Below are positions 1 through 64,000 of a DNA stretch of 64,000 nucleotides, piece after piece. Made by a program: the position numbers and the translations under genes. The notes under the pieces are model-generated. The model had not been told where the DNA came from. It ran no database searches and was given only the letters and a program-made list of their open reading frames with translations. How positions within the stretch are numbered: the stretch's first letter is position 1; each line of letters begins with the position of its first letter. Origin of the DNA: a virus; the IMG/VR virus record IMGVR_UViG_3300047548_000496, positions 1 to 64,000 of that record, one strand, 5' to 3'.

Positions 1-89
1 TGGCGCATCCAGCGCATTCAACATTGGATTGCACAAAAAACTTGGAGTTAATTAAAATGGCATAGATTGAATTTGATTGTAAGGATATA
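1..89 (+). other. Left edge; possible end of a truncated gene
   Basis: All three + frames stay open from base 1 to stops at 49-51, 53-55 and 63-65, so the 3' end of a gene entering from the left is likely but its frame cannot be decided. The rest is the leader of the next gene, with a TAAGGA ribosome site at 80-85. Confidence 0.3.
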
Positions 90-656
90 GTGTTTCACTT
101 CAACAAGAAACATTTAGAAGATCAGACTATTCCCATGTGGGTCTTAAAATTTCATGGCGAAACGTACTATGTGAATCATGTGGAATGCAATGTTCCCTGG
201 TCTACTAAAGAGACAATTGATAATCCACATACTAAAGGTTCTATCAAAGTCAAAGACTGTTTATTGCAGATTGACGAGAACAACGAAGCCAAAATCTCAC
301 CTATCACAATAACAGACAAAGCACGAATCCGTAATGCCAAGAAAGGTATCACCCGTGTAGTAGTCAGTGAAAAAAATTGGGGAGGAACTAAGTTTAGAAA
401 TCTTCTCAAAGAAAAGAGTATCAAACATGGTCCTATCAAAAGTATAGGTGGCGCATGTACAACTACATTCTATGTCACTGACATTTACAACGAACAGGAT
501 GTAACTTACCTTGCTCTAATGTTAACTGATACAGACTTTAGAAAACTCATGCCCAACGAAGGATATTACAGGATGTATGATGACCCAAAGTATCAAGGGA
601 CCAGCGATATCGATTTGGATGCAATTGACTGGTCCGACGATGACGAGGATGACTAA
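90..656 (+). CDS. Conserved phage protein of unknown function (GTG start)
   Basis: 188 residues, not assigned to a named family. The GTG start is supported by TAAGGA five bases upstream; the frame is closed by a stop at 63-65. The N-terminal part is rich in aromatic residues and carries VPWSTKET and NPHTKGSIK segments; the last 20 residues are almost entirely Asp/Glu, so the protein ends in an acidic tail. It looks like a conserved hypothetical of T4-like aquatic phages, which is recollection rather than a search result. It lies directly before the ADP-ribosyltransferase-like gene, only 7 bases away, and that gene's late promoter overlaps its stop codon. Confidence 0.75.
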   Translation: MFHFNKKHLEDQTIPMWVLKFHGETYYVNHVECNVPWSTKETIDNPHTKGSIKVKDCLLQIDENNEAKISPITITDKARIRNAKKGITRVVVSEKNWGGTKFRNLLKEKSIKHGPIKSIGGACTTTFYVTDIYNEQDVTYLALMLTDTDFRKLMPNEGYYRMYDDPKYQGTSDIDLDAIDWSDDDEDD

Positions 657-659
657 ATA
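652..659 (+). promoter_or_regulatory. Late promoter ACTAAATA
   Basis: ACTAAATA resembles the T4 late -10 element TATAAATA. It ends four bases before the ATG at 664, so transcription would start on or next to the start codon (leaderless mRNA). Confidence 0.55.
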
Positions 660-663
660 CTAG

Positions 664-1035
664 ATGCGTATCAATGAAATACTAACTGAAAGTTCGGATG
701 TAGTTACTCTATATCACGGAACATGCCCTGAATCTGCTAAAATACTGTTAGCAAATGGTTGGCAACCTAGGTCAGCAAGCCCAGGAGCGAACATGGGACA
801 ATCACAATACCTGTATCTAACAACAGAACCAGAAGATGCGTTATGGTTTGCACAAGAAAAGGGTTGTGATACCGTATTGAAAGTTAGTAATGTTCCAATG
901 TCTATACTCAAAGTAGACCCGGAAGATGGAATCGGTGATACTGTTTATGATGAACTACATTCAAGTAGCGGTGCACCTGGCAAAGTAGTTGCCATCAGAC
1001 CATTGGGTAAAGAACATTTTTCAATTGTCCGATAA
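664..1035 (+). CDS. Putative head-packaged ADP-ribosyltransferase-like protein
   Basis: 123 residues. The first nine residues, MRINEILTE, match the form of a T4 capsid-targeting peptide cut by the head protease after (I/L)-x-E, as in T4 Alt and IPI-IPIII. Directly after it, TLYHGT (residues 15-20) and YLYLTTEPEDALWFA (49-63) resemble the His and Tyr motifs of the ART superfamily; a Glu in YDEL (about 97) could serve as the third catalytic residue. Inference: a small mono-ADP-ribosyltransferase or Tpt1/KptA-like enzyme packaged in the head and injected with the DNA. Its late promoter ends four bases before the ATG. The ART call rests on motifs only; a non-enzymatic internal protein is possible. 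Confidence 0.55.
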   Translation: MRINEILTESSDVVTLYHGTCPESAKILLANGWQPRSASPGANMGQSQYLYLTTEPEDALWFAQEKGCDTVLKVSNVPMSILKVDPEDGIGDTVYDELHSSSGAPGKVVAIRPLGKEHFSIVR

Positions 1036-1050
1036 TCTTTATTTCATATA

Positions 1051-1089
1051 AGCCCTATGCTAAACTAAATACTGTTGAAGCATGGGGCT
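1051..1089 (+). promoter_or_regulatory. Stem-loop enclosing a late promoter
   Basis: AGCCCTATGC (1051-1060) pairs with GCATGGGGCT (1080-1089) over ten pairs, one of them T-G. The late element ACTAAATA (1064-1071) is in the loop, so only RNA reading through from upstream can form the stem. Confidence 0.55.
1064..1071 (+). promoter_or_regulatory. Late promoter ACTAAATA
   Basis: T4-late-like -10 element about 70 bases upstream of the virion protein at 1145. The predicted leader also contains the inverted repeat ACACTCT/AGAGTGT (1098-1104, 1122-1128). Confidence 0.55.
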
Positions 1090-1144
1090 TCACACCGACA
1101 CTCTTAAAACATTATGCTCTTAGAGTGTGAGCAGAAAGGAAAAT

Positions 1145-1972
1145 ATGGTTATGTACCAAAACAAACTCGTGGCGAGTCTAAAAGCCAATGGAAAAATCCT
1201 TCGTGAATTCAAGGATACCGTCTATATCCCGTTCGGGTGCGAATATTCAATCTTACTCAAGAACCTCAACACAGTCCGAGCACTCGTCAATGTATACATT
1301 GACGGCGAAGACATGGCTCCTGGTGGCATCGTTCTAAACGCACATCAAGAAATTGACTTAGAGCGTAGCATCAAGAATGGCAATTTGTCAGAAGGTAATC
1401 GCTTCAAGTTCATTGAGCGTACAGGTGCTGTAGAACAGCATCGTGGTATCAAGTTAGAAGATGGCATTGTTCGCATTGAGTATCAGTTTGAAATCCCCCG
1501 TCCAATATTGAACATTGATTGGAACTCAACACCTATCAGTGGCAATCAATATCCAAAGACACCTACATACAATGTCAATGGTATGTTGCGTAGTGTAGAC
1601 TATAGTGCAGGCGAAAACATGAAAGCTATGGCAAGTACTGCAATTAATTCTACATTGCAAAGCATGAACATCAGTGCAACATCAGCACACGACGGTATGG
1701 CTACAATGGATTGGATGCCTGCAAACGACACCGGTATCACAGTTCCTGGCTCTAAGAGTGAACAGAAGTTTCAAACAACTTACATGGGTGCATTAGATCC
1801 GCAGAAATATTCAATCGTATTGAAGATTCTAGGCGAGACTCCCGATAACGAACCTGTTCGCAAGCCTATCACTACCAAGCATAAACCTAAGTGTGTCACA
1901 TGCGGTAAGCAGAACAAAGCTACAGCTAAATTCTGTACCGAATGTGGAACAGCATTAGAAATTTTCGCTTGA
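1145..1972 (+). CDS. Putative virion structural protein with C-terminal zinc ribbon
   Basis: 275 residues from the ATG at 1145, chosen for AAAGGA at 1135-1140; an ATG at 1151 or a GTG at 1127 is also in frame. The body is beta-rich with conserved-looking segments such as FGCEYSILLKNLN and NRFKFIERT, similar to virion proteins of T4-like aquatic phages as I recall them. The end carries two CxxC pairs (CVTCGK, then CTECGT) that form a zinc ribbon. It has its own late promoter and a structured leader, as expected for a virion component. The precise position in the particle cannot be told. Confidence 0.65.
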   Translation: MVMYQNKLVASLKANGKILREFKDTVYIPFGCEYSILLKNLNTVRALVNVYIDGEDMAPGGIVLNAHQEIDLERSIKNGNLSEGNRFKFIERTGAVEQHRGIKLEDGIVRIEYQFEIPRPILNIDWNSTPISGNQYPKTPTYNVNGMLRSVDYSAGENMKAMASTAINSTLQSMNISATSAHDGMATMDWMPANDTGITVPGSKSEQKFQTTYMGALDPQKYSIVLKILGETPDNEPVRKPITTKHKPKCVTCGKQNKATAKFCTECGTALEIFA

Positions 1973-1998
1973 TAATAAATACCCGAGTATGTTATAAT
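1969..1998 (+). promoter_or_regulatory. Early promoter TTGATA-N18-TATAAT
   Basis: TTGATA (1969-1974) and TATAAT (1993-1998). The -10 ends seven bases before the ATG at 2006, so the message would be leaderless. A late-type AATAAATA (1974-1981) overlaps it. Confidence 0.6.
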
Positions 1999-2005
1999 CT
2001 CGGGT
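1981..2005 (+). promoter_or_regulatory. Inverted repeat abutting a start codon
   Basis: ACCCGAG (1981-1987) and CTCGGGT (1999-2005) pair perfectly; the right arm touches the ATG at 2006. Transcripts starting at the local early or late promoter would lack the left arm. Confidence 0.5.
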
Positions 2006-2260
2006 ATGAAAATTGAACGGGCATTAGATTGGAATAAAGTCAGTGATGACCTTCGTACCCAATTGGGAACAATTGGGTACAATCCTGACCTTCGTAAAAT
2101 GTTTAAAAACATTGACGCAATGGTATCGGAACTCAGTAAACTAGAAGTCAGTTTTCGTAGAAGTCAAAAGTATTCAATGTTGGATGAAAAAGTTGCTGAA
2201 ATAAACAAAGCAATAAATCACCTTGAAAAACTCATATTAATAGGTAAACTAATGACATGA
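2006..2260 (+). CDS. Small helical protein of unknown function
   Basis: 84 residues, charged, with a likely coiled coil in the second half (heptad-like Leu/Ile between about 45 and 80). I do not recognise the family. No Shine-Dalgarno sequence precedes the ATG; instead a TATAAT box ends seven bases upstream, which suggests leaderless translation. It overlaps the following methyltransferase gene by ATGA, so the two are probably translated together. Confidence 0.65.
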   Translation: MKIERALDWNKVSDDLRTQLGTIGYNPDLRKMFKNIDAMVSELSKLEVSFRRSQKYSMLDEKVAEINKAINHLEKLILIGKLMT

Positions 2261-2847
2261 TGGATGATATAGTGGGTTGGTTTTCAGGCCCCCAACAAAC
2301 TGAAATAATTAAATTACTGTCCAAATACAATTATCCCGAATGTATCGGAGTAGAAGTTGGCTCACTGCATGGTCGTAGTAGTTATGCTATCTCCACAGCA
2401 ATTAATAAAGGAAAATTGTATTGTATTGATTTATGGGACGGCAGGGATTCGTATAATGATAATTTTAGTATGGAAATTATTCTTGCACACAAATTGCCAA
2501 TAAAAGGAAGTTTTTCCACAAAAGAAAATTTTCTGAAAAATGTAGCTTCTAGACCAAATATAGTAGCAATACAAGCGTGTAGTCCGTATGATGTAGCAGA
2601 TTGGAATTTGCCTATTGACTTTATATTTTTAGACACCGACCACACTAATCCTAATGATAGAGACAATATTGATTTTTGGTTACCTAAAATAAAATCAGGA
2701 GGGATGTTTGTAGGTCATGATTTCTATCAAGATAGAAGATTCCCTGATGTAAATACAAACGTAGAATTTATGGAAGATTTACTAAAGCAAAAGGTAACCC
2801 TCGTCCCCCACACCCCAATTTGGTATTTTAATATAACCAAAACTTGA
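2257..2847 (+). CDS. Class I SAM-dependent methyltransferase-like protein
   Basis: 196 residues. A glycine-rich SAM motif is seen as GVEVGSLHGRSS (about 30-41), followed by LYCIDLWDG (the acidic strand-2 position) and DFIFLDTDHT; this order fits the Methyltransf_24 / CmcI-like branch. The target is unknown; sugar or small-molecule hydroxyls are usual for this branch. It overlaps the previous gene by four bases and its stop codon overlaps the next early promoter. It could act with the epimerase and aminotransferase near 11-13 kb in surface glycan change, but this is inference. Confidence 0.65.
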   Translation: MMDDIVGWFSGPQQTEIIKLLSKYNYPECIGVEVGSLHGRSSYAISTAINKGKLYCIDLWDGRDSYNDNFSMEIILAHKLPIKGSFSTKENFLKNVASRPNIVAIQACSPYDVADWNLPIDFIFLDTDHTNPNDRDNIDFWLPKIKSGGMFVGHDFYQDRRFPDVNTNVEFMEDLLKQKVTLVPHTPIWYFNITKT

Positions 2848-2872
2848 CAATAAATCCTTTTTATCGTATAAT
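2844..2872 (+). promoter_or_regulatory. Early promoter, consensus
   Basis: TTGACA (2844-2849), 17-base spacer, TATAAT (2867-2872), inside the shared 12-mer TTGACAATAAAT. It drives the metallopeptidase at 2900. Confidence 0.85.
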
Positions 2873-2899
2873 TGATGACAGTCAAAAAACGGATAGTGT

Positions 2900-3307
2900 A
2901 TGGAATTCAAAGTTGAAGCAAGTAGGCGTAACAAAAAATTCATTGAGGCACTTTTGCCCTCAATGATTAGTCAACTCAAATTAGAAAGTAGTAAAAGAGT
3001 ATTACTTATTAGGGTTGCGGACGAGTGCGGTGAGAACCAAGGCATCACCATAGACTTGGGACAAAACATCGGTATTGTCGTTGTAGTCAAGCCTCGCAAG
3101 AACCTCAAGGAAGTTGGTCTGACACTTGCACATGAAATGGTGCATGTTAAGCAATTGGCTAAGGGTGTATTGAAAACTCGCAAGACAGGATCCTATATCT
3201 GGGCAGGCAAGCGTTACAGTAAAAAAACTGAATACTTGAGTATGCCCTGGGAAATTGAAGCATTTAGTAAACAAGAACTCATTTTGCGCCGAGCATTTGA
3301 GGCTTGA
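2900..3307 (+). CDS. Small zinc metallopeptidase-like protein
   Basis: 135 residues. HEMVH (residues 78-82) is a classic HExxH zinc site, followed by KQLAKG; a Glu in the PWEIEAF segment about 35 residues later could be the third ligand, as in SprT-like or gluzincin folds. The whole protein is a minimal catalytic domain with no signal peptide. It has its own early promoter. The substrate is unknown. The last codons and stop of this gene overlap the next early promoter, and the same gene-end plus promoter sequence recurs near 28910. Confidence 0.65.
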   Translation: MEFKVEASRRNKKFIEALLPSMISQLKLESSKRVLLIRVADECGENQGITIDLGQNIGIVVVVKPRKNLKEVGLTLAHEMVHVKQLAKGVLKTRKTGSYIWAGKRYSKKTEYLSMPWEIEAFSKQELILRRAFEA

Positions 3308-3332
3308 CAATAAATGGTTTCGGGCGTACAAT
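3304..3332 (+). promoter_or_regulatory. Early promoter with AATACACGTATT dyad
   Basis: TTGACA (3304-3309), 17 bases, TACAAT (3327-3332). An imperfect 12-base palindrome at 3330-3341 covers the end of the -10 and the start site. The leader TGATTGATTAAAGGAGC is shared with the promoters at 28915 and 29210. Confidence 0.85.
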
Positions 3333-3362
3333 ACACGTATTGATTGATTAAAGGAGCTTTAA

Positions 3363-3647
3363 ATGTCGGACGTTTCTTACACCGTGATTGTTTACAAAAC
3401 TGACAAGCGTACGAAAATCGGCAAGCGCCAGGTTCGTGTTTTTGAACACAAAGGCCCGCGTAAGGGCATGAAGGAAGAACTGACTCACCTGTATCAAACT
3501 AGTTGGTTTGCCAAAGACGGTTACAGTTTTGAGATCCATGAGACTTATGTAACCCGCAAGAATCTCATGACTGGTCAAGAATACGAGGAACGCTATGATA
3601 CTCCGCGTTCCTGCTCCCCTTCTAGTGAATCCTTCTGGTCAAATTAA
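3363..3647 (+). CDS. Small early protein of unknown function
   Basis: 94 residues, basic N-terminal half and a Ser/Pro-rich end. No family recognised. A strong AAAGGAGC ribosome site and a dedicated early promoter with an operator-like dyad suggest strong early expression, as for host-takeover proteins. The context is a run of single-gene early units (2900, 3363, 3711, 4098), each with its own promoter of the same type. Confidence 0.75.
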   Translation: MSDVSYTVIVYKTDKRTKIGKRQVRVFEHKGPRKGMKEELTHLYQTSWFAKDGYSFEIHETYVTRKNLMTGQEYEERYDTPRSCSPSSESFWSN

Positions 3648-3648
3648 T

Positions 3649-3677
3649 TTGACAATAAATCCAAACTCTGATACAAT
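3649..3677 (+). promoter_or_regulatory. Early promoter with AATACTTGTATT dyad
   Basis: TTGACA (3649-3654), 17 bases, TACAAT (3672-3677), in the 12-mer TTGACAATAAAT. An imperfect palindrome lies at 3675-3686 over the start site. Confidence 0.85.
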
Positions 3678-3710
3678 ACTTGTATTGACACTGAAATAGA
3701 GGACAAACAA

Positions 3711-4019
3711 ATGGCACTGACTCCCCTGACCGAACGTCAAAAATCATTGATTGTTAACAATGTTGTTAAGGCATGTCGCAACATTGACAATCTGAATCGT
3801 ACTGGCTATAAGTACCTTTATCTGTGTTCTGGGTTTATTGCCCACTACGACCTGTATGGCTTCATTTCAGCCTATAGCGAACCTGGTTCACTCAAGCGTG
3901 ATATTCTTTCTTATGCTGGTCAAAATCAGTGGAAGAACTTCCGCCCAGGTGAGCGTGACTACGATTATTACATGTCCAAAGCCGATGTGTATAATCGCAT
4001 TCTTGCCCAAATCATCTAA
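3711..4019 (+). CDS. Small early protein of unknown function
   Basis: 102 residues, rich in Tyr and Asn, likely a soluble helical protein. No family recognised. AGAGGAC precedes the ATG by about seven bases and a consensus early promoter lies directly upstream. It sits between another small early gene and the MoxR ATPase gene. Confidence 0.7.
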   Translation: MALTPLTERQKSLIVNNVVKACRNIDNLNRTGYKYLYLCSGFIAHYDLYGFISAYSEPGSLKRDILSYAGQNQWKNFRPGERDYDYYMSKADVYNRILAQII

Positions 4020-4026
4020 AAATTGT

Positions 4027-4055
4027 TTGACAATAAATCAAACATCACATACAAT
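4027..4055 (+). promoter_or_regulatory. Early promoter
   Basis: TTGACA (4027-4032), 17 bases, TACAAT (4050-4055), in the 12-mer TTGACAATAAAT. No dyad follows. It drives the MoxR-type ATPase. Confidence 0.85.
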
Positions 4056-4097
4056 CAAGTTTCTTTATCTCAACGCCAATAGCAATAGGAGCATAAT

Positions 4098-5201
4098 ATG
4101 GCATCGCAAGTCTCTGACAATCTGACAATCACCTCTGTTCAAGTGCGTAAGGCACTGTTGACTGCATTCAAAGTGCAACGTCCCGTTTTTCTCTGGGGCC
4201 CTCCCGGTATTGGTAAATCTGAGGTCGTGCAAGAAATTGCTGATGAACTTGGTGGTATTGTGTATGACTTGCGTATGGCTCAGATGGAACCTACTGACAT
4301 TCGCGGTATTCCCTACTTCAACAAAGATATCAACAAGATGGACTGGGCCGCACCCGTCGATCTGCCTGACGAGGAAACTGCAAGCAAGTATCCCGTTGTT
4401 GTCTTGTTCCTCGATGAAATGAACAGTGCTCCGCCCGCTGTACAAGCTGCAGGTTATCAACTTATTCTGAACCGTCGAGTTGGTAAGTATGTTTTGCCCA
4501 AAAACGTTGTTATCGTTGCGGCAGGTAACCGTGACAGTGACAAGGGTGTGACTTATCGCATGCCGATGCCCCTCGCTAACCGATTCTTGCACTTGGAAAT
4601 GCGCCCTGACTTTACAAGTTGGCAGAACTGGGCTGTGAACAAAGGTATTCACAAAGACGTTGTGGGTTACTTGTCTTTCGCTAAACAGGACATGTACGAC
4701 TTTGATAGCAAGTCCGCAAGCCGTGCATTCGCTACTCCCCGTTCTTGGTGTTTTGTGAGCGACCTTCTAAAAGATGAAGATGCTCTGGATCAGGATACAC
4801 TGTTTAACCTGGTGTCTGGTGCAGTCGGTGAAGGTCTTGCTGTTAAGTTTATGGCTCACCGTAAGATTGCAGGCAAGATGCCCGACCCCGCAGATATTCT
4901 CAGTGGAAAAGTCAAGGACCTTTCTGTTAAAGAAATTTCTGCGATGTACTCCCTGACAATTTCTATGTGCTATGAACTCCGTGATTCACTTGAAAACAAG
5001 AAGGTTGATAACAAGCAGTTCCATGTCATGGCTGATAATTTCTTCAACTATATCATGGCTAACTTTGAGACTGAATTGGTCGTTATGGGTGCTAAGATTG
5101 CCCTCAAGACTTACAAGCTGCCGATTGAGCCTAGTCAACTCAAGAACTTTGATGACTTCCATAAGAAGTATGGTAAATACATTGTCGAGGCTGGTAACTG
5201 A
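4098..5201 (+). CDS. MoxR-type AAA+ ATPase
   Basis: 367 residues. Walker A is GPPGIGKSE (about 34-42) and Walker B is LFLDEMN (about 104-110); AAGNRD and ANRFLHLEM follow as sensor and arginine-finger regions. This is the MoxR / AAA_5 pattern. MoxR ATPases usually act as chaperones with a VWA-domain partner, and just such a partner (metallopeptidase plus VWA) is encoded at 5736. AGGAG at about 4086-4090 supports the start. A terminator follows the gene. The substrate in the phage cycle is unknown; remodelling of a host or virion complex with metal insertion is one possibility. Confidence 0.85.
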   Translation: MASQVSDNLTITSVQVRKALLTAFKVQRPVFLWGPPGIGKSEVVQEIADELGGIVYDLRMAQMEPTDIRGIPYFNKDINKMDWAAPVDLPDEETASKYPVVVLFLDEMNSAPPAVQAAGYQLILNRRVGKYVLPKNVVIVAAGNRDSDKGVTYRMPMPLANRFLHLEMRPDFTSWQNWAVNKGIHKDVVGYLSFAKQDMYDFDSKSASRAFATPRSWCFVSDLLKDEDALDQDTLFNLVSGAVGEGLAVKFMAHRKIAGKMPDPADILSGKVKDLSVKEISAMYSLTISMCYELRDSLENKKVDNKQFHVMADNFFNYIMANFETELVVMGAKIALKTYKLPIEPSQLKNFDDFHKKYGKYIVEAGN

Positions 5202-5248
5202 TTCACACTAGCACAAAGCTAGGTGTTAGGGTAGCGATGCCCTTTTAC
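5202..5248 (+). other. Structured intergenic stretch
   Basis: Short pairings such as CTAG-CACAAAG-CTAG precede the terminator. It may be an RNA-stabilising 3' structure of the MoxR message; no known RNA family is recognised. Confidence 0.25.
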
Positions 5249-5283
5249 GAGGGTGAGTGTAGAAATATATTCACCCTCTTTTT
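5249..5283 (+). terminator. Rho-independent terminator
   Basis: GAGGGTGA (5249-5256) pairs perfectly with TCACCCTC (5271-5278) and five T follow. It ends the MoxR ATPase unit. Confidence 0.8.
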
Positions 5284-5297
5284 ATAAAGGAAGTAAA

Positions 5298-5450
5298 ATG
5301 TCTGGTAAAAAATATTTTTATGCTCTCGGTCAAAGTGTCCGTTCACGCGGTTTGACTAAGGATCAAGGTATGGCTCTGTATCAAATTGAAGCAGGTGAAC
5401 CCTACGCACGAATTGCATTTGATGCAGGCTACCGAGGTCTTGCACTATGA
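5298..5450 (+). CDS. 50-residue protein of unknown function
   Basis: The ATG at 5298 follows AAAGGAAG at 5286-5293. The product is basic in the first half and carries a segment (about 20-50) that reads like a short helix-turn-helix: TKDQGMALYQIEAGEPYARI then AFDAGYRGL. DNA binding is only a guess. It overlaps the next gene by ATGA and lies just after the terminator of the MoxR unit. Confidence 0.6.
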   Translation: MSGKKYFYALGQSVRSRGLTKDQGMALYQIEAGEPYARIAFDAGYRGLAL

Positions 5451-5677
5451 GCGAAGATAAAAGTAAACCAAAAATTGTTTTTGCACCCGGGTGTTTTGAT
5501 GGCTTTGAAGGAACTCAGGAAGAACTAAACGAATTTATTGAAAAAATCAAGACTATGGCTGAGTCCGGTGAACTCTTTGACCAAATGATCGATATTCAGG
5601 ATATCATTGATGAAACGGATCCATTGGAGATCGAGCAAATTGTAAACGAAATGTTTACACCTCGCACACTGCATTAA
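5447..5677 (+). CDS. Small acidic protein of unknown function
   Basis: 76 residues, strongly acidic after the first 20, with repeated Ile/Leu spacing that suggests helices. No family recognised. It overlaps the 50-residue gene by four bases and ends just before the promoter of the VWA-metallopeptidase gene, so it lies between the two members of the MoxR/VWA pair. Confidence 0.65.
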   Translation: MSEDKSKPKIVFAPGCFDGFEGTQEELNEFIEKIKTMAESGELFDQMIDIQDIIDETDPLEIEQIVNEMFTPRTLH

Positions 5678-5678
5678 T

Positions 5679-5707
5679 TTGACGAAAAATCCACGGTCTG
5701 TTATAAT
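5679..5707 (+). promoter_or_regulatory. Early promoter
   Basis: TTGACG (5679-5684), 17 bases, TATAAT (5702-5707). The 12-mer is degenerate here (TTGACGAAAAAT) and there is no dyad. It drives the VWA-metallopeptidase gene. Confidence 0.8.
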
Positions 5708-5735
5708 ACAACTATCGCAATGTAAAGGAATATAA

Positions 5736-7022
5736 ATGAGCGAAGTCATTGATAAATCAAAGTCTAAGAAAAAGCGTAGTGCAAAATTTGAGAATCTTGT
5801 AGGTCCTATGGATCCGAAAATTGATGCACAGGCACGTGAACGGTTGGTCACTGCACGTATCGGTCTATTGTTGCGCCATTCGTTTTTCGGTAACTTGGCA
5901 ACTCGCCTGCAACTTATCAACGGCGATGAATGGCTGTCAACTGCGGCAACTGACGGTCTAAAATTCTATTACAACTCCCGTTTCATTATGATGCTCAAGC
6001 CCAAAGAGGTTGAGTTTCTTGTGGCTCACGAGGTTCTGCACGTTGTTTACGATCACATGGGTCGCCGCAATCATCGTGATCCTCAAATCTGGAACATTGC
6101 TGACGACTATGCAGTCAACGCCGACTTGAAGCGACACAAGGTTGGTCAATTCATTACCACTGTTCCTTGTTTGTATGAACAAAAATATGACGGCAAGCCT
6201 GCTGAGGAAATCTATGATGACCTCATGAAGAATGTCCAAAAGATCAATATCAACGACCTTATCGACCAAATGATTGACGATCACCTTGACGGTGACGAAG
6301 GTGATGGTGACAGTGATGGTGATGGTGACAAAGACGGCAAGAGTAAGCGTCCTAAAATGTCTCCTGAGGAACGTGAACGTGCCCGCCAGGAAATCAAGCA
6401 AGCGATTATCAACGCAGCACAAAGTGCCGAAGCAGGCTCTCTTCCTCTAGGTGTTGAGCGACTGATTAAACAAGCTACTGATCCAGTTATGCCTTGGCGT
6501 GAACTGATTCAAACTAACTTGACCAGTGCTATCCGTACTGACTACAGTTGGATGCGCCCAAGTCGTCGTTCTTGGCACATGGATGCGGTCATGCCTGGTA
6601 TGACTCCCGGTGAAGAAATTGATGTTGTCGTTGCTATTGACATGTCTGGTTCTATCTCTAACAAGCAAGCACAAAACTTCTTGGGTGAGATCGGCGGCAT
6701 GATGGAAGCGTTTGACGGCTATAAGGTTCATGTGTTCTGTTTTGACACTGATATCTATAACCCTGCTGACTTCACAAGTGAGAACCTTGACACTATCGAT
6801 AACTACGAACCACAAGGTGGCGGAGGCACAGACTTTGATGCTATCTTTGAATACTTGAAGAAGATTGGCAATGTGCCCAAACGACTGATTGTATTCACCG
6901 ATGGTTATCCATGTGGTTCTTGGGGTGACGCAGACTATTGCGACACTACATGGATCATTCACGGTGATCCCGATCCGAATCCCCCGTTCGGTACCTTCGC
7001 TATCTACGATGACCACAAGTGA
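5736..7022 (+). CDS. VWA-like protein with N-terminal metallopeptidase motif (DUF2201 type)
   Basis: 428 residues. The N-terminal domain has HEVLHVVYDH (about 98-107), an HExxH zinc site of the DUF2201 putative metallopeptidase type. A linker at about 184-206 is made of repeated Asp-Gly. The C-terminal VWA-like domain shows IDMSGSIS (about 302-309), the MIDAS DxSxS motif. This two-domain form is the usual partner of MoxR-type ATPases, and the ATPase lies one short operon upstream at 4098. AAAGGA (5724-5729) supports the start. The pair probably works as an ATP-driven chaperone or protease module during early infection; the target is unknown. Confidence 0.8.
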   Translation: MSEVIDKSKSKKKRSAKFENLVGPMDPKIDAQARERLVTARIGLLLRHSFFGNLATRLQLINGDEWLSTAATDGLKFYYNSRFIMMLKPKEVEFLVAHEVLHVVYDHMGRRNHRDPQIWNIADDYAVNADLKRHKVGQFITTVPCLYEQKYDGKPAEEIYDDLMKNVQKININDLIDQMIDDHLDGDEGDGDSDGDGDKDGKSKRPKMSPEERERARQEIKQAIINAAQSAEAGSLPLGVERLIKQATDPVMPWRELIQTNLTSAIRTDYSWMRPSRRSWHMDAVMPGMTPGEEIDVVVAIDMSGSISNKQAQNFLGEIGGMMEAFDGYKVHVFCFDTDIYNPADFTSENLDTIDNYEPQGGGGTDFDAIFEYLKKIGNVPKRLIVFTDGYPCGSWGDADYCDTTWIIHGDPDPNPPFGTFAIYDDHK

Positions 7023-7029
7023 GAAATAA

Positions 7030-7152
7030 ATGGATACGTTAATTCAAATTTTGGGTTACGGATTTGTCGCAGTGGTGGTTGCAGGTTTATTTTATATTTT
7101 TACTAAGTTGTTGGTTGGAGCTTTAGGAGCACTAACAAAAGATGATGATTGA
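7030..7152 (+). CDS. 40-residue single-span membrane protein
   Basis: Short open frame from the ATG at 7030, seven bases after the previous stop. Residues about 7-35 are hydrophobic (VAVVVAGLFYIF core), so it would be a single membrane span with an Asp-rich end. It overlaps the next gene by 11 bases, which supports translation. The function is unknown; a holin-like or membrane-anchor role is possible. Confidence 0.5.
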   Translation: MDTLIQILGYGFVAVVVAGLFYIFTKLLVGALGALTKDDD

Positions 7153-7390
7153 CAGTAACAACCAACAACTAACAATATACGAATCTCCTGACGGAGGCAA
7201 GACAGTCTACTCCCGCAAGTCAGGAGAGGCTGTTCGCCAATTAGAAAGTAGACTTACCGATCCTACATGGTTAAAAGAAAAAGAACTTACAGAACGCTGG
7301 GCCAGCTTAAAACAAGCTGTCTTTATGGATGACTCTACTATCAATGATTTGATTGAAAAAATCGAAGTGTTGATGAAATTAAAAAAATGA
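7142..7390 (+). CDS. Small conserved-looking protein
   Basis: 82 residues, charged and probably helical. An early segment (ESPDGGKTVYSRKSG) is typical of small T4-like phage proteins of unknown role. TTAGGAG lies about 13 bases upstream, with ATG also at 7145. It overlaps the following gene by ATGA. Confidence 0.65.
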   Translation: MMIDSNNQQLTIYESPDGGKTVYSRKSGEAVRQLESRLTDPTWLKEKELTERWASLKQAVFMDDSTINDLIEKIEVLMKLKK

Positions 7391-7629
7391 ATCATGAAGT
7401 GAACCCATTAATATGGTTTGCCGAGCGAGAATTACCATATCCACCAGTACATTTTGTAGTCGCATCCACACCTGCCACAATAGAATCCAAACAATGGGTT
7501 CTCGATCATTTGTCGGGTAGATTTTCTATAACAACAAACTCTGCTGATATTTTTAATTTAGAAAGCATAGGCAGTATCAGTTTTGAAGATCCAAAAGAGG
7601 CTATGATTTTTGAACTAAAGTGGTCCTAA
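7387..7629 (+). CDS. Member of the F-x-L-(R/K)-W small-protein family
   Basis: 80 residues. The end reads SFEDPKEAMIFELKWS, the same pattern (hydrophobic strand, x-E/K-x-A/D, F-x-L-K/R-W) that ends many genes of the array at 34.8-38.9 kb, and the centre has the matching helix KQWVLDHL. It is thus a lone member placed 27 kb from the array. The function is unknown. Confidence 0.65.
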   Translation: MNHEVNPLIWFAERELPYPPVHFVVASTPATIESKQWVLDHLSGRFSITTNSADIFNLESIGSISFEDPKEAMIFELKWS

Positions 7630-7692
7630 GAAAAAATATTGCAAAGATTTAATTCTGTTAAATATCTAGCATATATAATAGGAGATTGCAAT

Positions 7693-8358
7693 ATGAGTTT
7701 TTTACGACATGTAGGGAAGCAAGGTGATCGTAAGGTTGCCGTAGTATTCCGTGAAGTACCCGGTGAACCTCATATGTGCTTGGTTACATATACTGAAACA
7801 TTAAATCAACACATACATGACCCACTAATCAAATGTATTGAAAGTGATATTGGGCAAAACAGTGAGCACTTAGCAGATGCACTAAATCGTACTCATACCA
7901 AAGACGGTCGAATCATCCTACAAGTTTTACACGCTGAAGGACAATTGAAAAAGGTTCAAACAAGTCAAATTGTCATGACACCTGCACCAAATCAATCTAT
8001 CCGTTTGGATGAATTGAATACCATTTTAGATGAAATGAAAACGGGCGAGGCAGCGGTACAGAAACTAGCAGAACTAGACAAGTCACGAGGACTACAAGAT
8101 CCAGCAGACGTTGTACGCCGTATGCGCGGCCCCCAACAAGCACCGCAAGTACAGTCAACCGGTGATGCATTGGGTGATGCTCAACTAGCAAACAATCTAC
8201 GTCAACAGGCTACTAGGATGACTAATGAGGCCAAAGGTCTTATGGCTGAAGCAGAGCGTTTATTGAAAGAAGCCGCACAAATGGATCCAGTTCAAGCAGT
8301 TCCTGAAACTACCAAACCAAAGAAAACAACTGCGAGAAAAACTAAAGTTAGTGCATAA
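7693..8358 (+). CDS. Conserved T4-like phage protein with C-terminal Lys-rich tail
   Basis: 221 residues from the ATG at 7693, chosen for AGGAG at about 7680-7684. The first 110 residues form a compact domain (RKVAVVFREVPGEPHMCLV), then a Gln/Ala-rich linker, a helical segment at about 155-195 and a basic tail (KPKKTTARKTK). I recall similar proteins in T4-like cyanophages, without a known role. It starts a gene run (TAATG overlap) leading to DHFR and ThyA. Confidence 0.75.
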   Translation: MSFLRHVGKQGDRKVAVVFREVPGEPHMCLVTYTETLNQHIHDPLIKCIESDIGQNSEHLADALNRTHTKDGRIILQVLHAEGQLKKVQTSQIVMTPAPNQSIRLDELNTILDEMKTGEAAVQKLAELDKSRGLQDPADVVRRMRGPQQAPQVQSTGDALGDAQLANNLRQQATRMTNEAKGLMAEAERLLKEAAQMDPVQAVPETTKPKKTTARKTKVSA

Positions 8359-8654
8359 TGAGTCCCGAATTTATCGAAAAATGGGAACACATCCTTGAAG
8401 ATGTAGAAAAGAATAAGATACCTGTACAGTTTATTAAAAAGTTGATTATCAAACTCGAAGGTAAACGACAACAGACCATCAATATTCAAAAATTTCTAGA
8501 GCAAGGATTGGACCCTGATGAAATTGAAAGCGTAGTAAGTCGCAAACTTGATGAACTGGATGACATGATAGTGAGCGTAGAATTCATACTGAATGTTCAA
8601 AGTATTGCAGATACAGTACAACCAGAGACCGACAAACTATTAGGAAAATTATGA
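8358..8654 (+). CDS. Small helical protein of unknown function
   Basis: 98 residues, charged, nearly all helix by composition. No family recognised. It overlaps its neighbours on both sides (TAATG at 8356-8360, ATGA at 8651-8654), so it is part of one translational unit with the upstream conserved protein and DHFR. Confidence 0.7.
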   Translation: MSPEFIEKWEHILEDVEKNKIPVQFIKKLIIKLEGKRQQTINIQKFLEQGLDPDEIESVVSRKLDELDDMIVSVEFILNVQSIADTVQPETDKLLGKL

Positions 8655-9103
8655 AATTAATTGTAGCTTGTGATCCTAAAGGAGGAATAGGCTATCAAAA
8701 CAAATTGCCCTGGAGTAAAATCGAGGGCGATTTGCCAAGATTCAAGGAGCTAACTACTGGTAAAACAGTAGTGATGGGTCGTAACACTTGGGATAGTCTA
8801 CCAAAAAAACCATTACCAAATAGAACCAATATCATTGTAACTAGTTTACCATTTGCGAGACTACCTGAAAACACATGTAGAATTGCAACATTGGAAGAAG
8901 TAAGTAATGATTCATGGATTATAGGTGGTGCTAAACTAATCAACTCTAGTTGGAATTATGTAGATGAAATACATCTTACTAGAACATTCACCGAATACAC
9001 TTGCGATACGTTTATTGATCTAGTACAATTAGAAAAAGATTTTGTGTGTTGGTTTAAAGAAGAACATGACGACCATTCTTACGAAATTTGGAAAAGAAAA
9101 TGA
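8651..9103 (+). CDS. frd: Dihydrofolate reductase
   Basis: 150 residues, a little shorter than usual bacterial DHFR (about 160). The expected motifs are in order: IVACDPKGGIGYQNKLPW (substrate loop), VVMGRNTWDSLP (NADPH site), IIGGAKLI and a C-terminal strand pair. It reduces dihydrofolate to tetrahydrofolate and so recycles the cofactor consumed by thymidylate synthase, whose gene overlaps the DHFR stop codon. The coupling matches the T4 frd-td order. Cytoplasmic enzyme of phage dTMP synthesis. Confidence 0.93.
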   Translation: MKLIVACDPKGGIGYQNKLPWSKIEGDLPRFKELTTGKTVVMGRNTWDSLPKKPLPNRTNIIVTSLPFARLPENTCRIATLEEVSNDSWIIGGAKLINSSWNYVDEIHLTRTFTEYTCDTFIDLVQLEKDFVCWFKEEHDDHSYEIWKRK

Positions 9104-9999
9104 AACAGTATCACAATTTACTCAAAGACATATTAGAAAACGGAGAATATAAAGATGATAGAACCGGTGTTGGTACCTATAGTGTTTTTGGCCGTCATCT
9201 TCGCTTTGATTTGCGTAGAGGATTCCCTGCCATCACCACTAAGAAACTTGCTTGGAAGGCTTGTGTCGGTGAACTACTTTGGTTTATTGAAGGCAGCAAT
9301 GATGAACGTAGATTGGCAGAACTCACCCATGGTACTTCCGAAGGCAAGGTTACGATCTGGACGCCAAACGCAATGGCGCCGTACTGGAAACCCAAAGCGA
9401 AGTTTGAAGGTGACCTCGGCAGAGTTTACGGAGTCCAGTGGAGGCATTGGAACAAGTACGCGGAAGAAAAAGATTATGGCCCGGCGCACAAAGGTGGTAC
9501 GCGCCTTGCCGTTGACAAGACAGAAATTGACCAACTCAAGAACCTCCTTGAGGGCTTGAAGAACGATCCTAATGGACGCAGACATATACTCAGTGCCTGG
9601 AACGTAGCAGAAATGGATCAGATGGCATTGCCTCCTTGTCATGTCATGAGTCAATTCTATATCAACAAAAATAAAGAATTGTCTTGTCATATGTATCAAC
9701 GTAGTGTGGATGTTTATTTAGGGCTCCCGTTCAATATCGCTAGTTATGCTCTACTTACTCATTTGATAGCACACCACTGTAGTCTTAAAGTTGGAGAATT
9801 GATTATCAGTACAGGTGATACTCATATATATAAAAATCATATTGAGCAAGTTAATGAGCAACTATCACGGTCCGAATACCCACTACCCACATTGTGGTTG
9901 AATCCAGAAGTGAAAGATATTGAAAAATTTACAATGGACGATGTTAAATTAATTGATTATCAATCACATGGTCAACTGAAGGCGCCGATGGCAGTTTAA
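9100..9999 (+). CDS. td: Thymidylate synthase (ThyA type)
   Basis: 299 residues from the ATG at 9100, which overlaps the DHFR stop. All ThyA motifs are seen: DDRTG, GELLWFIEGS, LGRVYGVQWRHW, the catalytic Cys180 in PPCH, SVDVYLGLPFNIASY and GDTHIYKNHIEQ. It converts dUMP to dTMP with methylene-tetrahydrofolate. It is longer than the E. coli enzyme (264) mainly by the KDYGPAHKGG insert. Codon use in the middle (about 9330-9560) is more GC-rich than in the neighbours. The gene is uninterrupted, unlike T4 td with its intron; an HNH endonuclease gene follows instead. Confidence 0.95.
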   Translation: MKQYHNLLKDILENGEYKDDRTGVGTYSVFGRHLRFDLRRGFPAITTKKLAWKACVGELLWFIEGSNDERRLAELTHGTSEGKVTIWTPNAMAPYWKPKAKFEGDLGRVYGVQWRHWNKYAEEKDYGPAHKGGTRLAVDKTEIDQLKNLLEGLKNDPNGRRHILSAWNVAEMDQMALPPCHVMSQFYINKNKELSCHMYQRSVDVYLGLPFNIASYALLTHLIAHHCSLKVGELIISTGDTHIYKNHIEQVNEQLSRSEYPLPTLWLNPEVKDIEKFTMDDVKLIDYQSHGQLKAPMAV

Positions 10000-10020
10000 T
10001 GTTAAAAGGTAGACCATAAT

Positions 10021-10028
10021 GATAAATA
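10021..10028 (+). promoter_or_regulatory. Late promoter GATAAATA
   Basis: T4-late-like element ending five bases before the ATG at 10034, predicting a leaderless late mRNA for the HNH endonuclease. Confidence 0.55.
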
Positions 10029-10033
10029 GTTAT

Positions 10034-10609
10034 ATGAAAACAATTTATCATTATCATCACATTATACCTAAACACATGGGAGGAACTGACGATCCGACCA
10101 ATCTCATTAAATTAACTGTTGAAGAACATGCTGAAGCCCATAAAAAACTTTTTGAAACTTATGGGAATAAGTTTGACTATATTGCTTACATGGCTCTATC
10201 AAAGCAAATAGGCAAGGAAGAAGCAAATTATTTGAAAATGATTGGACCAAAAAATTGGACAGATGATGGATTAGAATCTCTAAGAGAAACTGCTAGAAAA
10301 CGAAAGGGTGAAAAAAATCCATTTTATGGAAAAACACACACTGACGAAACTAGAAAAATACTTAGAGAAAATCAGCTAAACAATAGTTGGATTAAGGGTG
10401 TTGATCCATCTGAGTTGTCCTACACTACTTATTATGAGATAATTTATCCAGATGGTAATACTAAACAAGTCGCTGGTTTAAGATTGATTGCCGAAGAATT
10501 TAAAGTTAGTATCACTAATGTCCATGCTACTATTAAAAGAATGGCTAATGGAGTTATGCCTACTAGGAGTGTATTTAAAGGGCATCTTATCAAGAAAATA
10601 GATAAATGA
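10034..10609 (+). CDS. Free-standing HNH homing endonuclease
   Basis: 191 residues. HHIIPKHMGGTDDPTNLI (about 8-25) with EEHAEAH is a clear HNH zinc-nuclease core; NPFYGKTHTDETRKI (about 95-110) is a NUMOD3-type DNA-binding repeat, and an HTH-like segment follows (LIAEEFKVSITNVHATIKR). The ATG at 10034 is preferred over one at 10019 because a GATAAATA late element ends five bases before it. Such genes spread by cutting homologous sites in related phages; its likely target is the adjacent thyA region. It overlaps the next gene by ATGA, so it has integrated without breaking the operon. Confidence 0.85.
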   Translation: MKTIYHYHHIIPKHMGGTDDPTNLIKLTVEEHAEAHKKLFETYGNKFDYIAYMALSKQIGKEEANYLKMIGPKNWTDDGLESLRETARKRKGEKNPFYGKTHTDETRKILRENQLNNSWIKGVDPSELSYTTYYEIIYPDGNTKQVAGLRLIAEEFKVSITNVHATIKRMANGVMPTRSVFKGHLIKKIDK

Positions 10610-10893
10610 GCAAATCAAAGCAAACATGGCAGTTTAATCCAGTTAGACCTAAGATTGTCGAACATCGTGTACACTTGTTTTCTGTAGGAGGTGTTGCCGA
10701 TCCCGACATGTATGCTGCACATCCTATTTGGGAGTGGGAGAATACTGAGCAAGGTAGATGGGTTATGCAAAATAGCAATCCTAAACCTAAGTGGGAACGA
10801 TATATCGATCCACATACATATGGATACAAGTATGTCATCAAGGCATACTTTACTCCTGAGCAAGTAACCTATTGGAAATTAAAATATGAGTAA
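10606..10893 (+). CDS. Conserved phage protein of unknown function
   Basis: 95 residues. Segments VHLFSVGGVADPDMYAAHP and WEWENTEQGRWV are strikingly aromatic and match conserved hypotheticals of T4-like aquatic phages as I remember them. The end (FTPEQVTYWKLKYE) resembles, weakly, the F-x-L-K-W end of the small-protein family at 35-39 kb. It overlaps both neighbours. Function unknown. Confidence 0.7.
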   Translation: MSKSKQTWQFNPVRPKIVEHRVHLFSVGGVADPDMYAAHPIWEWENTEQGRWVMQNSNPKPKWERYIDPHTYGYKYVIKAYFTPEQVTYWKLKYE

Positions 10894-11872
10894 AATTTTA
10901 GTAACGGGAGGCCTAGGACTAATAGGTCACAATGTCGTATCAAGATTAGCTAACTTAGGATATCAAGTTGTAGTCACTGATACACGTACAAACTACGGCA
11001 TCATCCCTCAAGCAGAGATTGATTACCTAATGAATGAAAGACTAAAAAAGATTCCTGATAATGTTAAAATCTATGACTATGACATTACAGGTGCATTCAT
11101 TCATAATGTGTTTGATTACCATCGATTTGACCAAGTCATTCATATGGCTAGTTTCCCAAGACAAAAAGTAGTAAACGCTAATCCAGTGTGGGGTAGTCGT
11201 GTTATGAGTGAAGGGTTGCTCAACTTGTTGGAAGCTAGTAAGAAGTACAGTGTCAATAAGTTTGTCTATATCAGTAGTTCAATGGTGTATGGTGACTTTA
11301 CTGATGATGTAAAAGAAGATGCTATTTGTAGACCGCAAGGTCAGTATGGTATTATGAAATTAGCAGGAGAATGGCTTGTTAGAGATTATTCTAGACGAGA
11401 TAATATTGTTCACACAATTATTCGCCCTAGTGCTGTCTACGGCCCTCTTGATGTTGAGGACCGCGTCATTGCTAAGTTCATGCTTACAGCGATGCGTGGC
11501 GGCACTCTCAATGTTAATGGTGCCGGGGAAACACTAGACTTTACTTATGTAGAAGATGCGGCTGATGGTATTGTTGCGGCAGCACTGAGTAACAACACAG
11601 ACAACAAGACATACAATATTACTAAATCACATTCAAGAACCCTACTTGATGCCGCAAACCTTGCTGTAAAAATTGTAGGTAAAGGTACAATTAATATACG
11701 TGACAAGGACGTAGACTTTCCAAGTCGCGGTGCATTGAATATTGAAGCGGCTCGTAGAGATTTCGGCTACGATCCTAAAATAGATGTAGAAGAAGGATTT
11801 CAAAAATATTATGAGTGGTTGCAACATTCCCCATTTTGGACTCAAAAGACAGTACAAGAATCTAAGGGATGA
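10886..11872 (+). CDS. NAD-dependent nucleotide-sugar epimerase/dehydratase
   Basis: 328 residues, extended SDR family. The Rossmann motif is GGLGLIG (about 8-14); SSSMVYG, YGIMKLAGE (the catalytic YxxxK) and RPSAVYGP follow in the order usual for GalE/RfbB-like enzymes. It probably converts an NDP-sugar to a 4-keto or epimerised form for the aminotransferase encoded next. The two genes overlap by 62 bases in different frames, an unusually long overlap. Role: altering host surface glycan or decorating the virion or its fibres; no glycosyltransferase is seen in the window. Confidence 0.85.
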   Translation: MSKILVTGGLGLIGHNVVSRLANLGYQVVVTDTRTNYGIIPQAEIDYLMNERLKKIPDNVKIYDYDITGAFIHNVFDYHRFDQVIHMASFPRQKVVNANPVWGSRVMSEGLLNLLEASKKYSVNKFVYISSSMVYGDFTDDVKEDAICRPQGQYGIMKLAGEWLVRDYSRRDNIVHTIIRPSAVYGPLDVEDRVIAKFMLTAMRGGTLNVNGAGETLDFTYVEDAADGIVAAALSNNTDNKTYNITKSHSRTLLDAANLAVKIVGKGTINIRDKDVDFPSRGALNIEAARRDFGYDPKIDVEEGFQKYYEWLQHSPFWTQKTVQESKG

Positions 11873-12881
11873 AATCCTTGATGCCACTGACCGTGCGTTG
11901 AAAGACGGTCAATTGGTAAATGGACATTACACCCGTTCATTTGAAGAATGGCTTAGGCATCGTACTAGTACAAAATACGCAGTAACCGTACATTCGGGTA
12001 CACAAGCACTTGAGATTATTGCTAGATACAAAAAGATTAAGCACAATCAAACTATGCAGGGTAATCCTAAAATACGCATACCTAACTTAACATATCCTGC
12101 AACATTAAATGCGTTTTTAAATGCAGGATGGGACTTTGAATTAGGTGATACTGACAAGTACGGTATATTAAAATTAGAAGGTGGTACAGGTGGAGTATAT
12201 GACTGTTTAGTAGGACTCTACGGTAAACTGCCTTGGGAACAATCACGCATAGAACAAAGTCACGGGGTGATTGTCGACGGTGCCCAGCATTGGTTAGTAT
12301 GTAATGGGCAAGTAGGCAGCGGCATGGCAATCAGTTTTGATCCTACAAAGAATCTAAATGCTAGTGGCAATGGCGGTGCAATCGTCACTAACGATGAACA
12401 TTTATATTTGTTTGCCGCACGTTATAGAGACAATAATAAACCTGACTTCTACGATGCTGGAACTAATACAAAAATGAGTGAGCAGGATTGTGCTCAAATA
12501 TTAGTTCGTTCAAAATATATTAACGAGTGGCAAGCTAGAAGAAAAGAAATCGCAAAATTTTGGTGCGATAGATTTAAAGAATTACCAGTGCGATGTTTAG
12601 CCGACACATCAGTACCGCATGCATATCAAAAATTTGTTATATATATGTCTGACAGAAATTCTATGCACACCCATTTGATGCTAAATGGCATAGACAGTAA
12701 GATAAATTATGAATATACGTTGGGTGACTTGCCCACTACGTTTGGTATTCCAAAACCAGATTTGTTGAGTACTAGCGTAATGTTAAGTAGGGGAGTAATT
12801 AGCTTACCTATATACCCTGAATTGACTGATACTGAAGTGGAATATATAGCAGATAAAGTAGATGAATTTTTTGGAGAATAA
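11811..12881 (+). CDS. DegT/DnrJ/EryC1-type sugar aminotransferase
   Basis: 356 residues. The N-terminus IPHFGLKRQYKNLRDEI is typical of this family, so the start inside the epimerase gene is real. HSGTQALE is the phosphate loop, IVDGAQHW the PLP Asp region, and SFDPTKNLN (Lys about 180) the Schiff-base lysine, followed by GNGGAIVTN. It is a PLP enzyme that transfers an amino group to a 4-keto NDP-sugar, the step after the epimerase. Together they would make an amino sugar nucleotide. A late-promoter hairpin follows the gene. Confidence 0.85.
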   Translation: MSGCNIPHFGLKRQYKNLRDEILDATDRALKDGQLVNGHYTRSFEEWLRHRTSTKYAVTVHSGTQALEIIARYKKIKHNQTMQGNPKIRIPNLTYPATLNAFLNAGWDFELGDTDKYGILKLEGGTGGVYDCLVGLYGKLPWEQSRIEQSHGVIVDGAQHWLVCNGQVGSGMAISFDPTKNLNASGNGGAIVTNDEHLYLFAARYRDNNKPDFYDAGTNTKMSEQDCAQILVRSKYINEWQARRKEIAKFWCDRFKELPVRCLADTSVPHAYQKFVIYMSDRNSMHTHLMLNGIDSKINYEYTLGDLPTTFGIPKPDLLSTSVMLSRGVISLPIYPELTDTEVEYIADKVDEFFGE

Positions 12882-12884
12882 AGT

Positions 12885-12909
12885 GTATCCCTAGTATAAA
12901 TAAGGATAC
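12885..12909 (+). promoter_or_regulatory. Stem-loop with late promoter in loop and AAGG in right arm
   Basis: GTATCC (12885-12890) pairs with GGATAC (12904-12909). The loop holds TATAAATA, and the only ribosome-site-like bases (AAGG) are in the right arm. Read-through RNA could fold; late RNA could not. Confidence 0.5.
12895..12902 (+). promoter_or_regulatory. Late promoter TATAAATA
   Basis: Exact match to the T4 late -10 consensus. The ATG of the spanin-like gene follows after eight bases. Confidence 0.65.
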
Positions 12910-12910
12910 T

Positions 12911-13375
12911 ATGTGGATACTATCAATACTCTCTGAAACAGCCATACATACGATATTTGGCATTGGTGTCCTAGGCGTAATCGCAGGGTTCGTCCTAGGT
13001 TTTATACCCTTTATTAGGACTTACAAACTAGCGATACAAATTTGTAGTATCTTATTGCTGGTTTTTGGTGTATATCTTGAAGGCGGCCTTGCTGACTATA
13101 AAGAGTGGGAACTCAAAGTCAAAGAAATGGAAGCCAAAGTTGCAAAAGCAGAAGCAGAAGCAGCTAATAAAAATGTAGAGATACAAGAAAAGATTGTCGA
13201 AAAGACCAAAGTAATTAAAGAAAAAGGTCGTGATATTATTAAATATGTTGACAAAGAAGTGGTTAAAAAAGAAGAAGTTGTCAAGTATATTGAAAACTGC
13301 CCAATTCCCAAAGATGTGATCGATGCTCACAACATTGCAGCCGAATTGAACAAAGCAGCGGAGAATAAAAAATGA
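12911..13375 (+). CDS. Putative inner-membrane spanin (Rz-like)
   Basis: 154 residues. Two hydrophobic spans lie at about 10-35 and 40-60, followed by a long coiled coil (about 65-125) rich in Lys, Glu and Ala. With the small lipoprotein gene overlapping its end, this fits an i-spanin/o-spanin pair that fuses inner and outer membranes at lysis. Most i-spanins have a single span, so a holin or another membrane coiled-coil protein remains possible. A late promoter directly upstream agrees with a lysis role. Confidence 0.6.
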   Translation: MWILSILSETAIHTIFGIGVLGVIAGFVLGFIPFIRTYKLAIQICSILLLVFGVYLEGGLADYKEWELKVKEMEAKVAKAEAEAANKNVEIQEKIVEKTKVIKEKGRDIIKYVDKEVVKKEEVVKYIENCPIPKDVIDAHNIAAELNKAAENKK

Positions 13376-13635
13376 AGTATTCACTAATCCTTTCGTTGTT
13401 TTTAGTTGGCTGTTCAACCACAGTTCCAGTCAAACCAACATTTCCTAAAGCGGCGCCTGAACTTATGAAAAAGTGTGAAGCCTTGAAAAAGATCGAAGGT
13501 GATAAAGTAGCAATCACTGAAATGCTTAAAGTTGTGATTCACAATTATTCACTATATTATGAATGCTCTACTAAAGTAGAAGGTTGGCAAGAGTGGTATA
13601 ATGAGCAGAAAAAGATATATGAGAACGCAAAATAA
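13372..13635 (+). CDS. Putative outer-membrane lipoprotein spanin (Rz1-like)
   Basis: 87 residues. The signal peptide ends in a lipobox, LFLVGC (Cys about 14), after a hydrophobic core, and the following VPVKPTFPKAAPE is Pro-rich as in many o-spanins. It overlaps the coiled-coil membrane gene by ATGA, the usual spanin order. The presence of an outer-membrane lipoprotein implies a Gram-negative host. Confidence 0.65.
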   Translation: MKYSLILSLFLVGCSTTVPVKPTFPKAAPELMKKCEALKKIEGDKVAITEMLKVVIHNYSLYYECSTKVEGWQEWYNEQKKIYENAK

Positions 13636-13894
13636 TAGCATATTATTAGCTACTTGTTTGCTATTAGCGGGCTGTGCATCTACAAATGATTACCAGACAT
13701 ATGTAGAAACTCAAAAAACGTTGAATAAAGACTATACTATGGCTGAACTCGCTAGAATTTCTGCATTGATTGAAATTGTAAAAGAATCTCAGGATATATC
13801 TGTTAAAATTGAAGCAATTAAGGCTTTACAAGAAATACAACGAGTAAAGAAACCGTTAGAAATAGACAGACCGAAGTCTTGGCTAGAAAGATAA
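13601..13894 (+). CDS. Second small lipoprotein of the lysis region
   Basis: 97 residues from 13601; an ATG at 13619 is also possible. The N-terminus carries a signal peptide with lipobox LLLAGC, then a charged helical domain. It overlaps the previous lipoprotein gene by 35 bases. It may be a further spanin subunit or a superinfection-exclusion lipoprotein; nothing in the sequence decides. Confidence 0.6.
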   Translation: MSRKRYMRTQNNSILLATCLLLAGCASTNDYQTYVETQKTLNKDYTMAELARISALIEIVKESQDISVKIEAIKALQEIQRVKKPLEIDRPKSWLER

Positions 13895-13897
13895 ATA
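13890..13897 (+). promoter_or_regulatory. Late promoter GATAAATA
   Basis: T4-late-like element overlapping the stop of the lipoprotein gene, 17 bases before the ATG at 13915. It would drive the cassette 13915-16504. Confidence 0.65.
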
Positions 13898-13914
13898 CTA
13901 TATAGGGATTTATT

Positions 13915-14445
13915 ATGGCACAAGAAATTATTAATGTAGGTGCGCTACCTAATGATGGTACCGGAGACCCATTGCGTGTTGCATTTGAGAAGATTAACAA
14001 TAACTTCAGTAATCTGTTCGCTACTGCAACAATTACTTACTCAGTATACACTGTAGGCAACACACCCGGTCAAGTTATTTTTGAAACCCCAATAACTGCA
14101 TTTACTCAAGCCAAATTTCAAATTCGTTCTAGTGACAGCGGGTCTCCTAATAGCCAAAATATAACAATTGCAGCGCAAATATCTAATGATAACGCAAATG
14201 TAAAATATACTGGATATGGAACCACATTTTTTGGTAATCCAGTAACACAGTATAGTATGGATGTGTCATCTGGAAACGTTAGACTTATGGCAGACCCATT
14301 AGTCAATGAAGCATTAGTACACTTTATTTCTGCACAAGTAACTTACAATAGTGATACCGCAGGTATAGATATTGGATTAGATGGCTATGTTGATTCAGTG
14401 CTAAACACTGAAAACAATCTAAATATCACTACTGAAAACGGATAA
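13915..14445 (+). CDS. Putative tail/virion protein
   Basis: 176 residues. The N-terminal pattern INVGALPNDGTGDPLRVAF then KINNNFSNLF is a motif seen at the start of many phage tail and fibre-associated proteins. The rest is Thr/Ser/Asn-rich and beta-like. It is the first gene of a late cassette: the three MRAREF proteins and an amidohydrolase follow with gaps or overlaps of a few bases. Confidence 0.7.
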   Translation: MAQEIINVGALPNDGTGDPLRVAFEKINNNFSNLFATATITYSVYTVGNTPGQVIFETPITAFTQAKFQIRSSDSGSPNSQNITIAAQISNDNANVKYTGYGTTFFGNPVTQYSMDVSSGNVRLMADPLVNEALVHFISAQVTYNSDTAGIDIGLDGYVDSVLNTENNLNITTENG

Positions 14446-14446
14446 A

Positions 14447-14842
14447 ATGAGAGCCAGAGAGTTTATTGCAGAATCTACAGGCAGTATTTTACCAGAAGTA
14501 CAACATACCCTACCGGCCGCCTGGGTGATCGATGCACTACAAAACAATGATTTTTACAAACAATACCGTTTTGGTGTAGCACTGGCAGGAGCTAAAGGAG
14601 CCGAACAACGTAAAAAAGATAATGTCCCCGAGTATTCTACGGAAACTGTTTGGGGAGAAAATGAAGTTATAATATCATATGGTGGTTCCGATTATTTAAA
14701 GAAATATTTAGATGACGCATTACGACAAATGGGATTGCCATCCAGTGCTGCAAAATTAGTAACAACTAAAAAGAGTGAAGAACCAACTAACACTGGCAAA
14801 CAAAGTACACTACTGCCGTTTAAAGGGTACAAAAGAAAATGA
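14447..14842 (+). CDS. Putative head-packaged internal protein, MRAREF family (copy 1)
   Basis: 131 residues. The first nine residues, MRAREFIAE, look like a T4 capsid-targeting peptide (T4 internal proteins begin with a similar Tyr/Glu-Phe-Ile-x-Glu stretch and are cut after Glu by gp21). The centre has YKQYRFGVALAGA, also found in copy 3, and the end is LPFKGYKRK. The start and end tags are shared with the genes at 14839 and 16103, although their DNA differs at third positions. Inference: a small protein packaged in the capsid and injected with the genome. The function after injection is unknown. Confidence 0.7.
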   Translation: MRAREFIAESTGSILPEVQHTLPAAWVIDALQNNDFYKQYRFGVALAGAKGAEQRKKDNVPEYSTETVWGENEVIISYGGSDYLKKYLDDALRQMGLPSSAAKLVTTKKSEEPTNTGKQSTLLPFKGYKRK

Positions 14843-15228
14843 GAGCAAGAGAATTCATAACAGAAGGGTCTAAGGGCCTGCGTGGAAACAATAGAGCAGA
14901 ACCTAACCATGAATTTGCGTCAGCACACCCTAGTATTGTAGCACCACATGGTCGTGGGGACATGTACATTGGCCGTTACTATGACTTTTATAAAGTAGCG
15001 CAATTAACTGGTATGGATCCTGATGAACTAGACCAGATGGACTTAATTTCATTCTTTGGTAACCTGCCTGTGTTTTCGGGATATACTGAACAGGACCGTG
15101 AAAAATTATTCCGTGTTATGAAAAAGCTAGGTATGAAACCCAAAGACTATATTCCTACTGGTAGCACAGAGCCCGATGATACACATGTCACAAGCCCATT
15201 AAATGGCTTCAAGGGTTACAAGAAATAA
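14839..15228 (+). CDS. Putative head-packaged internal protein, MRAREF family (copy 2)
   Basis: 129 residues. It starts MRAREFITE followed by Gly, a good head-protease site, and ends NGFKGYKK, as do the other copies. The middle is different: a helical domain (YYDFYKVAQLTGMDPDEL, then REKLFRVMKKLGMKPKDYI) that I do not recognise. It overlaps copy 1 by ATGA and the amidohydrolase by TAATG. Shared ends around a new centre suggest that cargo domains are exchanged between fixed tags. Confidence 0.7.
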   Translation: MRAREFITEGSKGLRGNNRAEPNHEFASAHPSIVAPHGRGDMYIGRYYDFYKVAQLTGMDPDELDQMDLISFFGNLPVFSGYTEQDREKLFRVMKKLGMKPKDYIPTGSTEPDDTHVTSPLNGFKGYKK

Positions 15229-16106
15229 TGTGTATCATAGTTGCGAAATACTTTGATGGAATTGGATGGGCGGGCGCAAAGAATCGTGACCGTAAGTATA
15301 TTCCAACACTAGATTTTTTAATTGAAGATGTAGGTGATGTTGAACGTTGTATGATGCATGACCAAATAACAGGTTATAAAGAAGGCATCAACAGTTATGG
15401 TTTAAGTATACTGAACACAAGTTTAGATGTACTAGAAGATGAGCCGGAAGTTGAATCGGGTAAGGCAAAGAATAGTCCTGACGGTCAAGCAATAGCAGAA
15501 GCATTGGCGATGAAAGATCCGTTGGATGCAGTAAAACATCTAATCAAAAAGAAACTTGTAGGGTGTACCATCGTCTTTAATAAAGAAGATATGTATCTTA
15601 TAGAAGCCGCTGACCAAGATGGCACAAGATCCTACGAATTTGTTGTAAAAAAGATAGCAAAGAAGAACATAGTAGCAAGAACTAATCATGGAATCTATCT
15701 TCCGTGGGCAAGTTTTCAACGTGTTGAGGGCGATGAGGAACAAACACTTGATAGAATATCTAGCGAAGCGAGGCTTTTACAAGCAGAAGAAGTCGTAAAG
15801 AATGCTAAATCTCCGCAAGACTTAGTAGATGGATTGTGTCAAGTCAATGTTAACAATCCTCAGCTAAATATAATGAGATTCAGTACAGAAGAAAACAAGT
15901 TTCGCACAACAAGTCAGCAGTTATGTGTACCCAAAGAACGTACATTATATTGTCGTCCAGTGAGTAGCAACTTACAATTTAATTTCTGGGAACTGAATAA
16001 GCCAAACCGTGACACATGGGTAGAAATTATAAGCAACAGAGAATTGTGGAAACATTCAAAGAAAAATCTACCGTTTGATGATGTCAATTTGAAAGATATA
16101 GAATGA
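15228..16106 (+). CDS. Ntn-type linear amide C-N hydrolase-like protein
   Basis: 292 residues. Cys2 directly after Met could become the N-terminal nucleophile, as in choloylglycine hydrolases and acyl-transferases of clan PB. GAKNRDRKY (about 16-24) supplies the expected NRD motif and ARTNHGIYLP (about 145-154) the TNH motif. Such enzymes cut non-peptide amide bonds or acylate amines. It is translated from a TAATG overlap and is enclosed by MRAREF genes, so it is made late with them. Possible roles are amide cleavage of a cell-wall or signalling compound, or modification of the cargo proteins; none is proven. Confidence 0.65.
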   Translation: MCIIVAKYFDGIGWAGAKNRDRKYIPTLDFLIEDVGDVERCMMHDQITGYKEGINSYGLSILNTSLDVLEDEPEVESGKAKNSPDGQAIAEALAMKDPLDAVKHLIKKKLVGCTIVFNKEDMYLIEAADQDGTRSYEFVVKKIAKKNIVARTNHGIYLPWASFQRVEGDEEQTLDRISSEARLLQAEEVVKNAKSPQDLVDGLCQVNVNNPQLNIMRFSTEENKFRTTSQQLCVPKERTLYCRPVSSNLQFNFWELNKPNRDTWVEIISNRELWKHSKKNLPFDDVNLKDIE

Positions 16107-16504
16107 GAGCAAGAGAGTTTATCACTGAAACAAAATACGGCTCTGCCGAAGATGTTTCAGCCGACGCCAAAAAACTACCAAAAAGCCAAGCCTCTGCTCT
16201 CAAAGGTGCTGTAAGTATGCCTGACATTTCACAAGTAAAACAAGGTGGTAGTCCATACGCACAATGGCGTTTTGGTATAGCAATGGCAGGGGCACCCGAT
16301 TTTCCTACTGAACCTGCAGGGGCATTTGCCGGCGACCCTCTACTGGCAACATATACAGATGTTGAGATGGATATTATCAACAAAGCAGCTAAGTTTATTG
16401 GCGCTGGCGAAGTTAAACAACTAACTAACAACAGAAGTCAAGAAGCCGATTGGGTCAACAAGAATAGTTTAGTAAAACCATTTAAAGGTTACAAAAGAAA
16501 ATAA
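16103..16504 (+). CDS. Putative head-packaged internal protein, MRAREF family (copy 3)
   Basis: 133 residues. It begins MRAREFITE and ends KPFKGYKRK; the central YAQWRFGIAMAGAP matches copy 1 (YKQYRFGVALAGA). It therefore shares both tags and the middle motif with copy 1, while copy 2 shares only the tags. It overlaps the amidohydrolase gene by ATGA and closes the cassette. Expected mature product after head-protease cutting: residues 10-133. Confidence 0.7.
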   Translation: MRAREFITETKYGSAEDVSADAKKLPKSQASALKGAVSMPDISQVKQGGSPYAQWRFGIAMAGAPDFPTEPAGAFAGDPLLATYTDVEMDIINKAAKFIGAGEVKQLTNNRSQEADWVNKNSLVKPFKGYKRK

Positions 16505-16522
16505 TTTAAATCAATCCTCACT

Positions 16523-16540
16523 GTATAAGTAATTTTATAC
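16523..16540. repeat. Short perfect inverted repeat
   Basis: GTATAA (16523-16528) and TTATAC (16535-16540) upstream of the methyltransferase. It could be an operator or part of a promoter; no clear -35 is seen. Confidence 0.3.
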
Positions 16541-16555
16541 TTTATAGGATTTTCA

Positions 16556-17245
16556 ATGATTGACATAAACAATACACTTGACTTAGTTAAATTAAAACTC
16601 TACAATGAGTGGATTTATACAGCACATATTTATGATGAGGGCCCTAGCCCAATGCATGAAACACTAACTAAACAAGTTGTAGAAAAATACATCGATCCCA
16701 TAAATTTACCTAAAAACTCTAAAATCTTGGATATGGGCTGCGGCCCTGGGTATTTTTTGGATCAAATGAAAGAACGCGGATACACTGACCTCATCGGTGT
16801 AACTCTAAGTCCCGGAGATATAAAAGTATGCGAAAGCAAGGGTCATAAAATTGCAAAGTATGATTTGAGTTTTTTACCCCAAAAAGATGGCTATTACGAT
16901 GAATCTGTTGACTTCATTTTCTGCCGTCATGCACTAGAACATAGTCCATACCCGATCTTCACCTTAATGGAATATAACCGTATTTTAAAGCAAAACGGCA
17001 AAATATACATAGAATTACCCCAACCAGATTGTGAACGCAAGCACGAGTACAATCTAAATCACTATAGTATTTTTGGTGAAAATCAATTGGCTGCTTTATT
17101 AATTCGTTGCGGTTTTAACATTGATATGTTCAACAAACTAGAATTTGACATACAAGGTAAGAGGGAAAATGACGAAGTTTTCATAGCCAAAGAAAAATTC
17201 TATTGTATTGTAGTCACAAAAGCAAGACCATTAGATATCAAGTAA
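16556..17245 (+). CDS. Class I SAM-dependent methyltransferase
   Basis: 229 residues. Motif I is LDMGCGPGYFLDQM (about 60-73), followed by LIGVTLS, and FIFCRHALEHSPYP (the usual FCRHxLEH region of Methyltransf_11/25 proteins), then GKIYIELPQP. The C-terminus has a YSIFGENQL segment as in sugar or lipid methyltransferases. AGGAT precedes the ATG. Its place between the cargo cassette and a virion gene suggests late expression; the substrate is unknown, with glycans or virion proteins as candidates. Confidence 0.8.
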   Translation: MIDINNTLDLVKLKLYNEWIYTAHIYDEGPSPMHETLTKQVVEKYIDPINLPKNSKILDMGCGPGYFLDQMKERGYTDLIGVTLSPGDIKVCESKGHKIAKYDLSFLPQKDGYYDESVDFIFCRHALEHSPYPIFTLMEYNRILKQNGKIYIELPQPDCERKHEYNLNHYSIFGENQLAALLIRCGFNIDMFNKLEFDIQGKRENDEVFIAKEKFYCIVVTKARPLDIK

Positions 17246-17248
17246 AAC

Positions 17249-17256
17249 GATAAATA
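17249..17256 (+). promoter_or_regulatory. Late promoter GATAAATA
   Basis: T4-late-like element 22 bases before the ATG of the structural gene at 17279; its end overlaps the left arm of the inverted repeat at 17254-17274. Confidence 0.65.
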
Positions 17257-17274
17257 CTCACTATAAGTGAGTAT
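17254..17274 (+). promoter_or_regulatory. Hairpin with T-run between late promoter and start codon
   Basis: ATACTCACT (17254-17262) and AGTGAGTAT (17266-17274) pair perfectly over nine bases, then a run of T leads to the ATG. In read-through RNA it can act as a terminator or block initiation; late RNA starting at about 17262 lacks most of the left arm. Confidence 0.55.
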
Positions 17275-17278
17275 TTTT

Positions 17279-18907
17279 ATGGCTACACCAGAACCAACCG
17301 AAGTCGCACCTTGGTATTTGCGAAATATCAATCAGGCGCTAGAATTAGATAATGTAACAGGACAAGTACATGTCCGTAGTTCTATTGTGGGAGGTAATGT
17401 AACGATAGCAGGAAATATCATTGTCAGTAATATCACTGTCGATGCTATGGGAAACATCGACTTGTCTGGTAACACAATGCCGGTCAGTGGAAATGTAACA
17501 GTAGATACAATTACTGGTAATGTTAACGTTACGCAAGGAACTGATCCCTGGATAGTGTCAGGAAATGTCAATATTGATTCATTACCGGAAGTTGAGATTA
17601 AAAACGACATTGATAATCCTATACCAATCAGTAAAGATACTAGTGTCAACTCAATAACTAACCCTATCTATGTATCAGGTGTAAACAATGCAAGTTTCTT
17701 TGCACCAACACAATCAGATGCATTCGGTAGGTTGCGTGTAAGCAATCCGCAGACATTATTTGATACACAAGCAAGATACTATGACCATCAACAATTTGCT
17801 TCAAATACAGTTGGTGGAGGAAATGTAGTTTATAATGCAAATTCAAGCACATTTGCTATGAATGTGGGTACAGGATCAACCGATAGTGTCTTTAGAGAAA
17901 CATATAAAGTATTCCCGTATCAACCAGGTAAGAGTTTGTTGATATTGTCAACATTCTGTATGAATGCTCCTAAAGCTAATTTAAGACAACGAGCAGGCTA
18001 TTTCAGTGCTAATAATGGTATATATTTTGAAATAGACGGTACAACTTTAAACATGGTTATCAGAAGCAGTAGCAGTGGTGTTATTGTGGAAGATAGAGTA
18101 CCGCAAATAAATTGGAACGGCGATACGTTATTAGGTACAGGTGGATCAACTAATCTGAGTGGTATACAACTAAATCCAGCAGTAGACCAAATTTGGTTTA
18201 CTGATATTGAATGGTTGGGTGTAGGTAGTGTTCGTGTTGGGTTCGTTATAGACGGTCAATATATCGTATGTCATACTTTCCCGCATGCTAACGTTTTAGG
18301 TAATACTACAACATACATGACAACAGCTAGTTTGCCGCTAAGATATGAAATTACAAATACAGGAACAACAGCAAGTAATAGTACATTAAGGCAGATTTGT
18401 TCTAGTGTTATTTCTGAGGGTGGGTACCAATTATCAGGAACACCAAGATCAATTGGTCACGCATTGAATGCACCGGTAACACTACCTAACGACCAATCAT
18501 TTAAACCAATATTAAGTATTAGACTAAAGAGTACTATGTTGGATGCCATCGTATTACCAACATATTTTACCATTGCTCCTACAGCACAAAGTACATTCAA
18601 GTACAGAATTTACAGTCGTGCAATCACCACCGGAGGATCATGGGTAGGTGTAGACGGAGCTTTTGAAAGCCCGGTTGAATACAATTTAAATCCGACTACT
18701 ATATCAAGTGGTGCAATAGTCACTGAAGGATTTATTATTTCTAGTAACCAAGCATCGGCCGCCCCTTCGCAAGTTGCATTTGGATTTGAAGTTCAACTGC
18801 AAAGAAACTCTTTTACTAGTGTTGCTTATGAGTATGTAATTGCTGTTGCTACTACGGGTACTAACCAAACGGTATATTCAAGTATTGAGTGGCAAGAAGT
18901 TAACTAA
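17279..18907 (+). CDS. Virion structural protein (tail/fibre-type)
   Basis: 542 residues from the ATG at 17279 (a GTG at 17267 lies inside the hairpin and is less likely). The N-terminal 150 residues contain imperfect beta repeats with SGNVTVD-like units; the rest (TLFDTQARYYDHQQF, VFPYQPGKSLLI) resembles large virion proteins of aquatic T4-like phages. No enzyme motif is seen. A late promoter and its position before terminase support a structural role. Confidence 0.75.
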   Translation: MATPEPTEVAPWYLRNINQALELDNVTGQVHVRSSIVGGNVTIAGNIIVSNITVDAMGNIDLSGNTMPVSGNVTVDTITGNVNVTQGTDPWIVSGNVNIDSLPEVEIKNDIDNPIPISKDTSVNSITNPIYVSGVNNASFFAPTQSDAFGRLRVSNPQTLFDTQARYYDHQQFASNTVGGGNVVYNANSSTFAMNVGTGSTDSVFRETYKVFPYQPGKSLLILSTFCMNAPKANLRQRAGYFSANNGIYFEIDGTTLNMVIRSSSSGVIVEDRVPQINWNGDTLLGTGGSTNLSGIQLNPAVDQIWFTDIEWLGVGSVRVGFVIDGQYIVCHTFPHANVLGNTTTYMTTASLPLRYEITNTGTTASNSTLRQICSSVISEGGYQLSGTPRSIGHALNAPVTLPNDQSFKPILSIRLKSTMLDAIVLPTYFTIAPTAQSTFKYRIYSRAITTGGSWVGVDGAFESPVEYNLNPTTISSGAIVTEGFIISSNQASAAPSQVAFGFEVQLQRNSFTSVAYEYVIAVATTGTNQTVYSSIEWQEVN

Positions 18908-18920
18908 CGAATATTATTGA

Positions 18921-18928
18921 AATAAATA
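18921..18928 (+). promoter_or_regulatory. Late promoter AATAAATA
   Basis: T4-late-like element ending five bases before the terminase ATG at 18934; predicts a leaderless mRNA. Confidence 0.5.
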
Positions 18929-18933
18929 ATGGT

Positions 18934-20484
18934 ATGAGTGGAACACCTACCTTAGTCAAGACCCCTTATCAAAAGACACATTTTAAAACCGATAAGGAAC
19001 TACAAGATTTTATAAAGTGTTGTGACCCTGACACGGGTTATCTATATTTTATGGATAATTTCTTTTACATACAACATCCTACTAAGGGAAGTATGTTGTA
19101 TCATCCTTGGCCCTACCAAGAAAGATTGATCGAAACATACCACAAGTATAGATATTCAATCAGTCTAATGCCTCGACAGTCAGGTAAGTCAACAAGTGCA
19201 GCAGGATATCTATTATGGTATGCTATGTTTGTACCCGATTCAACTATTCTTATTGCAGCGCACAAATATACAGGTGCTCAAGAAATCATGCAACGTATTC
19301 GCTATGCATATGAAGCATGTCCCGATCACATTAAAGCAGGTGTCACAACATATAACAAGGGTTCGTTAGACTTTGAGAACGGATCTCGTATAGTAAGTGC
19401 AACAACGACTGAAAATACAGGTCGTGGTATGTCTATCTCACTTTTATACTTAGACGAATTTGCGTTCGTTAGACCTAGCATTGCTACAGAATTCTGGACA
19501 GCTATTACTCCTACATTGGCAACCGGTGGTAAAGCAATTATCACTAGTACACCAAACAGTGACGAAGACCAGTTTGCATTGATTTGGAAAGGTGCTAACA
19601 AGTGTGAAGATGAGTTTGGAAATACAACAGAAGTCGGTGTAAACGGATTCAGAGCATATAGAGCATACTATACAGAACAACCCGGCCGTGATGAAAAATG
19701 GGCAGCAGAAATGAAGGCACAACTCGGTGAAGATAGATTCCGCCGAGAGATTGGGTGTGAATTCATTATTGCTGATGAAACATTAATTGCTCCTACAACA
19801 TTGATCGACTTAGAGGGAATCGAACCTGTCAGTCGCATGGGTCAAGTTCGTTGGTACGACACTCCTAAAAAAGGCAACATCTATGTTGTTGCATTAGATC
19901 CTAGTATCGGTACCGGTGGCGACCCTGCTGCCATACAAGTTTTTGAGGCTAATTCAACCAAGCAAATAGCAGAATGGAAGCATAATCGTACGGATATCCC
20001 TAGTCAGATTAAATTACTAGCACAAATCACGAAACATATATCTGAAATTACAGGTGAACCTAACAATATCTATTATTCAATAGAGTGTAACGGTATTGGC
20101 GAAGCAGCGATTGTGTCACTAAATGAATACGGAGAAAGCAACATTCAGGGCATTTTCTTGACTGAATCAGGAAAGTCAAGCCGCCGCGGCTTTAACACTA
20201 CAAACAAAAGCAAACTTGCAGCTTGTGCCAAGTTCAAAACATTGGTTGAGAGCAAGAAAATGAAGGTAAATAGTCGTAGTCTTATAGGAGAAATGAAGTC
20301 ATTCATAGCCCACGGTGGAAGTTATGCAGCCAAAGTCGGAGACACAGACGATTTAATTATGGCATCATTATTGGCTGTTAGAATGCTACAGCAATTAAGC
20401 GATTATCATTATGATTTAGAAGAACAAATTCGTGACCATGATGAAACAATACAGCCCCTGCCCTTTTACGCTGTTTTAGCTTAA
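18934..20484 (+). CDS. 17: Terminase large subunit (gp17-like)
   Basis: 516 residues. ATPase motor: Walker A MPRQSGKST (79-87), Walker B SLLYLDEF (about 170) and the coupling motif TSTPNS. Nuclease: RNase H-fold Asp in VALDPSIGTGGD (about 320), later Asp residues in VGDTDDLIMA. It packages DNA into the prohead by ATP hydrolysis and makes the headful cut. It is shorter than T4 gp17 (610) mainly at the N-terminus. No small terminase gene is seen next to it. The late promoter ends five bases before the ATG, and no Shine-Dalgarno sequence is present. Confidence 0.95.
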   Translation: MSGTPTLVKTPYQKTHFKTDKELQDFIKCCDPDTGYLYFMDNFFYIQHPTKGSMLYHPWPYQERLIETYHKYRYSISLMPRQSGKSTSAAGYLLWYAMFVPDSTILIAAHKYTGAQEIMQRIRYAYEACPDHIKAGVTTYNKGSLDFENGSRIVSATTTENTGRGMSISLLYLDEFAFVRPSIATEFWTAITPTLATGGKAIITSTPNSDEDQFALIWKGANKCEDEFGNTTEVGVNGFRAYRAYYTEQPGRDEKWAAEMKAQLGEDRFRREIGCEFIIADETLIAPTTLIDLEGIEPVSRMGQVRWYDTPKKGNIYVVALDPSIGTGGDPAAIQVFEANSTKQIAEWKHNRTDIPSQIKLLAQITKHISEITGEPNNIYYSIECNGIGEAAIVSLNEYGESNIQGIFLTESGKSSRRGFNTTNKSKLAACAKFKTLVESKKMKVNSRSLIGEMKSFIAHGGSYAAKVGDTDDLIMASLLAVRMLQQLSDYHYDLEEQIRDHDETIQPLPFYAVLA

Positions 20485-20486
20485 AA

Positions 20487-20494
20487 GATAAATA
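20487..20494 (+). promoter_or_regulatory. Late promoter GATAAATA
   Basis: Ends five bases before the ATG at 20500; the expected +1 coincides with that ATG (leaderless). Confidence 0.6.
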
Positions 20495-20499
20495 CTTAT

Positions 20500-22776
20500 A
20501 TGCCAAAAAATACAGATTCATTAAACCGTTCATTATTTGAACTATTAAACAGCAAGGGATATGACCCTACACTATTAAGCACTGCGGGTAAGGAAACACC
20601 AACACCTGAGGAAGCAGAAGTTTTCCAATTCAACTTTGTTAAAGACGGCGAAGATTACGGAAAAGTCACAATGTCTATTGATGGATTACATAAACTAGTT
20701 ATCTATTACGACGATGACATTGCTAATAGCGAAAAAGAAGAAAATGAATCTGGTGATTTATCTTGGTATCAGTTATTAAATCAATTGAAAAAATTCGCAC
20801 AGAAATATCAATTGAGTTTTGAATTACGGAATGTAAGCAACTTAAAGCACGATATGGCAAAAAGGGAATATATGAAAAAGAAAGAATCTATTGCAGAGGG
20901 ATATTATCCAATGGGCAAGAAAGCAAGTTACAGTGATGCTGTACCTAGCGTAAAGATTGTATTACAACACACTCGCCAAATAGAAGAAGGTGAGCAACGT
21001 TACCGTAATATTGCTAGAATCTTTTTAGAAAACGAACAAGGCGAAAGATTCTTAGCTCCCACAACTAAGCCAGGTATTGCCCGTGTATATGCTCGCCACA
21101 TTGCTGAAGGTGGTCAGCCTCATGACGAGCGTTGGAATCATATCAATAGTTTGTGCGAAGAATATCAAAAAATGGCAGGATTTGTTCGTGCAGTTCGCAA
21201 TGGACAATTTAATGAATCAGCACAACAATTGGTTAATGAAGGGGTTAATCATTATCAGTCATTGCGTGAGTCACTAAGCAAGTTAACAGGTCATCGTGGT
21301 TACAATGCATATTTTGAAAGTTGGACTCCTCCATTAATGGAAGATGACACTGATACAAGCAATATCAATGAATTGTTCGTACAAGAAACTGTTGATCCTC
21401 GCATTGAATCTGTTATGCCTATTCTTTCTAAACTTCAAAAGAAGATTAGCGAGATGAGTGAAGTTAATCAATTAGCAGAATGGGCAGATAATTTAACAGA
21501 AGGTGGCGATGGCGGTGAAGCTAGCGAAGAACCAGTTGAACAAATCGAAGAAGAAGAAAGTTTAACAAGTAAAAATCCAGGTGGTATACCTGAAGGTCAT
21601 TTGAGCAATCCAGGTGTGGAAGATAGTCCTGTAGTCAATTCAATTACTCGCCGCATTATAAATCAGCGCACAGACCTATTAGCAAAACATGGCCCTGAAA
21701 AAGTTGCACAAGCAATTGACAGTGTTGCTCATTTTGTAGGTGATGTTGATGAAATTGGTTCTAGTGATATCAGCGGTTGGGTCAAACAAGTTGAAGATGA
21801 ACTAAACAGTGTAACGGAAAGTATTGTTGACGATTATGAAGATATGAGCGATAGCGAATTAATGCGTCATGCTCGTATGCTAGGTTTAGAAGATAACATT
21901 GTCATGGATGGCGAAGGTGGTTTAGCTAACCGTATGGAAATGATTTATTTGCTACAACAAGAAGCAGGTGATAATCTAGAAGAAAGCGGATTACAAGCAT
22001 ACTTAGGTAACAAAAAGTATGGCAAAGAAGGTATGGACGCACTACGAAAAGCGGGTCGTGAACATGCAAGCAAAGAAAAAATGGCAAAGATTCGTGCTAA
22101 GTATGACAAACTAGATGAAGAAGATGTTGAAGAAGGTTTAGGTGATGTTGCTAAGAAAGTTGGCAGCGCATTGAAGAAGGGTGCTACAGCAGTTGGTAAG
22201 GCAATCGTAGGTCCTGATGATGACGAATTATTAAGAGACTTAAAAAAGAGAGCCGGCGTTCGTAACCCACAAACTGGCAAGCCAAGTATGGCGCACAGTG
22301 ATGTAGAAAAGCGTGAAGAAGGTGTGGCGGAAGGTGGCTATCAAGATGATAGTAAAGAGCGTGAAGAAAATTTAAGATACGCCCGCACTCGCAATCCTGT
22401 TGCCGATGTGATTCGCAAGAAATTAAATCCTAATCAGAAACCAGAAAAAGAGCAAGGTGTGGCGGAAGATTTAGATGCTAACCAAAAGCGTGTTGGTCAA
22501 TTAGGTCCTTACGAAAAAGTTAAGAATAACAATATCGGTAAACTAGTCGGTGCTAATGAGAATTTTATCAATACAGATGACCAAGCAGTTGTAACTGAAA
22601 CTAATCCTAAAGGTAAAGTTGATTTTGCAGCTAAATTCAAGAAAAATATTGATAAAGTAAACCAGAATAAAAAAAGTACTGACGAGAAAATAAAACAGCA
22701 CCATGATGACCAAAATAAACAAGTCAAAGAAGGACAAGAAGACCTCGATGCTATCCTAAGAATTATCAGAAAGTAA
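20500..22776 (+). CDS. Large acidic protein with several head-protease-like sites
   Basis: 758 residues, very rich in Glu, Asp, Lys and Gln. At intervals it shows (I/L/V)-x-E followed by Gly or Asp: SIAEG (about 133), HIAEG (about 203), NLTEG (about 333), GVAEG and GVAED (both after 600). T4-like head proteases cut after (I/L)-x-E, so this may be an internal core or scaffold polyprotein cut during maturation. The C-terminal third is lysine-rich and repeats KEREEN- and KPEKEQ-like stretches. It follows terminase with a leaderless-type late promoter. No family name can be given with certainty. Confidence 0.65.
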   Translation: MPKNTDSLNRSLFELLNSKGYDPTLLSTAGKETPTPEEAEVFQFNFVKDGEDYGKVTMSIDGLHKLVIYYDDDIANSEKEENESGDLSWYQLLNQLKKFAQKYQLSFELRNVSNLKHDMAKREYMKKKESIAEGYYPMGKKASYSDAVPSVKIVLQHTRQIEEGEQRYRNIARIFLENEQGERFLAPTTKPGIARVYARHIAEGGQPHDERWNHINSLCEEYQKMAGFVRAVRNGQFNESAQQLVNEGVNHYQSLRESLSKLTGHRGYNAYFESWTPPLMEDDTDTSNINELFVQETVDPRIESVMPILSKLQKKISEMSEVNQLAEWADNLTEGGDGGEASEEPVEQIEEEESLTSKNPGGIPEGHLSNPGVEDSPVVNSITRRIINQRTDLLAKHGPEKVAQAIDSVAHFVGDVDEIGSSDISGWVKQVEDELNSVTESIVDDYEDMSDSELMRHARMLGLEDNIVMDGEGGLANRMEMIYLLQQEAGDNLEESGLQAYLGNKKYGKEGMDALRKAGREHASKEKMAKIRAKYDKLDEEDVEEGLGDVAKKVGSALKKGATAVGKAIVGPDDDELLRDLKKRAGVRNPQTGKPSMAHSDVEKREEGVAEGGYQDDSKEREENLRYARTRNPVADVIRKKLNPNQKPEKEQGVAEDLDANQKRVGQLGPYEKVKNNNIGKLVGANENFINTDDQAVVTETNPKGKVDFAAKFKKNIDKVNQNKKSTDEKIKQHHDDQNKQVKEGQEDLDAILRIIRK

Positions 22777-22785
22777 TTCTCCCAA

Positions 22786-22810
22786 AAACCTCACTTAAAA
22801 TGTGAGGTTT
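22786..22810. terminator. Probable terminator hairpin
   Basis: AAACCTCAC (22786-22794) pairs perfectly with GTGAGGTTT (22802-22810). The T-run is short on the + side. It ends the large protein's message. Confidence 0.6.
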
Positions 22811-22825
22811 ACCATATCCAAAAGG

Positions 22826-22833
22826 CATAAATA
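22826..22833 (+). promoter_or_regulatory. Late promoter CATAAATA
   Basis: T4-late-like element about 60 bases upstream of the GIY-YIG gene; the intervening leader holds GTAGTT/AACTAC repeats and ends in AAGGAGC. Confidence 0.45.
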
Positions 22834-22893
22834 AAAGTGTAGTTCGCGGAATTGGCGTTCCCAACTACTCTAATGCTATGAAGGAGCACCAGC

Positions 22894-23415
22894 ATGAATA
22901 TTTATGATAGGTCAAACCCACCTCAAGGGTTCTATGTATACGCATATCTCAGAGAAGATGGCACCCCATACTATGTAGGCAAAGGCAAAAGCGTTAGGGC
23001 CTCAGCAGACCATAAACACATACCTGTACCAAAAGATCACAATAGGATAAAAATACTTCAACATGGCTTGACAGAAGAACAAGCCTTCGCAGCCGAAAGC
23101 AAACATATTCTTGAATATGGAAGAAAAGATTTAGGAACAGGTATACTTATAAACAGAACTAACGGCGGCGAGGGTCCTACCGGAATGACGCATTCCGAAG
23201 AAACTAAACTCAAAATGAGAGAGTCACATAAAACGCAAATACCTTGGAATAAAGGCCTAAAGACAGGACCACTATCACCAGACCATATAGCTAGAAGTGC
23301 CGCCGGCAGAATAGGTAAACCACGATCACCTGAATCAAAAGCAAAGCAAGCCGCCACAATGAAGGGTAGAGTTCCTTGGAATAAGGGAAAACAAAAAGTT
23401 AAAAAGGACGAATAA
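22894..23415 (+). CDS. Free-standing GIY-YIG homing endonuclease (upstream of gp32)
   Basis: 173 residues. [20 protein letters not shown] (about 12-31) is the GIY-YIG core, followed by Arg and the Glu in [12 protein letters not shown]. The C-terminal half holds NUMOD3-type repeats: [13 protein letters not shown], then [24 protein letters not shown] and [15 protein letters not shown] supports the start. It is inserted between the large acidic gene and gp32, whose promoters lie just after its stop. A selfish gene likely to cut near gp32 of related phages. Confidence 0.85.
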
Positions 23416-23417
23416 GG

Positions 23418-23425
23418 ACTAAATA
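23418..23425 (+). promoter_or_regulatory. Late promoter ACTAAATA for gp32
   Basis: Lies four bases upstream of the early promoter of gene 32, giving tandem late and early start sites. Confidence 0.45.
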
Positions 23426-23428
23426 TAT

Positions 23429-23457
23429 TTGACATTCAGAGTATTGATCGCTACAAT
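23429..23457 (+). promoter_or_regulatory. Early promoter of gp32
   Basis: TTGACA (23429-23434), 17 bases, TACAAT (23452-23457). The leader to the ATG is about 70 bases. Confidence 0.8.
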
Positions 23458-23469
23458 AACTGTATGTTA

Positions 23470-23505
23470 GTCTCTCATAGGGAGAGGCGAATACTTAATA
23501 GAGAC
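23470..23505 (+). promoter_or_regulatory. Structured leader of gp32, possible autoregulatory site
   Basis: GTCTCT (23470-23475) can pair with AGAGAC (23500-23505), or CTCTC (23472-23476) with GAGAG (23482-23486). In T4, gp32 represses its own translation by binding a pseudoknot in its leader; this element is in the right place, but a pseudoknot was not proven. Confidence 0.4.
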
Positions 23506-23533
23506 CATCTCAATTTTATAAGGAAATATTATT

Positions 23534-24532
23534 ATGGCATCACTAGCGGAAATTAGGGCACGAATTGCTGCCCAAGAAAACAAAGGTCAAAACAGGGGTT
23601 CTAACACCCAATCTGACAACTCAATCTACCCCCACTGGAACATTGACGAAGGCACGACAGCTACTGTTCGTTTCTTGCCCGACGCAAACACCAACAACAC
23701 ATTCTTTTGGGTAGAACGACAACTAATCAAACTTCCATTCAATGGTGTTAAGGGCGACCCAAACATCAAGCAAACTGTTGTAACAGTTCCTTGCATGGAA
23801 ATGTATGGTGAGGCATGTCCTATTCTTGCGGAAGTTCGTCCTTGGTACAAAGACGAATCACTAAAAGAATTGGCAAACAAATACTGGAAAAAGCGTAGTT
23901 ATATTTTCCAAGGCTTTGTTCGTCAAAATCCACTTGGTGATGACGCTACACCAGCGAACCCAATTCGCAGATTCATTATCAGTTCACAAATTTTCAATGT
24001 CATTAAGTCTAGCTTAATGGATCCTGAAATGGAAGAATTGCCAACAGACTATCTACGTGGTATTGATTTCAACATTAAGAAAATCAGTAAAGGTGGTTAT
24101 GCAGATTACTCTACAAGTAACTGGGCCCGCAAAGAAAGTGCATTGACTGAGGCAGAGCAAGCTGCTATTGAAGCACATGGTCTTTTCAATCTTTCTGACT
24201 TCTTGCCCAAGAAGCCAACCGAAGCAGAACTCAAGGTTATCAAAGAAATGTTTGAGGCATCTGTAGACGGTCAACCGTTCGATAACGAACGTTGGGGCGC
24301 ATACTATCGTCCATATGGTGTTGATGCACCTGCAGGAGCGACAGCGGCACAAACATCAGCAGCACCGACCGTGGCTGCACCCGCAACAGCACCCGTAGCA
24401 GACTCTGTACCATGGAATGACGAAGAACAAGCTCCACAAGCAAGTTCTCCTGTTGAAGTTCCCAAAACAACTTCTAGCGATAAAGCGCAAGACATTCTAG
24501 CAATGATTCGTGCTAGACAAAATAAGTCTTGA
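23534..24532 (+). CDS. 32: Single-stranded DNA-binding protein (gp32-like)
   Basis: 332 residues. The N-terminus MASLAEIRARIAAQ is the cooperativity region; the core shows NTFFWVERQLIKLPFNGVKG and a Cys cluster region (VPCMEMYGEACPIL) near the zinc site of T4 gp32; the end is an Ala/Pro linker plus an acidic, Ser-rich tail used for partner binding. It coats ssDNA in replication, recombination and repair. Early and late promoters, a structured leader and a GC-rich 3' hairpin suggest strong, autoregulated expression. Confidence 0.92.
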   Translation: MASLAEIRARIAAQENKGQNRGSNTQSDNSIYPHWNIDEGTTATVRFLPDANTNNTFFWVERQLIKLPFNGVKGDPNIKQTVVTVPCMEMYGEACPILAEVRPWYKDESLKELANKYWKKRSYIFQGFVRQNPLGDDATPANPIRRFIISSQIFNVIKSSLMDPEMEELPTDYLRGIDFNIKKISKGGYADYSTSNWARKESALTEAEQAAIEAHGLFNLSDFLPKKPTEAELKVIKEMFEASVDGQPFDNERWGAYYRPYGVDAPAGATAAQTSAAPTVAAPATAPVADSVPWNDEEQAPQASSPVEVPKTTSSDKAQDILAMIRARQNKS

Positions 24533-24541
24533 TAGGTAATG

Positions 24542-24557
24542 AGGGGCTTCGGCCCCT
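24542..24557 (+). terminator. TTCG-capped hairpin after gp32
   Basis: AGGGGC and GCCCCT enclose a TTCG loop. There is no T-run, so it may protect the gp32 message or weakly terminate. Confidence 0.6.
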
Positions 24558-24573
24558 TCCTAAGGAGAATTCC

Positions 24574-24810
24574 ATGACATTACCAGACGAAAGATTTAGA
24601 GCCTTAAAGCAGGCTAAGAAACTCTTAGAAGAACTTTGTGATCCAGGTCGTACACCTAGAGTACCCAGTTTGGTAAGAGACAGGGCAAGAGGTGCGTTGC
24701 GTCATTTTCCTAGTGACTATGAACTCGACAAACTAGCAGAAGATTGCCCCGAACTACTTGATAAAATATCATTCACTGATAGAATGTATATGAATATCGT
24801 GCAAAAATAA
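24574..24810 (+). CDS. Small conserved protein, BPSL0761-like
   Basis: 78 residues from the ATG at 24574, chosen for AAGGAG at about 24562-24567. MTLPDERFRALKQAKKLLEEL and DPGRTPRVPSLVRDRARGAL followed by RHFPSDYELDK match, from memory, the BPSL0761 family of small proteobacterial and phage proteins. The role is unknown. It lies between gp32 and the recombination genes. Confidence 0.7.
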   Translation: MTLPDERFRALKQAKKLLEELCDPGRTPRVPSLVRDRARGALRHFPSDYELDKLAEDCPELLDKISFTDRMYMNIVQK

Positions 24811-24822
24811 TAGGAGAATAAA

Positions 24823-25014
24823 ATGACAAAGTTAACTAAGTTGGCAAAAGTCAACGAGGGAATTACTGTTAACCGTTATGATAACGGTTGGATGGTTGAA
24901 GTAGGCGGCCGTGACAAAAAACAAGATTGGAAAAATTGTAAGATTCTGTGCAACACAGAGGAAGAATTAATCGCTCTTATCAAAGAGTGGAACACAATGG
25001 AACTGGACAATTAA
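24823..25014 (+). CDS. Small protein of unknown function
   Basis: 63 residues with AGGAG upstream. NGWMVEVGGRDKKQDWKNCK followed by CNTEEELIALIKEW suggests a compact beta-beta-helix protein, a form common among small phage proteins. No name can be given. Confidence 0.7.
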   Translation: MTKLTKLAKVNEGITVNRYDNGWMVEVGGRDKKQDWKNCKILCNTEEELIALIKEWNTMELDN

Positions 25015-25015
25015 C

Positions 25016-25642
25016 ATGACCCCAATTGGAACATGGTTATACCTCAAGAAACATAATCAAACGGGATTGCTATATTTCGGCAAAACTGTGCGTAATCCTT
25101 TGAAGTATAAAGGTTCCGGTTCGTATTGGTCATCACACCGAAAGATTCATGGTAATGATATATCTACTGTTTGGTGTGAATTATTTGAAGATAACAATAA
25201 ATTAGTTGAGTTTGCTGAATTTGTTAGTGACTTTTTTGAAATCGTAACCTTTACTGCTAATGGTAAAAAATTATGGGCCAATGAAGTTCCTGAAAATGGT
25301 TTAATGGGTGGTCAAAATAAAGGACAACCTAGCAAGATGAGGGGTAAAAAATTAGAAAATCCCTCACCTCTAAGAGGAATAAAAAGGCCAAATCATTCAA
25401 ATCTCATGAAGGGTAGAAAATTAACAAATGAACACTCAGCTAATATAAGTAAATCTTTAAAGAAACACACCAGAACCAAAGAACATTCTTTGAATATATC
25501 ACTAGCAAAGAAAGGTAAGAAATTATCTTCTCCTAGAATCTGTAATGTGTATGAATGCCCGCATTGTGGGAAAATAGGCAAAGGGCCTAATATGAAAAGA
25601 TATCATTTTAATAATTGCAAAAGAAAGGAACACAATGGCTAA
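25016..25642 (+). CDS. Free-standing GIY-YIG-type homing endonuclease (upstream of uvsX)
   Basis: 208 residues. The N-terminus TWLYLKKHNQTGLLYFGKT is a variant GIY-YIG core; basic NUMOD3-like repeats follow (GQPSKMRGKKLENPSPLRG, LTNEHSANISKSLKKH, TKEHSLNISLAKKGKK) and a C-terminal C-x2-C-x12-H-x4-C zinc finger ends it. This zinc finger resembles the one in the minus-strand gene at 27402, so the two flanking copies around uvsX are related. It overlaps the uvsX start by eight bases. Confidence 0.8.
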   Translation: MTPIGTWLYLKKHNQTGLLYFGKTVRNPLKYKGSGSYWSSHRKIHGNDISTVWCELFEDNNKLVEFAEFVSDFFEIVTFTANGKKLWANEVPENGLMGGQNKGQPSKMRGKKLENPSPLRGIKRPNHSNLMKGRKLTNEHSANISKSLKKHTRTKEHSLNISLAKKGKKLSSPRICNVYECPHCGKIGKGPNMKRYHFNNCKRKEHNG

Positions 25643-26705
25643 GCCGTTTGATGTGAGTAAGTTTCGCCGTGACATTACTAAATCTATTGAGGGACTTAGT
25701 ATCGGATTTAATGACCCTACTGATTGGGTATCTACAGGTAATTTCGCCCTCAATTATCTTATATCCGGTGACTTTAATAAAGGCATACCTCTTGGTAAAG
25801 TTACTGTCTTTGCCGGAGAATCTGGATCAGGAAAATCATACATCTGTTCAGGCAACCTCATTCGTCATGCACAAGAACAAGGTATCTTTGTTGTATTGGT
25901 TGACAGTGAAAATGCGTTGGATGAAGCGTGGCTTCATGCGCTGGGTGTATCAACTGACGAAGATAAATTACTAAAACTCAACATGGCTATGATTGATGAT
26001 GTAGCCAAAACGATTTCAGAATTTATGAAGTCGTATAAGGCGATGCCGGCAGAAGACAAGCCTAAAGTCTTGTTCATCATTGACAGTCTTGGTATGCTAT
26101 TGACACCTACTGACGTTAATCAGTTTGAAGCAGGTGATATGAAAGGTGACATGGGTCGTAAGCCTAAAGCACTAACAGCACTTGTTCGTAATTGTGTTAA
26201 CATGTTTGGTAGTCATAATGTTGGTCTAGTTGCTACTAATCACACATATGCTTCACAGGATATGTTCGACCCTGATGACAAAATCTCAGGTGGTCAAGGC
26301 TTCATCTATGCTTCAAGTATTGTTGTTGCTATGCGTAAACTGAAACTTAAAGAAGATGAAGATGGCAATAAGGTTAGCGAAGTGCGTGGTATTCGGTCAG
26401 CCTGTAAGGTTATGAAAACTCGCTATGCAAAGCCCTTTGAAAGTGTACAAGTTAAGATTCCGTATGAAACAGGCATGAACCCCTATTCTGGTTTACTCGA
26501 CTTGTTCGAAGGTCAAGGCATGTTGACTAAAGAAGGCAATCGTTTGTCTTACACAACCGAAGACGGTGAGATTCTTAAATTCTTCCGTAAAGGCTGGGAA
26601 TCAAACGAGGGAGGCTGTCTTGATAAAGTCATGTCCGAATACCAGAAAAAATCACAAAATAAGCTAAGTACTGTTACTGCCGATGAAGGAGCGGCGACAG
26701 AATGA
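25635..26705 (+). CDS. uvsX: UvsX recombinase (RecA-like)
   Basis: 356 residues. Walker A GESGSGKS (about 61-68), Walker B VLFIIDSLGML, and the DNA-binding loop regions (KISGGQG-like, NHTYASQDMF) place it in the UvsX branch of RecA. It forms filaments on ssDNA and drives strand exchange for recombination-dependent replication with gp32, UvsY and UvsW. AAAGGA supports the start, inside the end of the GIY-YIG gene. It overlaps the next acidic gene by ATGA. Confidence 0.93.
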   Translation: MAKPFDVSKFRRDITKSIEGLSIGFNDPTDWVSTGNFALNYLISGDFNKGIPLGKVTVFAGESGSGKSYICSGNLIRHAQEQGIFVVLVDSENALDEAWLHALGVSTDEDKLLKLNMAMIDDVAKTISEFMKSYKAMPAEDKPKVLFIIDSLGMLLTPTDVNQFEAGDMKGDMGRKPKALTALVRNCVNMFGSHNVGLVATNHTYASQDMFDPDDKISGGQGFIYASSIVVAMRKLKLKEDEDGNKVSEVRGIRSACKVMKTRYAKPFESVQVKIPYETGMNPYSGLLDLFEGQGMLTKEGNRLSYTTEDGEILKFFRKGWESNEGGCLDKVMSEYQKKSQNKLSTVTADEGAATE

Positions 26706-26956
26706 GTTTAGACTTGGTAACGGAAGTATGGGACGCATTGCGTTCCCACATTGATTTCAATGAACGCAGCGATGCGGCGGACACATTAGTAAATTTCTTG
26801 ATTGACAATAATTATGAAGCAGAGGATATTAAAGATGCCTTTAGGGGTGACAAAGATATCATTGCTGCGGTCAAAGATTATCTGTCACAACACGAAGATG
26901 AACTAGAATATGAAGATGATGACTATGATAGTGACATTGACGATGATTGGAATTAA
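26702..26956 (+). CDS. Small acidic protein between uvsX and uvsY-like genes
   Basis: 84 residues. The body is helical (VTEVWDALRSHIDFNERSDA) and the last 20 residues are almost all Asp, Glu and Tyr, a DNA-mimic-like tail. It overlaps uvsX by ATGA and ends one base before the next gene, so it probably works with the recombination proteins. No named family. Confidence 0.75.
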   Translation: MSLDLVTEVWDALRSHIDFNERSDAADTLVNFLIDNNYEAEDIKDAFRGDKDIIAAVKDYLSQHEDELEYEDDDYDSDIDDDWN

Positions 26957-27415
26957 ATGAATTGGTACACACGCATAACCCAAAACTTAGGCGTGATTCC
27001 AGACTTTATTCTTCACTACGAGAATGAACTTCTTAATGCAAAGGGTGAAGTCAAAATTTATGGCAATGTTGAAAAGAACATTGCCAATTTACCTGGTATC
27101 ACCGAACATAGATTTAACCAATTACAAGAGATTGAAGCGGTTTTAAACTACCTCAACATTCAATTACGGAAAATTCGCCGAAAACATTTTCAAAAATATT
27201 TAGAAGCGTATAATAGAGCTTTAACTAGTCGTGATGCCGAAAAATATGTTGACGGTGAAGATGAAGTCATTGACTTTGAAGTTTTGGTCAATGAAGTCGC
27301 ATTACTCAGAAACAAATGGTTAGGTGTTATGAAAGCATTAGAATCTAAGAATTTTATGTTGGGACATGTAGTGCGCCTCAGAGCGGCCGGCATGGAAGAT
27401 ATTAGTTTGGGTTAA
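26957..27415 (+). CDS. uvsY: UvsY-like recombination mediator
   Basis: 152 residues, a little longer than T4 UvsY (137). The helical layout and the C-terminal part (ALLRNKWLGVMKALESKNF then HVVRLRAAGM) fit UvsY, whose end also has a helix leading to an HI-x-x-MRA segment; RALTSRDAEKYVDGEDEV matches aquatic-phage UvsY proteins as I recall them. It would load UvsX onto gp32-coated ssDNA. Its place after uvsX supports this. Its stop overlaps the end of a convergent homing gene by 14 bases. Confidence 0.65.
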   Translation: MNWYTRITQNLGVIPDFILHYENELLNAKGEVKIYGNVEKNIANLPGITEHRFNQLQEIEAVLNYLNIQLRKIRRKHFQKYLEAYNRALTSRDAEKYVDGEDEVIDFEVLVNEVALLRNKWLGVMKALESKNFMLGHVVRLRAAGMEDISLG

Positions 27416-28046
27416 ACTTACATTTATCTCCGTGATACCTTGAATAATTAGGTTTATCAATATTTTTATTACAATGCGGACATGTTAACCTTTCTCGGTT
27501 AGCATGTTTTCCCTTCATCTTGGCAATAGAATCTTCTGTGTGGGTTTTACCAGTAAAAGACTTGTGTCCTGTATGCACACCTTTATTCCATGCAACCTGT
27601 CCCTTGTCTGAAGTTTTTATACCAGTCAATCCTTTATTCCAAGTTGGTTTTCCTTTTCTATCCACTGACATTTTAAGTTTTACCTCGTCTGAATGTGTTT
27701 TTCCAAACATATGATTTAACTCTCCCCTACGCAAAGATTTCCTCAACCTTTCTTTTTCTGATTTAGCAGGGTTCAGATCACCTGAAGCGAATCCAACTGG
27801 ATTGTTATTGAAATTCATACATAAAGGTTTTCCTATATGTTCGGCTAGAAAGTCTTTTTCAGAATCTTTCAATTCATCTATTGAAGAACAATAAAAAAGG
27901 ATTTCTTTAGTTAGTTCTGTTTTATCCTTAATGCTTCTCGGCCACTTACCCGAACCCATATAACCGTCATCTAAATTTTTTGTGCTGTGCCGTCCTATAT
28001 AATAACGCCCGTTTGTATGTACAAGTTTATAAATGTAGTGTATCAT
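27402..28046 (-). CDS. Minus-strand GIY-YIG homing endonuclease
   Basis: 214 residues starting at 28046. HYIYKLVHTNGRYYIGRHS is a canonical GIY-YIG core; NUMOD3-type repeats follow (NHMFGKTHSDEVKLKMSVD, PTWNKGLTGIKTSDKG, VAWNKGVHTGHKSF, GKTHTEDSIAKMKGKH) and a CPHCNK-x-H-x-C zinc finger ends it, like the gene at 25016. The start is set by a GATAAATA late element (28052-28059, minus) five bases upstream; an in-frame ATG at 28061 overlaps that element. It sits head-on to the uvsY-like gene. Confidence 0.85.
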   Translation of the reverse strand: MIHYIYKLVHTNGRYYIGRHSTKNLDDGYMGSGKWPRSIKDKTELTKEILFYCSSIDELKDSEKDFLAEHIGKPLCMNFNNNPVGFASGDLNPAKSEKERLRKSLRRGELNHMFGKTHSDEVKLKMSVDRKGKPTWNKGLTGIKTSDKGQVAWNKGVHTGHKSFTGKTHTEDSIAKMKGKHANRERLTCPHCNKNIDKPNYSRYHGDKCKFNPN

Positions 28047-28051
28047 GTTCT

Positions 28052-28059
28052 TATTTATC
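28052..28059 (-). promoter_or_regulatory. Late promoter GATAAATA (minus strand)
   Basis: Ends five bases before the minus-strand ATG at 28046; leaderless-type spacing. Confidence 0.55.
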
Positions 28060-28083
28060 ATTGAACTGTAGGAATGGACAAAT

Positions 28084-28863
28084 ATGGCTAATTATTCACT
28101 CAACAATGCAGGTATGAATGCAATATCTGGAATTTCCGCACAATCTATTCAGACAATAAATTTGAATAGTTTGGCTAATATATCGTCTGATGGTTTATTG
28201 GCACAAATTAACCCTCATGTAAAAAAATATCAAGTAATTGAGATTGAGGAAGACTTGCTAGCACTTAGTACTACTTGGAAGCGCTTGCGTGACCAATGTA
28301 AAAACGGCGGTCCTCATCCTAACATTTCTAAATTAGTTGATAGGGAACTATTCAGTAAGGTTACTGAACAAGACCGTGAACAAGCAAACATGATACGAGA
28401 CTACTACAGCAAGAAAATTGTTATGTGGAAGTTGAAGGATCAACAACTCACTAAATTCCGCGAGGACATGAATAGTTTTATTCATAGTAACGGAAAAGTT
28501 TTCAAAGAAGATATGTATCCACTGGTTTATCGTTTGCCAGAATTTTATGAATATGATACTCAATTTGAATCTATTTCCAATGAGCATTCTAAATTAATTA
28601 CCGATAATCCAAAAGGTAAAATCGAGAAAAAATTAAAACTTCAAAAAACATTTAATGTCGATAGTAGCAGAACTGGTAAACGAAAAGAATATTGGTTTAG
28701 TGATGAAAATGACAATTTGGTTTTAATGTCATTCAGAACGGATAATAGTCTATTATCATTATTGGATAGATGTGTCGAGAACATACTTCCTGTTAAAGCA
28801 TTTTATTCAAAAAGGACACGGGATAATGTAGATTATTATACCGTTGATAAGTACACATTCTAA
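28084..28863 (+). CDS. Phage protein of unknown function
   Basis: 259 residues. The first 50 are Asn/Ser/Ile-rich and low complexity; from about 55 onward it is charged and helical (DRELFSKVTEQDREQANMI, KIVMWKLKDQQLTKFRED). No family recognised. A terminator hairpin follows at once, so it forms its own unit. The position after uvsX/uvsY suggests a DNA-metabolism role, but no motif shows it. Confidence 0.7.
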   Translation: MANYSLNNAGMNAISGISAQSIQTINLNSLANISSDGLLAQINPHVKKYQVIEIEEDLLALSTTWKRLRDQCKNGGPHPNISKLVDRELFSKVTEQDREQANMIRDYYSKKIVMWKLKDQQLTKFREDMNSFIHSNGKVFKEDMYPLVYRLPEFYEYDTQFESISNEHSKLITDNPKGKIEKKLKLQKTFNVDSSRTGKRKEYWFSDENDNLVLMSFRTDNSLLSLLDRCVENILPVKAFYSKRTRDNVDYYTVDKYTF

Positions 28864-28882
28864 AAGGCCCGACGGGCCTTTT
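28862..28882. terminator. Rho-independent terminator
   Basis: AAAAGGCCC (28862-28870), loop GAC, GGGCCTTTT (28874-28882). Symmetric, so it can act in both directions. Confidence 0.85.
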
Positions 28883-28914
28883 AGTATTACACAAAAAGTA
28901 TTCATTTTTGAGGC

Positions 28915-28943
28915 TTGACAATAAATCAGTTTGGGCATACAAT
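28915..28943 (+). promoter_or_regulatory. Early promoter with perfect AATACATGTATT dyad
   Basis: TTGACA (28915-28920), 17 bases, TACAAT (28938-28943); a perfect palindrome at 28941-28952 covers the start site. The preceding TTTGAGGC copies the end of the metallopeptidase gene upstream of the promoter at 3304. Confidence 0.85.
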
Positions 28944-28973
28944 ACATGTATTGATTGATTAAAGGAGCATGTA

Positions 28974-29213
28974 ATGACCGAATTCGAATCTAAGTGCTAT
29001 GGTATGTCTGTAGAAGATATCCGTACACAGTACATGAAAAGTATTACCGCTCGTTTCTCGGGTCTAGAAATGGTTGTTATGGGTATCATGTCTGACTGCC
29101 AAGAAATGCTTGCAATGGGCGCAGGCCCTCGCTCGGTTGAATACGTTCGTAAACAAATGAACGTTGCCAAATATATCCTGTCTGAAATGCAGGAAGCCAA
29201 ACAAACGGTTTGA
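28974..29213 (+). CDS. Small early protein of unknown function
   Basis: 79 residues, helical, with many Met and Glu. AAAGGAGC lies upstream. No family recognised. Its promoter and leader nearly duplicate those of the genes at 3363 and 29271, so the three are expected to be coregulated. Confidence 0.75.
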   Translation: MTEFESKCYGMSVEDIRTQYMKSITARFSGLEMVVMGIMSDCQEMLAMGAGPRSVEYVRKQMNVAKYILSEMQEAKQTV

Positions 29214-29238
29214 CAATAAATGGGCATTCTGCTATAAT
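29210..29238 (+). promoter_or_regulatory. Early promoter with perfect AATACATGTATT dyad
   Basis: TTGACA (29210-29215), 17 bases, TATAAT (29233-29238); palindrome at 29236-29247. It overlaps the stop of the previous gene. Confidence 0.88.
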
Positions 29239-29270
29239 ACATGTATTGATTGATTAAAGGAGCTTTTTCA

Positions 29271-30275
29271 ATGTCTGTTATTCGTGTTCTGTCTGGTTCT
29301 TATCGCAACGAACCCGTGAAAGGTGAAATCTTCACTCTCGTCAAAGGCTACCAACTTGGTGCCAAAGGTGGTTTCGTGACTGTTAAGAACGAAGGTCAGT
29401 TCCCCGGTCGACCTGCTGAGGTCCGTGTGCAAGTTGACAATCAGGAATGCATTCAATTCATGGCAGGTCGTGACACTGTGAAGGTTGAAGCTCCTAAGGA
29501 AACTGATGAACAGGCAATGGATCGTATTGCTACTCGCTTTGCTGTCCTTGATGAAATGTCTGCCGCATGTATCGCAGGCAACATCCGTGCTATGATTGTG
29601 ACTGGTCCTGCAGGTATCGGTAAGTCACACGGTGTGACTACTCAAATGGAAAAGGCATCGATGTTTGACCAAATTGCAGGCAAGCGTCCTCGCTTTGAGA
29701 TTGTCAAAGGTGCTATTTCTGGCATCGGTCTGTTCGCTACATTGTACAAGTATTCCGACAAGAAAAACGTTCTGGTGTTCGATGACTGCGATGTGTGGGA
29801 AGATCAGGACGCTATTAATGTGTTGAAGGGTGCATTGGATAGTGGCAAGACCCGTCGTATCAGTTGGAACAAGGACAGTCGCCTGTTGCGTGACGAAGGC
29901 GTTCCCAATCAATTCAACTTCAACGGGTCTATAATTTTCATCACTAACAAGACCTTTGACAACAAAAAGGCAAGCAAGATTCAACCTCACTTGGATGCTC
30001 TCCAAAGTCGTTGTCACTTTCTTGACCTGACTGTTGACAGTGAGCGTGACAAGATGCTCCGCATCAAGCAAGTTCACCGCGATGCTGATGGTGGCCTGTT
30101 CAAAGACTATGATTTCACTCAGGAACAAACTGATGAAATTATGTCATTCATCGAAGTCAATCATGCTAAATTGCGTGAAGTGTCACTGCGTATGTGTCTC
30201 AAGATTGCTGACCTTGTCAAGATTTCCGCTAACTGGCGTGAACTGGCCAAGGCAACTTGTATGAAACCTGCTTAA
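29271..30275 (+). CDS. AAA ATPase of unknown target
   Basis: 334 residues from the ATG at 29271 (AAAGGAGC at 29256-29263). The first 90 residues are a beta-like domain (IFTLVKGYQLGAKGGFVTV). The ATPase core shows Walker A TGPAGIGKSHG (about 112-122) and Walker B VLVFDDCD (about 165); FITNKTF is the sensor region. It resembles AAA proteins of T4-like aquatic phages with no settled role. It shares an operator-like promoter with two small early genes. It is distinct from the MoxR-type ATPase at 4098. Confidence 0.8.
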   Translation: MSVIRVLSGSYRNEPVKGEIFTLVKGYQLGAKGGFVTVKNEGQFPGRPAEVRVQVDNQECIQFMAGRDTVKVEAPKETDEQAMDRIATRFAVLDEMSAACIAGNIRAMIVTGPAGIGKSHGVTTQMEKASMFDQIAGKRPRFEIVKGAISGIGLFATLYKYSDKKNVLVFDDCDVWEDQDAINVLKGALDSGKTRRISWNKDSRLLRDEGVPNQFNFNGSIIFITNKTFDNKKASKIQPHLDALQSRCHFLDLTVDSERDKMLRIKQVHRDADGGLFKDYDFTQEQTDEIMSFIEVNHAKLREVSLRMCLKIADLVKISANWRELAKATCMKPA

Positions 30276-30294
30276 TCATTGAAAGGAAGCAAAA

Positions 30295-30477
30295 ATGAAA
30301 CAGCGTAAGCTAACCCCAATTCAATCTAAGGCCTTGATGCGTAAGGTTACAGGATTGACTGATGTAGATTATCAACCAACACAAACCTTGGCATTCACTA
30401 CAGTGAATGATAAAAAATATCGTTTGGTATATGATACCGATCTTAAATTCACTGGTTTGGCTCATAGGATTTACTAA
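30295..30477 (+). CDS. 60-residue protein of unknown function
   Basis: Basic N-terminus (MKQRKLTPIQSKALMRKVTG) and a beta-like second half. AAAGGAAGC precedes the ATG. It follows the AAA ATPase by 19 bases and is the last gene before a terminator, so the two form one early unit. Confidence 0.65.
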   Translation: MKQRKLTPIQSKALMRKVTGLTDVDYQPTQTLAFTTVNDKKYRLVYDTDLKFTGLAHRIY

Positions 30478-30527
30478 TTACTGCCGTGTGAAGGCGGGGC
30501 AATGTCAATAAGTCCCCCACCTATCTG
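30478..30527 (+). other. Possible structured RNA 3' of the AAA ATPase unit
   Basis: GGCGGGG and CCCCCACC can form a GC-rich stem just before the terminator hairpin. No known RNA family is recognised. Confidence 0.25.
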
Positions 30528-30551
30528 AAAAGGAGACTTTGGTCTCCTTTT
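30528..30551 (+). terminator. Rho-independent terminator
   Basis: AAAAGGAGAC (30528-30537) pairs perfectly with GTCTCCTTTT (30542-30551), with T-rich sequence after it. Confidence 0.85.
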
Positions 30552-30565
30552 CTTTGCCTGTTTAT

Positions 30566-30594
30566 TTGATTTTCAAAACAATATTAAATATAAT
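30566..30594 (+). promoter_or_regulatory. Early promoter with leaderless spacing
   Basis: TTGATT (30566-30571), 17 bases, TATAAT (30589-30594), six bases, ATG at 30601. The expected +1 is the A of the ATG. Confidence 0.75.
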
Positions 30595-30600
30595 GTTAAG

Positions 30601-31614
30601 ATGCTTTTCTCGACACTTGATGAATTGGCTACATGGATGCTTACCAATATTAGATTGAGTAGGTATGATGACCAATTTATAAACAATCTAACACTGTATA
30701 TTACTAGTCAAAAAAGGATTACGACCAATCAGGATACACTATTTAAAAGAGTCGCAAGGAAGTACCACAGGCAGTTTTCCCATCACAAAATTAATGTAGA
30801 AAATGAATTATTATTGCATTGGTCAGTTGATGTAGTTGAAAGTTTACCCGAGTATACAGGGGCAAACATAAAGATAGAGAATGATAAAATAATTTTTCGT
30901 AGTCCCTACAATAAAAATTTTCTTGCTGCACTTAGAAAAAATACCCCATACAGCCTAGTGTGGGTTAAAGAAAAAAAACAATACGAAGCCAATTACAGCC
31001 CTACAGTATTGAAACAATTGATATATTTGTCAGCGGAACATTATACAGTGCTAAATTATTGTGACACTGTTACACAAATAATCAACACTCTTAGCGAATA
31101 TGATTCAGTTAAATATTGGGTTCCCACGTTAGTATACAACAAGGGCTATTACATTGCCGCAATAAATGAACATGTATATGAGGCAACAAAACATATTGAA
31201 TTGTCAAGTGACCTAAAATCAATCGCTCAGTTGGTTAAGTATGGTATCACTGTAGACCAATCAGTTAAGGATGAATTGTTAAAAACAGAACATGAAGACC
31301 GTGTGAAGTTAGCAACAGAATTTCATGCAACTGTAGAATTGCGTGATATAAAAACAATAATGAGTTGGTTAAAAGAGTTTGGATGTGACGCAATCAATGA
31401 AAGCAAAACATTGTTAACTACCCCTTGGAATATATCATTAGCTTCTGAATGTGGTATTGATATTTGTAGAACAACAAAATCACTGCGTGATTATAAAAAT
31501 CCAGTCGCAGTATATCTGCGCGGTAGCATACAGATGTTTGAAACAAAACCTATAAAATTGATGAAAATCATAAGGGTAGTGAACTCGGAACCAGTTAATT
31601 TAGGACCTAAATGA
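30601..31614 (+). CDS. Phage protein upstream of uvsW, unknown function
   Basis: 337 residues. No enzyme motif is evident. A central segment (about 100-135: IIFRSPYNKNFLAALR, YSLVWVKEKKQYEANYS) looks like a small alpha-beta domain with conserved aromatics, loosely like HARP-type accessory domains of annealing helicases. It overlaps the uvsW gene by ATGA, so it is likely translated with UvsW and may aid it; this is inference. No Shine-Dalgarno sequence; the TATAAT ends six bases before the ATG. Confidence 0.75.
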   Translation: MLFSTLDELATWMLTNIRLSRYDDQFINNLTLYITSQKRITTNQDTLFKRVARKYHRQFSHHKINVENELLLHWSVDVVESLPEYTGANIKIENDKIIFRSPYNKNFLAALRKNTPYSLVWVKEKKQYEANYSPTVLKQLIYLSAEHYTVLNYCDTVTQIINTLSEYDSVKYWVPTLVYNKGYYIAAINEHVYEATKHIELSSDLKSIAQLVKYGITVDQSVKDELLKTEHEDRVKLATEFHATVELRDIKTIMSWLKEFGCDAINESKTLLTTPWNISLASECGIDICRTTKSLRDYKNPVAVYLRGSIQMFETKPIKLMKIIRVVNSEPVNLGPK

Positions 31615-33068
31615 AAGAATGTAAACTAATAATTAAAGATGAAGTAAATGTAAAACTAGAGGGGCTTGAACTGGCTGACCGTAAAACATTAATGAAGATG
31701 TTTGAATACGAAATGCCAGGTGCAAGATATCTTCCTGCAGTTAGATTAGGACGTTGGAATGGTAAGGTCAGTTATTTTGCATTGGGTGGTAGCACATATA
31801 TCAATCTATTACCTGAGATTTTGCCACTATTAGATCAAGCAGGTTATGATATTCAGTTAGAAGATTTGCGTGAGTATACGACAACCTTCAATTTTAACAA
31901 AGTGTCCGAGTCTCTGTTTTCTCAGCATGTTTGGCCTAAGAAGCATCCTAAGGAAGGTCAACCAATTGAATTGCGTGACTATCAAGTAGAGGTAATCAAC
32001 CGTTTCTTAGAGAATCCTCAATGTATTCAGGAAGTTGCAACTGGAGCAGGCAAGACTATCACAACAGCCGCACTTAGTTATAGCGTTCAGAACTATGGAC
32101 GTAGTATTGTTATTGTCCCCAACAAGTCACTGGTCACACAAACAGAAGAAGATTATAAAAACGTAGGGCTTGATGTTGGTGTGTATTTCGGTGACAGAAA
32201 AGAGATAGGTAAAACACACACTATCTGTACTTGGCAAAGTCTAAACAATTTATTGAAGAAAACAAAAGCAGGTGAAACTGAAATATCTATCGGGGAATTC
32301 ATCGAGGACGTAGTATGTGTGATTGTTGACGAGGTTCACCAAGCAAAAGCAGACGCACTAAAAACACTAATGACTAGCGTGTTCAGTCATGTGCCCATCA
32401 GATGGGGTTTAACTGGAACTATTCCAAAAGCAAAGTTTGAAGCACAAGCATTGTTTGTTAGCATTGGTCCTGTTATCGGTAAACTTGCTGCAAGTGAGTT
32501 ACAAGAACGAGGAGTACTTGCACAATGTCATGTGAATATTGTACAATTAAAAGATGATGTAGAATTTACAAACTACCAAAGTGAATTGAAGTATCTTACT
32601 GAGGACAAGAAACGTTTAGATGCTATCAGTGAACTTGTGTTGAAAATCAATCAGACAGGAAATACATTGATTCTTGTAGATAGAATTAGTGCAGGAAAAG
32701 AATTAGTTGACAGATTACCGGGCTCTGTGTTTGTCAGTGGAGAAACAAAATTAACCGAAAGGAAAGAAGAATATGACGAAGTTGCTATTTCCAATGACAA
32801 AATTATTGTGGCAACTTATGGGGTCGCGGCTGTTGGTATTAATATACCTCGTATCTTTAACTTGGTTCTGTTGGAACCTGGCAAGTCGTTTGTTAGAGTT
32901 ATTCAGTCAATAGGTCGAGGTATTAGAAAAGCTGAGGACAAAGACTTTGTCCAAATTTGGGACATAACATCAAGCTGTAAGTTTGCTAAACGTCACTTGA
33001 CCCAAAGAAAGAACTTTTACAAAGAAGCTAACTACCCTTTTGATATTGAAAAACTTACTTATAAGTGA
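31611..33068 (+). CDS. uvsW: UvsW helicase (SF2)
   Basis: 485 residues, as in T4 UvsW (about 500). Motif I EVATGAGKTITT (about 142), motif II IVDEVHQ (about 240), motif III GLTGT and motif VI QSIGRGIRK are all present; an N-terminal domain precedes the helicase core. UvsW unwinds R-loops and branched DNA, switching replication from origin to recombination mode and regressing forks. It is cotranslated with the 30601 gene and followed by a unit with its own promoter. Confidence 0.93.
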   Translation: MKECKLIIKDEVNVKLEGLELADRKTLMKMFEYEMPGARYLPAVRLGRWNGKVSYFALGGSTYINLLPEILPLLDQAGYDIQLEDLREYTTTFNFNKVSESLFSQHVWPKKHPKEGQPIELRDYQVEVINRFLENPQCIQEVATGAGKTITTAALSYSVQNYGRSIVIVPNKSLVTQTEEDYKNVGLDVGVYFGDRKEIGKTHTICTWQSLNNLLKKTKAGETEISIGEFIEDVVCVIVDEVHQAKADALKTLMTSVFSHVPIRWGLTGTIPKAKFEAQALFVSIGPVIGKLAASELQERGVLAQCHVNIVQLKDDVEFTNYQSELKYLTEDKKRLDAISELVLKINQTGNTLILVDRISAGKELVDRLPGSVFVSGETKLTERKEEYDEVAISNDKIIVATYGVAAVGINIPRIFNLVLLEPGKSFVRVIQSIGRGIRKAEDKDFVQIWDITSSCKFAKRHLTQRKNFYKEANYPFDIEKLTYK

Positions 33069-33074
33069 TAAGAT
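33046..33074 (+). promoter_or_regulatory. Early promoter with leaderless spacing
   Basis: TTGAAA (33046-33051), 17 bases, TAAGAT (33069-33074), six bases, ATG at 33081. It overlaps the end of uvsW. Confidence 0.5.
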
Positions 33075-33080
33075 ATAACT

Positions 33081-33581
33081 ATGCGAATACTTACATTAGA
33101 CAATGAACCATATAATTTAGAGAATCTTCCTGAAGAAGTGGACGATCTTAGATTTGCCATACTTGACAATTCGAACCCCAATTCAGTTGATTATCATTAT
33201 ATACCTTTAATCTTTTTGGAAAGTTTCAATAGCCCCGCGCTTGTTCTACGCATCGGAAATTCAGTAATTAAAATGCCTGTTGATTGGCAGATATTGATAG
33301 GTGAAAAAGAGCACGGAGACTTAGAAACATTACCATTGACTAGTATTAATGATCGAGGCTTCAATGCATTTGAGTTTAACCCACTAACTAGTTTCAGACC
33401 AGACTTTCTACCTATCGAAATCATTGACATTTATCATGATGTAACTTGGTACGCACCTCGACTACGTAATGGTCAGTTTTTGTGTGTTCCGATTGATGAA
33501 GGTCATAAGCCCAGATGTGTTTACTTTGTTAAAGAGATTAGTAGAAACTGTGAGATTGTAAATTACTCTCAAGCATTTTGA
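33081..33581 (+). CDS. Conserved-looking phage protein of unknown function
   Basis: 166 residues, beta-rich, with no cofactor motif (segments VLRIGNSVIKMPVDWQILIG and FNAFEFNPLTSFRPDF). I recall similar proteins in T4-like aquatic phages. No ribosome site; a weak -10 ends six bases before the ATG. It ends three bases before the gp62-like gene, which suggests a link with the replisome operon. Confidence 0.7.
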   Translation: MRILTLDNEPYNLENLPEEVDDLRFAILDNSNPNSVDYHYIPLIFLESFNSPALVLRIGNSVIKMPVDWQILIGEKEHGDLETLPLTSINDRGFNAFEFNPLTSFRPDFLPIEIIDIYHDVTWYAPRLRNGQFLCVPIDEGHKPRCVYFVKEISRNCEIVNYSQAF

Positions 33582-33583
33582 TT

Positions 33584-34177
33584 ATGGCAACTAAAAAAGA
33601 ACCAGTTTCAAAAGAAGAAAAACTAGAAAAACAAGATATAAACTTGTTTGAAGTTCTTGCGGCATTGGATAGAAAAGATTACACATATTATGATTCACTG
33701 TCAGAAGAACAACAAAAGAAAATTGTGCCGTTTATGCTTACTAAATGGATGAGCGCAATCAAAGGTAGTGAAGGTCTTTCTAGATATTATGTTATGAGTA
33801 CAAATGAATACGCAAACAAATATCTATTCAATGAATATGTATCTAAACATCCTAAATTGCAATGGCTGATGTTGTGCGCTAGCAGTCCTAGCTTAGGAAA
33901 ACAATTTCATCAGTGGATACCTGAAATCAGCGTAAAAGTTTCTAAATTAGAAGAAGCGGCTAATTTAAAAAGCGTAAAAGAATATTACAAAAAGATTTAT
34001 CCCAAAGCCAGTGATGATGATATTGGTGCAGTGAGTGAAGCATTTGTAGAAGAACAAAAACGAAAAAGATATTTGGCTCAACTGTTTCCCGAATTAAAAG
34101 TTGCAGACATAGAAGTACTTAACCAGATTACAACAGATGAACAAATTGCTCAGTACGAAAGAGACCGTGGAAACTGA
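33584..34177 (+). CDS. 62: gp62-like clamp-loader small subunit
   Basis: 197 residues, close to T4 gp62 (187). After a Lys-rich start it shows NLFEVLAALDRKDYTYYDSL, PFMLTKWMSAI and KHPKLQWLMLCASS, a pattern I associate with gp62 of T4-like aquatic phages; the rest is helical. In T4, gp62 joins gp44 to load the gp45 clamp. No gp44 gene is in the window, so the pair would be split. The next gene starts within its last codons. Confidence 0.55.
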   Translation: MATKKEPVSKEEKLEKQDINLFEVLAALDRKDYTYYDSLSEEQQKKIVPFMLTKWMSAIKGSEGLSRYYVMSTNEYANKYLFNEYVSKHPKLQWLMLCASSPSLGKQFHQWIPEISVKVSKLEEAANLKSVKEYYKKIYPKASDDDIGAVSEAFVEEQKRKRYLAQLFPELKVADIEVLNQITTDEQIAQYERDRGN

Positions 34178-34865
34178 CAAACCGTTGAAATATGGTTGTG
34201 ATTTTTGCGGCAGAGAATTTGCTAGAGAATCAACAATAGCAAAACATATTTGTGAATACAAACAAAGATGGATGAATAAAGACCTACATGGTAATCGTAT
34301 AGGTTTTCAGTCATGGGTTCAGTTTTACAAAAAGAATACTAACTCTAAGAAAACTAAGACCTACGAAGAATTCATCAAGTCAGCATATTACACTGCATTT
34401 GTAAAATTCGGAACGCACTGTGTAGATATAAACGCTATCAACATACCAAGATATGTTGATTGGTTGTTGAAAAATCAAATTAAGATTGACACATGGACAA
34501 GTGATACAACTTACACAAAGTATCTGATTGAATATCTTAAAACAGAAGATCCATTAGATGGTATTGCCAGAAGTGTAGAGGCTACGATTAAGTTGGGAGA
34601 GAATGCAGGCATATTACCCAAAGATGTTTTACGTTATGGCAATACAAATCGCATTTGCTATGAAATTACTAAGGGCAAGATTAGTCCATGGATGCTTTAT
34701 CAAAGCAACAGTGGTATTGAATTTTTAAGCAAAGTCAATGATATTCCAGAACAAGCTAAAATAATAATGGATTATATTGATCCAGAACAATGGGCATTAA
34801 AATTTCACAGAGAACCAGAAAATGTCAGAACAGCCAAAGAGATCCTCAACGCTGGCGGGTATTAA
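34167..34865 (+). CDS. Zinc-finger protein of unknown function
   Basis: 232 residues from a GTG at 34167 (AAAGAGA upstream); an ATG at 34137 is in frame too. Residues near the start form a finger: CDFCGREFARESTIAKHICE. The rest is helical with conserved-looking segments (YYTAFVKFGTHCVDINAINI, KGKISPWMLYQSNSG). I recall relatives in T4-like aquatic phages with no role given. It overlaps gp62-like on one side and the first gene of the small-protein array on the other, linking the two regions in one operon. Confidence 0.7.
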   Translation: METDKPLKYGCDFCGREFARESTIAKHICEYKQRWMNKDLHGNRIGFQSWVQFYKKNTNSKKTKTYEEFIKSAYYTAFVKFGTHCVDINAINIPRYVDWLLKNQIKIDTWTSDTTYTKYLIEYLKTEDPLDGIARSVEATIKLGENAGILPKDVLRYGNTNRICYEITKGKISPWMLYQSNSGIEFLSKVNDIPEQAKIIMDYIDPEQWALKFHREPENVRTAKEILNAGGY

Positions 34866-35076
34866 TGTTGAGCACGATTATCGTGTAAGGATACCTTTTA
34901 ATCTAATACATGACATAACGACAGGTCAAAATACTTGGAATGAATCCTGCGCTAAAGCAATAGAAATGTTTGGGTTGCCGGGTGACAAATATTCATGGAG
35001 ATTCACAAAAGAATATATTGAGTTTTGGTTCCGTGAAGAAAAAGATGCAATGATGTTTGAACTATGTTGCGGATAA
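34822..35076 (+). CDS. Small-protein array gene 1 (family F-x-L-x-W, variant end)
   Basis: 84 residues. KAIEMFGLP then YSWRFTKEYIEFWFREEKDAMMFELCCG gives the family layout: helix, FG, W-R-F, beta strand, E-x-D-A-x-x-F-x-L; the final R-W is replaced by C-C-G. It overlaps both neighbours. Function unknown. Confidence 0.7.
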   Translation: MSEQPKRSSTLAGINVEHDYRVRIPFNLIHDITTGQNTWNESCAKAIEMFGLPGDKYSWRFTKEYIEFWFREEKDAMMFELCCG

Positions 35077-35480
35077 AAGCTAGAATTCGTAAATGGAAAG
35101 CCGAGCGCAAACTCAAAAAGAGTGGGTATGAGAATTGGCGTCAATATAAACACAACCGTGATTCTGGAGTAGAACAGTATGCCCAATGCGTAGAAGATTT
35201 CTACCTTGATTACCCATATGTCTACGCTTGTAAAAACCCAACCCATTACGCATATCAATGTTTAGATGATTTTGGTCTCGGTGTTCAGCGTTTTGGGTTC
35301 GATGAAATGAACGATTGGTGTCACGAAAAGATAAGGTGGAACTTTCGTTGTGATATGCATAGGGTTTATGAGAACCAATGGGGAAGAATGGAGTTGAATG
35401 ATATCGGCGGATATGATATAATATACTTTGCATTCAAGCGTGAACAAGATTTTACACACTTCTTACTAAGATGGGCTTAA
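35064..35480 (+). CDS. Small-protein array gene 2 (family F-x-L-R-W, with basic N-terminal extension)
   Basis: 138 residues. A basic N-terminal extension (RIKARIRKWKAERKLKKSGY) precedes the family domain, which has MNDWCHEKI and ends IIYFAFKREQDFTHFLLRWA. The extension could bind nucleic acid. The start overlaps array gene 1 by 13 bases. Confidence 0.7.
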   Translation: MLRIKARIRKWKAERKLKKSGYENWRQYKHNRDSGVEQYAQCVEDFYLDYPYVYACKNPTHYAYQCLDDFGLGVQRFGFDEMNDWCHEKIRWNFRCDMHRVYENQWGRMELNDIGGYDIIYFAFKREQDFTHFLLRWA

Positions 35481-35719
35481 AGAAAATCTACATGATGTAT
35501 CACACACCAAGAACAATAGAAGTTCTTAATTGGTTTTATGATACGTTCGGTGAACCACAAGAATGGAGTGCAATAGTATTGGAGCCTGTTCAATTGAAAC
35601 ATGGTTATCAATGGGCTAATGGTAAACACCATGACGGTGACTGGGACGAATTTGATACGGTTCCTGTAATTTGGTGTACAGAAAAAGCGTTTATGATGTA
35701 TTCTTTGAGGTGGTTATAA
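35471..35719 (+). CDS. Small-protein array gene 3 (family F-x-L-R-W)
   Basis: 82 residues with VLNWFYDTFGEP as the family helix and the end VIWCTEKAFMMYSLRWL. It overlaps genes 2 and 4 (TAATG). Function unknown. Confidence 0.7.
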   Translation: MGLKKIYMMYHTPRTIEVLNWFYDTFGEPQEWSAIVLEPVQLKHGYQWANGKHHDGDWDEFDTVPVIWCTEKAFMMYSLRWL

Positions 35720-35970
35720 TGGAACAAGGTAGCTTTACATACAAGACTGAAAAATATTACGGTAGCAAGAAAAATGTCCACACCATTTCTTGGAAGGGGA
35801 AGGGCGAAGTTGATAGCGCAGAGATTCAGAAATGGTGCATTGACAATTTCGGGCAACCTGGCTACCAAGAAGAACACGGTGAAGCACGATGGCTAGACCA
35901 TACTGATTTTGGTGAAATCTTTTTGTGTAAAGATGAAGACTTGACCTTCTTCTTACTCAAGTGGACATGA
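35719..35970 (+). CDS. Small-protein array gene 4 (family F-x-L-K-W)
   Basis: 83 residues from the ATG at 35719, with GAGGTG upstream. IQKWCIDNFGQPG is the family helix, then ARW, and the end is IFLCKDEDLTFFLLKWT. It overlaps both neighbours. Confidence 0.7.
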   Translation: MEQGSFTYKTEKYYGSKKNVHTISWKGKGEVDSAEIQKWCIDNFGQPGYQEEHGEARWLDHTDFGEIFLCKDEDLTFFLLKWT

Positions 35971-36200
35971 GAAGAATTCATTTTGAAGGCCCTACATGGC
36001 ATGACACCAAACCCGGTTGGCACGAAATCGAGTTGAACCTAAACGGGCAACCAAAACGCTATCGTGAAATTATAGAATGGCTGTATAATAGTATAGATAA
36101 GCCCGAAAGGCATTGTAGGTGGTTTGAAACTAGTGTAGGAATTAAAATCAAGTTTAGGTATGAACGGGACTATATTTTGGCAATGTTGAGGTGGAAATGA
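35967..36200 (+). CDS. Small-protein array gene 5 (family L-R-W)
   Basis: 77 residues from the ATG at 35967 (ATGA overlap). The start FEGPTWHDTKPGWHEIEL is followed by IIEWLYNSIDKPERHCRWF and the end IKFRYERDYILAMLRWK. Confidence 0.7.
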   Translation: MRRIHFEGPTWHDTKPGWHEIELNLNGQPKRYREIIEWLYNSIDKPERHCRWFETSVGIKIKFRYERDYILAMLRWK

Positions 36201-36550
36201 GAGTAAGCATTTGGTATCGCACTGAATTACAGCAACCTAGTAAGTCAGGTTACTATCTAAGTTATCGTGGATGGGGCATCGGTGGCAAGGCTGATGGTGA
36301 TAGCGATTGGGGTTATGTCTATTACGATAAGAAAAAAAATCAATGGAGTGACTACAAAAGCGAGGATAGTCACTATGCTATTGTCTATTACTGGACTGAT
36401 GCTACACCTGATGATTGGACAGACCAAGACCCTCCTAGCGTCAGCCTACACATACTAAAAGCACAACATAATGTAGCCCTGGAAGATGCGTGGAAAAAAG
36501 TTGTAGAAGCAATTGACCAATACAACATGATTAAAGAGTTGGTGAAATGA
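36197..36550 (+). CDS. Array gene 6, not of the L-R-W family
   Basis: 117 residues from the ATG at 36197. It is Trp/Tyr-rich (SGYYLSYRGWGIGGKADG, YAIVYYWTDATPDDW), a pattern loosely like DUF551 proteins, and ends in a helix. It shares the overlaps of the array but not the family ending. Confidence 0.65.
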   Translation: MRVSIWYRTELQQPSKSGYYLSYRGWGIGGKADGDSDWGYVYYDKKKNQWSDYKSEDSHYAIVYYWTDATPDDWTDQDPPSVSLHILKAQHNVALEDAWKKVVEAIDQYNMIKELVK

Positions 36551-36849
36551 AACAAGGCGATATCATTAAACTTATTGAAGAAATTGCCGATGGGTTAGCA
36601 AAAAAGATTAAACATGATAAAGCAATGTTTGAGATAAAAACAAATACTAAGTATAAGTTCAGCCGTAACTGGTATCAAGCATATTTCGACCTTAAAGACT
36701 ATGATGCTGTAGATGAATGGTGTGAACAACAGTTTGGAAAGCATCCTAAGAATCCTGATGCTTGGAGTCGCTGGTGGCACAAGTTTGAGGACAGTATTCT
36801 GTTCCGTGATGAAAAGGACTATGTGTTGTTCACGTTGAGGTGGAGTTGA
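36547..36849 (+). CDS. Small-protein array gene 7 (family F-x-L-R-W)
   Basis: 100 residues. A helical start (DIIKLIEEIADGLAKKIKHD) precedes a textbook family domain: AVDEWCEQQFGKHP, WSRWWHKFEDSILF and RDEKDYVLFTLRWS. Confidence 0.72.
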   Translation: MKQGDIIKLIEEIADGLAKKIKHDKAMFEIKTNTKYKFSRNWYQAYFDLKDYDAVDEWCEQQFGKHPKNPDAWSRWWHKFEDSILFRDEKDYVLFTLRWS

Positions 36850-37127
36850 TGAAATTATTTTATAGTAGTGCTGGGGCAAGCAATCCTAGCTTTGTGTATA
36901 AATTCAAAGTTAAAAAGTGTACAACTGAAATGTATGAGTGGGCTAGCAATTATCCCGAAAAAGGCCCCTTCAGCCGTTGGTATGTAGAATGGAATACTAT
37001 GAAAATGGATAGCGGCAAAAATTACGATGTAATACAGATTGAACACAGCGAAGCAGCCAAAATATTCAAAATTGCATTCGCGGGTGAATATGAAGATATC
37101 ACTATGAAAGAATATAGGCTTGATTGA
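36849..37127 (+). CDS. Small-protein array gene 8 (divergent member)
   Basis: 92 residues from the ATG at 36849 (TGATG overlap). TEMYEWASNYPEKGPFSRW follows the family helix and W; the end (HSEAAKIFKIAFAGEYED) keeps the E-A-x-x-F pattern but lacks L-R-W and is extended. Confidence 0.6.
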   Translation: MKLFYSSAGASNPSFVYKFKVKKCTTEMYEWASNYPEKGPFSRWYVEWNTMKMDSGKNYDVIQIEHSEAAKIFKIAFAGEYEDITMKEYRLD

Positions 37128-37338
37128 AGTCAAACTGATAGATAAACTTCCTATTGAGTTTTTGGTCATTGTAAATGAACTCAAAGAAAAGGGATATGTT
37201 CAAGGCGTAGACTTTGACTTTGCCTATCATCCACCCAAATTTGATGACTTTTCAGGTGATGCAGTCTATAATAGATGTGTAATCTTTACTTTTTATAAAG
37301 AAGAATTAGCAACATGGTTCAGTCTAATATACCATTAA
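37120..37338 (+). CDS. Small-protein array gene 9 (divergent member, TTG start)
   Basis: 72 residues. The TTG at 37120 overlaps the previous stop, and no in-frame ATG exists nearby. The end CVIFTFYKEELATWFSLIYH follows the family pattern with I-Y in place of R-W. Start uncertain. Confidence 0.55.
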   Translation: MIEVKLIDKLPIEFLVIVNELKEKGYVQGVDFDFAYHPPKFDDFSGDAVYNRCVIFTFYKEELATWFSLIYH

Positions 37339-37589
37339 CAATAGATCAAGTAATCAAAGAGAAAGTCGATGAAATGCAAAAGGGTATCGACAATGATGTT
37401 ATGAGAGCCTGTTTAGTCGAAAGTGGCTGGACACAAGTAGAATTCTACTATACCAATAATAAACACGCAATTGATGTGCTAAATTGGATCGGTGACAATG
37501 TGAAAGAAAATCAGTGGTCACGGTTGAACAGTTACTTTGTATTCCGCAAGAAAAAAGATGCGGAGTGGTTCATGTTACGATGGCTATAA
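37314..37589 (+). CDS. Small-protein array gene 10 (family F-x-L-R-W)
   Basis: 91 residues. DVLNWIGDNVKENQWSRL is the family helix and the end is FVFRKKKDAEWFMLRWL. It overlaps gene 9 by 25 bases. Confidence 0.7.
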   Translation: MVQSNIPLTIDQVIKEKVDEMQKGIDNDVMRACLVESGWTQVEFYYTNNKHAIDVLNWIGDNVKENQWSRLNSYFVFRKKKDAEWFMLRWL

Positions 37590-37590
37590 A

Positions 37591-37812
37591 ATGGAATATA
37601 CTATAGTCGAAGATGGGTGTGACTGCTATCCTTGGCATGAAGTTTATGCTTTGTTGCCGCATAAAACTGTGACTGGTAAGAGAGTTTGGTTACAAAAAGT
37701 GTATAAGCGTAAAGTGTGGGTTGTATGGGGCACAGGATTTCATATGGAACCAGAAGTGCAATATGCTACTGCATTTGATTTATTAGTTTATGACAACAAG
37801 TATAATCCTTAA
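37591..37812 (+). CDS. Array gene 11; paralogue of the gene at 61904
   Basis: 73 residues from the ATG at 37591. YPWHEVYALLPHK, TGKRVWLQKVYKRK and a final YATAFDLL match the 61904 product (HPWERWFAWYPVK, HGKRTWLKIVYRR, YGNVFDLL). It is a second small family, separate from the L-R-W set. Confidence 0.65.
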   Translation: MEYTIVEDGCDCYPWHEVYALLPHKTVTGKRVWLQKVYKRKVWVVWGTGFHMEPEVQYATAFDLLVYDNKYNP

Positions 37813-38011
37813 ACATGGGTTAGGTGCCCGTGAAGAACAATGGTTAGCAAAGAATGTGGGGCCTAGAATGCATTATATTCACAATAGCATAGGTGGACAG
37901 GGCTGGATAGCTAAACGTGAATGGACTCCTGGAATGGTTAGTAGAGAATGGGTTCTGACATTTGAAGATGAACGCTATGCTACATTTTTTAGATTGATGT
38001 TTCCAGAATGA
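37790..38011 (+). CDS. Small-protein array gene 12 (variant end)
   Basis: 73 residues. EEQWLAKNVGPR is the family helix and WVLTFEDERYATFFRLMFPE the end, with M-F in place of R-W. It overlaps both neighbours. Confidence 0.65.
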   Translation: MTTSIILKHGLGAREEQWLAKNVGPRMHYIHNSIGGQGWIAKREWTPGMVSREWVLTFEDERYATFFRLMFPE

Positions 38012-38274
38012 ATATATCTAAAGACTTTCAGGATTATGATGACGATGGTCCAGAAATGGAATTTCGAAAAAACCGCTGGAACTATTGGTCTGCTCTTAAA
38101 CAAGCACGCCAAGAATATATGAAAACAAAAATAGAGTTTGATGCGTATGAGTTTGAAGATTGGCTCGAAGCAATATATGGTATAAAGATGAACATCGTCA
38201 ACGGTAATATCACAGATGGTTATAAAATTATGGATGAAGCCAAATACACATTTTTTCTATTGAAATTCCAATGA
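38008..38274 (+). CDS. Small-protein array gene 13 (variant end)
   Basis: 88 residues. An acidic start, then FEDWLEAIYGI and the end YKIMDEAKYTFFLLKFQ; K-F replaces R-W. ATGA overlaps on both sides. Confidence 0.65.
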   Translation: MNISKDFQDYDDDGPEMEFRKNRWNYWSALKQARQEYMKTKIEFDAYEFEDWLEAIYGIKMNIVNGNITDGYKIMDEAKYTFFLLKFQ

Positions 38275-38615
38275 ATAACAATCATCCATTTAAGATCACA
38301 CAGTACGATAGATTTATCACTGTGACATGGCCTAATATGAATGATGTCAGGGAAAAAGTTACTAAATTAAAATTAATAGAGGCAGCATTTCAACAATCCA
38401 AAGCAGTTGAAGTAGGCTTTGTGTTAGAACTCAACAATAAAGAATATGATATCATGTGGATCAATTCTTTTCTTAGTTTGACTGAAAATGATTATGTGAA
38501 TTATATACAAGATATGTATGTTATTAAGGGTGTTGCATATAGAGAGAAAACAGATGCAGAGAAGTTCTACAATTGGTTAGAAGGAAAGTATATATGGCAA
38601 TTACTCAAGGAATAA
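38271..38615 (+). CDS. Array gene 14 (probable distant member)
   Basis: 114 residues, longer than most. The segment VAYREKTDAEKFYNWLEGKY recalls the family's E-x-D-A-x-x-F, but more residues follow. The next gene starts inside its end. Confidence 0.55.
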   Translation: MNNNHPFKITQYDRFITVTWPNMNDVREKVTKLKLIEAAFQQSKAVEVGFVLELNNKEYDIMWINSFLSLTENDYVNYIQDMYVIKGVAYREKTDAEKFYNWLEGKYIWQLLKE

Positions 38616-38872
38616 ACGGAACATTCGTTTCATACAGCGAAATGGATGACCCAATCTATTTTCGTAAATTCAAAAAGACCGTTCCACTTGACGGATCATG
38701 GGAAACCCGTGTATTCTATGAGATAACTAAGTTTCCATTGGGTCGCAAAGAAACAGAACAATGGCTAGAAGACCATTATGGTAAGTTGAAATATAGCGAC
38801 AGTTGGTGGAAAACATTTAACGGTATATGTATGAATGAAAAGATATACATACACTACAAATTATTGGAGTAA
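38594..38872 (+). CDS. Small-protein array gene 15 (divergent member)
   Basis: 92 residues from the ATG at 38594 with AAGGAAAG upstream. ETEQWLEDHYGKLKYSDSWW is the family helix and Trp; the end IYIHYKLLE is a weak form of the family strand. It is the last gene of the array before the exonuclease. Confidence 0.62.
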   Translation: MAITQGINGTFVSYSEMDDPIYFRKFKKTVPLDGSWETRVFYEITKFPLGRKETEQWLEDHYGKLKYSDSWWKTFNGICMNEKIYIHYKLLE

Positions 38873-38874
38873 GT

Positions 38875-39435
38875 ATGGCGGCGGATATAATGATTGATAT
38901 TGAAAGTTTGAACACAACACCTGATTGTGTTATTCTATCTATCGGCGCGGTTAGATTTGATCCTCGAGGCAACGGTGTTGTTGAACGATTAGAACTTAAA
39001 CCTACAGTCGAGGATCAAACTGAAATATATAATAGGAGTATTAACGATGATACAATCAGATGGTGGTCAGAACAAAATCCTGCTGCCCTTGAAGAAGCAT
39101 TCAGCGAAGAAGGTAGAATCCCATTTGCCGAATGTATGGAGATCCTATACAAGTTTTGTTGGAATCGCCGTGCTGTGTGGAGTAATGGTGCCCCCTTCGA
39201 TTTGGTCGTTATGGAACATGCTTGGAGACAAACAAGCGATAAACCTAATCCCATCCCCTGGCCTTTCTGGACAATGCGAGACACAAGAACACTGTGGGAA
39301 ATCGCAGGAGTCAAACTCAAAGACGGAGGACACGTTACAAGTCACAAGGCTGTAGAAGATGCTGAACGACAAGCCATCGTTGTTCAACAAGCATACATGA
39401 AATTAATGAAAGCAGGATTGGCAGAATCACGATGA
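38875..39435 (+). CDS. dexA: 3'-5' exonuclease, DEDD type (DexA/Rv2179c-like)
   Basis: 186 residues. MIDIESL (Asp8, Glu10) is Exo I, NGAPFDLVVME supplies the middle Asp, and SHKAVEDAERQA the His and last Asp of a DEDDh fold. The spacing and length fit the phage group typified by T4 DexA and the Rv2179c-like family. It trims ssDNA or RNA 3' ends. It begins three bases after the array and overlaps the next gene by ATGA. The exact substrate is not shown. Confidence 0.82.
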   Translation: MAADIMIDIESLNTTPDCVILSIGAVRFDPRGNGVVERLELKPTVEDQTEIYNRSINDDTIRWWSEQNPAALEEAFSEEGRIPFAECMEILYKFCWNRRAVWSNGAPFDLVVMEHAWRQTSDKPNPIPWPFWTMRDTRTLWEIAGVKLKDGGHVTSHKAVEDAERQAIVVQQAYMKLMKAGLAESR

Positions 39436-39638
39436 ATGTCGAAAGAGAAAACACTTGGAGAACATTGCAAGGTCTTAAACCTATACAATCTTGGAAATGT
39501 AGACTTGGATGGCATCGTTGGACTAATTATGAAATTCACGATAGGTCACATGATTTTATGGGACCAGTTGCAAGATGCCATTGTGCTGATTGCGGATTAC
39601 CTAGAATAGAGCCTCCCTACACAAAGAGTAAAAAATGA
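39432..39638 (+). CDS. Small zinc-binding-like protein
   Basis: 68 residues. CRLGWHRW (about 23-30) and CHCADCG (about 49-55) give a Cys/His set like that of DUF1660 phage proteins. It overlaps the exonuclease and the next gene by ATGA, so it belongs to the same unit. Function unknown. Confidence 0.65.
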   Translation: MNVERENTWRTLQGLKPIQSWKCRLGWHRWTNYEIHDRSHDFMGPVARCHCADCGLPRIEPPYTKSKK

Positions 39639-40207
39639 AACTAGATGCTGATATTGACATTGACTTTGGTGACAGAGATAAGTTGTTGAAACTTATTGCT
39701 CATACATCTGCGGCTATGCGTAATGTTAAACCCATGCGTAAACATAACACGGGTGTCTATGTTACGGACATTCCGTATGATTCAGTAAATGACATGGCTA
39801 GTATTGATTACACCGAGGCTGAAAAACGTGGTTATTTTAAACTAGACTTGTTAAATGTTCATGTTTACGAGCAAGTACGTGATGAACAGCATTTAGTTGA
39901 ATTGATGCAAGAACCAGACTGGTCTAAATTAAATGATAAAGAATTTGTTGAAAAACTGATTCACTTAGCGAATCATTATAATTCTATACAAAAAATGCCT
40001 GAACCCATTGATAGTATCCCTAGACTAGCAATGTTCTTAGCCGCTATTCGTCCAGCTAAAAAGCATTTGATTGGATTACCCTGGAAAGAAGTCGCAAAGA
40101 CTATATGGGATAAAGGTGATGATGGGTACAGTTTTAAGCGTTCGCATGCCGTTGCTTACGCACATTTGGTAGTAGTTCATATGAATCTACTTACGGCATC
40201 CTCTTAA
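39635..40207 (+). CDS. DnaE-like mini-protein
   Basis: 190 residues. Three short stretches recall bacterial DNA polymerase III alpha: DADIDIDFGDRDK (about 4-16, like PDIDIDF), RGYFKLDLLNVHVYEQV (about 65-81, like FKFDFLGL) and FKRSHAVAYAHL (about 172-183, like FNKSHAAAYAL). The DnaE order is kept but the protein is about one sixth of the length, so it cannot be a complete polymerase. It may be a non-catalytic relict with a new role. It ends convergent with, and 17 bases into, a minus-strand gene. Confidence 0.6.
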   Translation: MKLDADIDIDFGDRDKLLKLIAHTSAAMRNVKPMRKHNTGVYVTDIPYDSVNDMASIDYTEAEKRGYFKLDLLNVHVYEQVRDEQHLVELMQEPDWSKLNDKEFVEKLIHLANHYNSIQKMPEPIDSIPRLAMFLAAIRPAKKHLIGLPWKEVAKTIWDKGDDGYSFKRSHAVAYAHLVVVHMNLLTASS

Positions 40208-40571
40208 CTAACGTAATGCTCTTGCGTTTGGTCCTACGCTTGTTTAGTTCACTGATACTACATATAGGACCATGAATAATAGTCAGACTTTTATTGTTAA
40301 AAGTCCTTAAATAGGGCTTGAAAATACTCCATTCATCTTTCAGGAATAGGTTTATGGGGATAAGTCTATTACTTTCCCACCACCAAATATCTCCTAATTC
40401 TAGGAATTTTTCTTTAATTAGAGGGTCTACTATGGCCCCATAATCGTATATTGTAGTGACAACATCATCCCTATTCTGTACTATACCCACGTAATCTTGG
40501 TTTGAGTGCGAACATACTGTTATGAACGGGTGATTTTCACTTAATTTTTTAAAAAATTCGTTGTGTATCAT
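40191..40571 (-). CDS. Conserved T4-like phage protein, minus strand
   Basis: 126 residues from the ATG at 40571. FITVCSHSNQDYVGIVQN, TTIYDYGAIVDP and GDIWWWESNRLIPINLFL recall conserved hypotheticals of T4-like aquatic phages; the end is basic (NKRRTKRKS). An earlier in-frame ATG at 40613 lies upstream of the GATAAATA late element and is unlikely. It is one of few minus-strand genes. Confidence 0.68.
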   Translation of the reverse strand: MIHNEFFKKLSENHPFITVCSHSNQDYVGIVQNRDDVVTTIYDYGAIVDPLIKEKFLELGDIWWWESNRLIPINLFLKDEWSIFKPYLRTFNNKSLTIIHGPICSISELNKRRTKRKSITLVKRMP

Positions 40572-40590
40572 TATTATTTTTAGACCGAAA

Positions 40591-40598
40591 TATTTATC
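40591..40598 (-). promoter_or_regulatory. Late promoter GATAAATA (minus strand)
   Basis: Lies 19 bases upstream of the minus-strand ATG at 40571, divergent from the late promoter at 40624. Confidence 0.5.
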
Positions 40599-40623
40599 AT
40601 TGGACACAACCATAATATATTTT

Positions 40624-40631
40624 GATAAATA
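40624..40631 (+). promoter_or_regulatory. Late promoter GATAAATA
   Basis: Eight bases before the ATG at 40640 of a virion gene. Forms a divergent late pair with 40591-40598. Confidence 0.6.
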
Positions 40632-40639
40632 TCATTATC

Positions 40640-41428
40640 ATGTATTCAACCCAAGTATTTGTTTATACACAAAGACAAATTGTTGTCTTGCTATCAGGGA
40701 CTTCTCCAAGGAGCTATATGCCTCAGTATGCCAAACCATTAACCCTACACAAAGGTGTAGATAACCAAATTCAATTTCAGTTCTTGAACCAAGAACAGAA
40801 ACCCGTAGATATCACAGGAAAAGAAATTACCTGCAGAATTTTAAATAGTACTGGCACAACTGTCCTAATCAAAAAAGCATTAACTGTACAATTAGGATTA
40901 ACAGGTATTGCTGCACTATATCTAGATCCAGGTGAGTTAGAAGAAATTGACGCACAGAAATGCTATTACACATTAGAAATTCCAGTGGGAACATTTGATT
41001 ATCCAGTATTTGTTGACCAAAATGCAGCCGGCCGCGGAGATATGAACATTGTTAATAGTATATTACCTAGCTTTGTTCCTAGTACAGAACTAACAATTCC
41101 CTCTGGTCAAGCATTTGCAAATACTGGTTGGATCCCAAATACATATTATGTTCCCGATCCAAACTCAGCAGTGTATTATACCAGTGTTTATACCACGACT
41201 AACAACCCGACACTTACTATTCAAGCAACATATACTGATTTTTATGGTAATGTAATGGTCGAAGGATCAACTGATATTGATAGTGATTGGTATCCAGTTA
41301 GCCCATTATTCAATTATACCGATACCACAGAAACTTTCCATTATAATGTAACGGGATATCATCCTTATATCCGCATAGGATTTGTAAGTAATGCGGGCGT
41401 AGTAACCAATATATTGGTAAGATCATAA
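40640..41428 (+). CDS. Putative virion protein (baseplate/tail type)
   Basis: 262 residues from the ATG at 40640; an ATG at 40718 has a better ribosome site (AAGGAG), but residues before it (FVYTQRQIVVLLSGTSPRSY) look conserved in similar phages. LTLHKGVDNQIQFQFLNQEQ and KPVDITGKEITCRI are like the N-terminal domain of BppU-type baseplate proteins. The rest is beta-rich. A late promoter supports a structural role. Confidence 0.68.
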   Translation: MYSTQVFVYTQRQIVVLLSGTSPRSYMPQYAKPLTLHKGVDNQIQFQFLNQEQKPVDITGKEITCRILNSTGTTVLIKKALTVQLGLTGIAALYLDPGELEEIDAQKCYYTLEIPVGTFDYPVFVDQNAAGRGDMNIVNSILPSFVPSTELTIPSGQAFANTGWIPNTYYVPDPNSAVYYTSVYTTTNNPTLTIQATYTDFYGNVMVEGSTDIDSDWYPVSPLFNYTDTTETFHYNVTGYHPYIRIGFVSNAGVVTNILVRS

Positions 41429-41429
41429 C

Positions 41430-41458
41430 TTGATTGTGTAACTAAAATATGTTACACT
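41430..41458 (+). promoter_or_regulatory. Early promoter with leaderless spacing and internal inverted repeat
   Basis: TTGATT (41430-41435), 17 bases, TACACT (41453-41458), six bases, ATG at 41465. GTGTAAC and GTTACAC form a dyad inside it (about 41437-41457), a possible operator. Confidence 0.6.
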
Positions 41459-41464
41459 AACTTA

Positions 41465-42442
41465 ATGTTTGATATTCTGTCTTTAATTCCAGGCAAGAAA
41501 AAACTTACCCACGGTGGCTGGCATAGCTTTAATGCTATCTGCTGTCACCATCGTGGGCACACTGCTGACAAACGAGGTCGCGGTGGTATTAAGTTTGACG
41601 GACAAACAAATTGGTCATATCACTGCTTTAATTGTAACTTCAAAACAGGCTTTGTGTTGGGTAGAAGCATTAGTAGAAATACGAGACAATTATTGTCTTG
41701 GTGCGGTGTAGATGAATCGCAAATTGGCAAGTGGAGTTTAGAAAGTTTACAACAAAAAGATTTCTTGGATTTCACACTGCCCAAGAAAAAAGAAAAGAAG
41801 ATAAAATTCAAAGACCATCAATTGCCCGAAAATGCTGTGTTGATTGATGAAAATAACCCATCGCACAAAATATATATAGACTATCTCAGGGCCAGAGGCA
41901 TAAGTAATACTGAATATCCTTTCATGGTTACTACTGATGACGTTGGTCGAATGGGTAACCGCATCATTATACCATACACTTATAAAAATAAGATTGTAGG
42001 ACATACAAGTAGATTCTTAGATAATAAAATACCCAAATACATTAACGAACAACAGCAAGGTTATGTGTTTGGTTATGATTTTCAATTACCCGATCAAAGT
42101 GTTACTATATTGGTCGAAGGTATCTTTGACGCATTGAGTTTAGGTTGTTGTGCATTGACACACAATTCAATCAATGAAGGTCAAGCAGAATTACTAGCAC
42201 AATTAAATAGACAGATTATTTTTGTCCCAGACCGAGACAAATCAGGACTTGAAACTTGTGAGAGAGCTATTCAATTAGGTTATAGTGTCAGCATCCCACA
42301 TTGGGATAAAGACATAAAAGATGTAAATGATGCCGTTGTAAGATATGGTAGACTACCAACTTTACTAAGTATATTAGAGTCTGCTACAATGAGCAAAATT
42401 AAAATAGAATTGAGGAAGAAACAAATTGAAAAAGGACTATGA
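41465..42442 (+). CDS. 61: DNA primase (gp61-like)
   Basis: 325 residues. The N-terminal zinc region has CCHHRGH and CFNC (about 26-59); the TOPRIM core has LVEGIFDALSLG (about 216-227) and VPDRDKSG (about 255-262). It makes RNA primers for lagging-strand synthesis with the gp41-type helicase encoded right after it (17-base overlap). The -10 box ends six bases before the ATG, with no ribosome site. Confidence 0.85.
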   Translation: MFDILSLIPGKKKLTHGGWHSFNAICCHHRGHTADKRGRGGIKFDGQTNWSYHCFNCNFKTGFVLGRSISRNTRQLLSWCGVDESQIGKWSLESLQQKDFLDFTLPKKKEKKIKFKDHQLPENAVLIDENNPSHKIYIDYLRARGISNTEYPFMVTTDDVGRMGNRIIIPYTYKNKIVGHTSRFLDNKIPKYINEQQQGYVFGYDFQLPDQSVTILVEGIFDALSLGCCALTHNSINEGQAELLAQLNRQIIFVPDRDKSGLETCERAIQLGYSVSIPHWDKDIKDVNDAVVRYGRLPTLLSILESATMSKIKIELRKKQIEKGL

Positions 42443-43877
42443 AGATAATAGTTACCCAGTTGAGAAGCAAAAATATTTTTTACGAATGATGTTAACTAAC
42501 GCAGAGTTGTTTACCCGTGTTACTAACATCTATAATGCAATCAATTTTGATAAATCAATCAGACCTGTTGCTGAGTTTATCAAACACCACGCTGACGAAT
42601 ACAAGATACTACCTGAGTTTGAACAAGTAGAAGCCGTTACAGGGATTAAACTTGATCCTATTCAAAACTTAAATCAAGGACATTATGATTGGTTTTTGGA
42701 ACAGTTTGAAAAATTTACTAAACGACAAGAACTAGAACGTGCGATTTTAAAGAGTGCTGACTTGCTTGAAAAAGGTGAATATGATCCTGTTGAAAAATTA
42801 ATCAAAGATGCGGTACAAATAAGTCTACAAAAAGACATGGGTATGGATTACTTTGCTGATCCACGTGGTCGGTTGTTAGCATTGAAATCTAATAATGGTC
42901 AAGTCAGTACAGGTTGGCCTAGCATGGACAAGAAACTATATGGTGGTTTTAACCGCGGTGAACTGCAAATCTTTGCAGGAGGCTCAGGTTCTGGTAAGAG
43001 TTTGTTCATGCAAAACTTAGCAGTTAATTGGACTAGTATGGGACTGAACGGAGTATATATCACACTAGAACTTAGTGAAGGCTTGTGTTCTATGCGTATT
43101 GACTCCATGACCACTGAAACATCTAGTCGTGAAATTTTCAAATCAATTGATGATATTGAAATGAAAATTAAAATGATGAGTAAGAAGTATGGTAAGTTCC
43201 GTGTCAAATATATGCCGGCACAAAGTAATGTCAACGATATCAGAGCATATTGTAAAGAACTACAGATCCAAACAGGTATGAATATTGACTTTTTGTGTAT
43301 TGACTATTTGGACTTATTGATGCCAGTATCTGCAAAAGTCAGTCCGAGTGATTTGTTTGTTAAAGACAAATATGTTGCAGAAGAAGTGCGTAACTTAGCA
43401 AAAGAGTTAAATGTATTATTAGTAACAGCATCGCAGTTGAATCGTAGTGCTGTAGAGGAGATTGAATTTGACCACAGTCATATTAGTGGCGGTATTAGTA
43501 AAATCAATACTGCGGACAATGTATTTGGAATCTTTACATCCAGGTCTATGCGTGAGCGCGGGCAGTATCAATTGCAATTGATGAAAACTCGTAGTAGTAG
43601 TGGTGTAGGACAAAAGATTGAACTTGAATTTAATGTAGAAACATTAAGGATTACCGATCCTGATCCTGAAGGTTACGGGGAACAACAATCTAAGTTTAAA
43701 CCTAGTCCCAGCCCCAATGACATTATGAATAGGTTAAAGCCCCAATCTACAATAGTTTCTACTGAACCTATAGTTGACCAGAATACAGGAGAAGTCTTGG
43801 AACCGTCAAACAAGAAGGTTGTTGTGGACGTTCAGGGATCAAAACTCAAGACTTTATTGAATAGTTTAAAGAAATAA
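42426..43877 (+). CDS. 41: Replicative DNA helicase (gp41/DnaB-like)
   Basis: 483 residues. Walker A GGSGSGKS (about 186-193), LTLELSEG-like HE region (VYITLELSEGL), Walker B FLCIDYLDLL and the DnaB Gln motif TASQLNRSA are all present; the N-terminal part is helical as in gp41. It unwinds the fork 5'-3' as a hexamer with primase. The gene overlaps primase by 17 bases. The tail after residue 430 is Pro/Ser-rich. Confidence 0.92.
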   Translation: MKKDYEDNSYPVEKQKYFLRMMLTNAELFTRVTNIYNAINFDKSIRPVAEFIKHHADEYKILPEFEQVEAVTGIKLDPIQNLNQGHYDWFLEQFEKFTKRQELERAILKSADLLEKGEYDPVEKLIKDAVQISLQKDMGMDYFADPRGRLLALKSNNGQVSTGWPSMDKKLYGGFNRGELQIFAGGSGSGKSLFMQNLAVNWTSMGLNGVYITLELSEGLCSMRIDSMTTETSSREIFKSIDDIEMKIKMMSKKYGKFRVKYMPAQSNVNDIRAYCKELQIQTGMNIDFLCIDYLDLLMPVSAKVSPSDLFVKDKYVAEEVRNLAKELNVLLVTASQLNRSAVEEIEFDHSHISGGISKINTADNVFGIFTSRSMRERGQYQLQLMKTRSSSGVGQKIELEFNVETLRITDPDPEGYGEQQSKFKPSPSPNDIMNRLKPQSTIVSTEPIVDQNTGEVLEPSNKKVVVDVQGSKLKTLLNSLKK

Positions 43878-43889
43878 AAACGGCTTCAG

Positions 43890-43897
43890 ACTAAATA
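43890..43897 (+). promoter_or_regulatory. Late promoter ACTAAATA
   Basis: Seven bases before the ATG at 43905; the leader would be very short. Confidence 0.55.
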
Positions 43898-43904
43898 CTA
43901 TATC

Positions 43905-44159
43905 ATGCAAAAACAAACTCGCAGTCTTTTAGAGGAATTAGAGGCCATTGGTAATAATCGTGATACCGCTCACATTATTGAGAGCAGGGGTCACAACATT
44001 ATTACTAGCGCCATCAATTTAATTGAAATGATTAATAAATACTATTCTCCTGATCAGGCTGAGATTTTAGAAAGAAAATTATTGAGTGCCATTAAAAGCA
44101 AGGATCAATCTAGATTTTCTAAGTCTATAAAAAAGAATAGTAAAAATGAACCCATCTGA
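43905..44159 (+). CDS. Small helical protein of unknown function
   Basis: 84 residues. TRSLLEELEAIGNNRDTAHI, ESRGHNIITSAINLIEMI and the end KSIKKNSKN resemble conserved small proteins of T4-like aquatic phages. It overlaps the next gene by 14 bases and shares its late promoter, so the two may act together in the head or packaging. Confidence 0.68.
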   Translation: MQKQTRSLLEELEAIGNNRDTAHIIESRGHNIITSAINLIEMINKYYSPDQAEILERKLLSAIKSKDQSRFSKSIKKNSKNEPI

Positions 44160-45291
44160 TGAACTATCATTGCTAAAATCTAAGATTGAAGAATTAAGTC
44201 TTTTTGAAGGTAAAGGTCATTTAGACCATCCTGAGGATTTGATATTTTTAGATGGAACTCAGGGCGCTAATCATGCTATACAGGCATCAGTGGCCACAGT
44301 TAATAATCCACAAACAGTTACTATCAAATGGGATGGATATCCTGCATTAATTTTTGGTCGTGGAACTAATGGTAAGTTCACTATAATGGACAAACACATG
44401 TTCAATAAAAAAGATTTATCAGGAAGACAAGTCTTTAGTCCAGAACAGTTTGTTCAGTATGACCGAGCACGTGGAGTAGACCGCACTGGATTACATCAAA
44501 TAATTAACGAAATATGGCCTGGTCTAGAAAAGTCAGACCGTAGCAAAGGGTACTATTGGGGTGACCTACTATTCAGTCAGCCACTGCAAGACCAAAACGG
44601 TATGTATAAGTTTAGAGCCAATCCCAATGGTATCACATATACCGTAGATACAGATAGTGAAGTAGGGCAGTTATTTAAAGGAAAGCAAGCGGGAATAGTT
44701 GTTCATCAATTTATTCCTGCTACAGCAGTGACCACTGACGAGGCAACTCCTTTAGATGGCACTATAGGTAGTTTAAAAAATAATAGCAATGTTGCTATTG
44801 TTCCTGCCAAGATGCCTATAACTCCTAAACTAAAGTTGAATAACAGTTTAGTCAAAAAAGCACAAGCTGCTATTGCTAAGTACGGCAAAGATGTGGATCA
44901 GATGCTAAATACTGCTCCACAGGCAGCATCTGCCTTTCGTACTATGTTTACTACCTACATCAATAAAAAGATTGTTGCAGGAGATTTGAACAATTTAGTA
45001 GATGGTTTTATGGAATTCTTCAATAGCCGTCCAATGACCGAAACTATGCGTCAAAAGTTAACACAACATTTACAAGCTAACAAAGCAGGACTAATAGGGG
45101 CATTCACCATTTGGGCTGCACTATATCAATTAAAAATGTCTATTGTTGACCAATTAAACAGAGCAGCAGAGGCTAGCCCCGTTAAGGGTTATTTACAAGA
45201 CGGCACACAAACTCAAGAAGGTTTTGTCAGTCAAGGGTTAAAATTCGTTGATAGAATGGGTTTTTCACGCCAAAATCTTGCAGGCCGATAG
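44146..45291 (+). CDS. Conserved phage protein with a ligase-like K-x-D-G motif
   Basis: 381 residues. VTIKWDGYPALIFGR (about 64-78) has K-x-D-G, the nucleotidyl-lysine motif of DNA/RNA ligases; YYWGDLLFS (about 145) and AGIVVHQFIP (about 185) could be motifs III and IV. The C-terminal 150 residues are helical. I recall it as a conserved unnamed protein (possibly DUF6267) of aquatic T4-like phages. Nucleotidyltransferase activity is inference from short motifs. It is expressed from a late promoter with the small gene before it, which is odd for a repair enzyme. Confidence 0.6.
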   Translation: MNPSDELSLLKSKIEELSLFEGKGHLDHPEDLIFLDGTQGANHAIQASVATVNNPQTVTIKWDGYPALIFGRGTNGKFTIMDKHMFNKKDLSGRQVFSPEQFVQYDRARGVDRTGLHQIINEIWPGLEKSDRSKGYYWGDLLFSQPLQDQNGMYKFRANPNGITYTVDTDSEVGQLFKGKQAGIVVHQFIPATAVTTDEATPLDGTIGSLKNNSNVAIVPAKMPITPKLKLNNSLVKKAQAAIAKYGKDVDQMLNTAPQAASAFRTMFTTYINKKIVAGDLNNLVDGFMEFFNSRPMTETMRQKLTQHLQANKAGLIGAFTIWAALYQLKMSIVDQLNRAAEASPVKGYLQDGTQTQEGFVSQGLKFVDRMGFSRQNLAGR

Positions 45292-45319
45292 CCCAAAACC
45301 AAGATTTTTTTCTACCAGG

Positions 45320-45327
45320 ACTAAATA
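45320..45327 (+). promoter_or_regulatory. Late promoter ACTAAATA
   Basis: T4-late-like element about 45 bases before the ATG at 45373; the leader contains TGAATC/GATTCA and an AAAGGA ribosome site. Confidence 0.6.
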
Positions 45328-45372
45328 AGTGTATGAATCTATATGATTCAAACATTTTAAAGGAATAATATC

Positions 45373-45795
45373 ATGGCAGGATTTACACGTACTCATGGTG
45401 ATGCACAACCAGTATTTGCAATGGACGTTCAGAACGGTCCAGTAGCTTCTTCAGCAGCAGCAAACGGTACAACTACTAACTTCATCGGTCCAGCAATGGA
45501 CTTCTTCGGTTTCGACCTAGGTGCTGCTCCAACAGACCAATTAGGCGTTGACGAAATGGTTGCTCAAGTTCTAGTTTCTATCGAGCAATTAGCTACAGTT
45601 ATGATGTACAGCGTAAGCGCAACAGCTAACGTGACAAACATGTCTGTTGCTGTATACCCAGTTGGTGCATACACAGCGGCTGCCCTACAGACACAAATTC
45701 GTGCTCTAGGTACAGTTAACGGTTATGACCTAAGCGGTGCAACAGTAACTAACGTTGGTTTCCGTCTAGCTTCTACAGCTACAAGCGCAAGCTAA
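45373..45795 (+). CDS. Abundant small virion protein (putative)
   Basis: 140 residues, Ala/Thr/Val-rich, without Lys-rich or enzyme motifs (MAGFTRTHGDAQPVFAMDVQ; ATVMMYSVSATANVTNMSVA). Codon use is much more uniform than in its neighbours (repeated gct, gca, cta, ggt), as in highly expressed genes. It has its own late promoter, a good ribosome site and a strong terminator, so it is a monocistronic, highly made protein; a capsid decoration or tail protein is likely. Confidence 0.65.
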   Translation: MAGFTRTHGDAQPVFAMDVQNGPVASSAAANGTTTNFIGPAMDFFGFDLGAAPTDQLGVDEMVAQVLVSIEQLATVMMYSVSATANVTNMSVAVYPVGAYTAAALQTQIRALGTVNGYDLSGATVTNVGFRLASTATSAS

Positions 45796-45815
45796 TCAGT
45801 TGTTTATCAACAGAA

Positions 45816-45845
45816 AAATCCGAGATTTATTCTCGGATTTTTTTT
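45816..45845 (+). terminator. Strong rho-independent terminator
   Basis: AAATCCGAGA (45816-45825) pairs with TCTCGGATTT (45831-45840), and the T-run continues to 45845. Confidence 0.9.
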
Positions 45846-45849
45846 GCCT

Positions 45850-45856
45850 CTAAATA
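45850..45856 (+). promoter_or_regulatory. Late promoter CTAAATA
   Basis: Ends five bases before the ATG at 45862, directly after the terminator; leaderless-type spacing. Confidence 0.55.
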
Positions 45857-45861
45857 TAGAT

Positions 45862-46326
45862 ATGAGTTTTAAAGTAAGTTGCTATACACTATTTGATATC
45901 ACTCAAACGGGTGTAATCAATAGAAGTCGTCCCGGTCCAGAAGATGAACCTGATGTATGGCTACACAAAAGAAATACGCAATGTAATTTTGATACAATAT
46001 TGCAAGTAATTTCATTACGCAGCCAACCAGAAGAAATTGGAATTCCCAAATTAATTAAAATCAAATTCAATGAATTTGATAATTTTGGGTTTTTGTTTAG
46101 TCAGGAACCCGACGAAGAATATAATTGCTGGACATTTGATTTTACCATACATCATCCTAGTGTATTCTATGATGGTATTACAGAATTAGGTCATTTATAC
46201 GCTGATTGCGATCAGGTACCTATGATAAAAACAAATACAACATGGGATAAACTTCCTGCGTTTTTGGACTCTACGGATGAATTACGTAACATTTATTTTA
46301 AGGTGATTGAAAATGAGGATAACTGA
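45862..46326 (+). CDS. Conserved-looking phage protein of unknown function
   Basis: 154 residues from the ATG at 45862, five bases after a late CTAAATA. FKVSCYTLFDITQTGVINRS, WLHKRNTQCNFDTILQVISL and WTFDFTIHHPSVFYDG suggest a mixed alpha-beta fold. No name is known to me; similar proteins occur in T4-like aquatic phages as I recall. It overlaps the next gene by 14 bases. Confidence 0.68.
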   Translation: MSFKVSCYTLFDITQTGVINRSRPGPEDEPDVWLHKRNTQCNFDTILQVISLRSQPEEIGIPKLIKIKFNEFDNFGFLFSQEPDEEYNCWTFDFTIHHPSVFYDGITELGHLYADCDQVPMIKTNTTWDKLPAFLDSTDELRNIYFKVIENEDN

Positions 46327-46801
46327 GACAGAAATTGAAAGAAAATTAAATCGAATAATTTCTTATAGGGAAATGAATGATTTGCAGTCAATTTCTATAT
46401 TTGAACTGTCACCTAATTACTATTCTGTATTTGGTAAATATTATATCAATAAAAAATCAAAAACATCGGTAGAAGTATTAGAATTAAATGGGGAATTAGT
46501 TCATACTTTTTTTAGTATGCGTAATGCAATTTGTTGGTGTATAAATGATTTGCGTGGAAAATATATTTCAGCGAATAGAGTAATTACATTAGACAAAAAC
46601 ATATCCAATGAAGAAGCTCAAATAGCAGTACACAAATTATTGTTTAAAAAAGCTAAAAACACAGATGACAAATTGATTTTTTTGGCTAAATTGAATGAAG
46701 AAAAGCTAAAAAGAAGCAAAATGATGGGTGAATTAGAGTCATACATCATAGAATCCAACTATTGGCAACAAAGTAAGTTTAACTTAAAAACCGAATATTA
46801 A
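46313..46801 (+). CDS. Phage protein of unknown function
   Basis: 162 residues from the ATG at 46313 (AAGGTG upstream). Charged, with a beta middle (YYSVFGKYYINKKSKTSVEV) and a helical C-terminal half. It is translated with the gene before it. No family recognised. Confidence 0.65.
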   Translation: MRITETEIERKLNRIISYREMNDLQSISIFELSPNYYSVFGKYYINKKSKTSVEVLELNGELVHTFFSMRNAICWCINDLRGKYISANRVITLDKNISNEEAQIAVHKLLFKKAKNTDDKLIFLAKLNEEKLKRSKMMGELESYIIESNYWQQSKFNLKTEY

Positions 46802-46811
46802 AGCCAAAAAT

Positions 46812-46819
46812 GATAAATA
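46812..46819 (+). promoter_or_regulatory. Late promoter GATAAATA
   Basis: T4-late-like element 27 bases before the scaffold-like gene at 46847. Confidence 0.6.
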
Positions 46820-46846
46820 AGATATACTAGTCTTAGGACCCTAACT

Positions 46847-47557
46847 ATGAAATTAACAGATTTTGATAAAAAGCCAGTAGAAGTTGCTCAAAGAGCACTA
46901 AAAGAACATTATGGTAGATCCATTGATGTTAGCAAAATGTCTTACGCACAAGTAAGAACAATGCTCAGTAAAGTTCGTGGATTAATGAACGAATCAAAAG
47001 CAAGCAGCGACTACTACAAAGATAACTCAGCATACATGAAACTAGTTTTCATGGAGCAAGCACTAAGCAAGCAATTTGCTCAACTAAGCGCAAATCGTCC
47101 TCGCATTGTTGTCGAAAATGAAGAAGTTGAAAAGTCTCAGACTATTCTTGCTGCTCAAGATATGGTTGATTCTATTCAAAAGATGGTTGAGCAAGTTTCT
47201 GACATGATTGTCAAAGAATTGCCTGCACTAGTTGATAGCGTTCAAAGTGAAATCGGTGTCAATGAAAGCCAACAGTTTCAGCAGCAGGCCAGCGAGGCAT
47301 TGACTTCCCTGCAAGCAGCATTGACACAAAGCCAAACAACAATGAAGGAAGCCGTCAATGGCATCACCGGTCAAGGTGGCATGGGAGCATTTGATGCTGG
47401 CGCCGACATGGGAGCAGATGCAGATATGGGCGGAGAAGAATTTGCTGACATAGGTGCTTCTGAAGAACTTCCCGGAGGCGAGGAAGAAGTTGATCTAGAC
47501 ATAGGTGCTGAAGAAGAACCTGAAGATGTTGGGTCAGTAGGCCGCGCCAAAAGATAA
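46847..47557 (+). CDS. Putative prohead core/scaffold protein
   Basis: 236 residues. A helical body with high Gln, Glu and Met (about 10-175) and an acidic Gly/Ala/Asp tail (GADMGADADMGGEEFAD), ending in GRAKR. This composition, with a likely coiled coil, fits a gp22-type scaffold, but motif evidence is weak. MNES and VVENE could be protease sites of low quality. The late promoter is close and the next gene starts two bases after its stop. Confidence 0.5.
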   Translation: MKLTDFDKKPVEVAQRALKEHYGRSIDVSKMSYAQVRTMLSKVRGLMNESKASSDYYKDNSAYMKLVFMEQALSKQFAQLSANRPRIVVENEEVEKSQTILAAQDMVDSIQKMVEQVSDMIVKELPALVDSVQSEIGVNESQQFQQQASEALTSLQAALTQSQTTMKEAVNGITGQGGMGAFDAGADMGADADMGGEEFADIGASEELPGGEEEVDLDIGAEEEPEDVGSVGRAKR

Positions 47558-47558
47558 T

Positions 47559-47879
47559 ATGAGATTATTTGAGTTCACCGACAGTCCACTAGTGGTTGGG
47601 TTGGTAGCAAGTACTAACCAGCTTAAACACGAAATAGATAGTGGTAAAGCAAGACCTGATTGGACTGTAGCAGAACTATTGAATTATTATAAAGATAATG
47701 ATATCATTATCGACAAGAGCGATTTGTATAATATGATTAAACAACCTCCCCTAAATAAGTATATTACAAATATACAAGGGGACAATGTAGTTTTCAAAGG
47801 ACAATCAGAACCGGGTGAGCAAAAGCCTGACGAGAAGAAAAAGGTTGTTCAGCAAATGGCTAAAAAAGCAATGAAATGA
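47559..47879 (+). CDS. Small phage protein of unknown function
   Basis: 106 residues. MRLFEFTDSP resembles in tone the MRAREF starts but has no (I/L)-x-E, so it is not counted with them. The middle has LVASTNQLKHEIDSGKARPD and LLNYYKDNDIIIDKSDLYNM, the end is Lys-rich (EKKKVVQQMAKKAMK). It lies between a scaffold-like gene and the IscA-like gene with ATGA overlap to the latter. Confidence 0.65.
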   Translation: MRLFEFTDSPLVVGLVASTNQLKHEIDSGKARPDWTVAELLNYYKDNDIIIDKSDLYNMIKQPPLNKYITNIQGDNVVFKGQSEPGEQKPDEKKKVVQQMAKKAMK

Positions 47880-48196
47880 TAACTCTGACAGACAAAGCAA
47901 AAAGTAAAATACAACAACAAATTAAAAAGCGTGGCAAAGGCCTGGGTATTCGTGTAGGAGTTAAGACTACAGGTTGCTCAGGTTTAGCTTATGTGCTTGA
48001 GTATGTTGACAATCCAGTAGAGGGTGATATCGCTGTTGATTGCGAGGGTTGCTCATTGTTTGTTGATCCTAAAAGTTGCCCATATGTTCAAGGTATGACT
48101 ATTGATTTTGTTAGAAATGGACTTAATGAAGGTTTTGAATTTAGCAATCCAAACGAGCGTGACCGTTGCGGTTGCGGGGAAAGTTTCAGAGTATAA
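47876..48196 (+). CDS. IscA/HesB-type iron-sulfur carrier
   Basis: 106 residues, the size of IscA. TGCSGLAYVLEY (Cys34) and CGCGESF (Cys98 and Cys100) are the three conserved cysteines of the A-type carrier family. It would accept and pass on Fe-S clusters, or hold iron, in the cytoplasm. Such genes are known as auxiliary metabolic genes in aquatic phages. It is translated from an ATGA overlap within a late operon, so it may serve a virion or late-stage Fe-S protein, or help host metabolism. Confidence 0.88.
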   Translation: MITLTDKAKSKIQQQIKKRGKGLGIRVGVKTTGCSGLAYVLEYVDNPVEGDIAVDCEGCSLFVDPKSCPYVQGMTIDFVRNGLNEGFEFSNPNERDRCGCGESFRV

Positions 48197-48199
48197 GTA

Positions 48200-48228
48200 T
48201 TGACAATGATTGATTCTTGTGCTAGAAT
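48200..48228 (+). promoter_or_regulatory. Early promoter with leaderless spacing
   Basis: TTGACA (48200-48205), 17 bases, TAGAAT (48223-48228), six bases, ATG at 48235. Confidence 0.7.
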
Positions 48229-48234
48229 TAAAGA

Positions 48235-48921
48235 ATGTATATTCCAAACAAATATAATTATGTTTCAATTAATAGGGAAACAATAAATGGTGAACGAAGA
48301 TACGCTACACCTGACGGTGAGAAACTACCTAGCGTAACTACGATACTTTCTGCAACAGCCCCAAAAGAAAAACTTCAAGCATTGCAGGAATGGCGCAATC
48401 GTGTGGGCCATAAACAAGCACAGGCAATCACTACAGAAGCTGCAGGCCGTGGCACACGAATGCACAAGTGGTTAGAAGATTATGTAAAAACAGGAGTTAT
48501 AGGTGTCCCCGGAAGCAATCCATACAGCATCCAAAGCCATAAAATGGCATCTACCATCATTTATGAAGGACTTAGTAAATGTAATGAATATTGGGGGACA
48601 GAAGTTCCCCTTTATTTTCCTAAAGTATATGCCGGAACAACTGACCTGGTTGGCGTTCATGATGGTAGTCCTGCTATCATGGATCACAAGCAATCTAACA
48701 AATTGAAAAAGCGTGAGTGGATCGAAGACTATTTCCTACAGTTAGCAGCGTACGCCAATGCACACAACGAAGTACACGGTACAAATATTCGCAAGGGTGT
48801 CATTTTTATGTGTACCGCAGACAATATCTACCAAGAATTCATCGTTGAGGGTAATGAATTTGATGAGTGGACAAACAAATGGTTTGAACGGGTTGAAAAA
48901 TATTACACACAGTTCTTGTAA
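48235..48921 (+). CDS. PD-(D/E)xK exonuclease (RecB/MGME1-like)
   Basis: 228 residues. LPSVTTILSATAPKE at the start, GRGTRMHKWLEDY (helix before the core), then AGTTDLVGVHDG and IMDHKQSNK, which form the D-x(n)-D-x-K active site, and EDYFLQLAAYANAH (the Q-x-x-x-Y helix). This is the order of the MGME1/RecB-like single-strand exonuclease group seen in T4-like aquatic phages. Role: DNA processing in replication or repair. The promoter gives a leaderless mRNA. Confidence 0.82.
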   Translation: MYIPNKYNYVSINRETINGERRYATPDGEKLPSVTTILSATAPKEKLQALQEWRNRVGHKQAQAITTEAAGRGTRMHKWLEDYVKTGVIGVPGSNPYSIQSHKMASTIIYEGLSKCNEYWGTEVPLYFPKVYAGTTDLVGVHDGSPAIMDHKQSNKLKKREWIEDYFLQLAAYANAHNEVHGTNIRKGVIFMCTADNIYQEFIVEGNEFDEWTNKWFERVEKYYTQFL

Positions 48922-48930
48922 TGGATTTTA

Positions 48931-48938
48931 GATAAATA
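48931..48938 (+). promoter_or_regulatory. Late promoter GATAAATA
   Basis: T4-late-like element 27 bases before the fibre-like gene. A weak repeat ATAAGT (48936-48941) / ACTTAT (48962-48967) spans to the start codon. Confidence 0.6.
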
Positions 48939-48965
48939 AGTATAAATCTGCAAAGAATTACACTT

Positions 48966-51560
48966 ATGGCTATTATACAAATTTCAAAAATCCAACAAAG
49001 ATCCGGAAACTTAGTCGATCTACCACAACTTGATGAAGCTCAATTTGGTTGGGCTACAGACGCTAAGAAATTGTTCATTGGTAAAACCACAGGAAACATA
49101 GAAAATATTGAAGTATTAACTAGTTATTCCAATATTAGTTTCAGCCAAATTGATGGGTCTGACGGCGGCAATTTTAATATTAGCAACGCTACTAATGGAC
49201 AAATACTGACATATGTAGAGTTAACAAATACTTGGGAGAATTGGACAGGAAATGCATCTCAACTAAGTAATTCAAAAATACAATTAGGTGATGTTTCAAA
49301 CATCAGTATAGAAGGCGGCGCAACTGGCTATGTCTTAGAAACAGATGGTGTAGGTAATCTTGCCTGGACAAGTAAGGGAACATTAAGGTCGGCCATTTAT
49401 GGGTTATCAAATGCAACTCCCATAATAATGACAGTTGAAAATACTACTCCATATACAAATAAATTACCAGTTACTATTAGTGGCGCAAATGCAGATAATG
49501 CTAACTCAATTGTAAATGGACAAACCTTCTTTGTTAAACTATCAGTAGATTTCCCTACAACTGGAAATGTTGAATTATATACCTCCTCTAATTTAGATAT
49601 GGCTAATGCGGCAGTAGGTACAGGGTTAAACAACTATGTTTCAAATTCAGGTATAGCAACTGCACTATTAAGTGCTGGGGTAGTACCCAATGCAGGCGGC
49701 TCCGTCAATACTATACAGTTTAATAACAGTGGAATATTAGACGGTTCGGCAAACTTTACTTTTTCTGGTGGAAACTTAGTAACATTGAATGGTAATCTTA
49801 TTGCTGGTAATGTGAACGGTGGAAATCTAGTATCAGCAAATTACGTTTCGGGTGTGTTGACTACAGCATCACAACCTAACATTACTGCTACTGGTGTATT
49901 AGCAAATTTAAGTATTAGTGGCAACATCAATGTTGGGGATATAAATGTTTCTGGTAATATAATACCCACTGCAAATGTAACTTATAATTTAGGTAATTCT
50001 ACTAACGCATTTAAAGATTTGTATCTTTCTGGTACAAGCATTTCACTAGGAACGCAAACAATAACGTCAAACGTTAACGGAGTAATATTATCTAATACAG
50101 TTTTTGCATCTGCTTTAAGTATAACCGGTAATGCAGATATTGGAAATATTAATACTAGTGGCACAATAAGTTCTACTGGTACTGCTACAGTTGGTAATTT
50201 AAGCACAGGTGGCACAATAACTTCTACTGGTACTGCTACAGTTGGTAATTTAACTACTAGTGGTACAATAACTTCTACCGGTACTGCTACAGTTGGTAAT
50301 TTAACTACTGGTGGTACAATAACTTCTACTGGTAATATTGCCGGTGGAAACTTAACAACAAATGGAAACGTAACGGCTAATAACATTTCTGCTACTGGTA
50401 ACGTTACCGCTGCAAATTTTATCGGATCAGGTAATGGATCTCCTACTATTAATAGTGCAAGCACTTTAACTATTTCTGCTAATTCAGGGGTGACATTAGG
50501 CAATGTTACTATTTTATCTACTGGCTCCAATACTACCGCAGGAACAATTGTTGGTAATTGGACGTTAGATGGAAGTTTTAATGCATCAGGTAATTTGGGT
50601 ACATCTGGTAATTTGAGTTCAACTGGTAATTTAAATATTACTGGTAACATGACAATTGCTACGAGTCCTGTTTTAAATAGTAAATTTGGTGTAATATCTT
50701 CTGGAAGATTATTGGGAGTATACACTAATAGAGTCGGTATTGGTAGTTATTATGCTGATTATAATGGTACTAATGATATTACATCTGCTGATGCTACTAG
50801 CGTAAGTAGACTAGGTACTATTTTGGATACCGGAATAGCTTCATCAAATACTTCTGTTGCATTCGGTACCAGTTACGGCAGCAATCCGGCAGGTCTAGCA
50901 TTTGTTTCTGGTACTGCACAGGACGTACTTAGAATCGCTACTGGTTTACCGCCTACTTATACGGGAAATATCAATGCTGTTTTATTGGGGTACCCCAGCG
51001 GTGGACCAAGAATTCTAGTGCAGAATTATGCACTTGTCGATGATTCACCGAATACTATCACTCATGTTGCTACTACACATAAATTTGTAGGAGAATTATC
51101 AACAACAAATATTACAACCGGCGCAAACACGACCGCAGGAAGTTTGACAGGAAATTGGACATTAACAGCAGGATCTCAATTACAAGCAACATACGCTGAC
51201 TTGGCTGAATATTACGAAGCTGATGCTACTTATGAACCAGGAACAGTTTTAGAATTTGGCGGACTAAAAGAAGTTACATTAGCTGAAGATGAAACAACTA
51301 AAGTAGCAGGTGTTGTTTCAACCAATCCGGCTTATGTGATGAATACCAACTGTAAAGGGTTTGCCGTAGCTATTGCTCTGCAAGGAAGAGTTCCAGTAAA
51401 AGTTAAAGGCAATATAAAGAAGGGTGATATGATGGTTAGTGCTGGTGATGGATTTGCAAGACCCACAAATAGCCCTAAATTAGGTACTATCATAGGAAAA
51501 GCATTGGCTGACTTCAATGGAATTGAGGGTATAATAGAAATTGCTGTAGGAAGATTGTAA
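48966..51560 (+). CDS. Fibre-like virion protein with internal repeats
   Basis: 864 residues. The N-terminus (IQISKIQQRSGNLVDLPQL, EAQFGWATDAKKLFIGKT) is an attachment domain common in tail fibres. The middle is Asn/Thr/Ser/Gly-rich with S-G-N-(I/V) repeats and three and a half 17-residue tandem repeats near 400-455. The C-terminus (YADLAEYYEADATYEPGTVL, VAGVVSTNPAYVMN) matches a conserved end domain of many phage fibres. It is probably a trimeric host-binding or baseplate fibre. The subtilase gene follows five bases later. Confidence 0.8.
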   Translation: MAIIQISKIQQRSGNLVDLPQLDEAQFGWATDAKKLFIGKTTGNIENIEVLTSYSNISFSQIDGSDGGNFNISNATNGQILTYVELTNTWENWTGNASQLSNSKIQLGDVSNISIEGGATGYVLETDGVGNLAWTSKGTLRSAIYGLSNATPIIMTVENTTPYTNKLPVTISGANADNANSIVNGQTFFVKLSVDFPTTGNVELYTSSNLDMANAAVGTGLNNYVSNSGIATALLSAGVVPNAGGSVNTIQFNNSGILDGSANFTFSGGNLVTLNGNLIAGNVNGGNLVSANYVSGVLTTASQPNITATGVLANLSISGNINVGDINVSGNIIPTANVTYNLGNSTNAFKDLYLSGTSISLGTQTITSNVNGVILSNTVFASALSITGNADIGNINTSGTISSTGTATVGNLSTGGTITSTGTATVGNLTTSGTITSTGTATVGNLTTGGTITSTGNIAGGNLTTNGNVTANNISATGNVTAANFIGSGNGSPTINSASTLTISANSGVTLGNVTILSTGSNTTAGTIVGNWTLDGSFNASGNLGTSGNLSSTGNLNITGNMTIATSPVLNSKFGVISSGRLLGVYTNRVGIGSYYADYNGTNDITSADATSVSRLGTILDTGIASSNTSVAFGTSYGSNPAGLAFVSGTAQDVLRIATGLPPTYTGNINAVLLGYPSGGPRILVQNYALVDDSPNTITHVATTHKFVGELSTTNITTGANTTAGSLTGNWTLTAGSQLQATYADLAEYYEADATYEPGTVLEFGGLKEVTLAEDETTKVAGVVSTNPAYVMNTNCKGFAVAIALQGRVPVKVKGNIKKGDMMVSAGDGFARPTNSPKLGTIIGKALADFNGIEGIIEIAVGRL
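50160..50333 (+). repeat. 51-bp tandem repeat inside the fibre-like gene
   Basis: Three full copies (50160-50210, 50211-50261, 50262-50312) and a partial fourth encode GTITSTGTATVGNLTTG-type units. The copies differ by a few bases. Confidence 0.85.
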
Positions 51561-51564
51561 AAAT

Positions 51565-53577
51565 ATGAGTGAGAAAAAAGTTTATCAGATTGGATGTTAT
51601 ACTGAAGCCGGCTGGGATATAGTTCATGAATTACTAACTAGAGATGGAACATTAGAAGATAATATTCCTCCTAGGAGTGTTGAATTAGTAGACTATAAAG
51701 AGCATAGTCCAACTAGATCAACTTATCTTTTGTCTGATGAAGAAGCCGAAGAATTAAAAAAACGTCCTGAAATTAAATTTGTCAATATAGATTATACTAG
51801 CTACGGAGATCAATACAAACCACCGGCAAAAGATTTGTATTGCGACTATAGATATTCATCTAATGTAAAGTCTTATAGAAATTTTTATTCTCCCAATCAA
51901 TTGCCTGCATCTCCGACTTCGGCAGACTTGAACAGAAATGGGTATCAATTATATAGGTGTACACAAAAATTAAATCCATGGGCGGGTGTAAGTGACACTA
52001 CAGTTTTTAATGATAGAATACAAAAAACCGGTACTGGTCTAGGAGTAGATGTTATAGTAAGTGATGACGGGTGTTGGTTTGGTCACTCTGAATTTCAAAA
52101 CAATACAGGATCTGGTCCTACTGATTATATAGGTGGTAATGTATTGCCCGGAAACGGTACATGTGATTTGTTAGATTTATATCTGGACAGTCCTTATTAT
52201 ATTGACCCAGACTGGTTCAACGCAGATCCTGCAACTAGGCTAATTACAAGATGGGATGGAACCATTGTTCCAGTTGAGCAAGTCGCTAGAGATTGGTGGA
52301 GTAATCCCACAAAAAGGTCAGCCAAATTTGCAGGAATAGGAACTGTTCCGGAGCGCACTGCATATACAAGAGATACTTGTAATGGATCTAACACATTTAA
52401 ACTGGGGATATTTGCTCAAGGAACACATGGAACACCGTGTAGTTCTTTAGCATATGGTAGAACACTAGGATGGGCATATAATGCCAATAAATGGGCTGTC
52501 AATATTCTTGGTTTAAACTCTATATCAGAAGAATCATATTTTGATATGATGAAAATATTTCATCAAAATAAACCAATAAACCCTTCTTATGGAAATAAAA
52601 ACCCTACAATAAGTTCTAATAGTTGGGGATACAGATATGCAATAAGTACGTTTAGTTCATTTAATACTTATTACTATCGTGTAGGAACTACTGGTTCGGG
52701 AGGGATTAATAAACCCACTCTCCCTGGTTTTTTATATTATTTAGGTTATTTTGATAATTCAAGAATTTCTAGTGAAATGCTAGATAACTCAATTAGTGAA
52801 GCTGGAAAAGAAATGATAGATTCCGGGGTTATTTTTGTCGCGGCAGCCGGCAACAATAATCAAAAAATAGTAGGATCAAATCATCCTGATTACAATAATT
52901 ATTGGGCAAATAATCAGAATGTACCTCTAGCAAATGCAACCTACACTGATTACTATGATAGGGTATATTACCAAACATCAAGCCGCCGCGGTTATCCTAC
53001 CCAGTTAGGGAAATATACCAATACAGGTTCGGTTGTATATCCTGTAATTGCAGTTGGCGCATTAGATGGACGTATGTACTCTCCTAATACAATAGAATAT
53101 ATAGCCAACTATAGTATGCGGGGCGAGTCAGTTGATTTATATGCTCCCGGAGATGGTGTTTTGGCTGCAAGTACGTGGCAGGCAGATTCTGGCTATACAC
53201 AATATAATAGGGCAGATACGTATCCTGGTGCTAATTTTACATTTCAGGATATATATTTTAATGGTACTAGCGCAGCATGTCCTGTCACAACAGGTTTAAT
53301 TGCCACCGCATTACAATACAATAGAAATTGGACTTGGCAAGATGTTAAAGCGTGGATAAACACATTAGAATTGCAGACTGAATCTGCTTTTTATCAAGGA
53401 CCAGATCCCAATACTGCTGAAAGTCCAGACTGGAGTAGTTTTACTAGTCTAATGGGAGGCTCAAGACGTATATTATATAACAATGTCACAATACCCACGC
53501 CTCCGGTTGTAACTAATCTTCGTATAGCTGGATCAGGACTTCGACTTGGTGGTAATGGTTTAACAATCAGTTTGTAA
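51565..53577 (+). CDS. Subtilisin-like serine protease (S8 family), virion-associated
   Basis: 670 residues. The catalytic triad is seen as Asp in VIVSDDG (about 165), His in GTHGTP (about 288) and Ser in NGTSAACP (about 568), with the oxyanion Asn in AAAGNNN (about 428). No signal peptide is seen. Long insertions separate the motifs, and an N-terminal region (about 1-150) may be a pro-domain or virion anchor. Its position between fibre-like and other virion genes suggests a particle-borne protease for host surface proteins, or for virion maturation. Confidence 0.85.
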   Translation: MSEKKVYQIGCYTEAGWDIVHELLTRDGTLEDNIPPRSVELVDYKEHSPTRSTYLLSDEEAEELKKRPEIKFVNIDYTSYGDQYKPPAKDLYCDYRYSSNVKSYRNFYSPNQLPASPTSADLNRNGYQLYRCTQKLNPWAGVSDTTVFNDRIQKTGTGLGVDVIVSDDGCWFGHSEFQNNTGSGPTDYIGGNVLPGNGTCDLLDLYLDSPYYIDPDWFNADPATRLITRWDGTIVPVEQVARDWWSNPTKRSAKFAGIGTVPERTAYTRDTCNGSNTFKLGIFAQGTHGTPCSSLAYGRTLGWAYNANKWAVNILGLNSISEESYFDMMKIFHQNKPINPSYGNKNPTISSNSWGYRYAISTFSSFNTYYYRVGTTGSGGINKPTLPGFLYYLGYFDNSRISSEMLDNSISEAGKEMIDSGVIFVAAAGNNNQKIVGSNHPDYNNYWANNQNVPLANATYTDYYDRVYYQTSSRRGYPTQLGKYTNTGSVVYPVIAVGALDGRMYSPNTIEYIANYSMRGESVDLYAPGDGVLAASTWQADSGYTQYNRADTYPGANFTFQDIYFNGTSAACPVTTGLIATALQYNRNWTWQDVKAWINTLELQTESAFYQGPDPNTAESPDWSSFTSLMGGSRRILYNNVTIPTPPVVTNLRIAGSGLRLGGNGLTISL

Positions 53578-53583
53578 TAAATA
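53576..53583 (+). promoter_or_regulatory. Late promoter AATAAATA
   Basis: Overlaps the stop of the subtilase gene, 19 bases before the ATG at 53603. Confidence 0.5.
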
Positions 53584-53602
53584 CAATACAGGAATACAAA
53601 AA

Positions 53603-53890
53603 ATGGCGTCATACATATATACCGCGACAGGCTCTAGTCAAAAATCAGCCGCAATTCAAACAGATAAGGTTAGAATCTCTACAACAACATCAGCTATAGC
53701 AATCGCCATTGGTGATGCCAATGTAACTGCTAATTTGACAGCATGTGAAATAGTTCCATCTAACACGGTTCTTAACAGTGTTATTGTTGGGCAAAATAAT
53801 TATATAGCATTTATTAATGTCGCAGGGACAGCAGGTGCTTTTAGTGTTACTGAATTAGGTGCTAATCATCCCGAAACTGGCACCGAATAA
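53603..53890 (+). CDS. Small virion-like protein
   Basis: 95 residues, Ala/Thr/Ile/Val-rich and beta-like (KVRISTTTSAIAIAIGDANV), without charged clusters or enzyme motifs. CAGGA precedes the ATG. The late promoter and the neighbours point to a structural protein, perhaps a short fibre or decoration domain. Confidence 0.65.
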   Translation: MASYIYTATGSSQKSAAIQTDKVRISTTTSAIAIAIGDANVTANLTACEIVPSNTVLNSVIVGQNNYIAFINVAGTAGAFSVTELGANHPETGTE

Positions 53891-53902
53891 TTGTCCATTT
53901 CT

Positions 53903-53910
53903 GATAAATA
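53903..53910 (+). promoter_or_regulatory. Late promoter GATAAATA
   Basis: T4-late-like element 84 bases before the ATG at 53995; the long leader contains CTCTTA/TGAGAG and GCGG/CCGC pairings and ends in AAGGAG. Confidence 0.6.
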
Positions 53911-53994
53911 TATAGTACGCTCTTAATTCTGAGAGTTTATGCGGTCCCCGCCGCGTAGTGGAATAGAACCCACATATCAACAAGGAGAAAACAA

Positions 53995-55011
53995 ATGGGA
54001 CGTCCTTTAAAAATCGCTAAGGCTCAAGCAGTCTTAACAATCACAGATACAACAGCAGCAACAGATACAGTTACAGTATCTCAAGATATTTCAGCACCAC
54101 CAACAGGTGTTGGCATTATTGCAGGTATGCCATTTGTAGTTGCATCAAACGTTGGTGGTCTAACAGCTAACACAACATATTGGGTTTTAGAAGTTATCGA
54201 TGCTAATAATTTCACAGTTTCAGCAACTGATTTAAGTGCAAATAGAACTCGCACACCAGTATCATTGTCTGACACAACATCTCAAACAGTCTCCGCTTCC
54301 GTCGGTGTAGTTGACGCTTATTTCAACAATCCAAACGGTGGCGCAGGTTTCCCAGCAACAAACGCTAACACATACAGTGTAGTTGGTGGTAATACAGCTA
54401 TTATTGGTCCACAAGTACTAGCACGTGTTGCTATTGCACAAAATGGTGTAGGTACAATTACAGTAGCCGACGATAGTCCAAACATCACTGGTGTAGGTAC
54501 AGACTTTGCTAACACGTTGACAGATGGAACAGTAATTACAACAGCAGATGGCACATTATTAGGTTATGTAACTGATATCGCTAATGCTAACGCTACATTT
54601 GCTACGTTTGCAGCTAACAGCTTGTCTAATGCTACAAATGTGAGTTTCGTATTTGCTAACAATGAAGCAGGATTTATTGTTCGCCAAAAAGGTAAACAGA
54701 AATATCTAGTACAAGGTACAACTTCAGGTTTAGTTGGCGCTTGCTTTACAGCTAACCTAGCTAATGCTGATTTATATCCAGGTACTATGAACATTGTTGG
54801 TACATATGCTAATGCTGCTACAGAAAACGTACAGTCATTAAGCGATCACAATGCAGAATTGTTTACAGCAACCTCTGGCATAACAGCACTGCCAAACGAA
54901 ACTGCAAACATCAATAATAGCTCACCAGCATACAGCACGTTCAACACTGCTTACGATGCTGATACATACGGTGGTCAACCATACCCAATCGTAACTATTT
55001 CTAATGCATAA
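53995..55011 (+). CDS. Abundant virion structural protein (putative)
   Basis: 338 residues, Ala/Thr/Asn/Val-rich. The start (GRPLKIAKAQAVLTITDTTA) is basic, the rest is regular beta (ADDSPNITGVGTDFANTLTD). Codon use is uniform (gct, gca, aca, gta) as in 45373, suggesting high expression. It has a long structured leader and a strong ribosome site. No match to major capsid gp23 is visible. A tail or head decoration protein is possible. Confidence 0.65.
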   Translation: MGRPLKIAKAQAVLTITDTTAATDTVTVSQDISAPPTGVGIIAGMPFVVASNVGGLTANTTYWVLEVIDANNFTVSATDLSANRTRTPVSLSDTTSQTVSASVGVVDAYFNNPNGGAGFPATNANTYSVVGGNTAIIGPQVLARVAIAQNGVGTITVADDSPNITGVGTDFANTLTDGTVITTADGTLLGYVTDIANANATFATFAANSLSNATNVSFVFANNEAGFIVRQKGKQKYLVQGTTSGLVGACFTANLANADLYPGTMNIVGTYANAATENVQSLSDHNAELFTATSGITALPNETANINNSSPAYSTFNTAYDADTYGGQPYPIVTISNA

Positions 55012-55013
55012 TT

Positions 55014-55325
55014 ATGCCAGCAGCAAAGACTATTAAAATGCCTAAGACAGAAACTGAGGTAGCAATCTTGCAAGTACAAGTTAAAAACATTGAAAATGAT
55101 GTTTCTGAAATAAAATCAGAAATAAAAGATGTTAAACAAGGCCTTGTGGAAAATATGGAAGAAACTAAAAAACTTCTTAGAGATATGAAGGATGCTAGTA
55201 CCAATGCTCACAAGGCAATGTCTGAAAAAATCTCTGCGCTAGAAAAATGGCGATGGATGATGATGGGCGCTGGCGTAGTCATAGGATCTTTGGGATTCGA
55301 TACGCTGGGAAAGCTGTTCAAATAA
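55014..55325 (+). CDS. Coiled-coil protein with C-terminal membrane span (XhlA-like)
   Basis: 103 residues. A long coiled coil (VAILQVQVKNIENDVSEIKS onward, to about 80) ends in WRWMMMGAGVVIGSLGFDTL, a single membrane span. This layout is that of XhlA/haemolysin-type phage proteins that help lysis. It starts three bases after the virion gene and is followed by a terminator, so it is late. Confidence 0.65.
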   Translation: MPAAKTIKMPKTETEVAILQVQVKNIENDVSEIKSEIKDVKQGLVENMEETKKLLRDMKDASTNAHKAMSEKISALEKWRWMMMGAGVVIGSLGFDTLGKLFK

Positions 55326-55351
55326 AAAAGGACTCTTAGGAGTCCTTTTTT
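55324..55351. terminator. Bidirectional rho-independent terminator
   Basis: GGACTC (55330-55335), loop TTAG, GAGTCC (55340-55345), flanked by an A-run and a T-run. It separates convergent transcripts. Confidence 0.88.
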
Positions 55352-55752
55352 GTTAAAGTCAATAATTTAGATTGTACAACATCAAAATTTACGGTGTTAA
55401 ACAATCCAGGATGTAATGGTTTAGGATACTGATTATCACCTACCCAAGCATATCCGCAATGCTCATCATTTAGTATGGGCGTAAACTCTTTATCAACTTC
55501 ACAAAAGAATGTATGATATGTGAATGAATGATTTACAAATTTTTGAATTGGAATTAATTTTGCTTTTTTGGGAAAGTACCCAATTTCTTCCATACACTCA
55601 CGTTCAACACCTTCAATAAGTGTCTCACCTTCTTCAATCTTACCACCTGGTATACCCCAGTTACCGGGATTTTTGTGGTCAGTTCTCAACAGATATAGAT
55701 ACCTGTCTGTCTTTTTTGAATAAAAGAAAACTCCTGCTGAAGTATTACTCAT
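55336..55752 (-). CDS. Nudix hydrolase
   Basis: 138 residues from the minus-strand ATG at 55752. The Nudix box reads GGKIEEGETLIEGVEREC then MEEIGY, a full match to Gx5Ex7REUxEExGU. NWGIPGG before it and the end are usual. It hydrolyses nucleoside diphosphate derivatives; likely pool cleaning, or as in T4 NudE ADP-ribose and Ap3A cleavage. An earlier in-frame ATG at 55767 overlaps the late-like element GATAAATC, so 55752 is preferred. The gene follows gp15-like on the minus strand. Confidence 0.88.
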   Translation of the reverse strand: MSNTSAGVFFYSKKTDRYLYLLRTDHKNPGNWGIPGGKIEEGETLIEGVERECMEEIGYFPKKAKLIPIQKFVNHSFTYHTFFCEVDKEFTPILNDEHCGYAWVGDNQYPKPLHPGLFNTVNFDVVQSKLLTLTKKDS

Positions 55753-55757
55753 ATTAT

Positions 55758-55765
55758 GATTTATC
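55758..55765 (-). promoter_or_regulatory. Late-like promoter GATAAATC (minus strand)
   Basis: One mismatch from GATAAATA, ending five bases before the ATG at 55752. Confidence 0.35.
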
Positions 55766-55769
55766 ATAA

Positions 55770-57143
55770 TTAAATCACAATAGAATAATCTCCTTGGTCA
55801 TACCAACCTTCGTATGATTTCATCCAAACACCATCGGGTGTATAGCGATATTGAATACCTGTGGTTAGATTAGTTACGTATTCCACTGTGTCACAGGCTT
55901 GACTGTCAAAAGAAACGAACCACTGGCCTGAGGTGGCATCATATTCAACAATGTCGTTAGCGTTAGCTATTAAATCACCCCACGCTACTGTAGAATCTCC
56001 CTCACTACCAATTGACTCTACCAACAAGTATCGAACGCCATTGACAGGTCCTGGCAATCCTGCATTCGGCCCCGAGATTAGAGGGTTAATTACACTGTTT
56101 ACTGGTCCAAGTGTATTTTGGGGAAGGGTATCTGGGTCAATATTATAGATTAGTAATCTATCATCAGTTGGATCTTGTACAATAGTACCAACAATATCTG
56201 TATCCATATATGGATTTTGCAGCCATATTTGACTAATACCCGGTCTGATGGTTCCGTATACATTCAATAATGATGACCAATATAAACTGGTATTAGGTGG
56301 GTTAGGATAATTTAAATCAATGTTACTCACGAAGGGAGCATTATCCGCAGGTAATAATTGAAGTCTATTGCCCATCAATAATACTTTATAACCATAAGGC
56401 GTAATTTTTTGTCGAGTTCCTAACAACAAGTCATCATTTTGAATATCTTGTAATGCTGTTCCTTTGTAGATACTGGCGATAATTTTCTCAATGACACCCA
56501 TCTTCTTGAGTTTAGCAGCAGTACTAATCCATATAGGCATGTAAAATTTCCAACTCATTACATCGATGGGGTTCGCAGTACCTTGTGGTATTGTTCTACT
56601 ACTGAATGTTAATCCATCTTGATATACAACTGACAACGAAGTCCAATCAATAAAGTTATCAGTAGATTGAATCTCCATACTAGGATTAAATAATGTTCCT
56701 AACTGTTCGATTAATTCTAGTTTTTGATTATAGTTTGTAGTCCAAAAATCAACTGTTACTCTTAATGTATATGGTACAGGCATCAGTCTTTCGACTGTAA
56801 ATGCTTGACCTTGAACACTTTCATATTGCCCTGTATCTTCGTTGTATTTTCTTTGTCTAACGTTGATTCTATCAATATAAGTAGGATCTTGAGTTCTGCG
56901 CTGGTCATACTCTAGACCACTTATATAGTATGTAATCAAGGGTGCGCTAGGTAAATTACTTGCAGAGTTATTTGCTATTACTGTAGAGGCTTGACGACTT
57001 TGGTCACCGTACATTATAGGCACTCGCACTAATATGTCGTTCCCATTAGGATCTTTGCCTTTAGTGACATACCAATTGCTAAAAATTTTTGCAAATTGAA
57101 TTAAAAATCTGCGTATCTGATTATCGTAAAAAAACTGTGCCAT
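55770..57143 (-). CDS. 15: Tail sheath terminator/stabiliser (gp15-like)
   Basis: 457 residues from the ATG at 57143. The start (FFYDNQIRRFLIQFAKIFSN, then VRVPIMYGDQSRQ) aligns by eye with T4 gp15 (YFYNSSFRRYATLMGDLFSN, then FIRVPITYAS), and VERLMPVPYTLRVTVDFWT and IEQLGTLFNPSMEI fit the same core. It is longer than T4 gp15 (272) by a C-terminal extension of about 200 residues. It caps the tail sheath and joins the neck. It follows the gp14-like gene by one base. Confidence 0.78.
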   Translation of the reverse strand: MAQFFYDNQIRRFLIQFAKIFSNWYVTKGKDPNGNDILVRVPIMYGDQSRQASTVIANNSASNLPSAPLITYYISGLEYDQRRTQDPTYIDRINVRQRKYNEDTGQYESVQGQAFTVERLMPVPYTLRVTVDFWTTNYNQKLELIEQLGTLFNPSMEIQSTDNFIDWTSLSVVYQDGLTFSSRTIPQGTANPIDVMSWKFYMPIWISTAAKLKKMGVIEKIIASIYKGTALQDIQNDDLLLGTRQKITPYGYKVLLMGNRLQLLPADNAPFVSNIDLNYPNPPNTSLYWSSLLNVYGTIRPGISQIWLQNPYMDTDIVGTIVQDPTDDRLLIYNIDPDTLPQNTLGPVNSVINPLISGPNAGLPGPVNGVRYLLVESIGSEGDSTVAWGDLIANANDIVEYDATSGQWFVSFDSQACDTVEYVTNLTTGIQYRYTPDGVWMKSYEGWYDQGDYSIVI

Positions 57144-57144
57144 A

Positions 57145-58860
57145 TTATAAAATCGGTGGTAGTGGATCTGGAGCAATAGTCAATATTGATGACAATGGCT
57201 GAGATTGTGTTGTCGTTGTTCCATCAGTTAGAACGGTTACATTACTGTTATTTATGAAGCTAGATAGTTGTGATTGATCTCCATCCATCAATCCAGTATC
57301 TGTTCTTACATTTTCACTAATTCTAACCCATATGACTCCGTCCCAACGATATAATATTTGCGGCAAATAGTCTATTCTTAGGAAATAATCTCCAACTTGT
57401 GGATTTTGTGGGAAGCTGATGCCTGCTCCGGTCGGGTAACCATTTGGAGCCTCTGATGTACCAGTCAAATAACCTGCACTATAACCGAAACTTCTTGGAC
57501 TTGAACGTGCAATATATTGGAATCTAGGATCACAATCCGCACGATAGTCCATTTCTTGAGTTATGTTACCAGTAAATCCCGGTGCTTCTGGGTTTTGATC
57601 TGCAAATGCGTATGTATTATCGGCAGTACCATATGGACCAGTTATGGTCATCATACTATCGACAGTCAATATAATATCATTTTCAACTGCGCCTGAACCC
57701 CCGTCTGTCATCATTGGGGCTATTTCTTGGACTAAAAGCGAAGTTGTGATGTTTGTTTGACTGGAAGGTATTCCTGGAAATGCAGTGTCTAATATTTGAT
57801 TCCATATTTTAGCTACTGTAGCAGCCGGTATTCTTAGATAAGGACTATCATTAACATATTTGGCATTGCTATAAATTTCAACTACCGGCGAAGGTGCACC
57901 GTCCTGTGCTGCACTCGTTACAACGTTAACTGGTGGTGCAGGTTGATTTAATTTATCTGATAATAGATTATCCTCTTCATAGGGGCCGTATGTAGGAACA
58001 ATATATAGGTTGCTCGTGTCATAACCTGATTTAGGTAATAACCGTTTAGCCTCGTCGAGGTTAGCATTATTGATTTCAAGATTTTTATTATATGTAGACA
58101 ATATATCTTTGAGATTTTGTTCTTCCGTTAATTTCCAATATGTTTCATTGGGTGGATTAATTCCTGCAGGCACTTCAATAATCGATTCGTAATTTTTATC
58201 ACCGTAACTAATAATATAACCCGGTGGATATGTTTTATCTTTATCCCATAATCCTAAATAATTATCTTGATTAATGGGCTCTTGTAATATTTGACTGAAT
58301 TCTTGACTATCAACCAATGGCTCACATTTAATGCGCCATAAATGAGGGAACCAAGTTTGACTAAAACCCTCGCTGGCAAAATTAGCATCAGTAATCTGGT
58401 AAAATCTTTTTAATGCTACTGGAATAGTTTCTCTTAATGGATTATAATCTAATAAATGGGGTAATTCTAATACATCACCGACCATTAACTTTCTACCAAC
58501 AATATCAATCATATCATTATAATGTACATTAATGAATATAATATCGTTGTTTAAAAATAATCCAAATTGACTTAAATCGAAATCTAAATTCTGCACATTA
58601 TAATGTCCACGTAATCTATATACATTTGGATCATATGTCCTATCTCTATTTTCTAAAAATAGTAAATCCTGTATATTAGTAGGACTTAATGTAGCATATT
58701 CAGGTTGAGTATAATCTATGCTCTGACCTTGATTTGTTGGTCCTAAATACTTGTGAATATATAAATCCGTGCCGCCCACACGCAATTCTTCGGATATTGT
58801 TCTATCAAAGAAACGGTAATCGTTTTGTTTATTTGGGCGGTATAGTGACAATTTTGGCAT
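57145..58860 (-). CDS. 14: Neck protein (gp14-like)
   Basis: 571 residues, twice the size of T4 gp14 (256). DRTISEELRVGGTDLYIHKY and the segment NNDIIFINVHYNDM to VGRKLMVGDVLELPHLLDYN recall the gp14 core (large beta region ending in a G-D-x-(I/L)-x-x-P motif). A long C-terminal region is extra. In T4, gp13 and gp14 form the head-neck interface and gp15 the sheath end, so the gene order 14-15 here supports it. A late promoter ends five bases before the ATG. Confidence 0.6.
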   Translation of the reverse strand: MPKLSLYRPNKQNDYRFFDRTISEELRVGGTDLYIHKYLGPTNQGQSIDYTQPEYATLSPTNIQDLLFLENRDRTYDPNVYRLRGHYNVQNLDFDLSQFGLFLNNDIIFINVHYNDMIDIVGRKLMVGDVLELPHLLDYNPLRETIPVALKRFYQITDANFASEGFSQTWFPHLWRIKCEPLVDSQEFSQILQEPINQDNYLGLWDKDKTYPPGYIISYGDKNYESIIEVPAGINPPNETYWKLTEEQNLKDILSTYNKNLEINNANLDEAKRLLPKSGYDTSNLYIVPTYGPYEEDNLLSDKLNQPAPPVNVVTSAAQDGAPSPVVEIYSNAKYVNDSPYLRIPAATVAKIWNQILDTAFPGIPSSQTNITTSLLVQEIAPMMTDGGSGAVENDIILTVDSMMTITGPYGTADNTYAFADQNPEAPGFTGNITQEMDYRADCDPRFQYIARSSPRSFGYSAGYLTGTSEAPNGYPTGAGISFPQNPQVGDYFLRIDYLPQILYRWDGVIWVRISENVRTDTGLMDGDQSQLSSFINNSNVTVLTDGTTTTQSQPLSSILTIAPDPLPPIL

Positions 58861-58865
58861 ACATG

Positions 58866-58873
58866 TATTTATC
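58866..58873 (-). promoter_or_regulatory. Late promoter GATAAATA (minus strand)
   Basis: Ends five bases before the minus-strand ATG at 58860, in front of gp14-like and gp15-like genes; back-to-back with the early promoter at 58882. Confidence 0.62.
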
Positions 58874-58881
58874 GGAATAGG

Positions 58882-58910
58882 TTGACAATAAATATGGTCT
58901 ATGTTATACT
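58882..58910 (+). promoter_or_regulatory. Early promoter
   Basis: TTGACA (58882-58887), 17 bases, TATACT (58905-58910), in the 12-mer TTGACAATAAAT. Divergent from the late promoter at 58866. Confidence 0.8.
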
Positions 58911-58939
58911 AGCATTTAGTTGTAAATTTAGGAGAAACA

Positions 58940-60121
58940 ATGGCAACTCGTAAGCGTAATTCTGAGGATCACAGTCAAGTCAAAGCACTGAATCCCAAAA
59001 ACCCTGATACAAAGTACATGGGTGATGAGCCACTATTTGTCATTCAACCTGATAGCGACCGTAGAACTTCTGCACTAAGTAATGCATTCTCTTGGTATAA
59101 TTGGTTCTATACTAAAAAAGACGCTAAAGAACTACTTTGTCAATACCTAGATTTCAGCAACCGCCAATCCGAGGCTAAAATTGTACGCCGTGTTGCTGAT
59201 AGCGAAATCATTAACACATATTGCTGGCTAGCTAGGATGAAGCTACGTGGTTTGGAACTTAATGAACACGAACTTAGTACCCTCGAAAACGAAATTTCAC
59301 GACTTATTAAAGCTGTACACAAGCCTGAAGTCAAAGAAAGTATTACCTCTGTCACTAAGGAAGTAACAGAAGCACCTGCTCGTCCTAATATTCAGGACAT
59401 TTTGCGTGAAAAAGCAAAAGATGCGGCAGGTGAACTTGAAGGCGTTTTTGATGACTTTATTCTAACTGGCAAAGCAAGTTCAAAAACAATGGACGTTGTT
59501 GCACGATTTAATGTTATGCCACAGCACATCGGTTTGATTACTGAAATTTGGAAGAAAAAACAAAACGAATTTACAGAACTTCAAGGTGGCCTTGATAAAC
59601 AACTAAATGAAGGTTATAATTATCTGACAAAAATTCAGGTTCGCAACATCTTAAAATTTATCGATCAGGTACTTTCTGACCTCAATGCATATATCTCTGT
59701 CAAGAAAGCAAGCAAGGCCCCGCGCAAACGTAAAGAGGTTCCTGTTGAAAAGATTGTCAGCAAACTCAAATACCTCAAGGCATTTAAAGATGCCGCAAGC
59801 AAACTTGACTTGGTTAGTATCAGCCCTGTAAAACTACACGGTGCAAGCGAATGCTATCTGTACGACACTACGAAACGCAAGTTGGTTTATTTGTGTGCTG
59901 ATGAATATAGCAAAACTTTTACAGTAAAGGGTACTAGTATTCTTGGTATTGACACAAGTAAAAGTCAGATCAAAACTTTACGGAAACCCGGAGATCAATT
60001 GGGTGCATTTTTGAAACTAGGTAAACCGGCCGGAAGAAAGTTTTTTGACGAAATTAAAGCAGCAGGTACTACACCTAATGGCAGAACGAATGAAAATATG
60101 ATTATTCTTAAGGCTTGGTAA
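58940..60121 (+). CDS. Phage protein of unknown function, early
   Basis: 393 residues, charged. N-terminal part (FSWYNWFYTKKDAKELLCQY) and a middle with long helices; a basic hinge (KKASKAPRKRKEVP) near 255 precedes a C-terminal beta domain (ECYLYDTTKRKLVYLCADEY, TFTVKGTSILGIDTSKS). I recall related proteins in T4-like aquatic phages without a named role. GGAGA precedes the ATG. It stands alone under an early promoter and is ended by the hairpin at 60143. Confidence 0.7.
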   Translation: MATRKRNSEDHSQVKALNPKNPDTKYMGDEPLFVIQPDSDRRTSALSNAFSWYNWFYTKKDAKELLCQYLDFSNRQSEAKIVRRVADSEIINTYCWLARMKLRGLELNEHELSTLENEISRLIKAVHKPEVKESITSVTKEVTEAPARPNIQDILREKAKDAAGELEGVFDDFILTGKASSKTMDVVARFNVMPQHIGLITEIWKKKQNEFTELQGGLDKQLNEGYNYLTKIQVRNILKFIDQVLSDLNAYISVKKASKAPRKRKEVPVEKIVSKLKYLKAFKDAASKLDLVSISPVKLHGASECYLYDTTKRKLVYLCADEYSKTFTVKGTSILGIDTSKSQIKTLRKPGDQLGAFLKLGKPAGRKFFDEIKAAGTTPNGRTNENMIILKAW

Positions 60122-60142
60122 CATACTTGATATCTTCAAATT

Positions 60143-60174
60143 CTCTCCTTATTTGATAAATAAAGTAAGGAGAG
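60143..60174 (+). promoter_or_regulatory. Hairpin: terminator, late promoter and ribosome-site mask in one
   Basis: CTCTCCTTA (60143-60151) pairs perfectly with TAAGGAGAG (60166-60174), then six T. The loop contains GATAAATA and the right arm the AAGGAG ribosome site of the gene at 60181. T4 uses such hairpins for lysozyme, soc and I-TevI. Confidence 0.75.
60155..60162 (+). promoter_or_regulatory. Late promoter GATAAATA
   Basis: In the loop of the hairpin 60143-60174; the expected +1 near 60168 removes the left arm. Confidence 0.65.
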
Positions 60175-60180
60175 TTTTTT

Positions 60181-61278
60181 ATGGATGAAATTATTAATAT
60201 TCTGAATAAGTGTTCTTTTAAAGGAAAATATGTTACTGTAATTAAACAGGCTAATTTATGGCATTTGATAGAAAATAGCGTTGGTACTGTAGAAGTGTCC
60301 GATCCAGAAAAAGTTTATTTGTATCTTAACCCTCTTGCGGAAATAACCTGTTCATCCGGTAATAAAAGGAAGTTCAAAGGTGTCCGAATCGGGTACAACT
60401 TATATTGTGAAAATAAAAAATGCGATATTTGTAATACAAAGAAAAAGCAGGCAGTTAAACAAGGTGTATTTGAAAAATATGGAGTAGACAATGTAGGAAA
60501 ACTACAATCAGCGATTATTAGTAGAGATAAATTTTGGAATGACAAATCTGCCATCGAAGATGCTAATAGTAAAAGAAAACAAACTAATTTGACAAAATAT
60601 GGATGCGAGAATGTTTTTCAGAATGAAAAAATTAAAGAAAATATTAAAAACCTATTCATAGAACGATACGGAGTAGAAAATCCGTCACAATCAGAAATTA
60701 TTAAGGAAAAAAAGAAAAATACTTTGACCGAGAATTACGGAGTTCCTTTTGGGCTACAATCACCTATAATCAAAGAAAAAATAAAGACTACGAATACTCG
60801 TAAATATGGCGTTCCGCATATTATGCAGGTTAACGAAATAAAAAATAAAATGATTGCAACCAAAATAGCAAAGGGCTCTTTTGGAAAAAGTAATTCTTCA
60901 ATAGAGGCTACTACCTACTTCAAAAACTATATAAAGACAAAGGGATACAATCTATCACAGGTAGCGTTTAATGATCCTAAAAATGGATTGTATGAATGGG
61001 GATTCAGGTTCGATAGATGGTACTTGTTTGATTTTGTTGCTTTTGAATTAGGTCATAGAGGAGACTATAAAAAAATTATAGAAATAATAGAATATCACGG
61101 ACCATTCCACTATACAGAATCCGATGTGATGATTAGGGGATCTGAAAAAGCCTATCCATGGAAATCTAATAATACTACAATTTTAGAATCTTACCAAAGA
61201 GATATACAAAAACAGGAATATGCTGTAAAATATCTTACTACAAACTACAATGTTATATGGAGCGAAAATGACAAGTAA
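60181..61278 (+). CDS. Putative Vsr-like homing endonuclease with repeated DNA-binding modules
   Basis: 365 residues. At least four copies of a module with T-x-x-K/R-Y-G-(V/C)-x-(N/F) occur between about 95 and 220 (TKYGCENVFQNEKI, ERYGVENPSQSEII, ENYGVPFGLQSPII, RKYGVPHIMQVNEI). The C-terminal domain has FDFVAFELGHRGDYKK and IIEYHGPFHY, like the Vsr-like EDxHD nuclease core. The N-terminus has a Cys pair (CENKKCDIC). Its late, hairpin-masked expression is the way T4 controls I-TevI. It overlaps the mazG-like gene. Confidence 0.65.
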   Translation: MDEIINILNKCSFKGKYVTVIKQANLWHLIENSVGTVEVSDPEKVYLYLNPLAEITCSSGNKRKFKGVRIGYNLYCENKKCDICNTKKKQAVKQGVFEKYGVDNVGKLQSAIISRDKFWNDKSAIEDANSKRKQTNLTKYGCENVFQNEKIKENIKNLFIERYGVENPSQSEIIKEKKKNTLTENYGVPFGLQSPIIKEKIKTTNTRKYGVPHIMQVNEIKNKMIATKIAKGSFGKSNSSIEATTYFKNYIKTKGYNLSQVAFNDPKNGLYEWGFRFDRWYLFDFVAFELGHRGDYKKIIEIIEYHGPFHYTESDVMIRGSEKAYPWKSNNTTILESYQRDIQKQEYAVKYLTTNYNVIWSENDK

Positions 61279-61687
61279 TGAAAATCAAGTAAACATGAAA
61301 AAGTATCTTAATTTTGTTGATACTTTGACCTCTAATCCAAGTAAAGAACACGAATTATATTTGAAAAGGTTGAATGAGCTAAAAATACAAGGATGTGATA
61401 TCACTCGGTTAGATACCGCTATTTCCGGGCTAATAGCTGAGTCAGGTGAGGCGATGGAAATCTTGAAAAAGATGAAATTTCAAGGGAAAGAGTGGTCAGA
61501 AGATATTAGGTACCATTTGAAAAGAGAAGCAGGCGATGTAATTTTTTATTGGATTAACCTTTGTATTGCACTTGGTTATGACCCCAACGATGTTATTGCT
61601 GAGAATGTAGGCAAACTTGAAGCACGATATCCGGGCGGACACTTTGACGCATTCTATAGCGAGAACCGAAAAGAAGGCGACCTGTAA
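61268..61687 (+). CDS. MazG-like nucleotide pyrophosphohydrolase
   Basis: 139 residues from the ATG at 61268 (an ATG at 61295 is possible). ISGLIAESGEAMEILKK and KREAGDVIFYWINLCIALGY carry the E-x-x-E and E-x-x-D metal motifs, and NVGKLEARYPGGHFD is a typical all-alpha NTP-PPase end. It hydrolyses (d)NTPs or ppGpp-like compounds to monophosphates; phage MazG proteins are thought to tune host nucleotide pools. It overlaps the end of the endonuclease gene by 11 bases. Confidence 0.8.
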   Translation: MTSNENQVNMKKYLNFVDTLTSNPSKEHELYLKRLNELKIQGCDITRLDTAISGLIAESGEAMEILKKMKFQGKEWSEDIRYHLKREAGDVIFYWINLCIALGYDPNDVIAENVGKLEARYPGGHFDAFYSENRKEGDL

Positions 61688-61688
61688 A

Positions 61689-61907
61689 ATGGCTCCTTGG
61701 GATGAAGAACTGTACTTGTTCACTCCTGAGGAGTACGAACAGTTACCTGACGGTATTGAACTAACATCAATTAGTGGTGATTCCAAAATCAAGGGCAAAG
61801 ATTACATTGACATGGATACACGATTCGGGCACATCGCCTATGGCGTGAAAGATCCATGGAATCATGAACTCAAAGACTTGTTCTTGATTTTCAAAATCAA
61901 ACAATGA
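61689..61907 (+). CDS. Small protein of unknown function
   Basis: 72 residues from the ATG at 61689. Acidic start (MAPWDEELYLFTPEEYEQLP) and KDYIDMDTRFGHIAYGVKD in the middle; a C-terminal beta strand ends it. It follows mazG-like by one base and overlaps the next gene by ATGA. No name known. Confidence 0.68.
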   Translation: MAPWDEELYLFTPEEYEQLPDGIELTSISGDSKIKGKDYIDMDTRFGHIAYGVKDPWNHELKDLFLIFKIKQ

Positions 61908-62098
61908 GATATGGATATACTCCCAGAAAGACAGTAGTACATCCCTGGGAGCGTTGGTTTGCGTGGTATCCTGTCAAAGTGCATGGAAAACGTACATGGT
62001 TAAAGATAGTATACCGTCGTTGTATTAATACCTATGTTGATATGGAGGACTGGGAACGATACGAATATGGAAATGTATTTGATTTGCTAAAGGACTGA
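61904..62098 (+). CDS. Small aromatic protein; paralogue of 37591
   Basis: 64 residues. HPWERWFAWYPVKVHGKRTW, IVYRR and YGNVFDLL align with the product of 37591. The two copies lie 24 kb apart. The role is unknown; short Trp-rich basic proteins often bind nucleic acids or other proteins. Confidence 0.65.
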   Translation: MRYGYTPRKTVVHPWERWFAWYPVKVHGKRTWLKIVYRRCINTYVDMEDWERYEYGNVFDLLKD

Positions 62099-62127
62099 TT
62101 ACCTGATAAATACATTATCAGGTAATC
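62097..62127 (+). promoter_or_regulatory. 13-bp perfect stem containing a late promoter and a ribosome site
   Basis: GATTACCTGATAA (62097-62109) pairs with TTATCAGGTAATC (62115-62127) across loop ATACA. GATAAATA (62105-62112) spans left arm and loop; AGG of the gp13-like ribosome site is in the right arm. Late RNA starting near 62118 cannot form the stem. Confidence 0.7.
62105..62112 (+). promoter_or_regulatory. Late promoter GATAAATA
   Basis: T4-late-like element for the gp13-like gene, inside the stem-loop 62097-62127. Confidence 0.65.
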
Positions 62128-62131
62128 CATT

Positions 62132-62932
62132 ATGTCTATACCATCAATAACACCAAACATTCTTTCTACTCCCAATGGCATGACATTGGAAGAGCTAAAA
62201 CAAGGATTATTTCAAAATCTACGTTATCGTTTAGGTGACGGAATCATCGACTTAGAATTAGATCCGCAACATTTTGAAGCGGCGTTTAACTATGCTATAA
62301 AAGTATATCGTCAAAGAGCGCAAAACTCTACCGCAGAATCATATACCTTGATGACAACAATCAAGGATATTGACACATATACATTGCCACAAGAATTTAT
62401 TAACGTCAGAGCAATTTTCAGACGTACAGTTGGTCTTGAGACAGGCCCTAGTTCTACTAGCTTTGACCCATTCTCAAGTGCTATTCTAAACACATACTTA
62501 CTCAATTACAACTGGGCTGGCGGTATGGCAACATACGATTTTTACGCCGGCTATGTTGAATTAGCTGCACGTATGTTCGGTGGATATGTCATCTACACTT
62601 TTGATCCTGTAACAAAAGTATTGCGTATTGTTCGTGACCCGAAAGGAACAGGAGAACGTGTTCTAATATGGGCGGACGTTCAAAGACCTGAAATTGTACT
62701 ATTACAAGATCCAGGAGCAGGTGTTTGGATTGGTGACTTTACATTAGCAACACTAAAGATAATCATCGGTGAAGCCCGTGAGAAGTTCGGAACAATCGCT
62801 GGTCCAGGCGGCGGCACAACACTAAACGGTACAGCCATGAAGTCAGAAGGAACCGCCCTACAAGCACAATTAATTGACGAACTCAAGCGTTACGTTGATT
62901 ACAGTCAGCCGTTAACTTGGGTCCAAGGTTAA
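62132..62932 (+). CDS. 13: Neck protein (gp13-like)
   Basis: 266 residues (T4 gp13 is 309). LEELKQGLFQNLRYRLGDGI, LDPQHFEAAFNYAIKVYRQR and YTLPQEFINVRAIFRR give the N-terminal helical layout of gp13; the C-terminus (GDFTLATLKIIIGEAREKF, then GTAMKSEGTALQAQLIDEL) is the typical end of neck proteins of this family. It joins the head to the tail with gp14. The start lies five bases after a masked ribosome site. It is on the opposite strand from, and 3 kb away from, the gp14/gp15-like genes. Confidence 0.7.
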   Translation: MSIPSITPNILSTPNGMTLEELKQGLFQNLRYRLGDGIIDLELDPQHFEAAFNYAIKVYRQRAQNSTAESYTLMTTIKDIDTYTLPQEFINVRAIFRRTVGLETGPSSTSFDPFSSAILNTYLLNYNWAGGMATYDFYAGYVELAARMFGGYVIYTFDPVTKVLRIVRDPKGTGERVLIWADVQRPEIVLLQDPGAGVWIGDFTLATLKIIIGEAREKFGTIAGPGGGTTLNGTAMKSEGTALQAQLIDELKRYVDYSQPLTWVQG

Positions 62933-62955
62933 CCTAAACACTTTTCTTTGTCACG

Positions 62956-62988
62956 CTCCTGTCATAGAATAAGTATCTCTGACAGGAG
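62956..62988 (+). promoter_or_regulatory. Hairpin masking the gp1 ribosome site
   Basis: CTCCTGTCA (62956-62964) pairs perfectly with TGACAGGAG (62980-62988), and the right arm ends in the CAGGAG ribosome site of the gene at 62996. The 15-base loop holds no late element, so this is a translational control site of another kind. Confidence 0.6.
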
Positions 62989-62995
62989 TTTCCAT

Positions 62996-63625
62996 ATGAT
63001 TTTAGGTGTAACTGGACGTATAGGTTCTGGCAAGGATACAATTGCAGATTATCTATGTACATTTCACGGATTTAAAAGAGTTAGTTTTGCAGCGTCATTG
63101 AAAGATGCTGTAGCAGCAGTGTTTAATTGGGACAGAGAATTGCTTGAAGGGTCTACTAAATCAAGCAGAGAATGGCGAGAACAAATAGACGAGTGGTGGT
63201 CTGACAGACTAGGAATGAATATTACTCCTAGATGGGTTCTTCAATATTGGGGTACAGACGTTCTTAGAAACAATTTTCACAGTGATATATGGGTTGCTAG
63301 CGTAGAAAACAAACTACGAACTACTAAAGACAATATAGTGATAACCGACTGCCGTTTTGCTAATGAAGTCGAAGCGATCAAAAGAGCAGGCGGAATTACT
63401 TGCAGAGTTGAGCGCGGTGAACTACCCGAGTGGTACCAATATGCCATAGATCATAATAAAGGCCCCTCACATGTGGGCTGGTCATTAGGAAAATCTCGCC
63501 TTGACAAACTAAAAATACATGCTAGTGAATATTCTAGTGTTGGTCTAGAATATGATTATTATATTGATAACAATAATACTATTGACGATTTACACAAACA
63601 AATCAACTCAATAATCAACTTCTAA
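62996..63625 (+). CDS. 1: Deoxynucleoside monophosphate kinase (gp1-like)
   Basis: 209 residues from the ATG at 62996, chosen for CAGGAG at about 62983-62988; an upstream in-frame start at 62948 lies before the hairpin. GVTGRIGSGKDTIADYL (about 4-20) is the P-loop, QYWGTDVLRNNF a substrate region and NIVITDCRFANEVEAIK a conserved strand-helix of this family. In T4, gp1 phosphorylates dGMP, dTMP and hm-dCMP. It completes the dTMP route begun by DHFR and ThyA. It overlaps the convergent HNH gene by 18 bases. Confidence 0.9.
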   Translation: MILGVTGRIGSGKDTIADYLCTFHGFKRVSFAASLKDAVAAVFNWDRELLEGSTKSSREWREQIDEWWSDRLGMNITPRWVLQYWGTDVLRNNFHSDIWVASVENKLRTTKDNIVITDCRFANEVEAIKRAGGITCRVERGELPEWYQYAIDHNKGPSHVGWSLGKSRLDKLKIHASEYSSVGLEYDYYIDNNNTIDDLHKQINSIINF

Positions 63626-63952
63626 GTCACCTCTGCGCCAGGTAACTTCTTTTTTCTTTACAACCTCAACGCAGTTTAGACAGATACTACGTAGATTGGT
63701 AAACTTACAGTTATCTAAGTTTCCGTCAATGTGAAACACTGTAATTTGAGTAGGTAGTACACTTTTAAAGCCACATAAATCACATGTGGCTTTTTTCTTA
63801 TATCCTGCAGCCTGCCACCTAGAAGTTCTAGGTTTTTGTTTATTCTTTTTGCGACCACATTCATCACATATACTTCTATAGTGGGTAGTCCCGTTACGCA
63901 CATAATTTATAGCACAAAGATTTTTGTTACAGTGCTTACATATTGGTCTCAT
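63608..63952 (-). CDS. HNH endonuclease-like protein, minus strand
   Basis: 114 residues from the ATG at 63952. Cys pairs CKHCNK, CDECGR, CDLCGF and CLNC form two zinc knuckles; TVFHIDGNLDNCKFTNLRSI is the H-N-H core (His, Asp-Gly-Asn, Asn-Leu). I recall close relatives in T4-like cyanophages. A late CTAAATA ends four bases before this ATG; an ATG at 63994 is also in frame. It is convergent to gp1 and overlaps its end. Confidence 0.8.
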   Translation of the reverse strand: MRPICKHCNKNLCAINYVRNGTTHYRSICDECGRKKNKQKPRTSRWQAAGYKKKATCDLCGFKSVLPTQITVFHIDGNLDNCKFTNLRSICLNCVEVVKKKEVTWRRGDLEVDY

Positions 63953-63956
63953 GTTA

Positions 63957-63963
63957 TATTTAG
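63957..63963 (-). promoter_or_regulatory. Late promoter CTAAATA (minus strand)
   Basis: Ends four bases before the minus-strand ATG at 63952; leaderless-type spacing. Confidence 0.5.
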
Positions 63964-64000
63964 CAACTAACCTTCGAAGGTACGGTAAACCCATTATTTT

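Follow-up and report, generated by a model that had tools for sequence, protein, structure and literature searches.

The window analysed here comprises bases 1-64000 of a 91,902-base linear virus record, whose source is an uncultivated T4-like phage; a T4-like sheath/tube region is present in the record. The cassette consists of genes 13915, 14447, 14839, 15228 and 16103, in that order on the plus strand, and lies 2.4 kb upstream of the terminase gene (18934). The first gene (13915..14445) encodes a 176-aa protein with a tail-fibre/baseplate-connector-type N-terminus (MAQEIINVGALPNDGTGDPLR); it matches PHROG 8859 (category unknown) and PHROG 677 (tail) with E values of 1e-9 to 5e-9, and judged by these matches it is a short tail-fibre/baseplate-connector-type protein and not a cargo protein. 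Three of the remaining genes encode small proteins with common starts and ends: 14447..14842 (MRAREFIAE start, FKGYKRK end), 14839..15228 (MRAREFITE and FKGYKK) and 16103..16504 (MRAREFITE and FKGYKRK). Their predicted capsid-targeting sequences, residues 1-9, are encoded by 14447..14473, 14839..14865 and 16103..16129, and the predicted mature forms would begin at S10 (13.5 kDa, pI 9.0), G10 (13.5 kDa, pI 7.1) and T10 (13.3 kDa, pI 9.3), respectively. An untagged Ntn-type hydrolase gene of the C45/penicillin V acylase-like kind (15228..16106) separates the second and third tagged genes. From 14447 on, the start/stop junctions overlap (ATGA, TAATG and ATGA), suggesting coupled translation of the genes from 14447 to 16504.

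A T4-type late-promoter-like motif, GATAAATACT, is located at 13890..13899 on the plus strand, 25 bases before gene 13915. We take this decamer to have the form of a T4 late promoter, from which late expression of the cassette appears probable. The pattern GATAAATAC occurs five times in the window against 0.98 expected, a count reached in none of 100 shuffles, and the decamer of 13890 is also found upstream of 17267, 20500, 71757 and 74759, structural genes among them. The related pattern GATAAATA in the 66 related loci shows 90 coding-strand copies versus three on the other strand, with 65 of the 90 at 10-45 bases before an ORF.

The common starts and ends described in the earlier note are borne out by the ORFs, and its view that selection acts on the protein is clearly right, for tag and tail codons of the three genes differ synonymously at third positions. 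When all gene pairs of the 91.9-kb record are compared, eight or nine of the nine start residues are common to these three genes alone, the next pair sharing six. The same note took the centres to be exchangeable, and here the outcome is divided. Exchanged centres are rejected for genes 14447, 14839 and 16103: after removal of the nine start residues and seven end residues, BLAST still links 157 of 164 distinct MRAREF proteins into one family, and the three centres, at about 25-36% identity, are by this comparison diverged paralogues of one family of ~130 residues. Exchange does hold for the wider system, in which 26 unrelated clusters carry the tag.

A tag-free HMM retrieves 252 distinct members of this family, of which 245 have a tag-like start; the exceptions mostly have M at P3, an insertion or a truncation, and in one member (L025) an insertion rebuilds the tag site (MRAREFVSAVLSE). 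Relatives of 16103 are encoded in 66 loci, and its orthologues in L187 and L188 start with MKTFLEYLAEAEAL instead (MKTFLEYLAEA, nearly the T4 form). Across 92 representatives below 70% identity the profile is conserved at both ends and variable between them. M1 is invariant, R2, A3, E5, F6 and E9 are kept in 94-99%, position 7 is mostly I, V or L, and positions 4 and 8 are free; the C-terminal end is characterized by S-x-E and S-P-[VIL]-x-x-F-K-G-Y-[PK]-[RK]. Beyond the tag, the mature region in the same alignment shows no further conserved [IVL]xE site. Structure prediction had been proposed for the centres in the earlier note: the AlphaFold model of the 16103 product consists of a few helices and coil (pLDDT 78) with a low pTM of 0.46, residues 3-10 being helical at low confidence. 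Family and domain searches with the three window proteins (about 130 aa) returned no match and no recognisable enzyme domain, tblastn found no relatives of the small family in cultured phages, and a BFVD structure search gave a single match, the uncultured phage protein A0A6J5KNQ7. The three small proteins are partly disordered and similar in size to the T4 internal proteins (IPs); by analogy with T4 IPI one may speculate that they inhibit a host defence.

The start resembles the capsid-targeting sequences of T4, as the earlier note had recognised: T4 IPII and IPIII begin with MKTYQEFIAEA, to be compared with M-R-A-x-E-F-[IVL]-x-E. A pattern search for such starts, suggested there as a check, gave at least 120 matches to the exact degenerate pattern in IMG/VR. 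The looser MRA.EF start is present in all 28 environmental records of the clade, and the reversed pattern in none of the 28; 16 of these records were reached via thymidylate synthase and not via the tag, and all of these are tag-bearing as well. In related jumbo phage loci the full start is found on 53 distinct non-family proteins falling into 26 unrelated clusters, so the distribution indicates that the nine-residue start is itself modular. Pfam domains on these tagged non-family proteins include GNAT (2.9e-8), ART-PolyVal (4.7e-14), SLT (1.1e-18), LysM and GH19 (9.6e-18), and one record (G008) contains seven tagged starts, five of them on non-family proteins. The P1' residue of the tag is variable (A, Q, S, G, D or K) and V is common at P3; T4 gp21 cuts after L/I-x-E (PMC9026906), and V at P3 is an extension of that rule. 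In the window, a probable further tagged cargo gene lies at 664..1035 (plus strand), with an MRINEILTE start followed by a YHGT motif of the ADP-ribosyltransferase/RNA 2'-phosphotransferase-like kind; it matches PHROG 6170 (E 9.6e-5) and, weakly, NCBIfam RNA 2'-phosphotransferase (E 0.029).

In some tagged proteins (L367, L341 and L092) successive modules are connected by QGV(A/T)EG-type linkers, and linker-rich proteins of similar type are common in other records; GVAEG occurs 27 times and the reversed GEAVG not once. Were tag and linker cut by one protease, the first residue of a module would be expected to be the same in both positions. We compared the sequence after internal [VIL]xE sites with the sequence after N-terminal tags, leaving out the 'internal' matches of L101, which are ordinary N-terminal tags. 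A tagged counterpart exists for 91 internal sites; in 32 of these the predicted cut positions coincide, and no other offset is represented more than five times. Ten distinct modules are found behind both the tag and internal [VIL]xE linkers, often QGVAEG. The clearest case is an isochorismatase-like module that stands alone as MRAQDFIVE/GLSQPVICVDVQPEYNGG and is fused behind GNAT as ..EQDLAE/GLSHPVICVDVQPEYNGG; by inspection, L368 is a GNAT plus isochorismatase-like protein and L341 a GNAT plus ART-like protein. That ten modules begin right after E in both settings implies that one protease would cut both tag and linker, with the boundary exactly after E. This comparison is the strongest sequence evidence for Glu-9 as the predicted cut site.

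A candidate for this protease is the gp21-type S77 enzyme. PF03420 (S77, gp21) scores above its cut-off in 12 of 15 records with the tag, among them all eight with a length of 190 kb or more, and in relatives the gene belongs to a canonical gp20-gp21-gp22-gp23 (portal-core-protease-scaffold-MCP) module, in which the MCP propeptides have comparable sites at their ends, for instance LLAE/SSAG (by eye). TerL and MCP point to PA5oct, Paride, Vibrio 2.275.O and other giants of this sort as cultured relatives. S77 was also found in 7 of 16 records of the thymidylate-synthase sample and 6 of 10 of the linker sample; the misses are mostly shorter records, but records of 214 kb and 262 kb are among them. 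A genome with no T4-type head protease had been put forward in the earlier note as an argument against capsid targeting. Taken literally, this describes the 91.9-kb record, in which PF03420 has no match, as it has none in a 139-kb contig with an identical cassette; yet because 12 of the 15 tag-bearing records do encode S77, including every one of the longest, both absences probably reflect incomplete sequence. Co-occurrence of S77 and the tag could be a matter of clade traits alone, the records of the first and of the thymidylate-synthase sample all being tag-bearing.

Paralogues of the same genome share variants of the C-terminal tail (FKGL with FKGL, FRGYGQ with FRGYGQ, FKGYE-type in three, NRYGV in two) while their cores are unlike. 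Tail similarity between subfamilies of the same genome is 0.611, versus 0.439 +/- 0.021 in permutations carried out within subfamilies, a procedure that ignores the relatedness of the phages; none of 2000 permutations reached the observed value. Several distinct switches are nevertheless seen, and their codons differ. Tails appear to change together among the paralogues of a genome, as a further binding site that co-evolves would lead one to expect, and FKGYK(R)K is probably such a motif, with a binding partner that would vary from phage to phage. Another reading, in which the FKGY codons provide a Shine-Dalgarno sequence (AARGG) for the next coupled gene, was set aside since F and Y are conserved; it is also countered by the last gene, which has no coupled follower, and by -NRYGV tails without AARGG. 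Gene conversion of the tails is disfavoured by the synonymous differences, with the possible exception of two L189 tails that are almost identical in DNA.

From the sequence patterns described, we consider it very probable that the nine-residue start directs virion cargo to the capsid and is cleavable, in the manner of the T4 internal proteins. It is proposed that the tagged proteins are made late and would bind the prohead core via the nine-residue start, that the phage S77 (gp21-type) prohead protease would cut them after the invariant Glu-9, and that the cut proteins would remain in the head alongside the DNA and then be ejected into the host; we infer the packaging, cutting and ejection. 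Among cultured relatives, PA5oct is the most relevant one for which virion mass spectrometry is available; two of its four proteins with the exact motif (MKINDIITE/G and MKIKDILVE/S) are marked as detected, against 88 of 456, an enrichment that is not significant (p = 0.17). With a looser motif, chosen after this result, p is 0.035, and the signal is regarded as weak.

The most serious competitor, which we nevertheless regard as unlikely, holds that the tagged proteins are parts of the prohead core (scaffold), cut by the same protease and then degraded or lost in maturation, and so not effectors. Large proteins with many [VIL]xEG sites do resemble multi-cut core proteins, as T4 gp22, gp67 and gp68 behave (PMC9026906). 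In the window, such a gene, 20500, lies with its late-promoter-like motif at 20487..22776 (plus strand) and encodes a virion-structural-type protein of 758 aa; its [VILM]xEG sites number eight, where composition shuffles give 1.4. The protein matches PHROG 13484 (head and packaging) with E 1.5e-9 and is a candidate multi-cut substrate of the tag-cutting protease. The three family proteins, modelled mostly as helix and coil and lacking a recognisable enzyme domain, would also suit a core role. However, intact enzyme-domain proteins (ART, GNAT, transglycosylase) are tagged, which is unexpected for a discarded core, and the family keeps no further [IVL]xE site in its mature part.

The shared start might instead be an uncut N-terminal interaction helix that docks the proteins to the tail, the capsid surface or a replication compartment, which we find improbable. 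The low-confidence AlphaFold helix at residues 3-10 and the tail-fibre-type gene opening the operon are in its favour, but Glu-9 varies no more than the other tag residues, and the ten modules keep their boundary after [VIL]xE whether N-terminal or internal, which a docking helix would not need. That the starts and ends are merely left over from a recent tandem duplication or gene conversion and do not serve as an address is very improbable indeed and largely refuted: the genes are tandem paralogues and the L189 tails nearly identical in DNA, but codons differ synonymously within genomes while the centres have diverged, matching tails such as FRGYGQ differ at four of six codons, and the start recurs on 26 unrelated clusters.

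The capsid-targeting reading places the tagged set beside several known systems. T4 IPI-IPIII and Alt have the same M-[KR]-x(2,3)-E-F-I-x-E form over 9-10 residues and are likewise small proteins, and ten IPIII residues are sufficient for targeting and packaging (PMC9026906); the S77 head module (in relatives), the late-promoter motif and ADP-ribosyltransferases among the tagged proteins are further likenesses. The differences from the T4 IPs are that none of the searches run linked the mature tagged proteins to a T4 family, that the MRA.EF tag is uniform over dozens of families with V often at P3, that cargo can be chained by QGVAEG-type linkers, and that the family proteins bear a conserved C-terminal tail. 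What appears new relative to T4 is the breadth, the polyprotein linkers and the co-evolving tails, and literature searches for the words MRAREF and GVAEG gave no relevant paper. Similar domains (ART-PolyVal, GNAT, ParB-like, peptidoglycan hydrolases) occur in the polyvalent proteins, late products of phages and conjugative elements that are presumed to be injected (Iyer et al. 2017, PMC5512222); distinctive here are the short common N-terminal address and the repeated protease-type linkers. Polyvalent proteins are defined by at least two disparate domains, which some tagged relatives have (L368 and L341, by inspection), whereas the three window genes encode single small proteins. In the giant phages SPN3US and phiKZ, ejection proteins are cut by a diverged gp21 homologue (PMC5694885); head-protein N-terminal propeptides are cut after Glu there, and gp53 and gp54 are two diverged proteins with identical N-termini, as here, but several of those propeptides exceed 100 residues, in contrast to nine residues shared genome-wide.

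Somewhat more tentatively, we lean towards the view that many uncultivated T4-like giant phages, as one large group, use one genome-wide code, an MRA.EF[IVL].E start plus [VIL]xE linkers read by one prohead protease, to load effectors and release them in separate mature form, to which the window family would add a C-terminal address that co-evolves with a head partner in each genome. The modules concerned, which would be interchangeable, are ADP-ribosyltransferases, acetyltransferases, peptidoglycan hydrolases, peptidase-like and ParB-like proteins, occurring singly or as polyproteins. If this is true, sequence would suffice to read the virion cargo of a widespread group of giant environmental phages: a protein with the tag at its start, or with [VIL]xE linkers on both sides, would be a predicted injected effector, and many 'hypothetical' genes would turn into testable candidates for host takeover and counter-defence. 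It would also supply natural examples of protease-released polyprotein cargo and make the commonness and modularity of the T4 capsid-targeting route testable beyond cultured T4 relatives, with the co-varying C-terminal tails as a route to a second head-binding partner.

The Ntn hydrolase between the tagged genes is made in the same operon, as the earlier note had it, and gene 15228 is directly upstream of a 16103-type gene in about 45 of the 66 loci (counted from a listing). Because it has no tag, the hydrolase is not predicted to be head cargo; its site of action is probably the infected cell, or its target a late product. Its match to NCBIfam C45_proenzyme (NF040521, E 1.2e-6) is below the family cut-off, at 28.1 bits versus 85, and so is its PF03417 score, at 13.6 versus 23.2. 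The AlphaFold model (pLDDT 84, pTM 0.85) has 3gvz and isopenicillin-N acyltransferase 2x1c as best Foldseek matches (E 5e-8, prob 1.00, TM 0.5-0.6), and according to this model the product has an Ntn-hydrolase fold of the C45/C59-like type. Cys2, the predicted nucleophile after Met removal, and NRDR are invariant in 32 homologues. Fold, Cys after Met removal and an NRD-type motif are shared with the C45/C59 Ntn hydrolases (isopenicillin-N acyltransferase, penicillin V acylase, bile salt hydrolase), from which the product differs in its sub-threshold NCBIfam score, its identity of about 14% to solved structures and its place in a phage branch. Among cultured phages, homologues (31%) are encoded only by the Chryseobacterium phages MA9V-1 and MA9V-2.

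In locus L035 of a related phage, the plus-strand gene at 413-1294 encodes a protein in which the predicted capsid-targeting tag, here MRASEFIAE, directly adjoins a Tat-like signal (DLSRRGFLRGLGAAG) that is followed C-terminally by Pfam LysM and SLT domains. The Pfam TAT_signal model scores 22.1 bits on this protein, just under its cut-off of 22.7. Judging from this arrangement, removal of the tag would expose the export signal, as if the protein were injected and then routed to the periplasm. L035 carries a run of four consecutive tagged genes within 3.2 kb, encoding the LysM/SLT protein, a YHAT ART-like protein, a GNAT protein and an isochorismatase-like protein.

A window protein with an IKWDG motif (44146-45291; PHROG 455), ligase/nucleotidyltransferase-like by its motif, is untagged, whereas a protein with this motif in locus L051 (from 8810) carries an MRAWELLVE tag. 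Beyond the window, at record position 71757-72386 (L004:8258-8887), a protein preceded by a GATAAATACT motif begins with MKSLKQYIVES, a possible additional targeting-type start by its sequence; a similar protein in the related record G005 starts with MKAFTQYLYET. Two small proteins of the cultured relative PA5oct (MK797984), at 82921-83142 and 157529-157843, start with MKINDIITE/G and MKIKDILVE/S (slash, predicted cut), and both are flagged as detected by mass spectrometry.

The QGVAEG linker is frequent in the IMG/VR loci L375-L492 of other uncultivated phages, where it occurs in 106 long proteins, 58 of them with at least two linkers and up to seven; our literature search found no paper on QGVAEG-containing long proteins. 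The 758-aa head-type protein of the window (20500-22776) has eight [VILM]xEG sites, and resembling proteins in L146 and L181 repeat GVAEG-type sites. Another gene set with a conserved end is an array of about 10 small ORFs (window 34822-38872, also 7387-7629) sharing the C-terminus F-x-L-[RK]-W, for example EQDFTHFLLRWA and EKDYVLFTLRWS.
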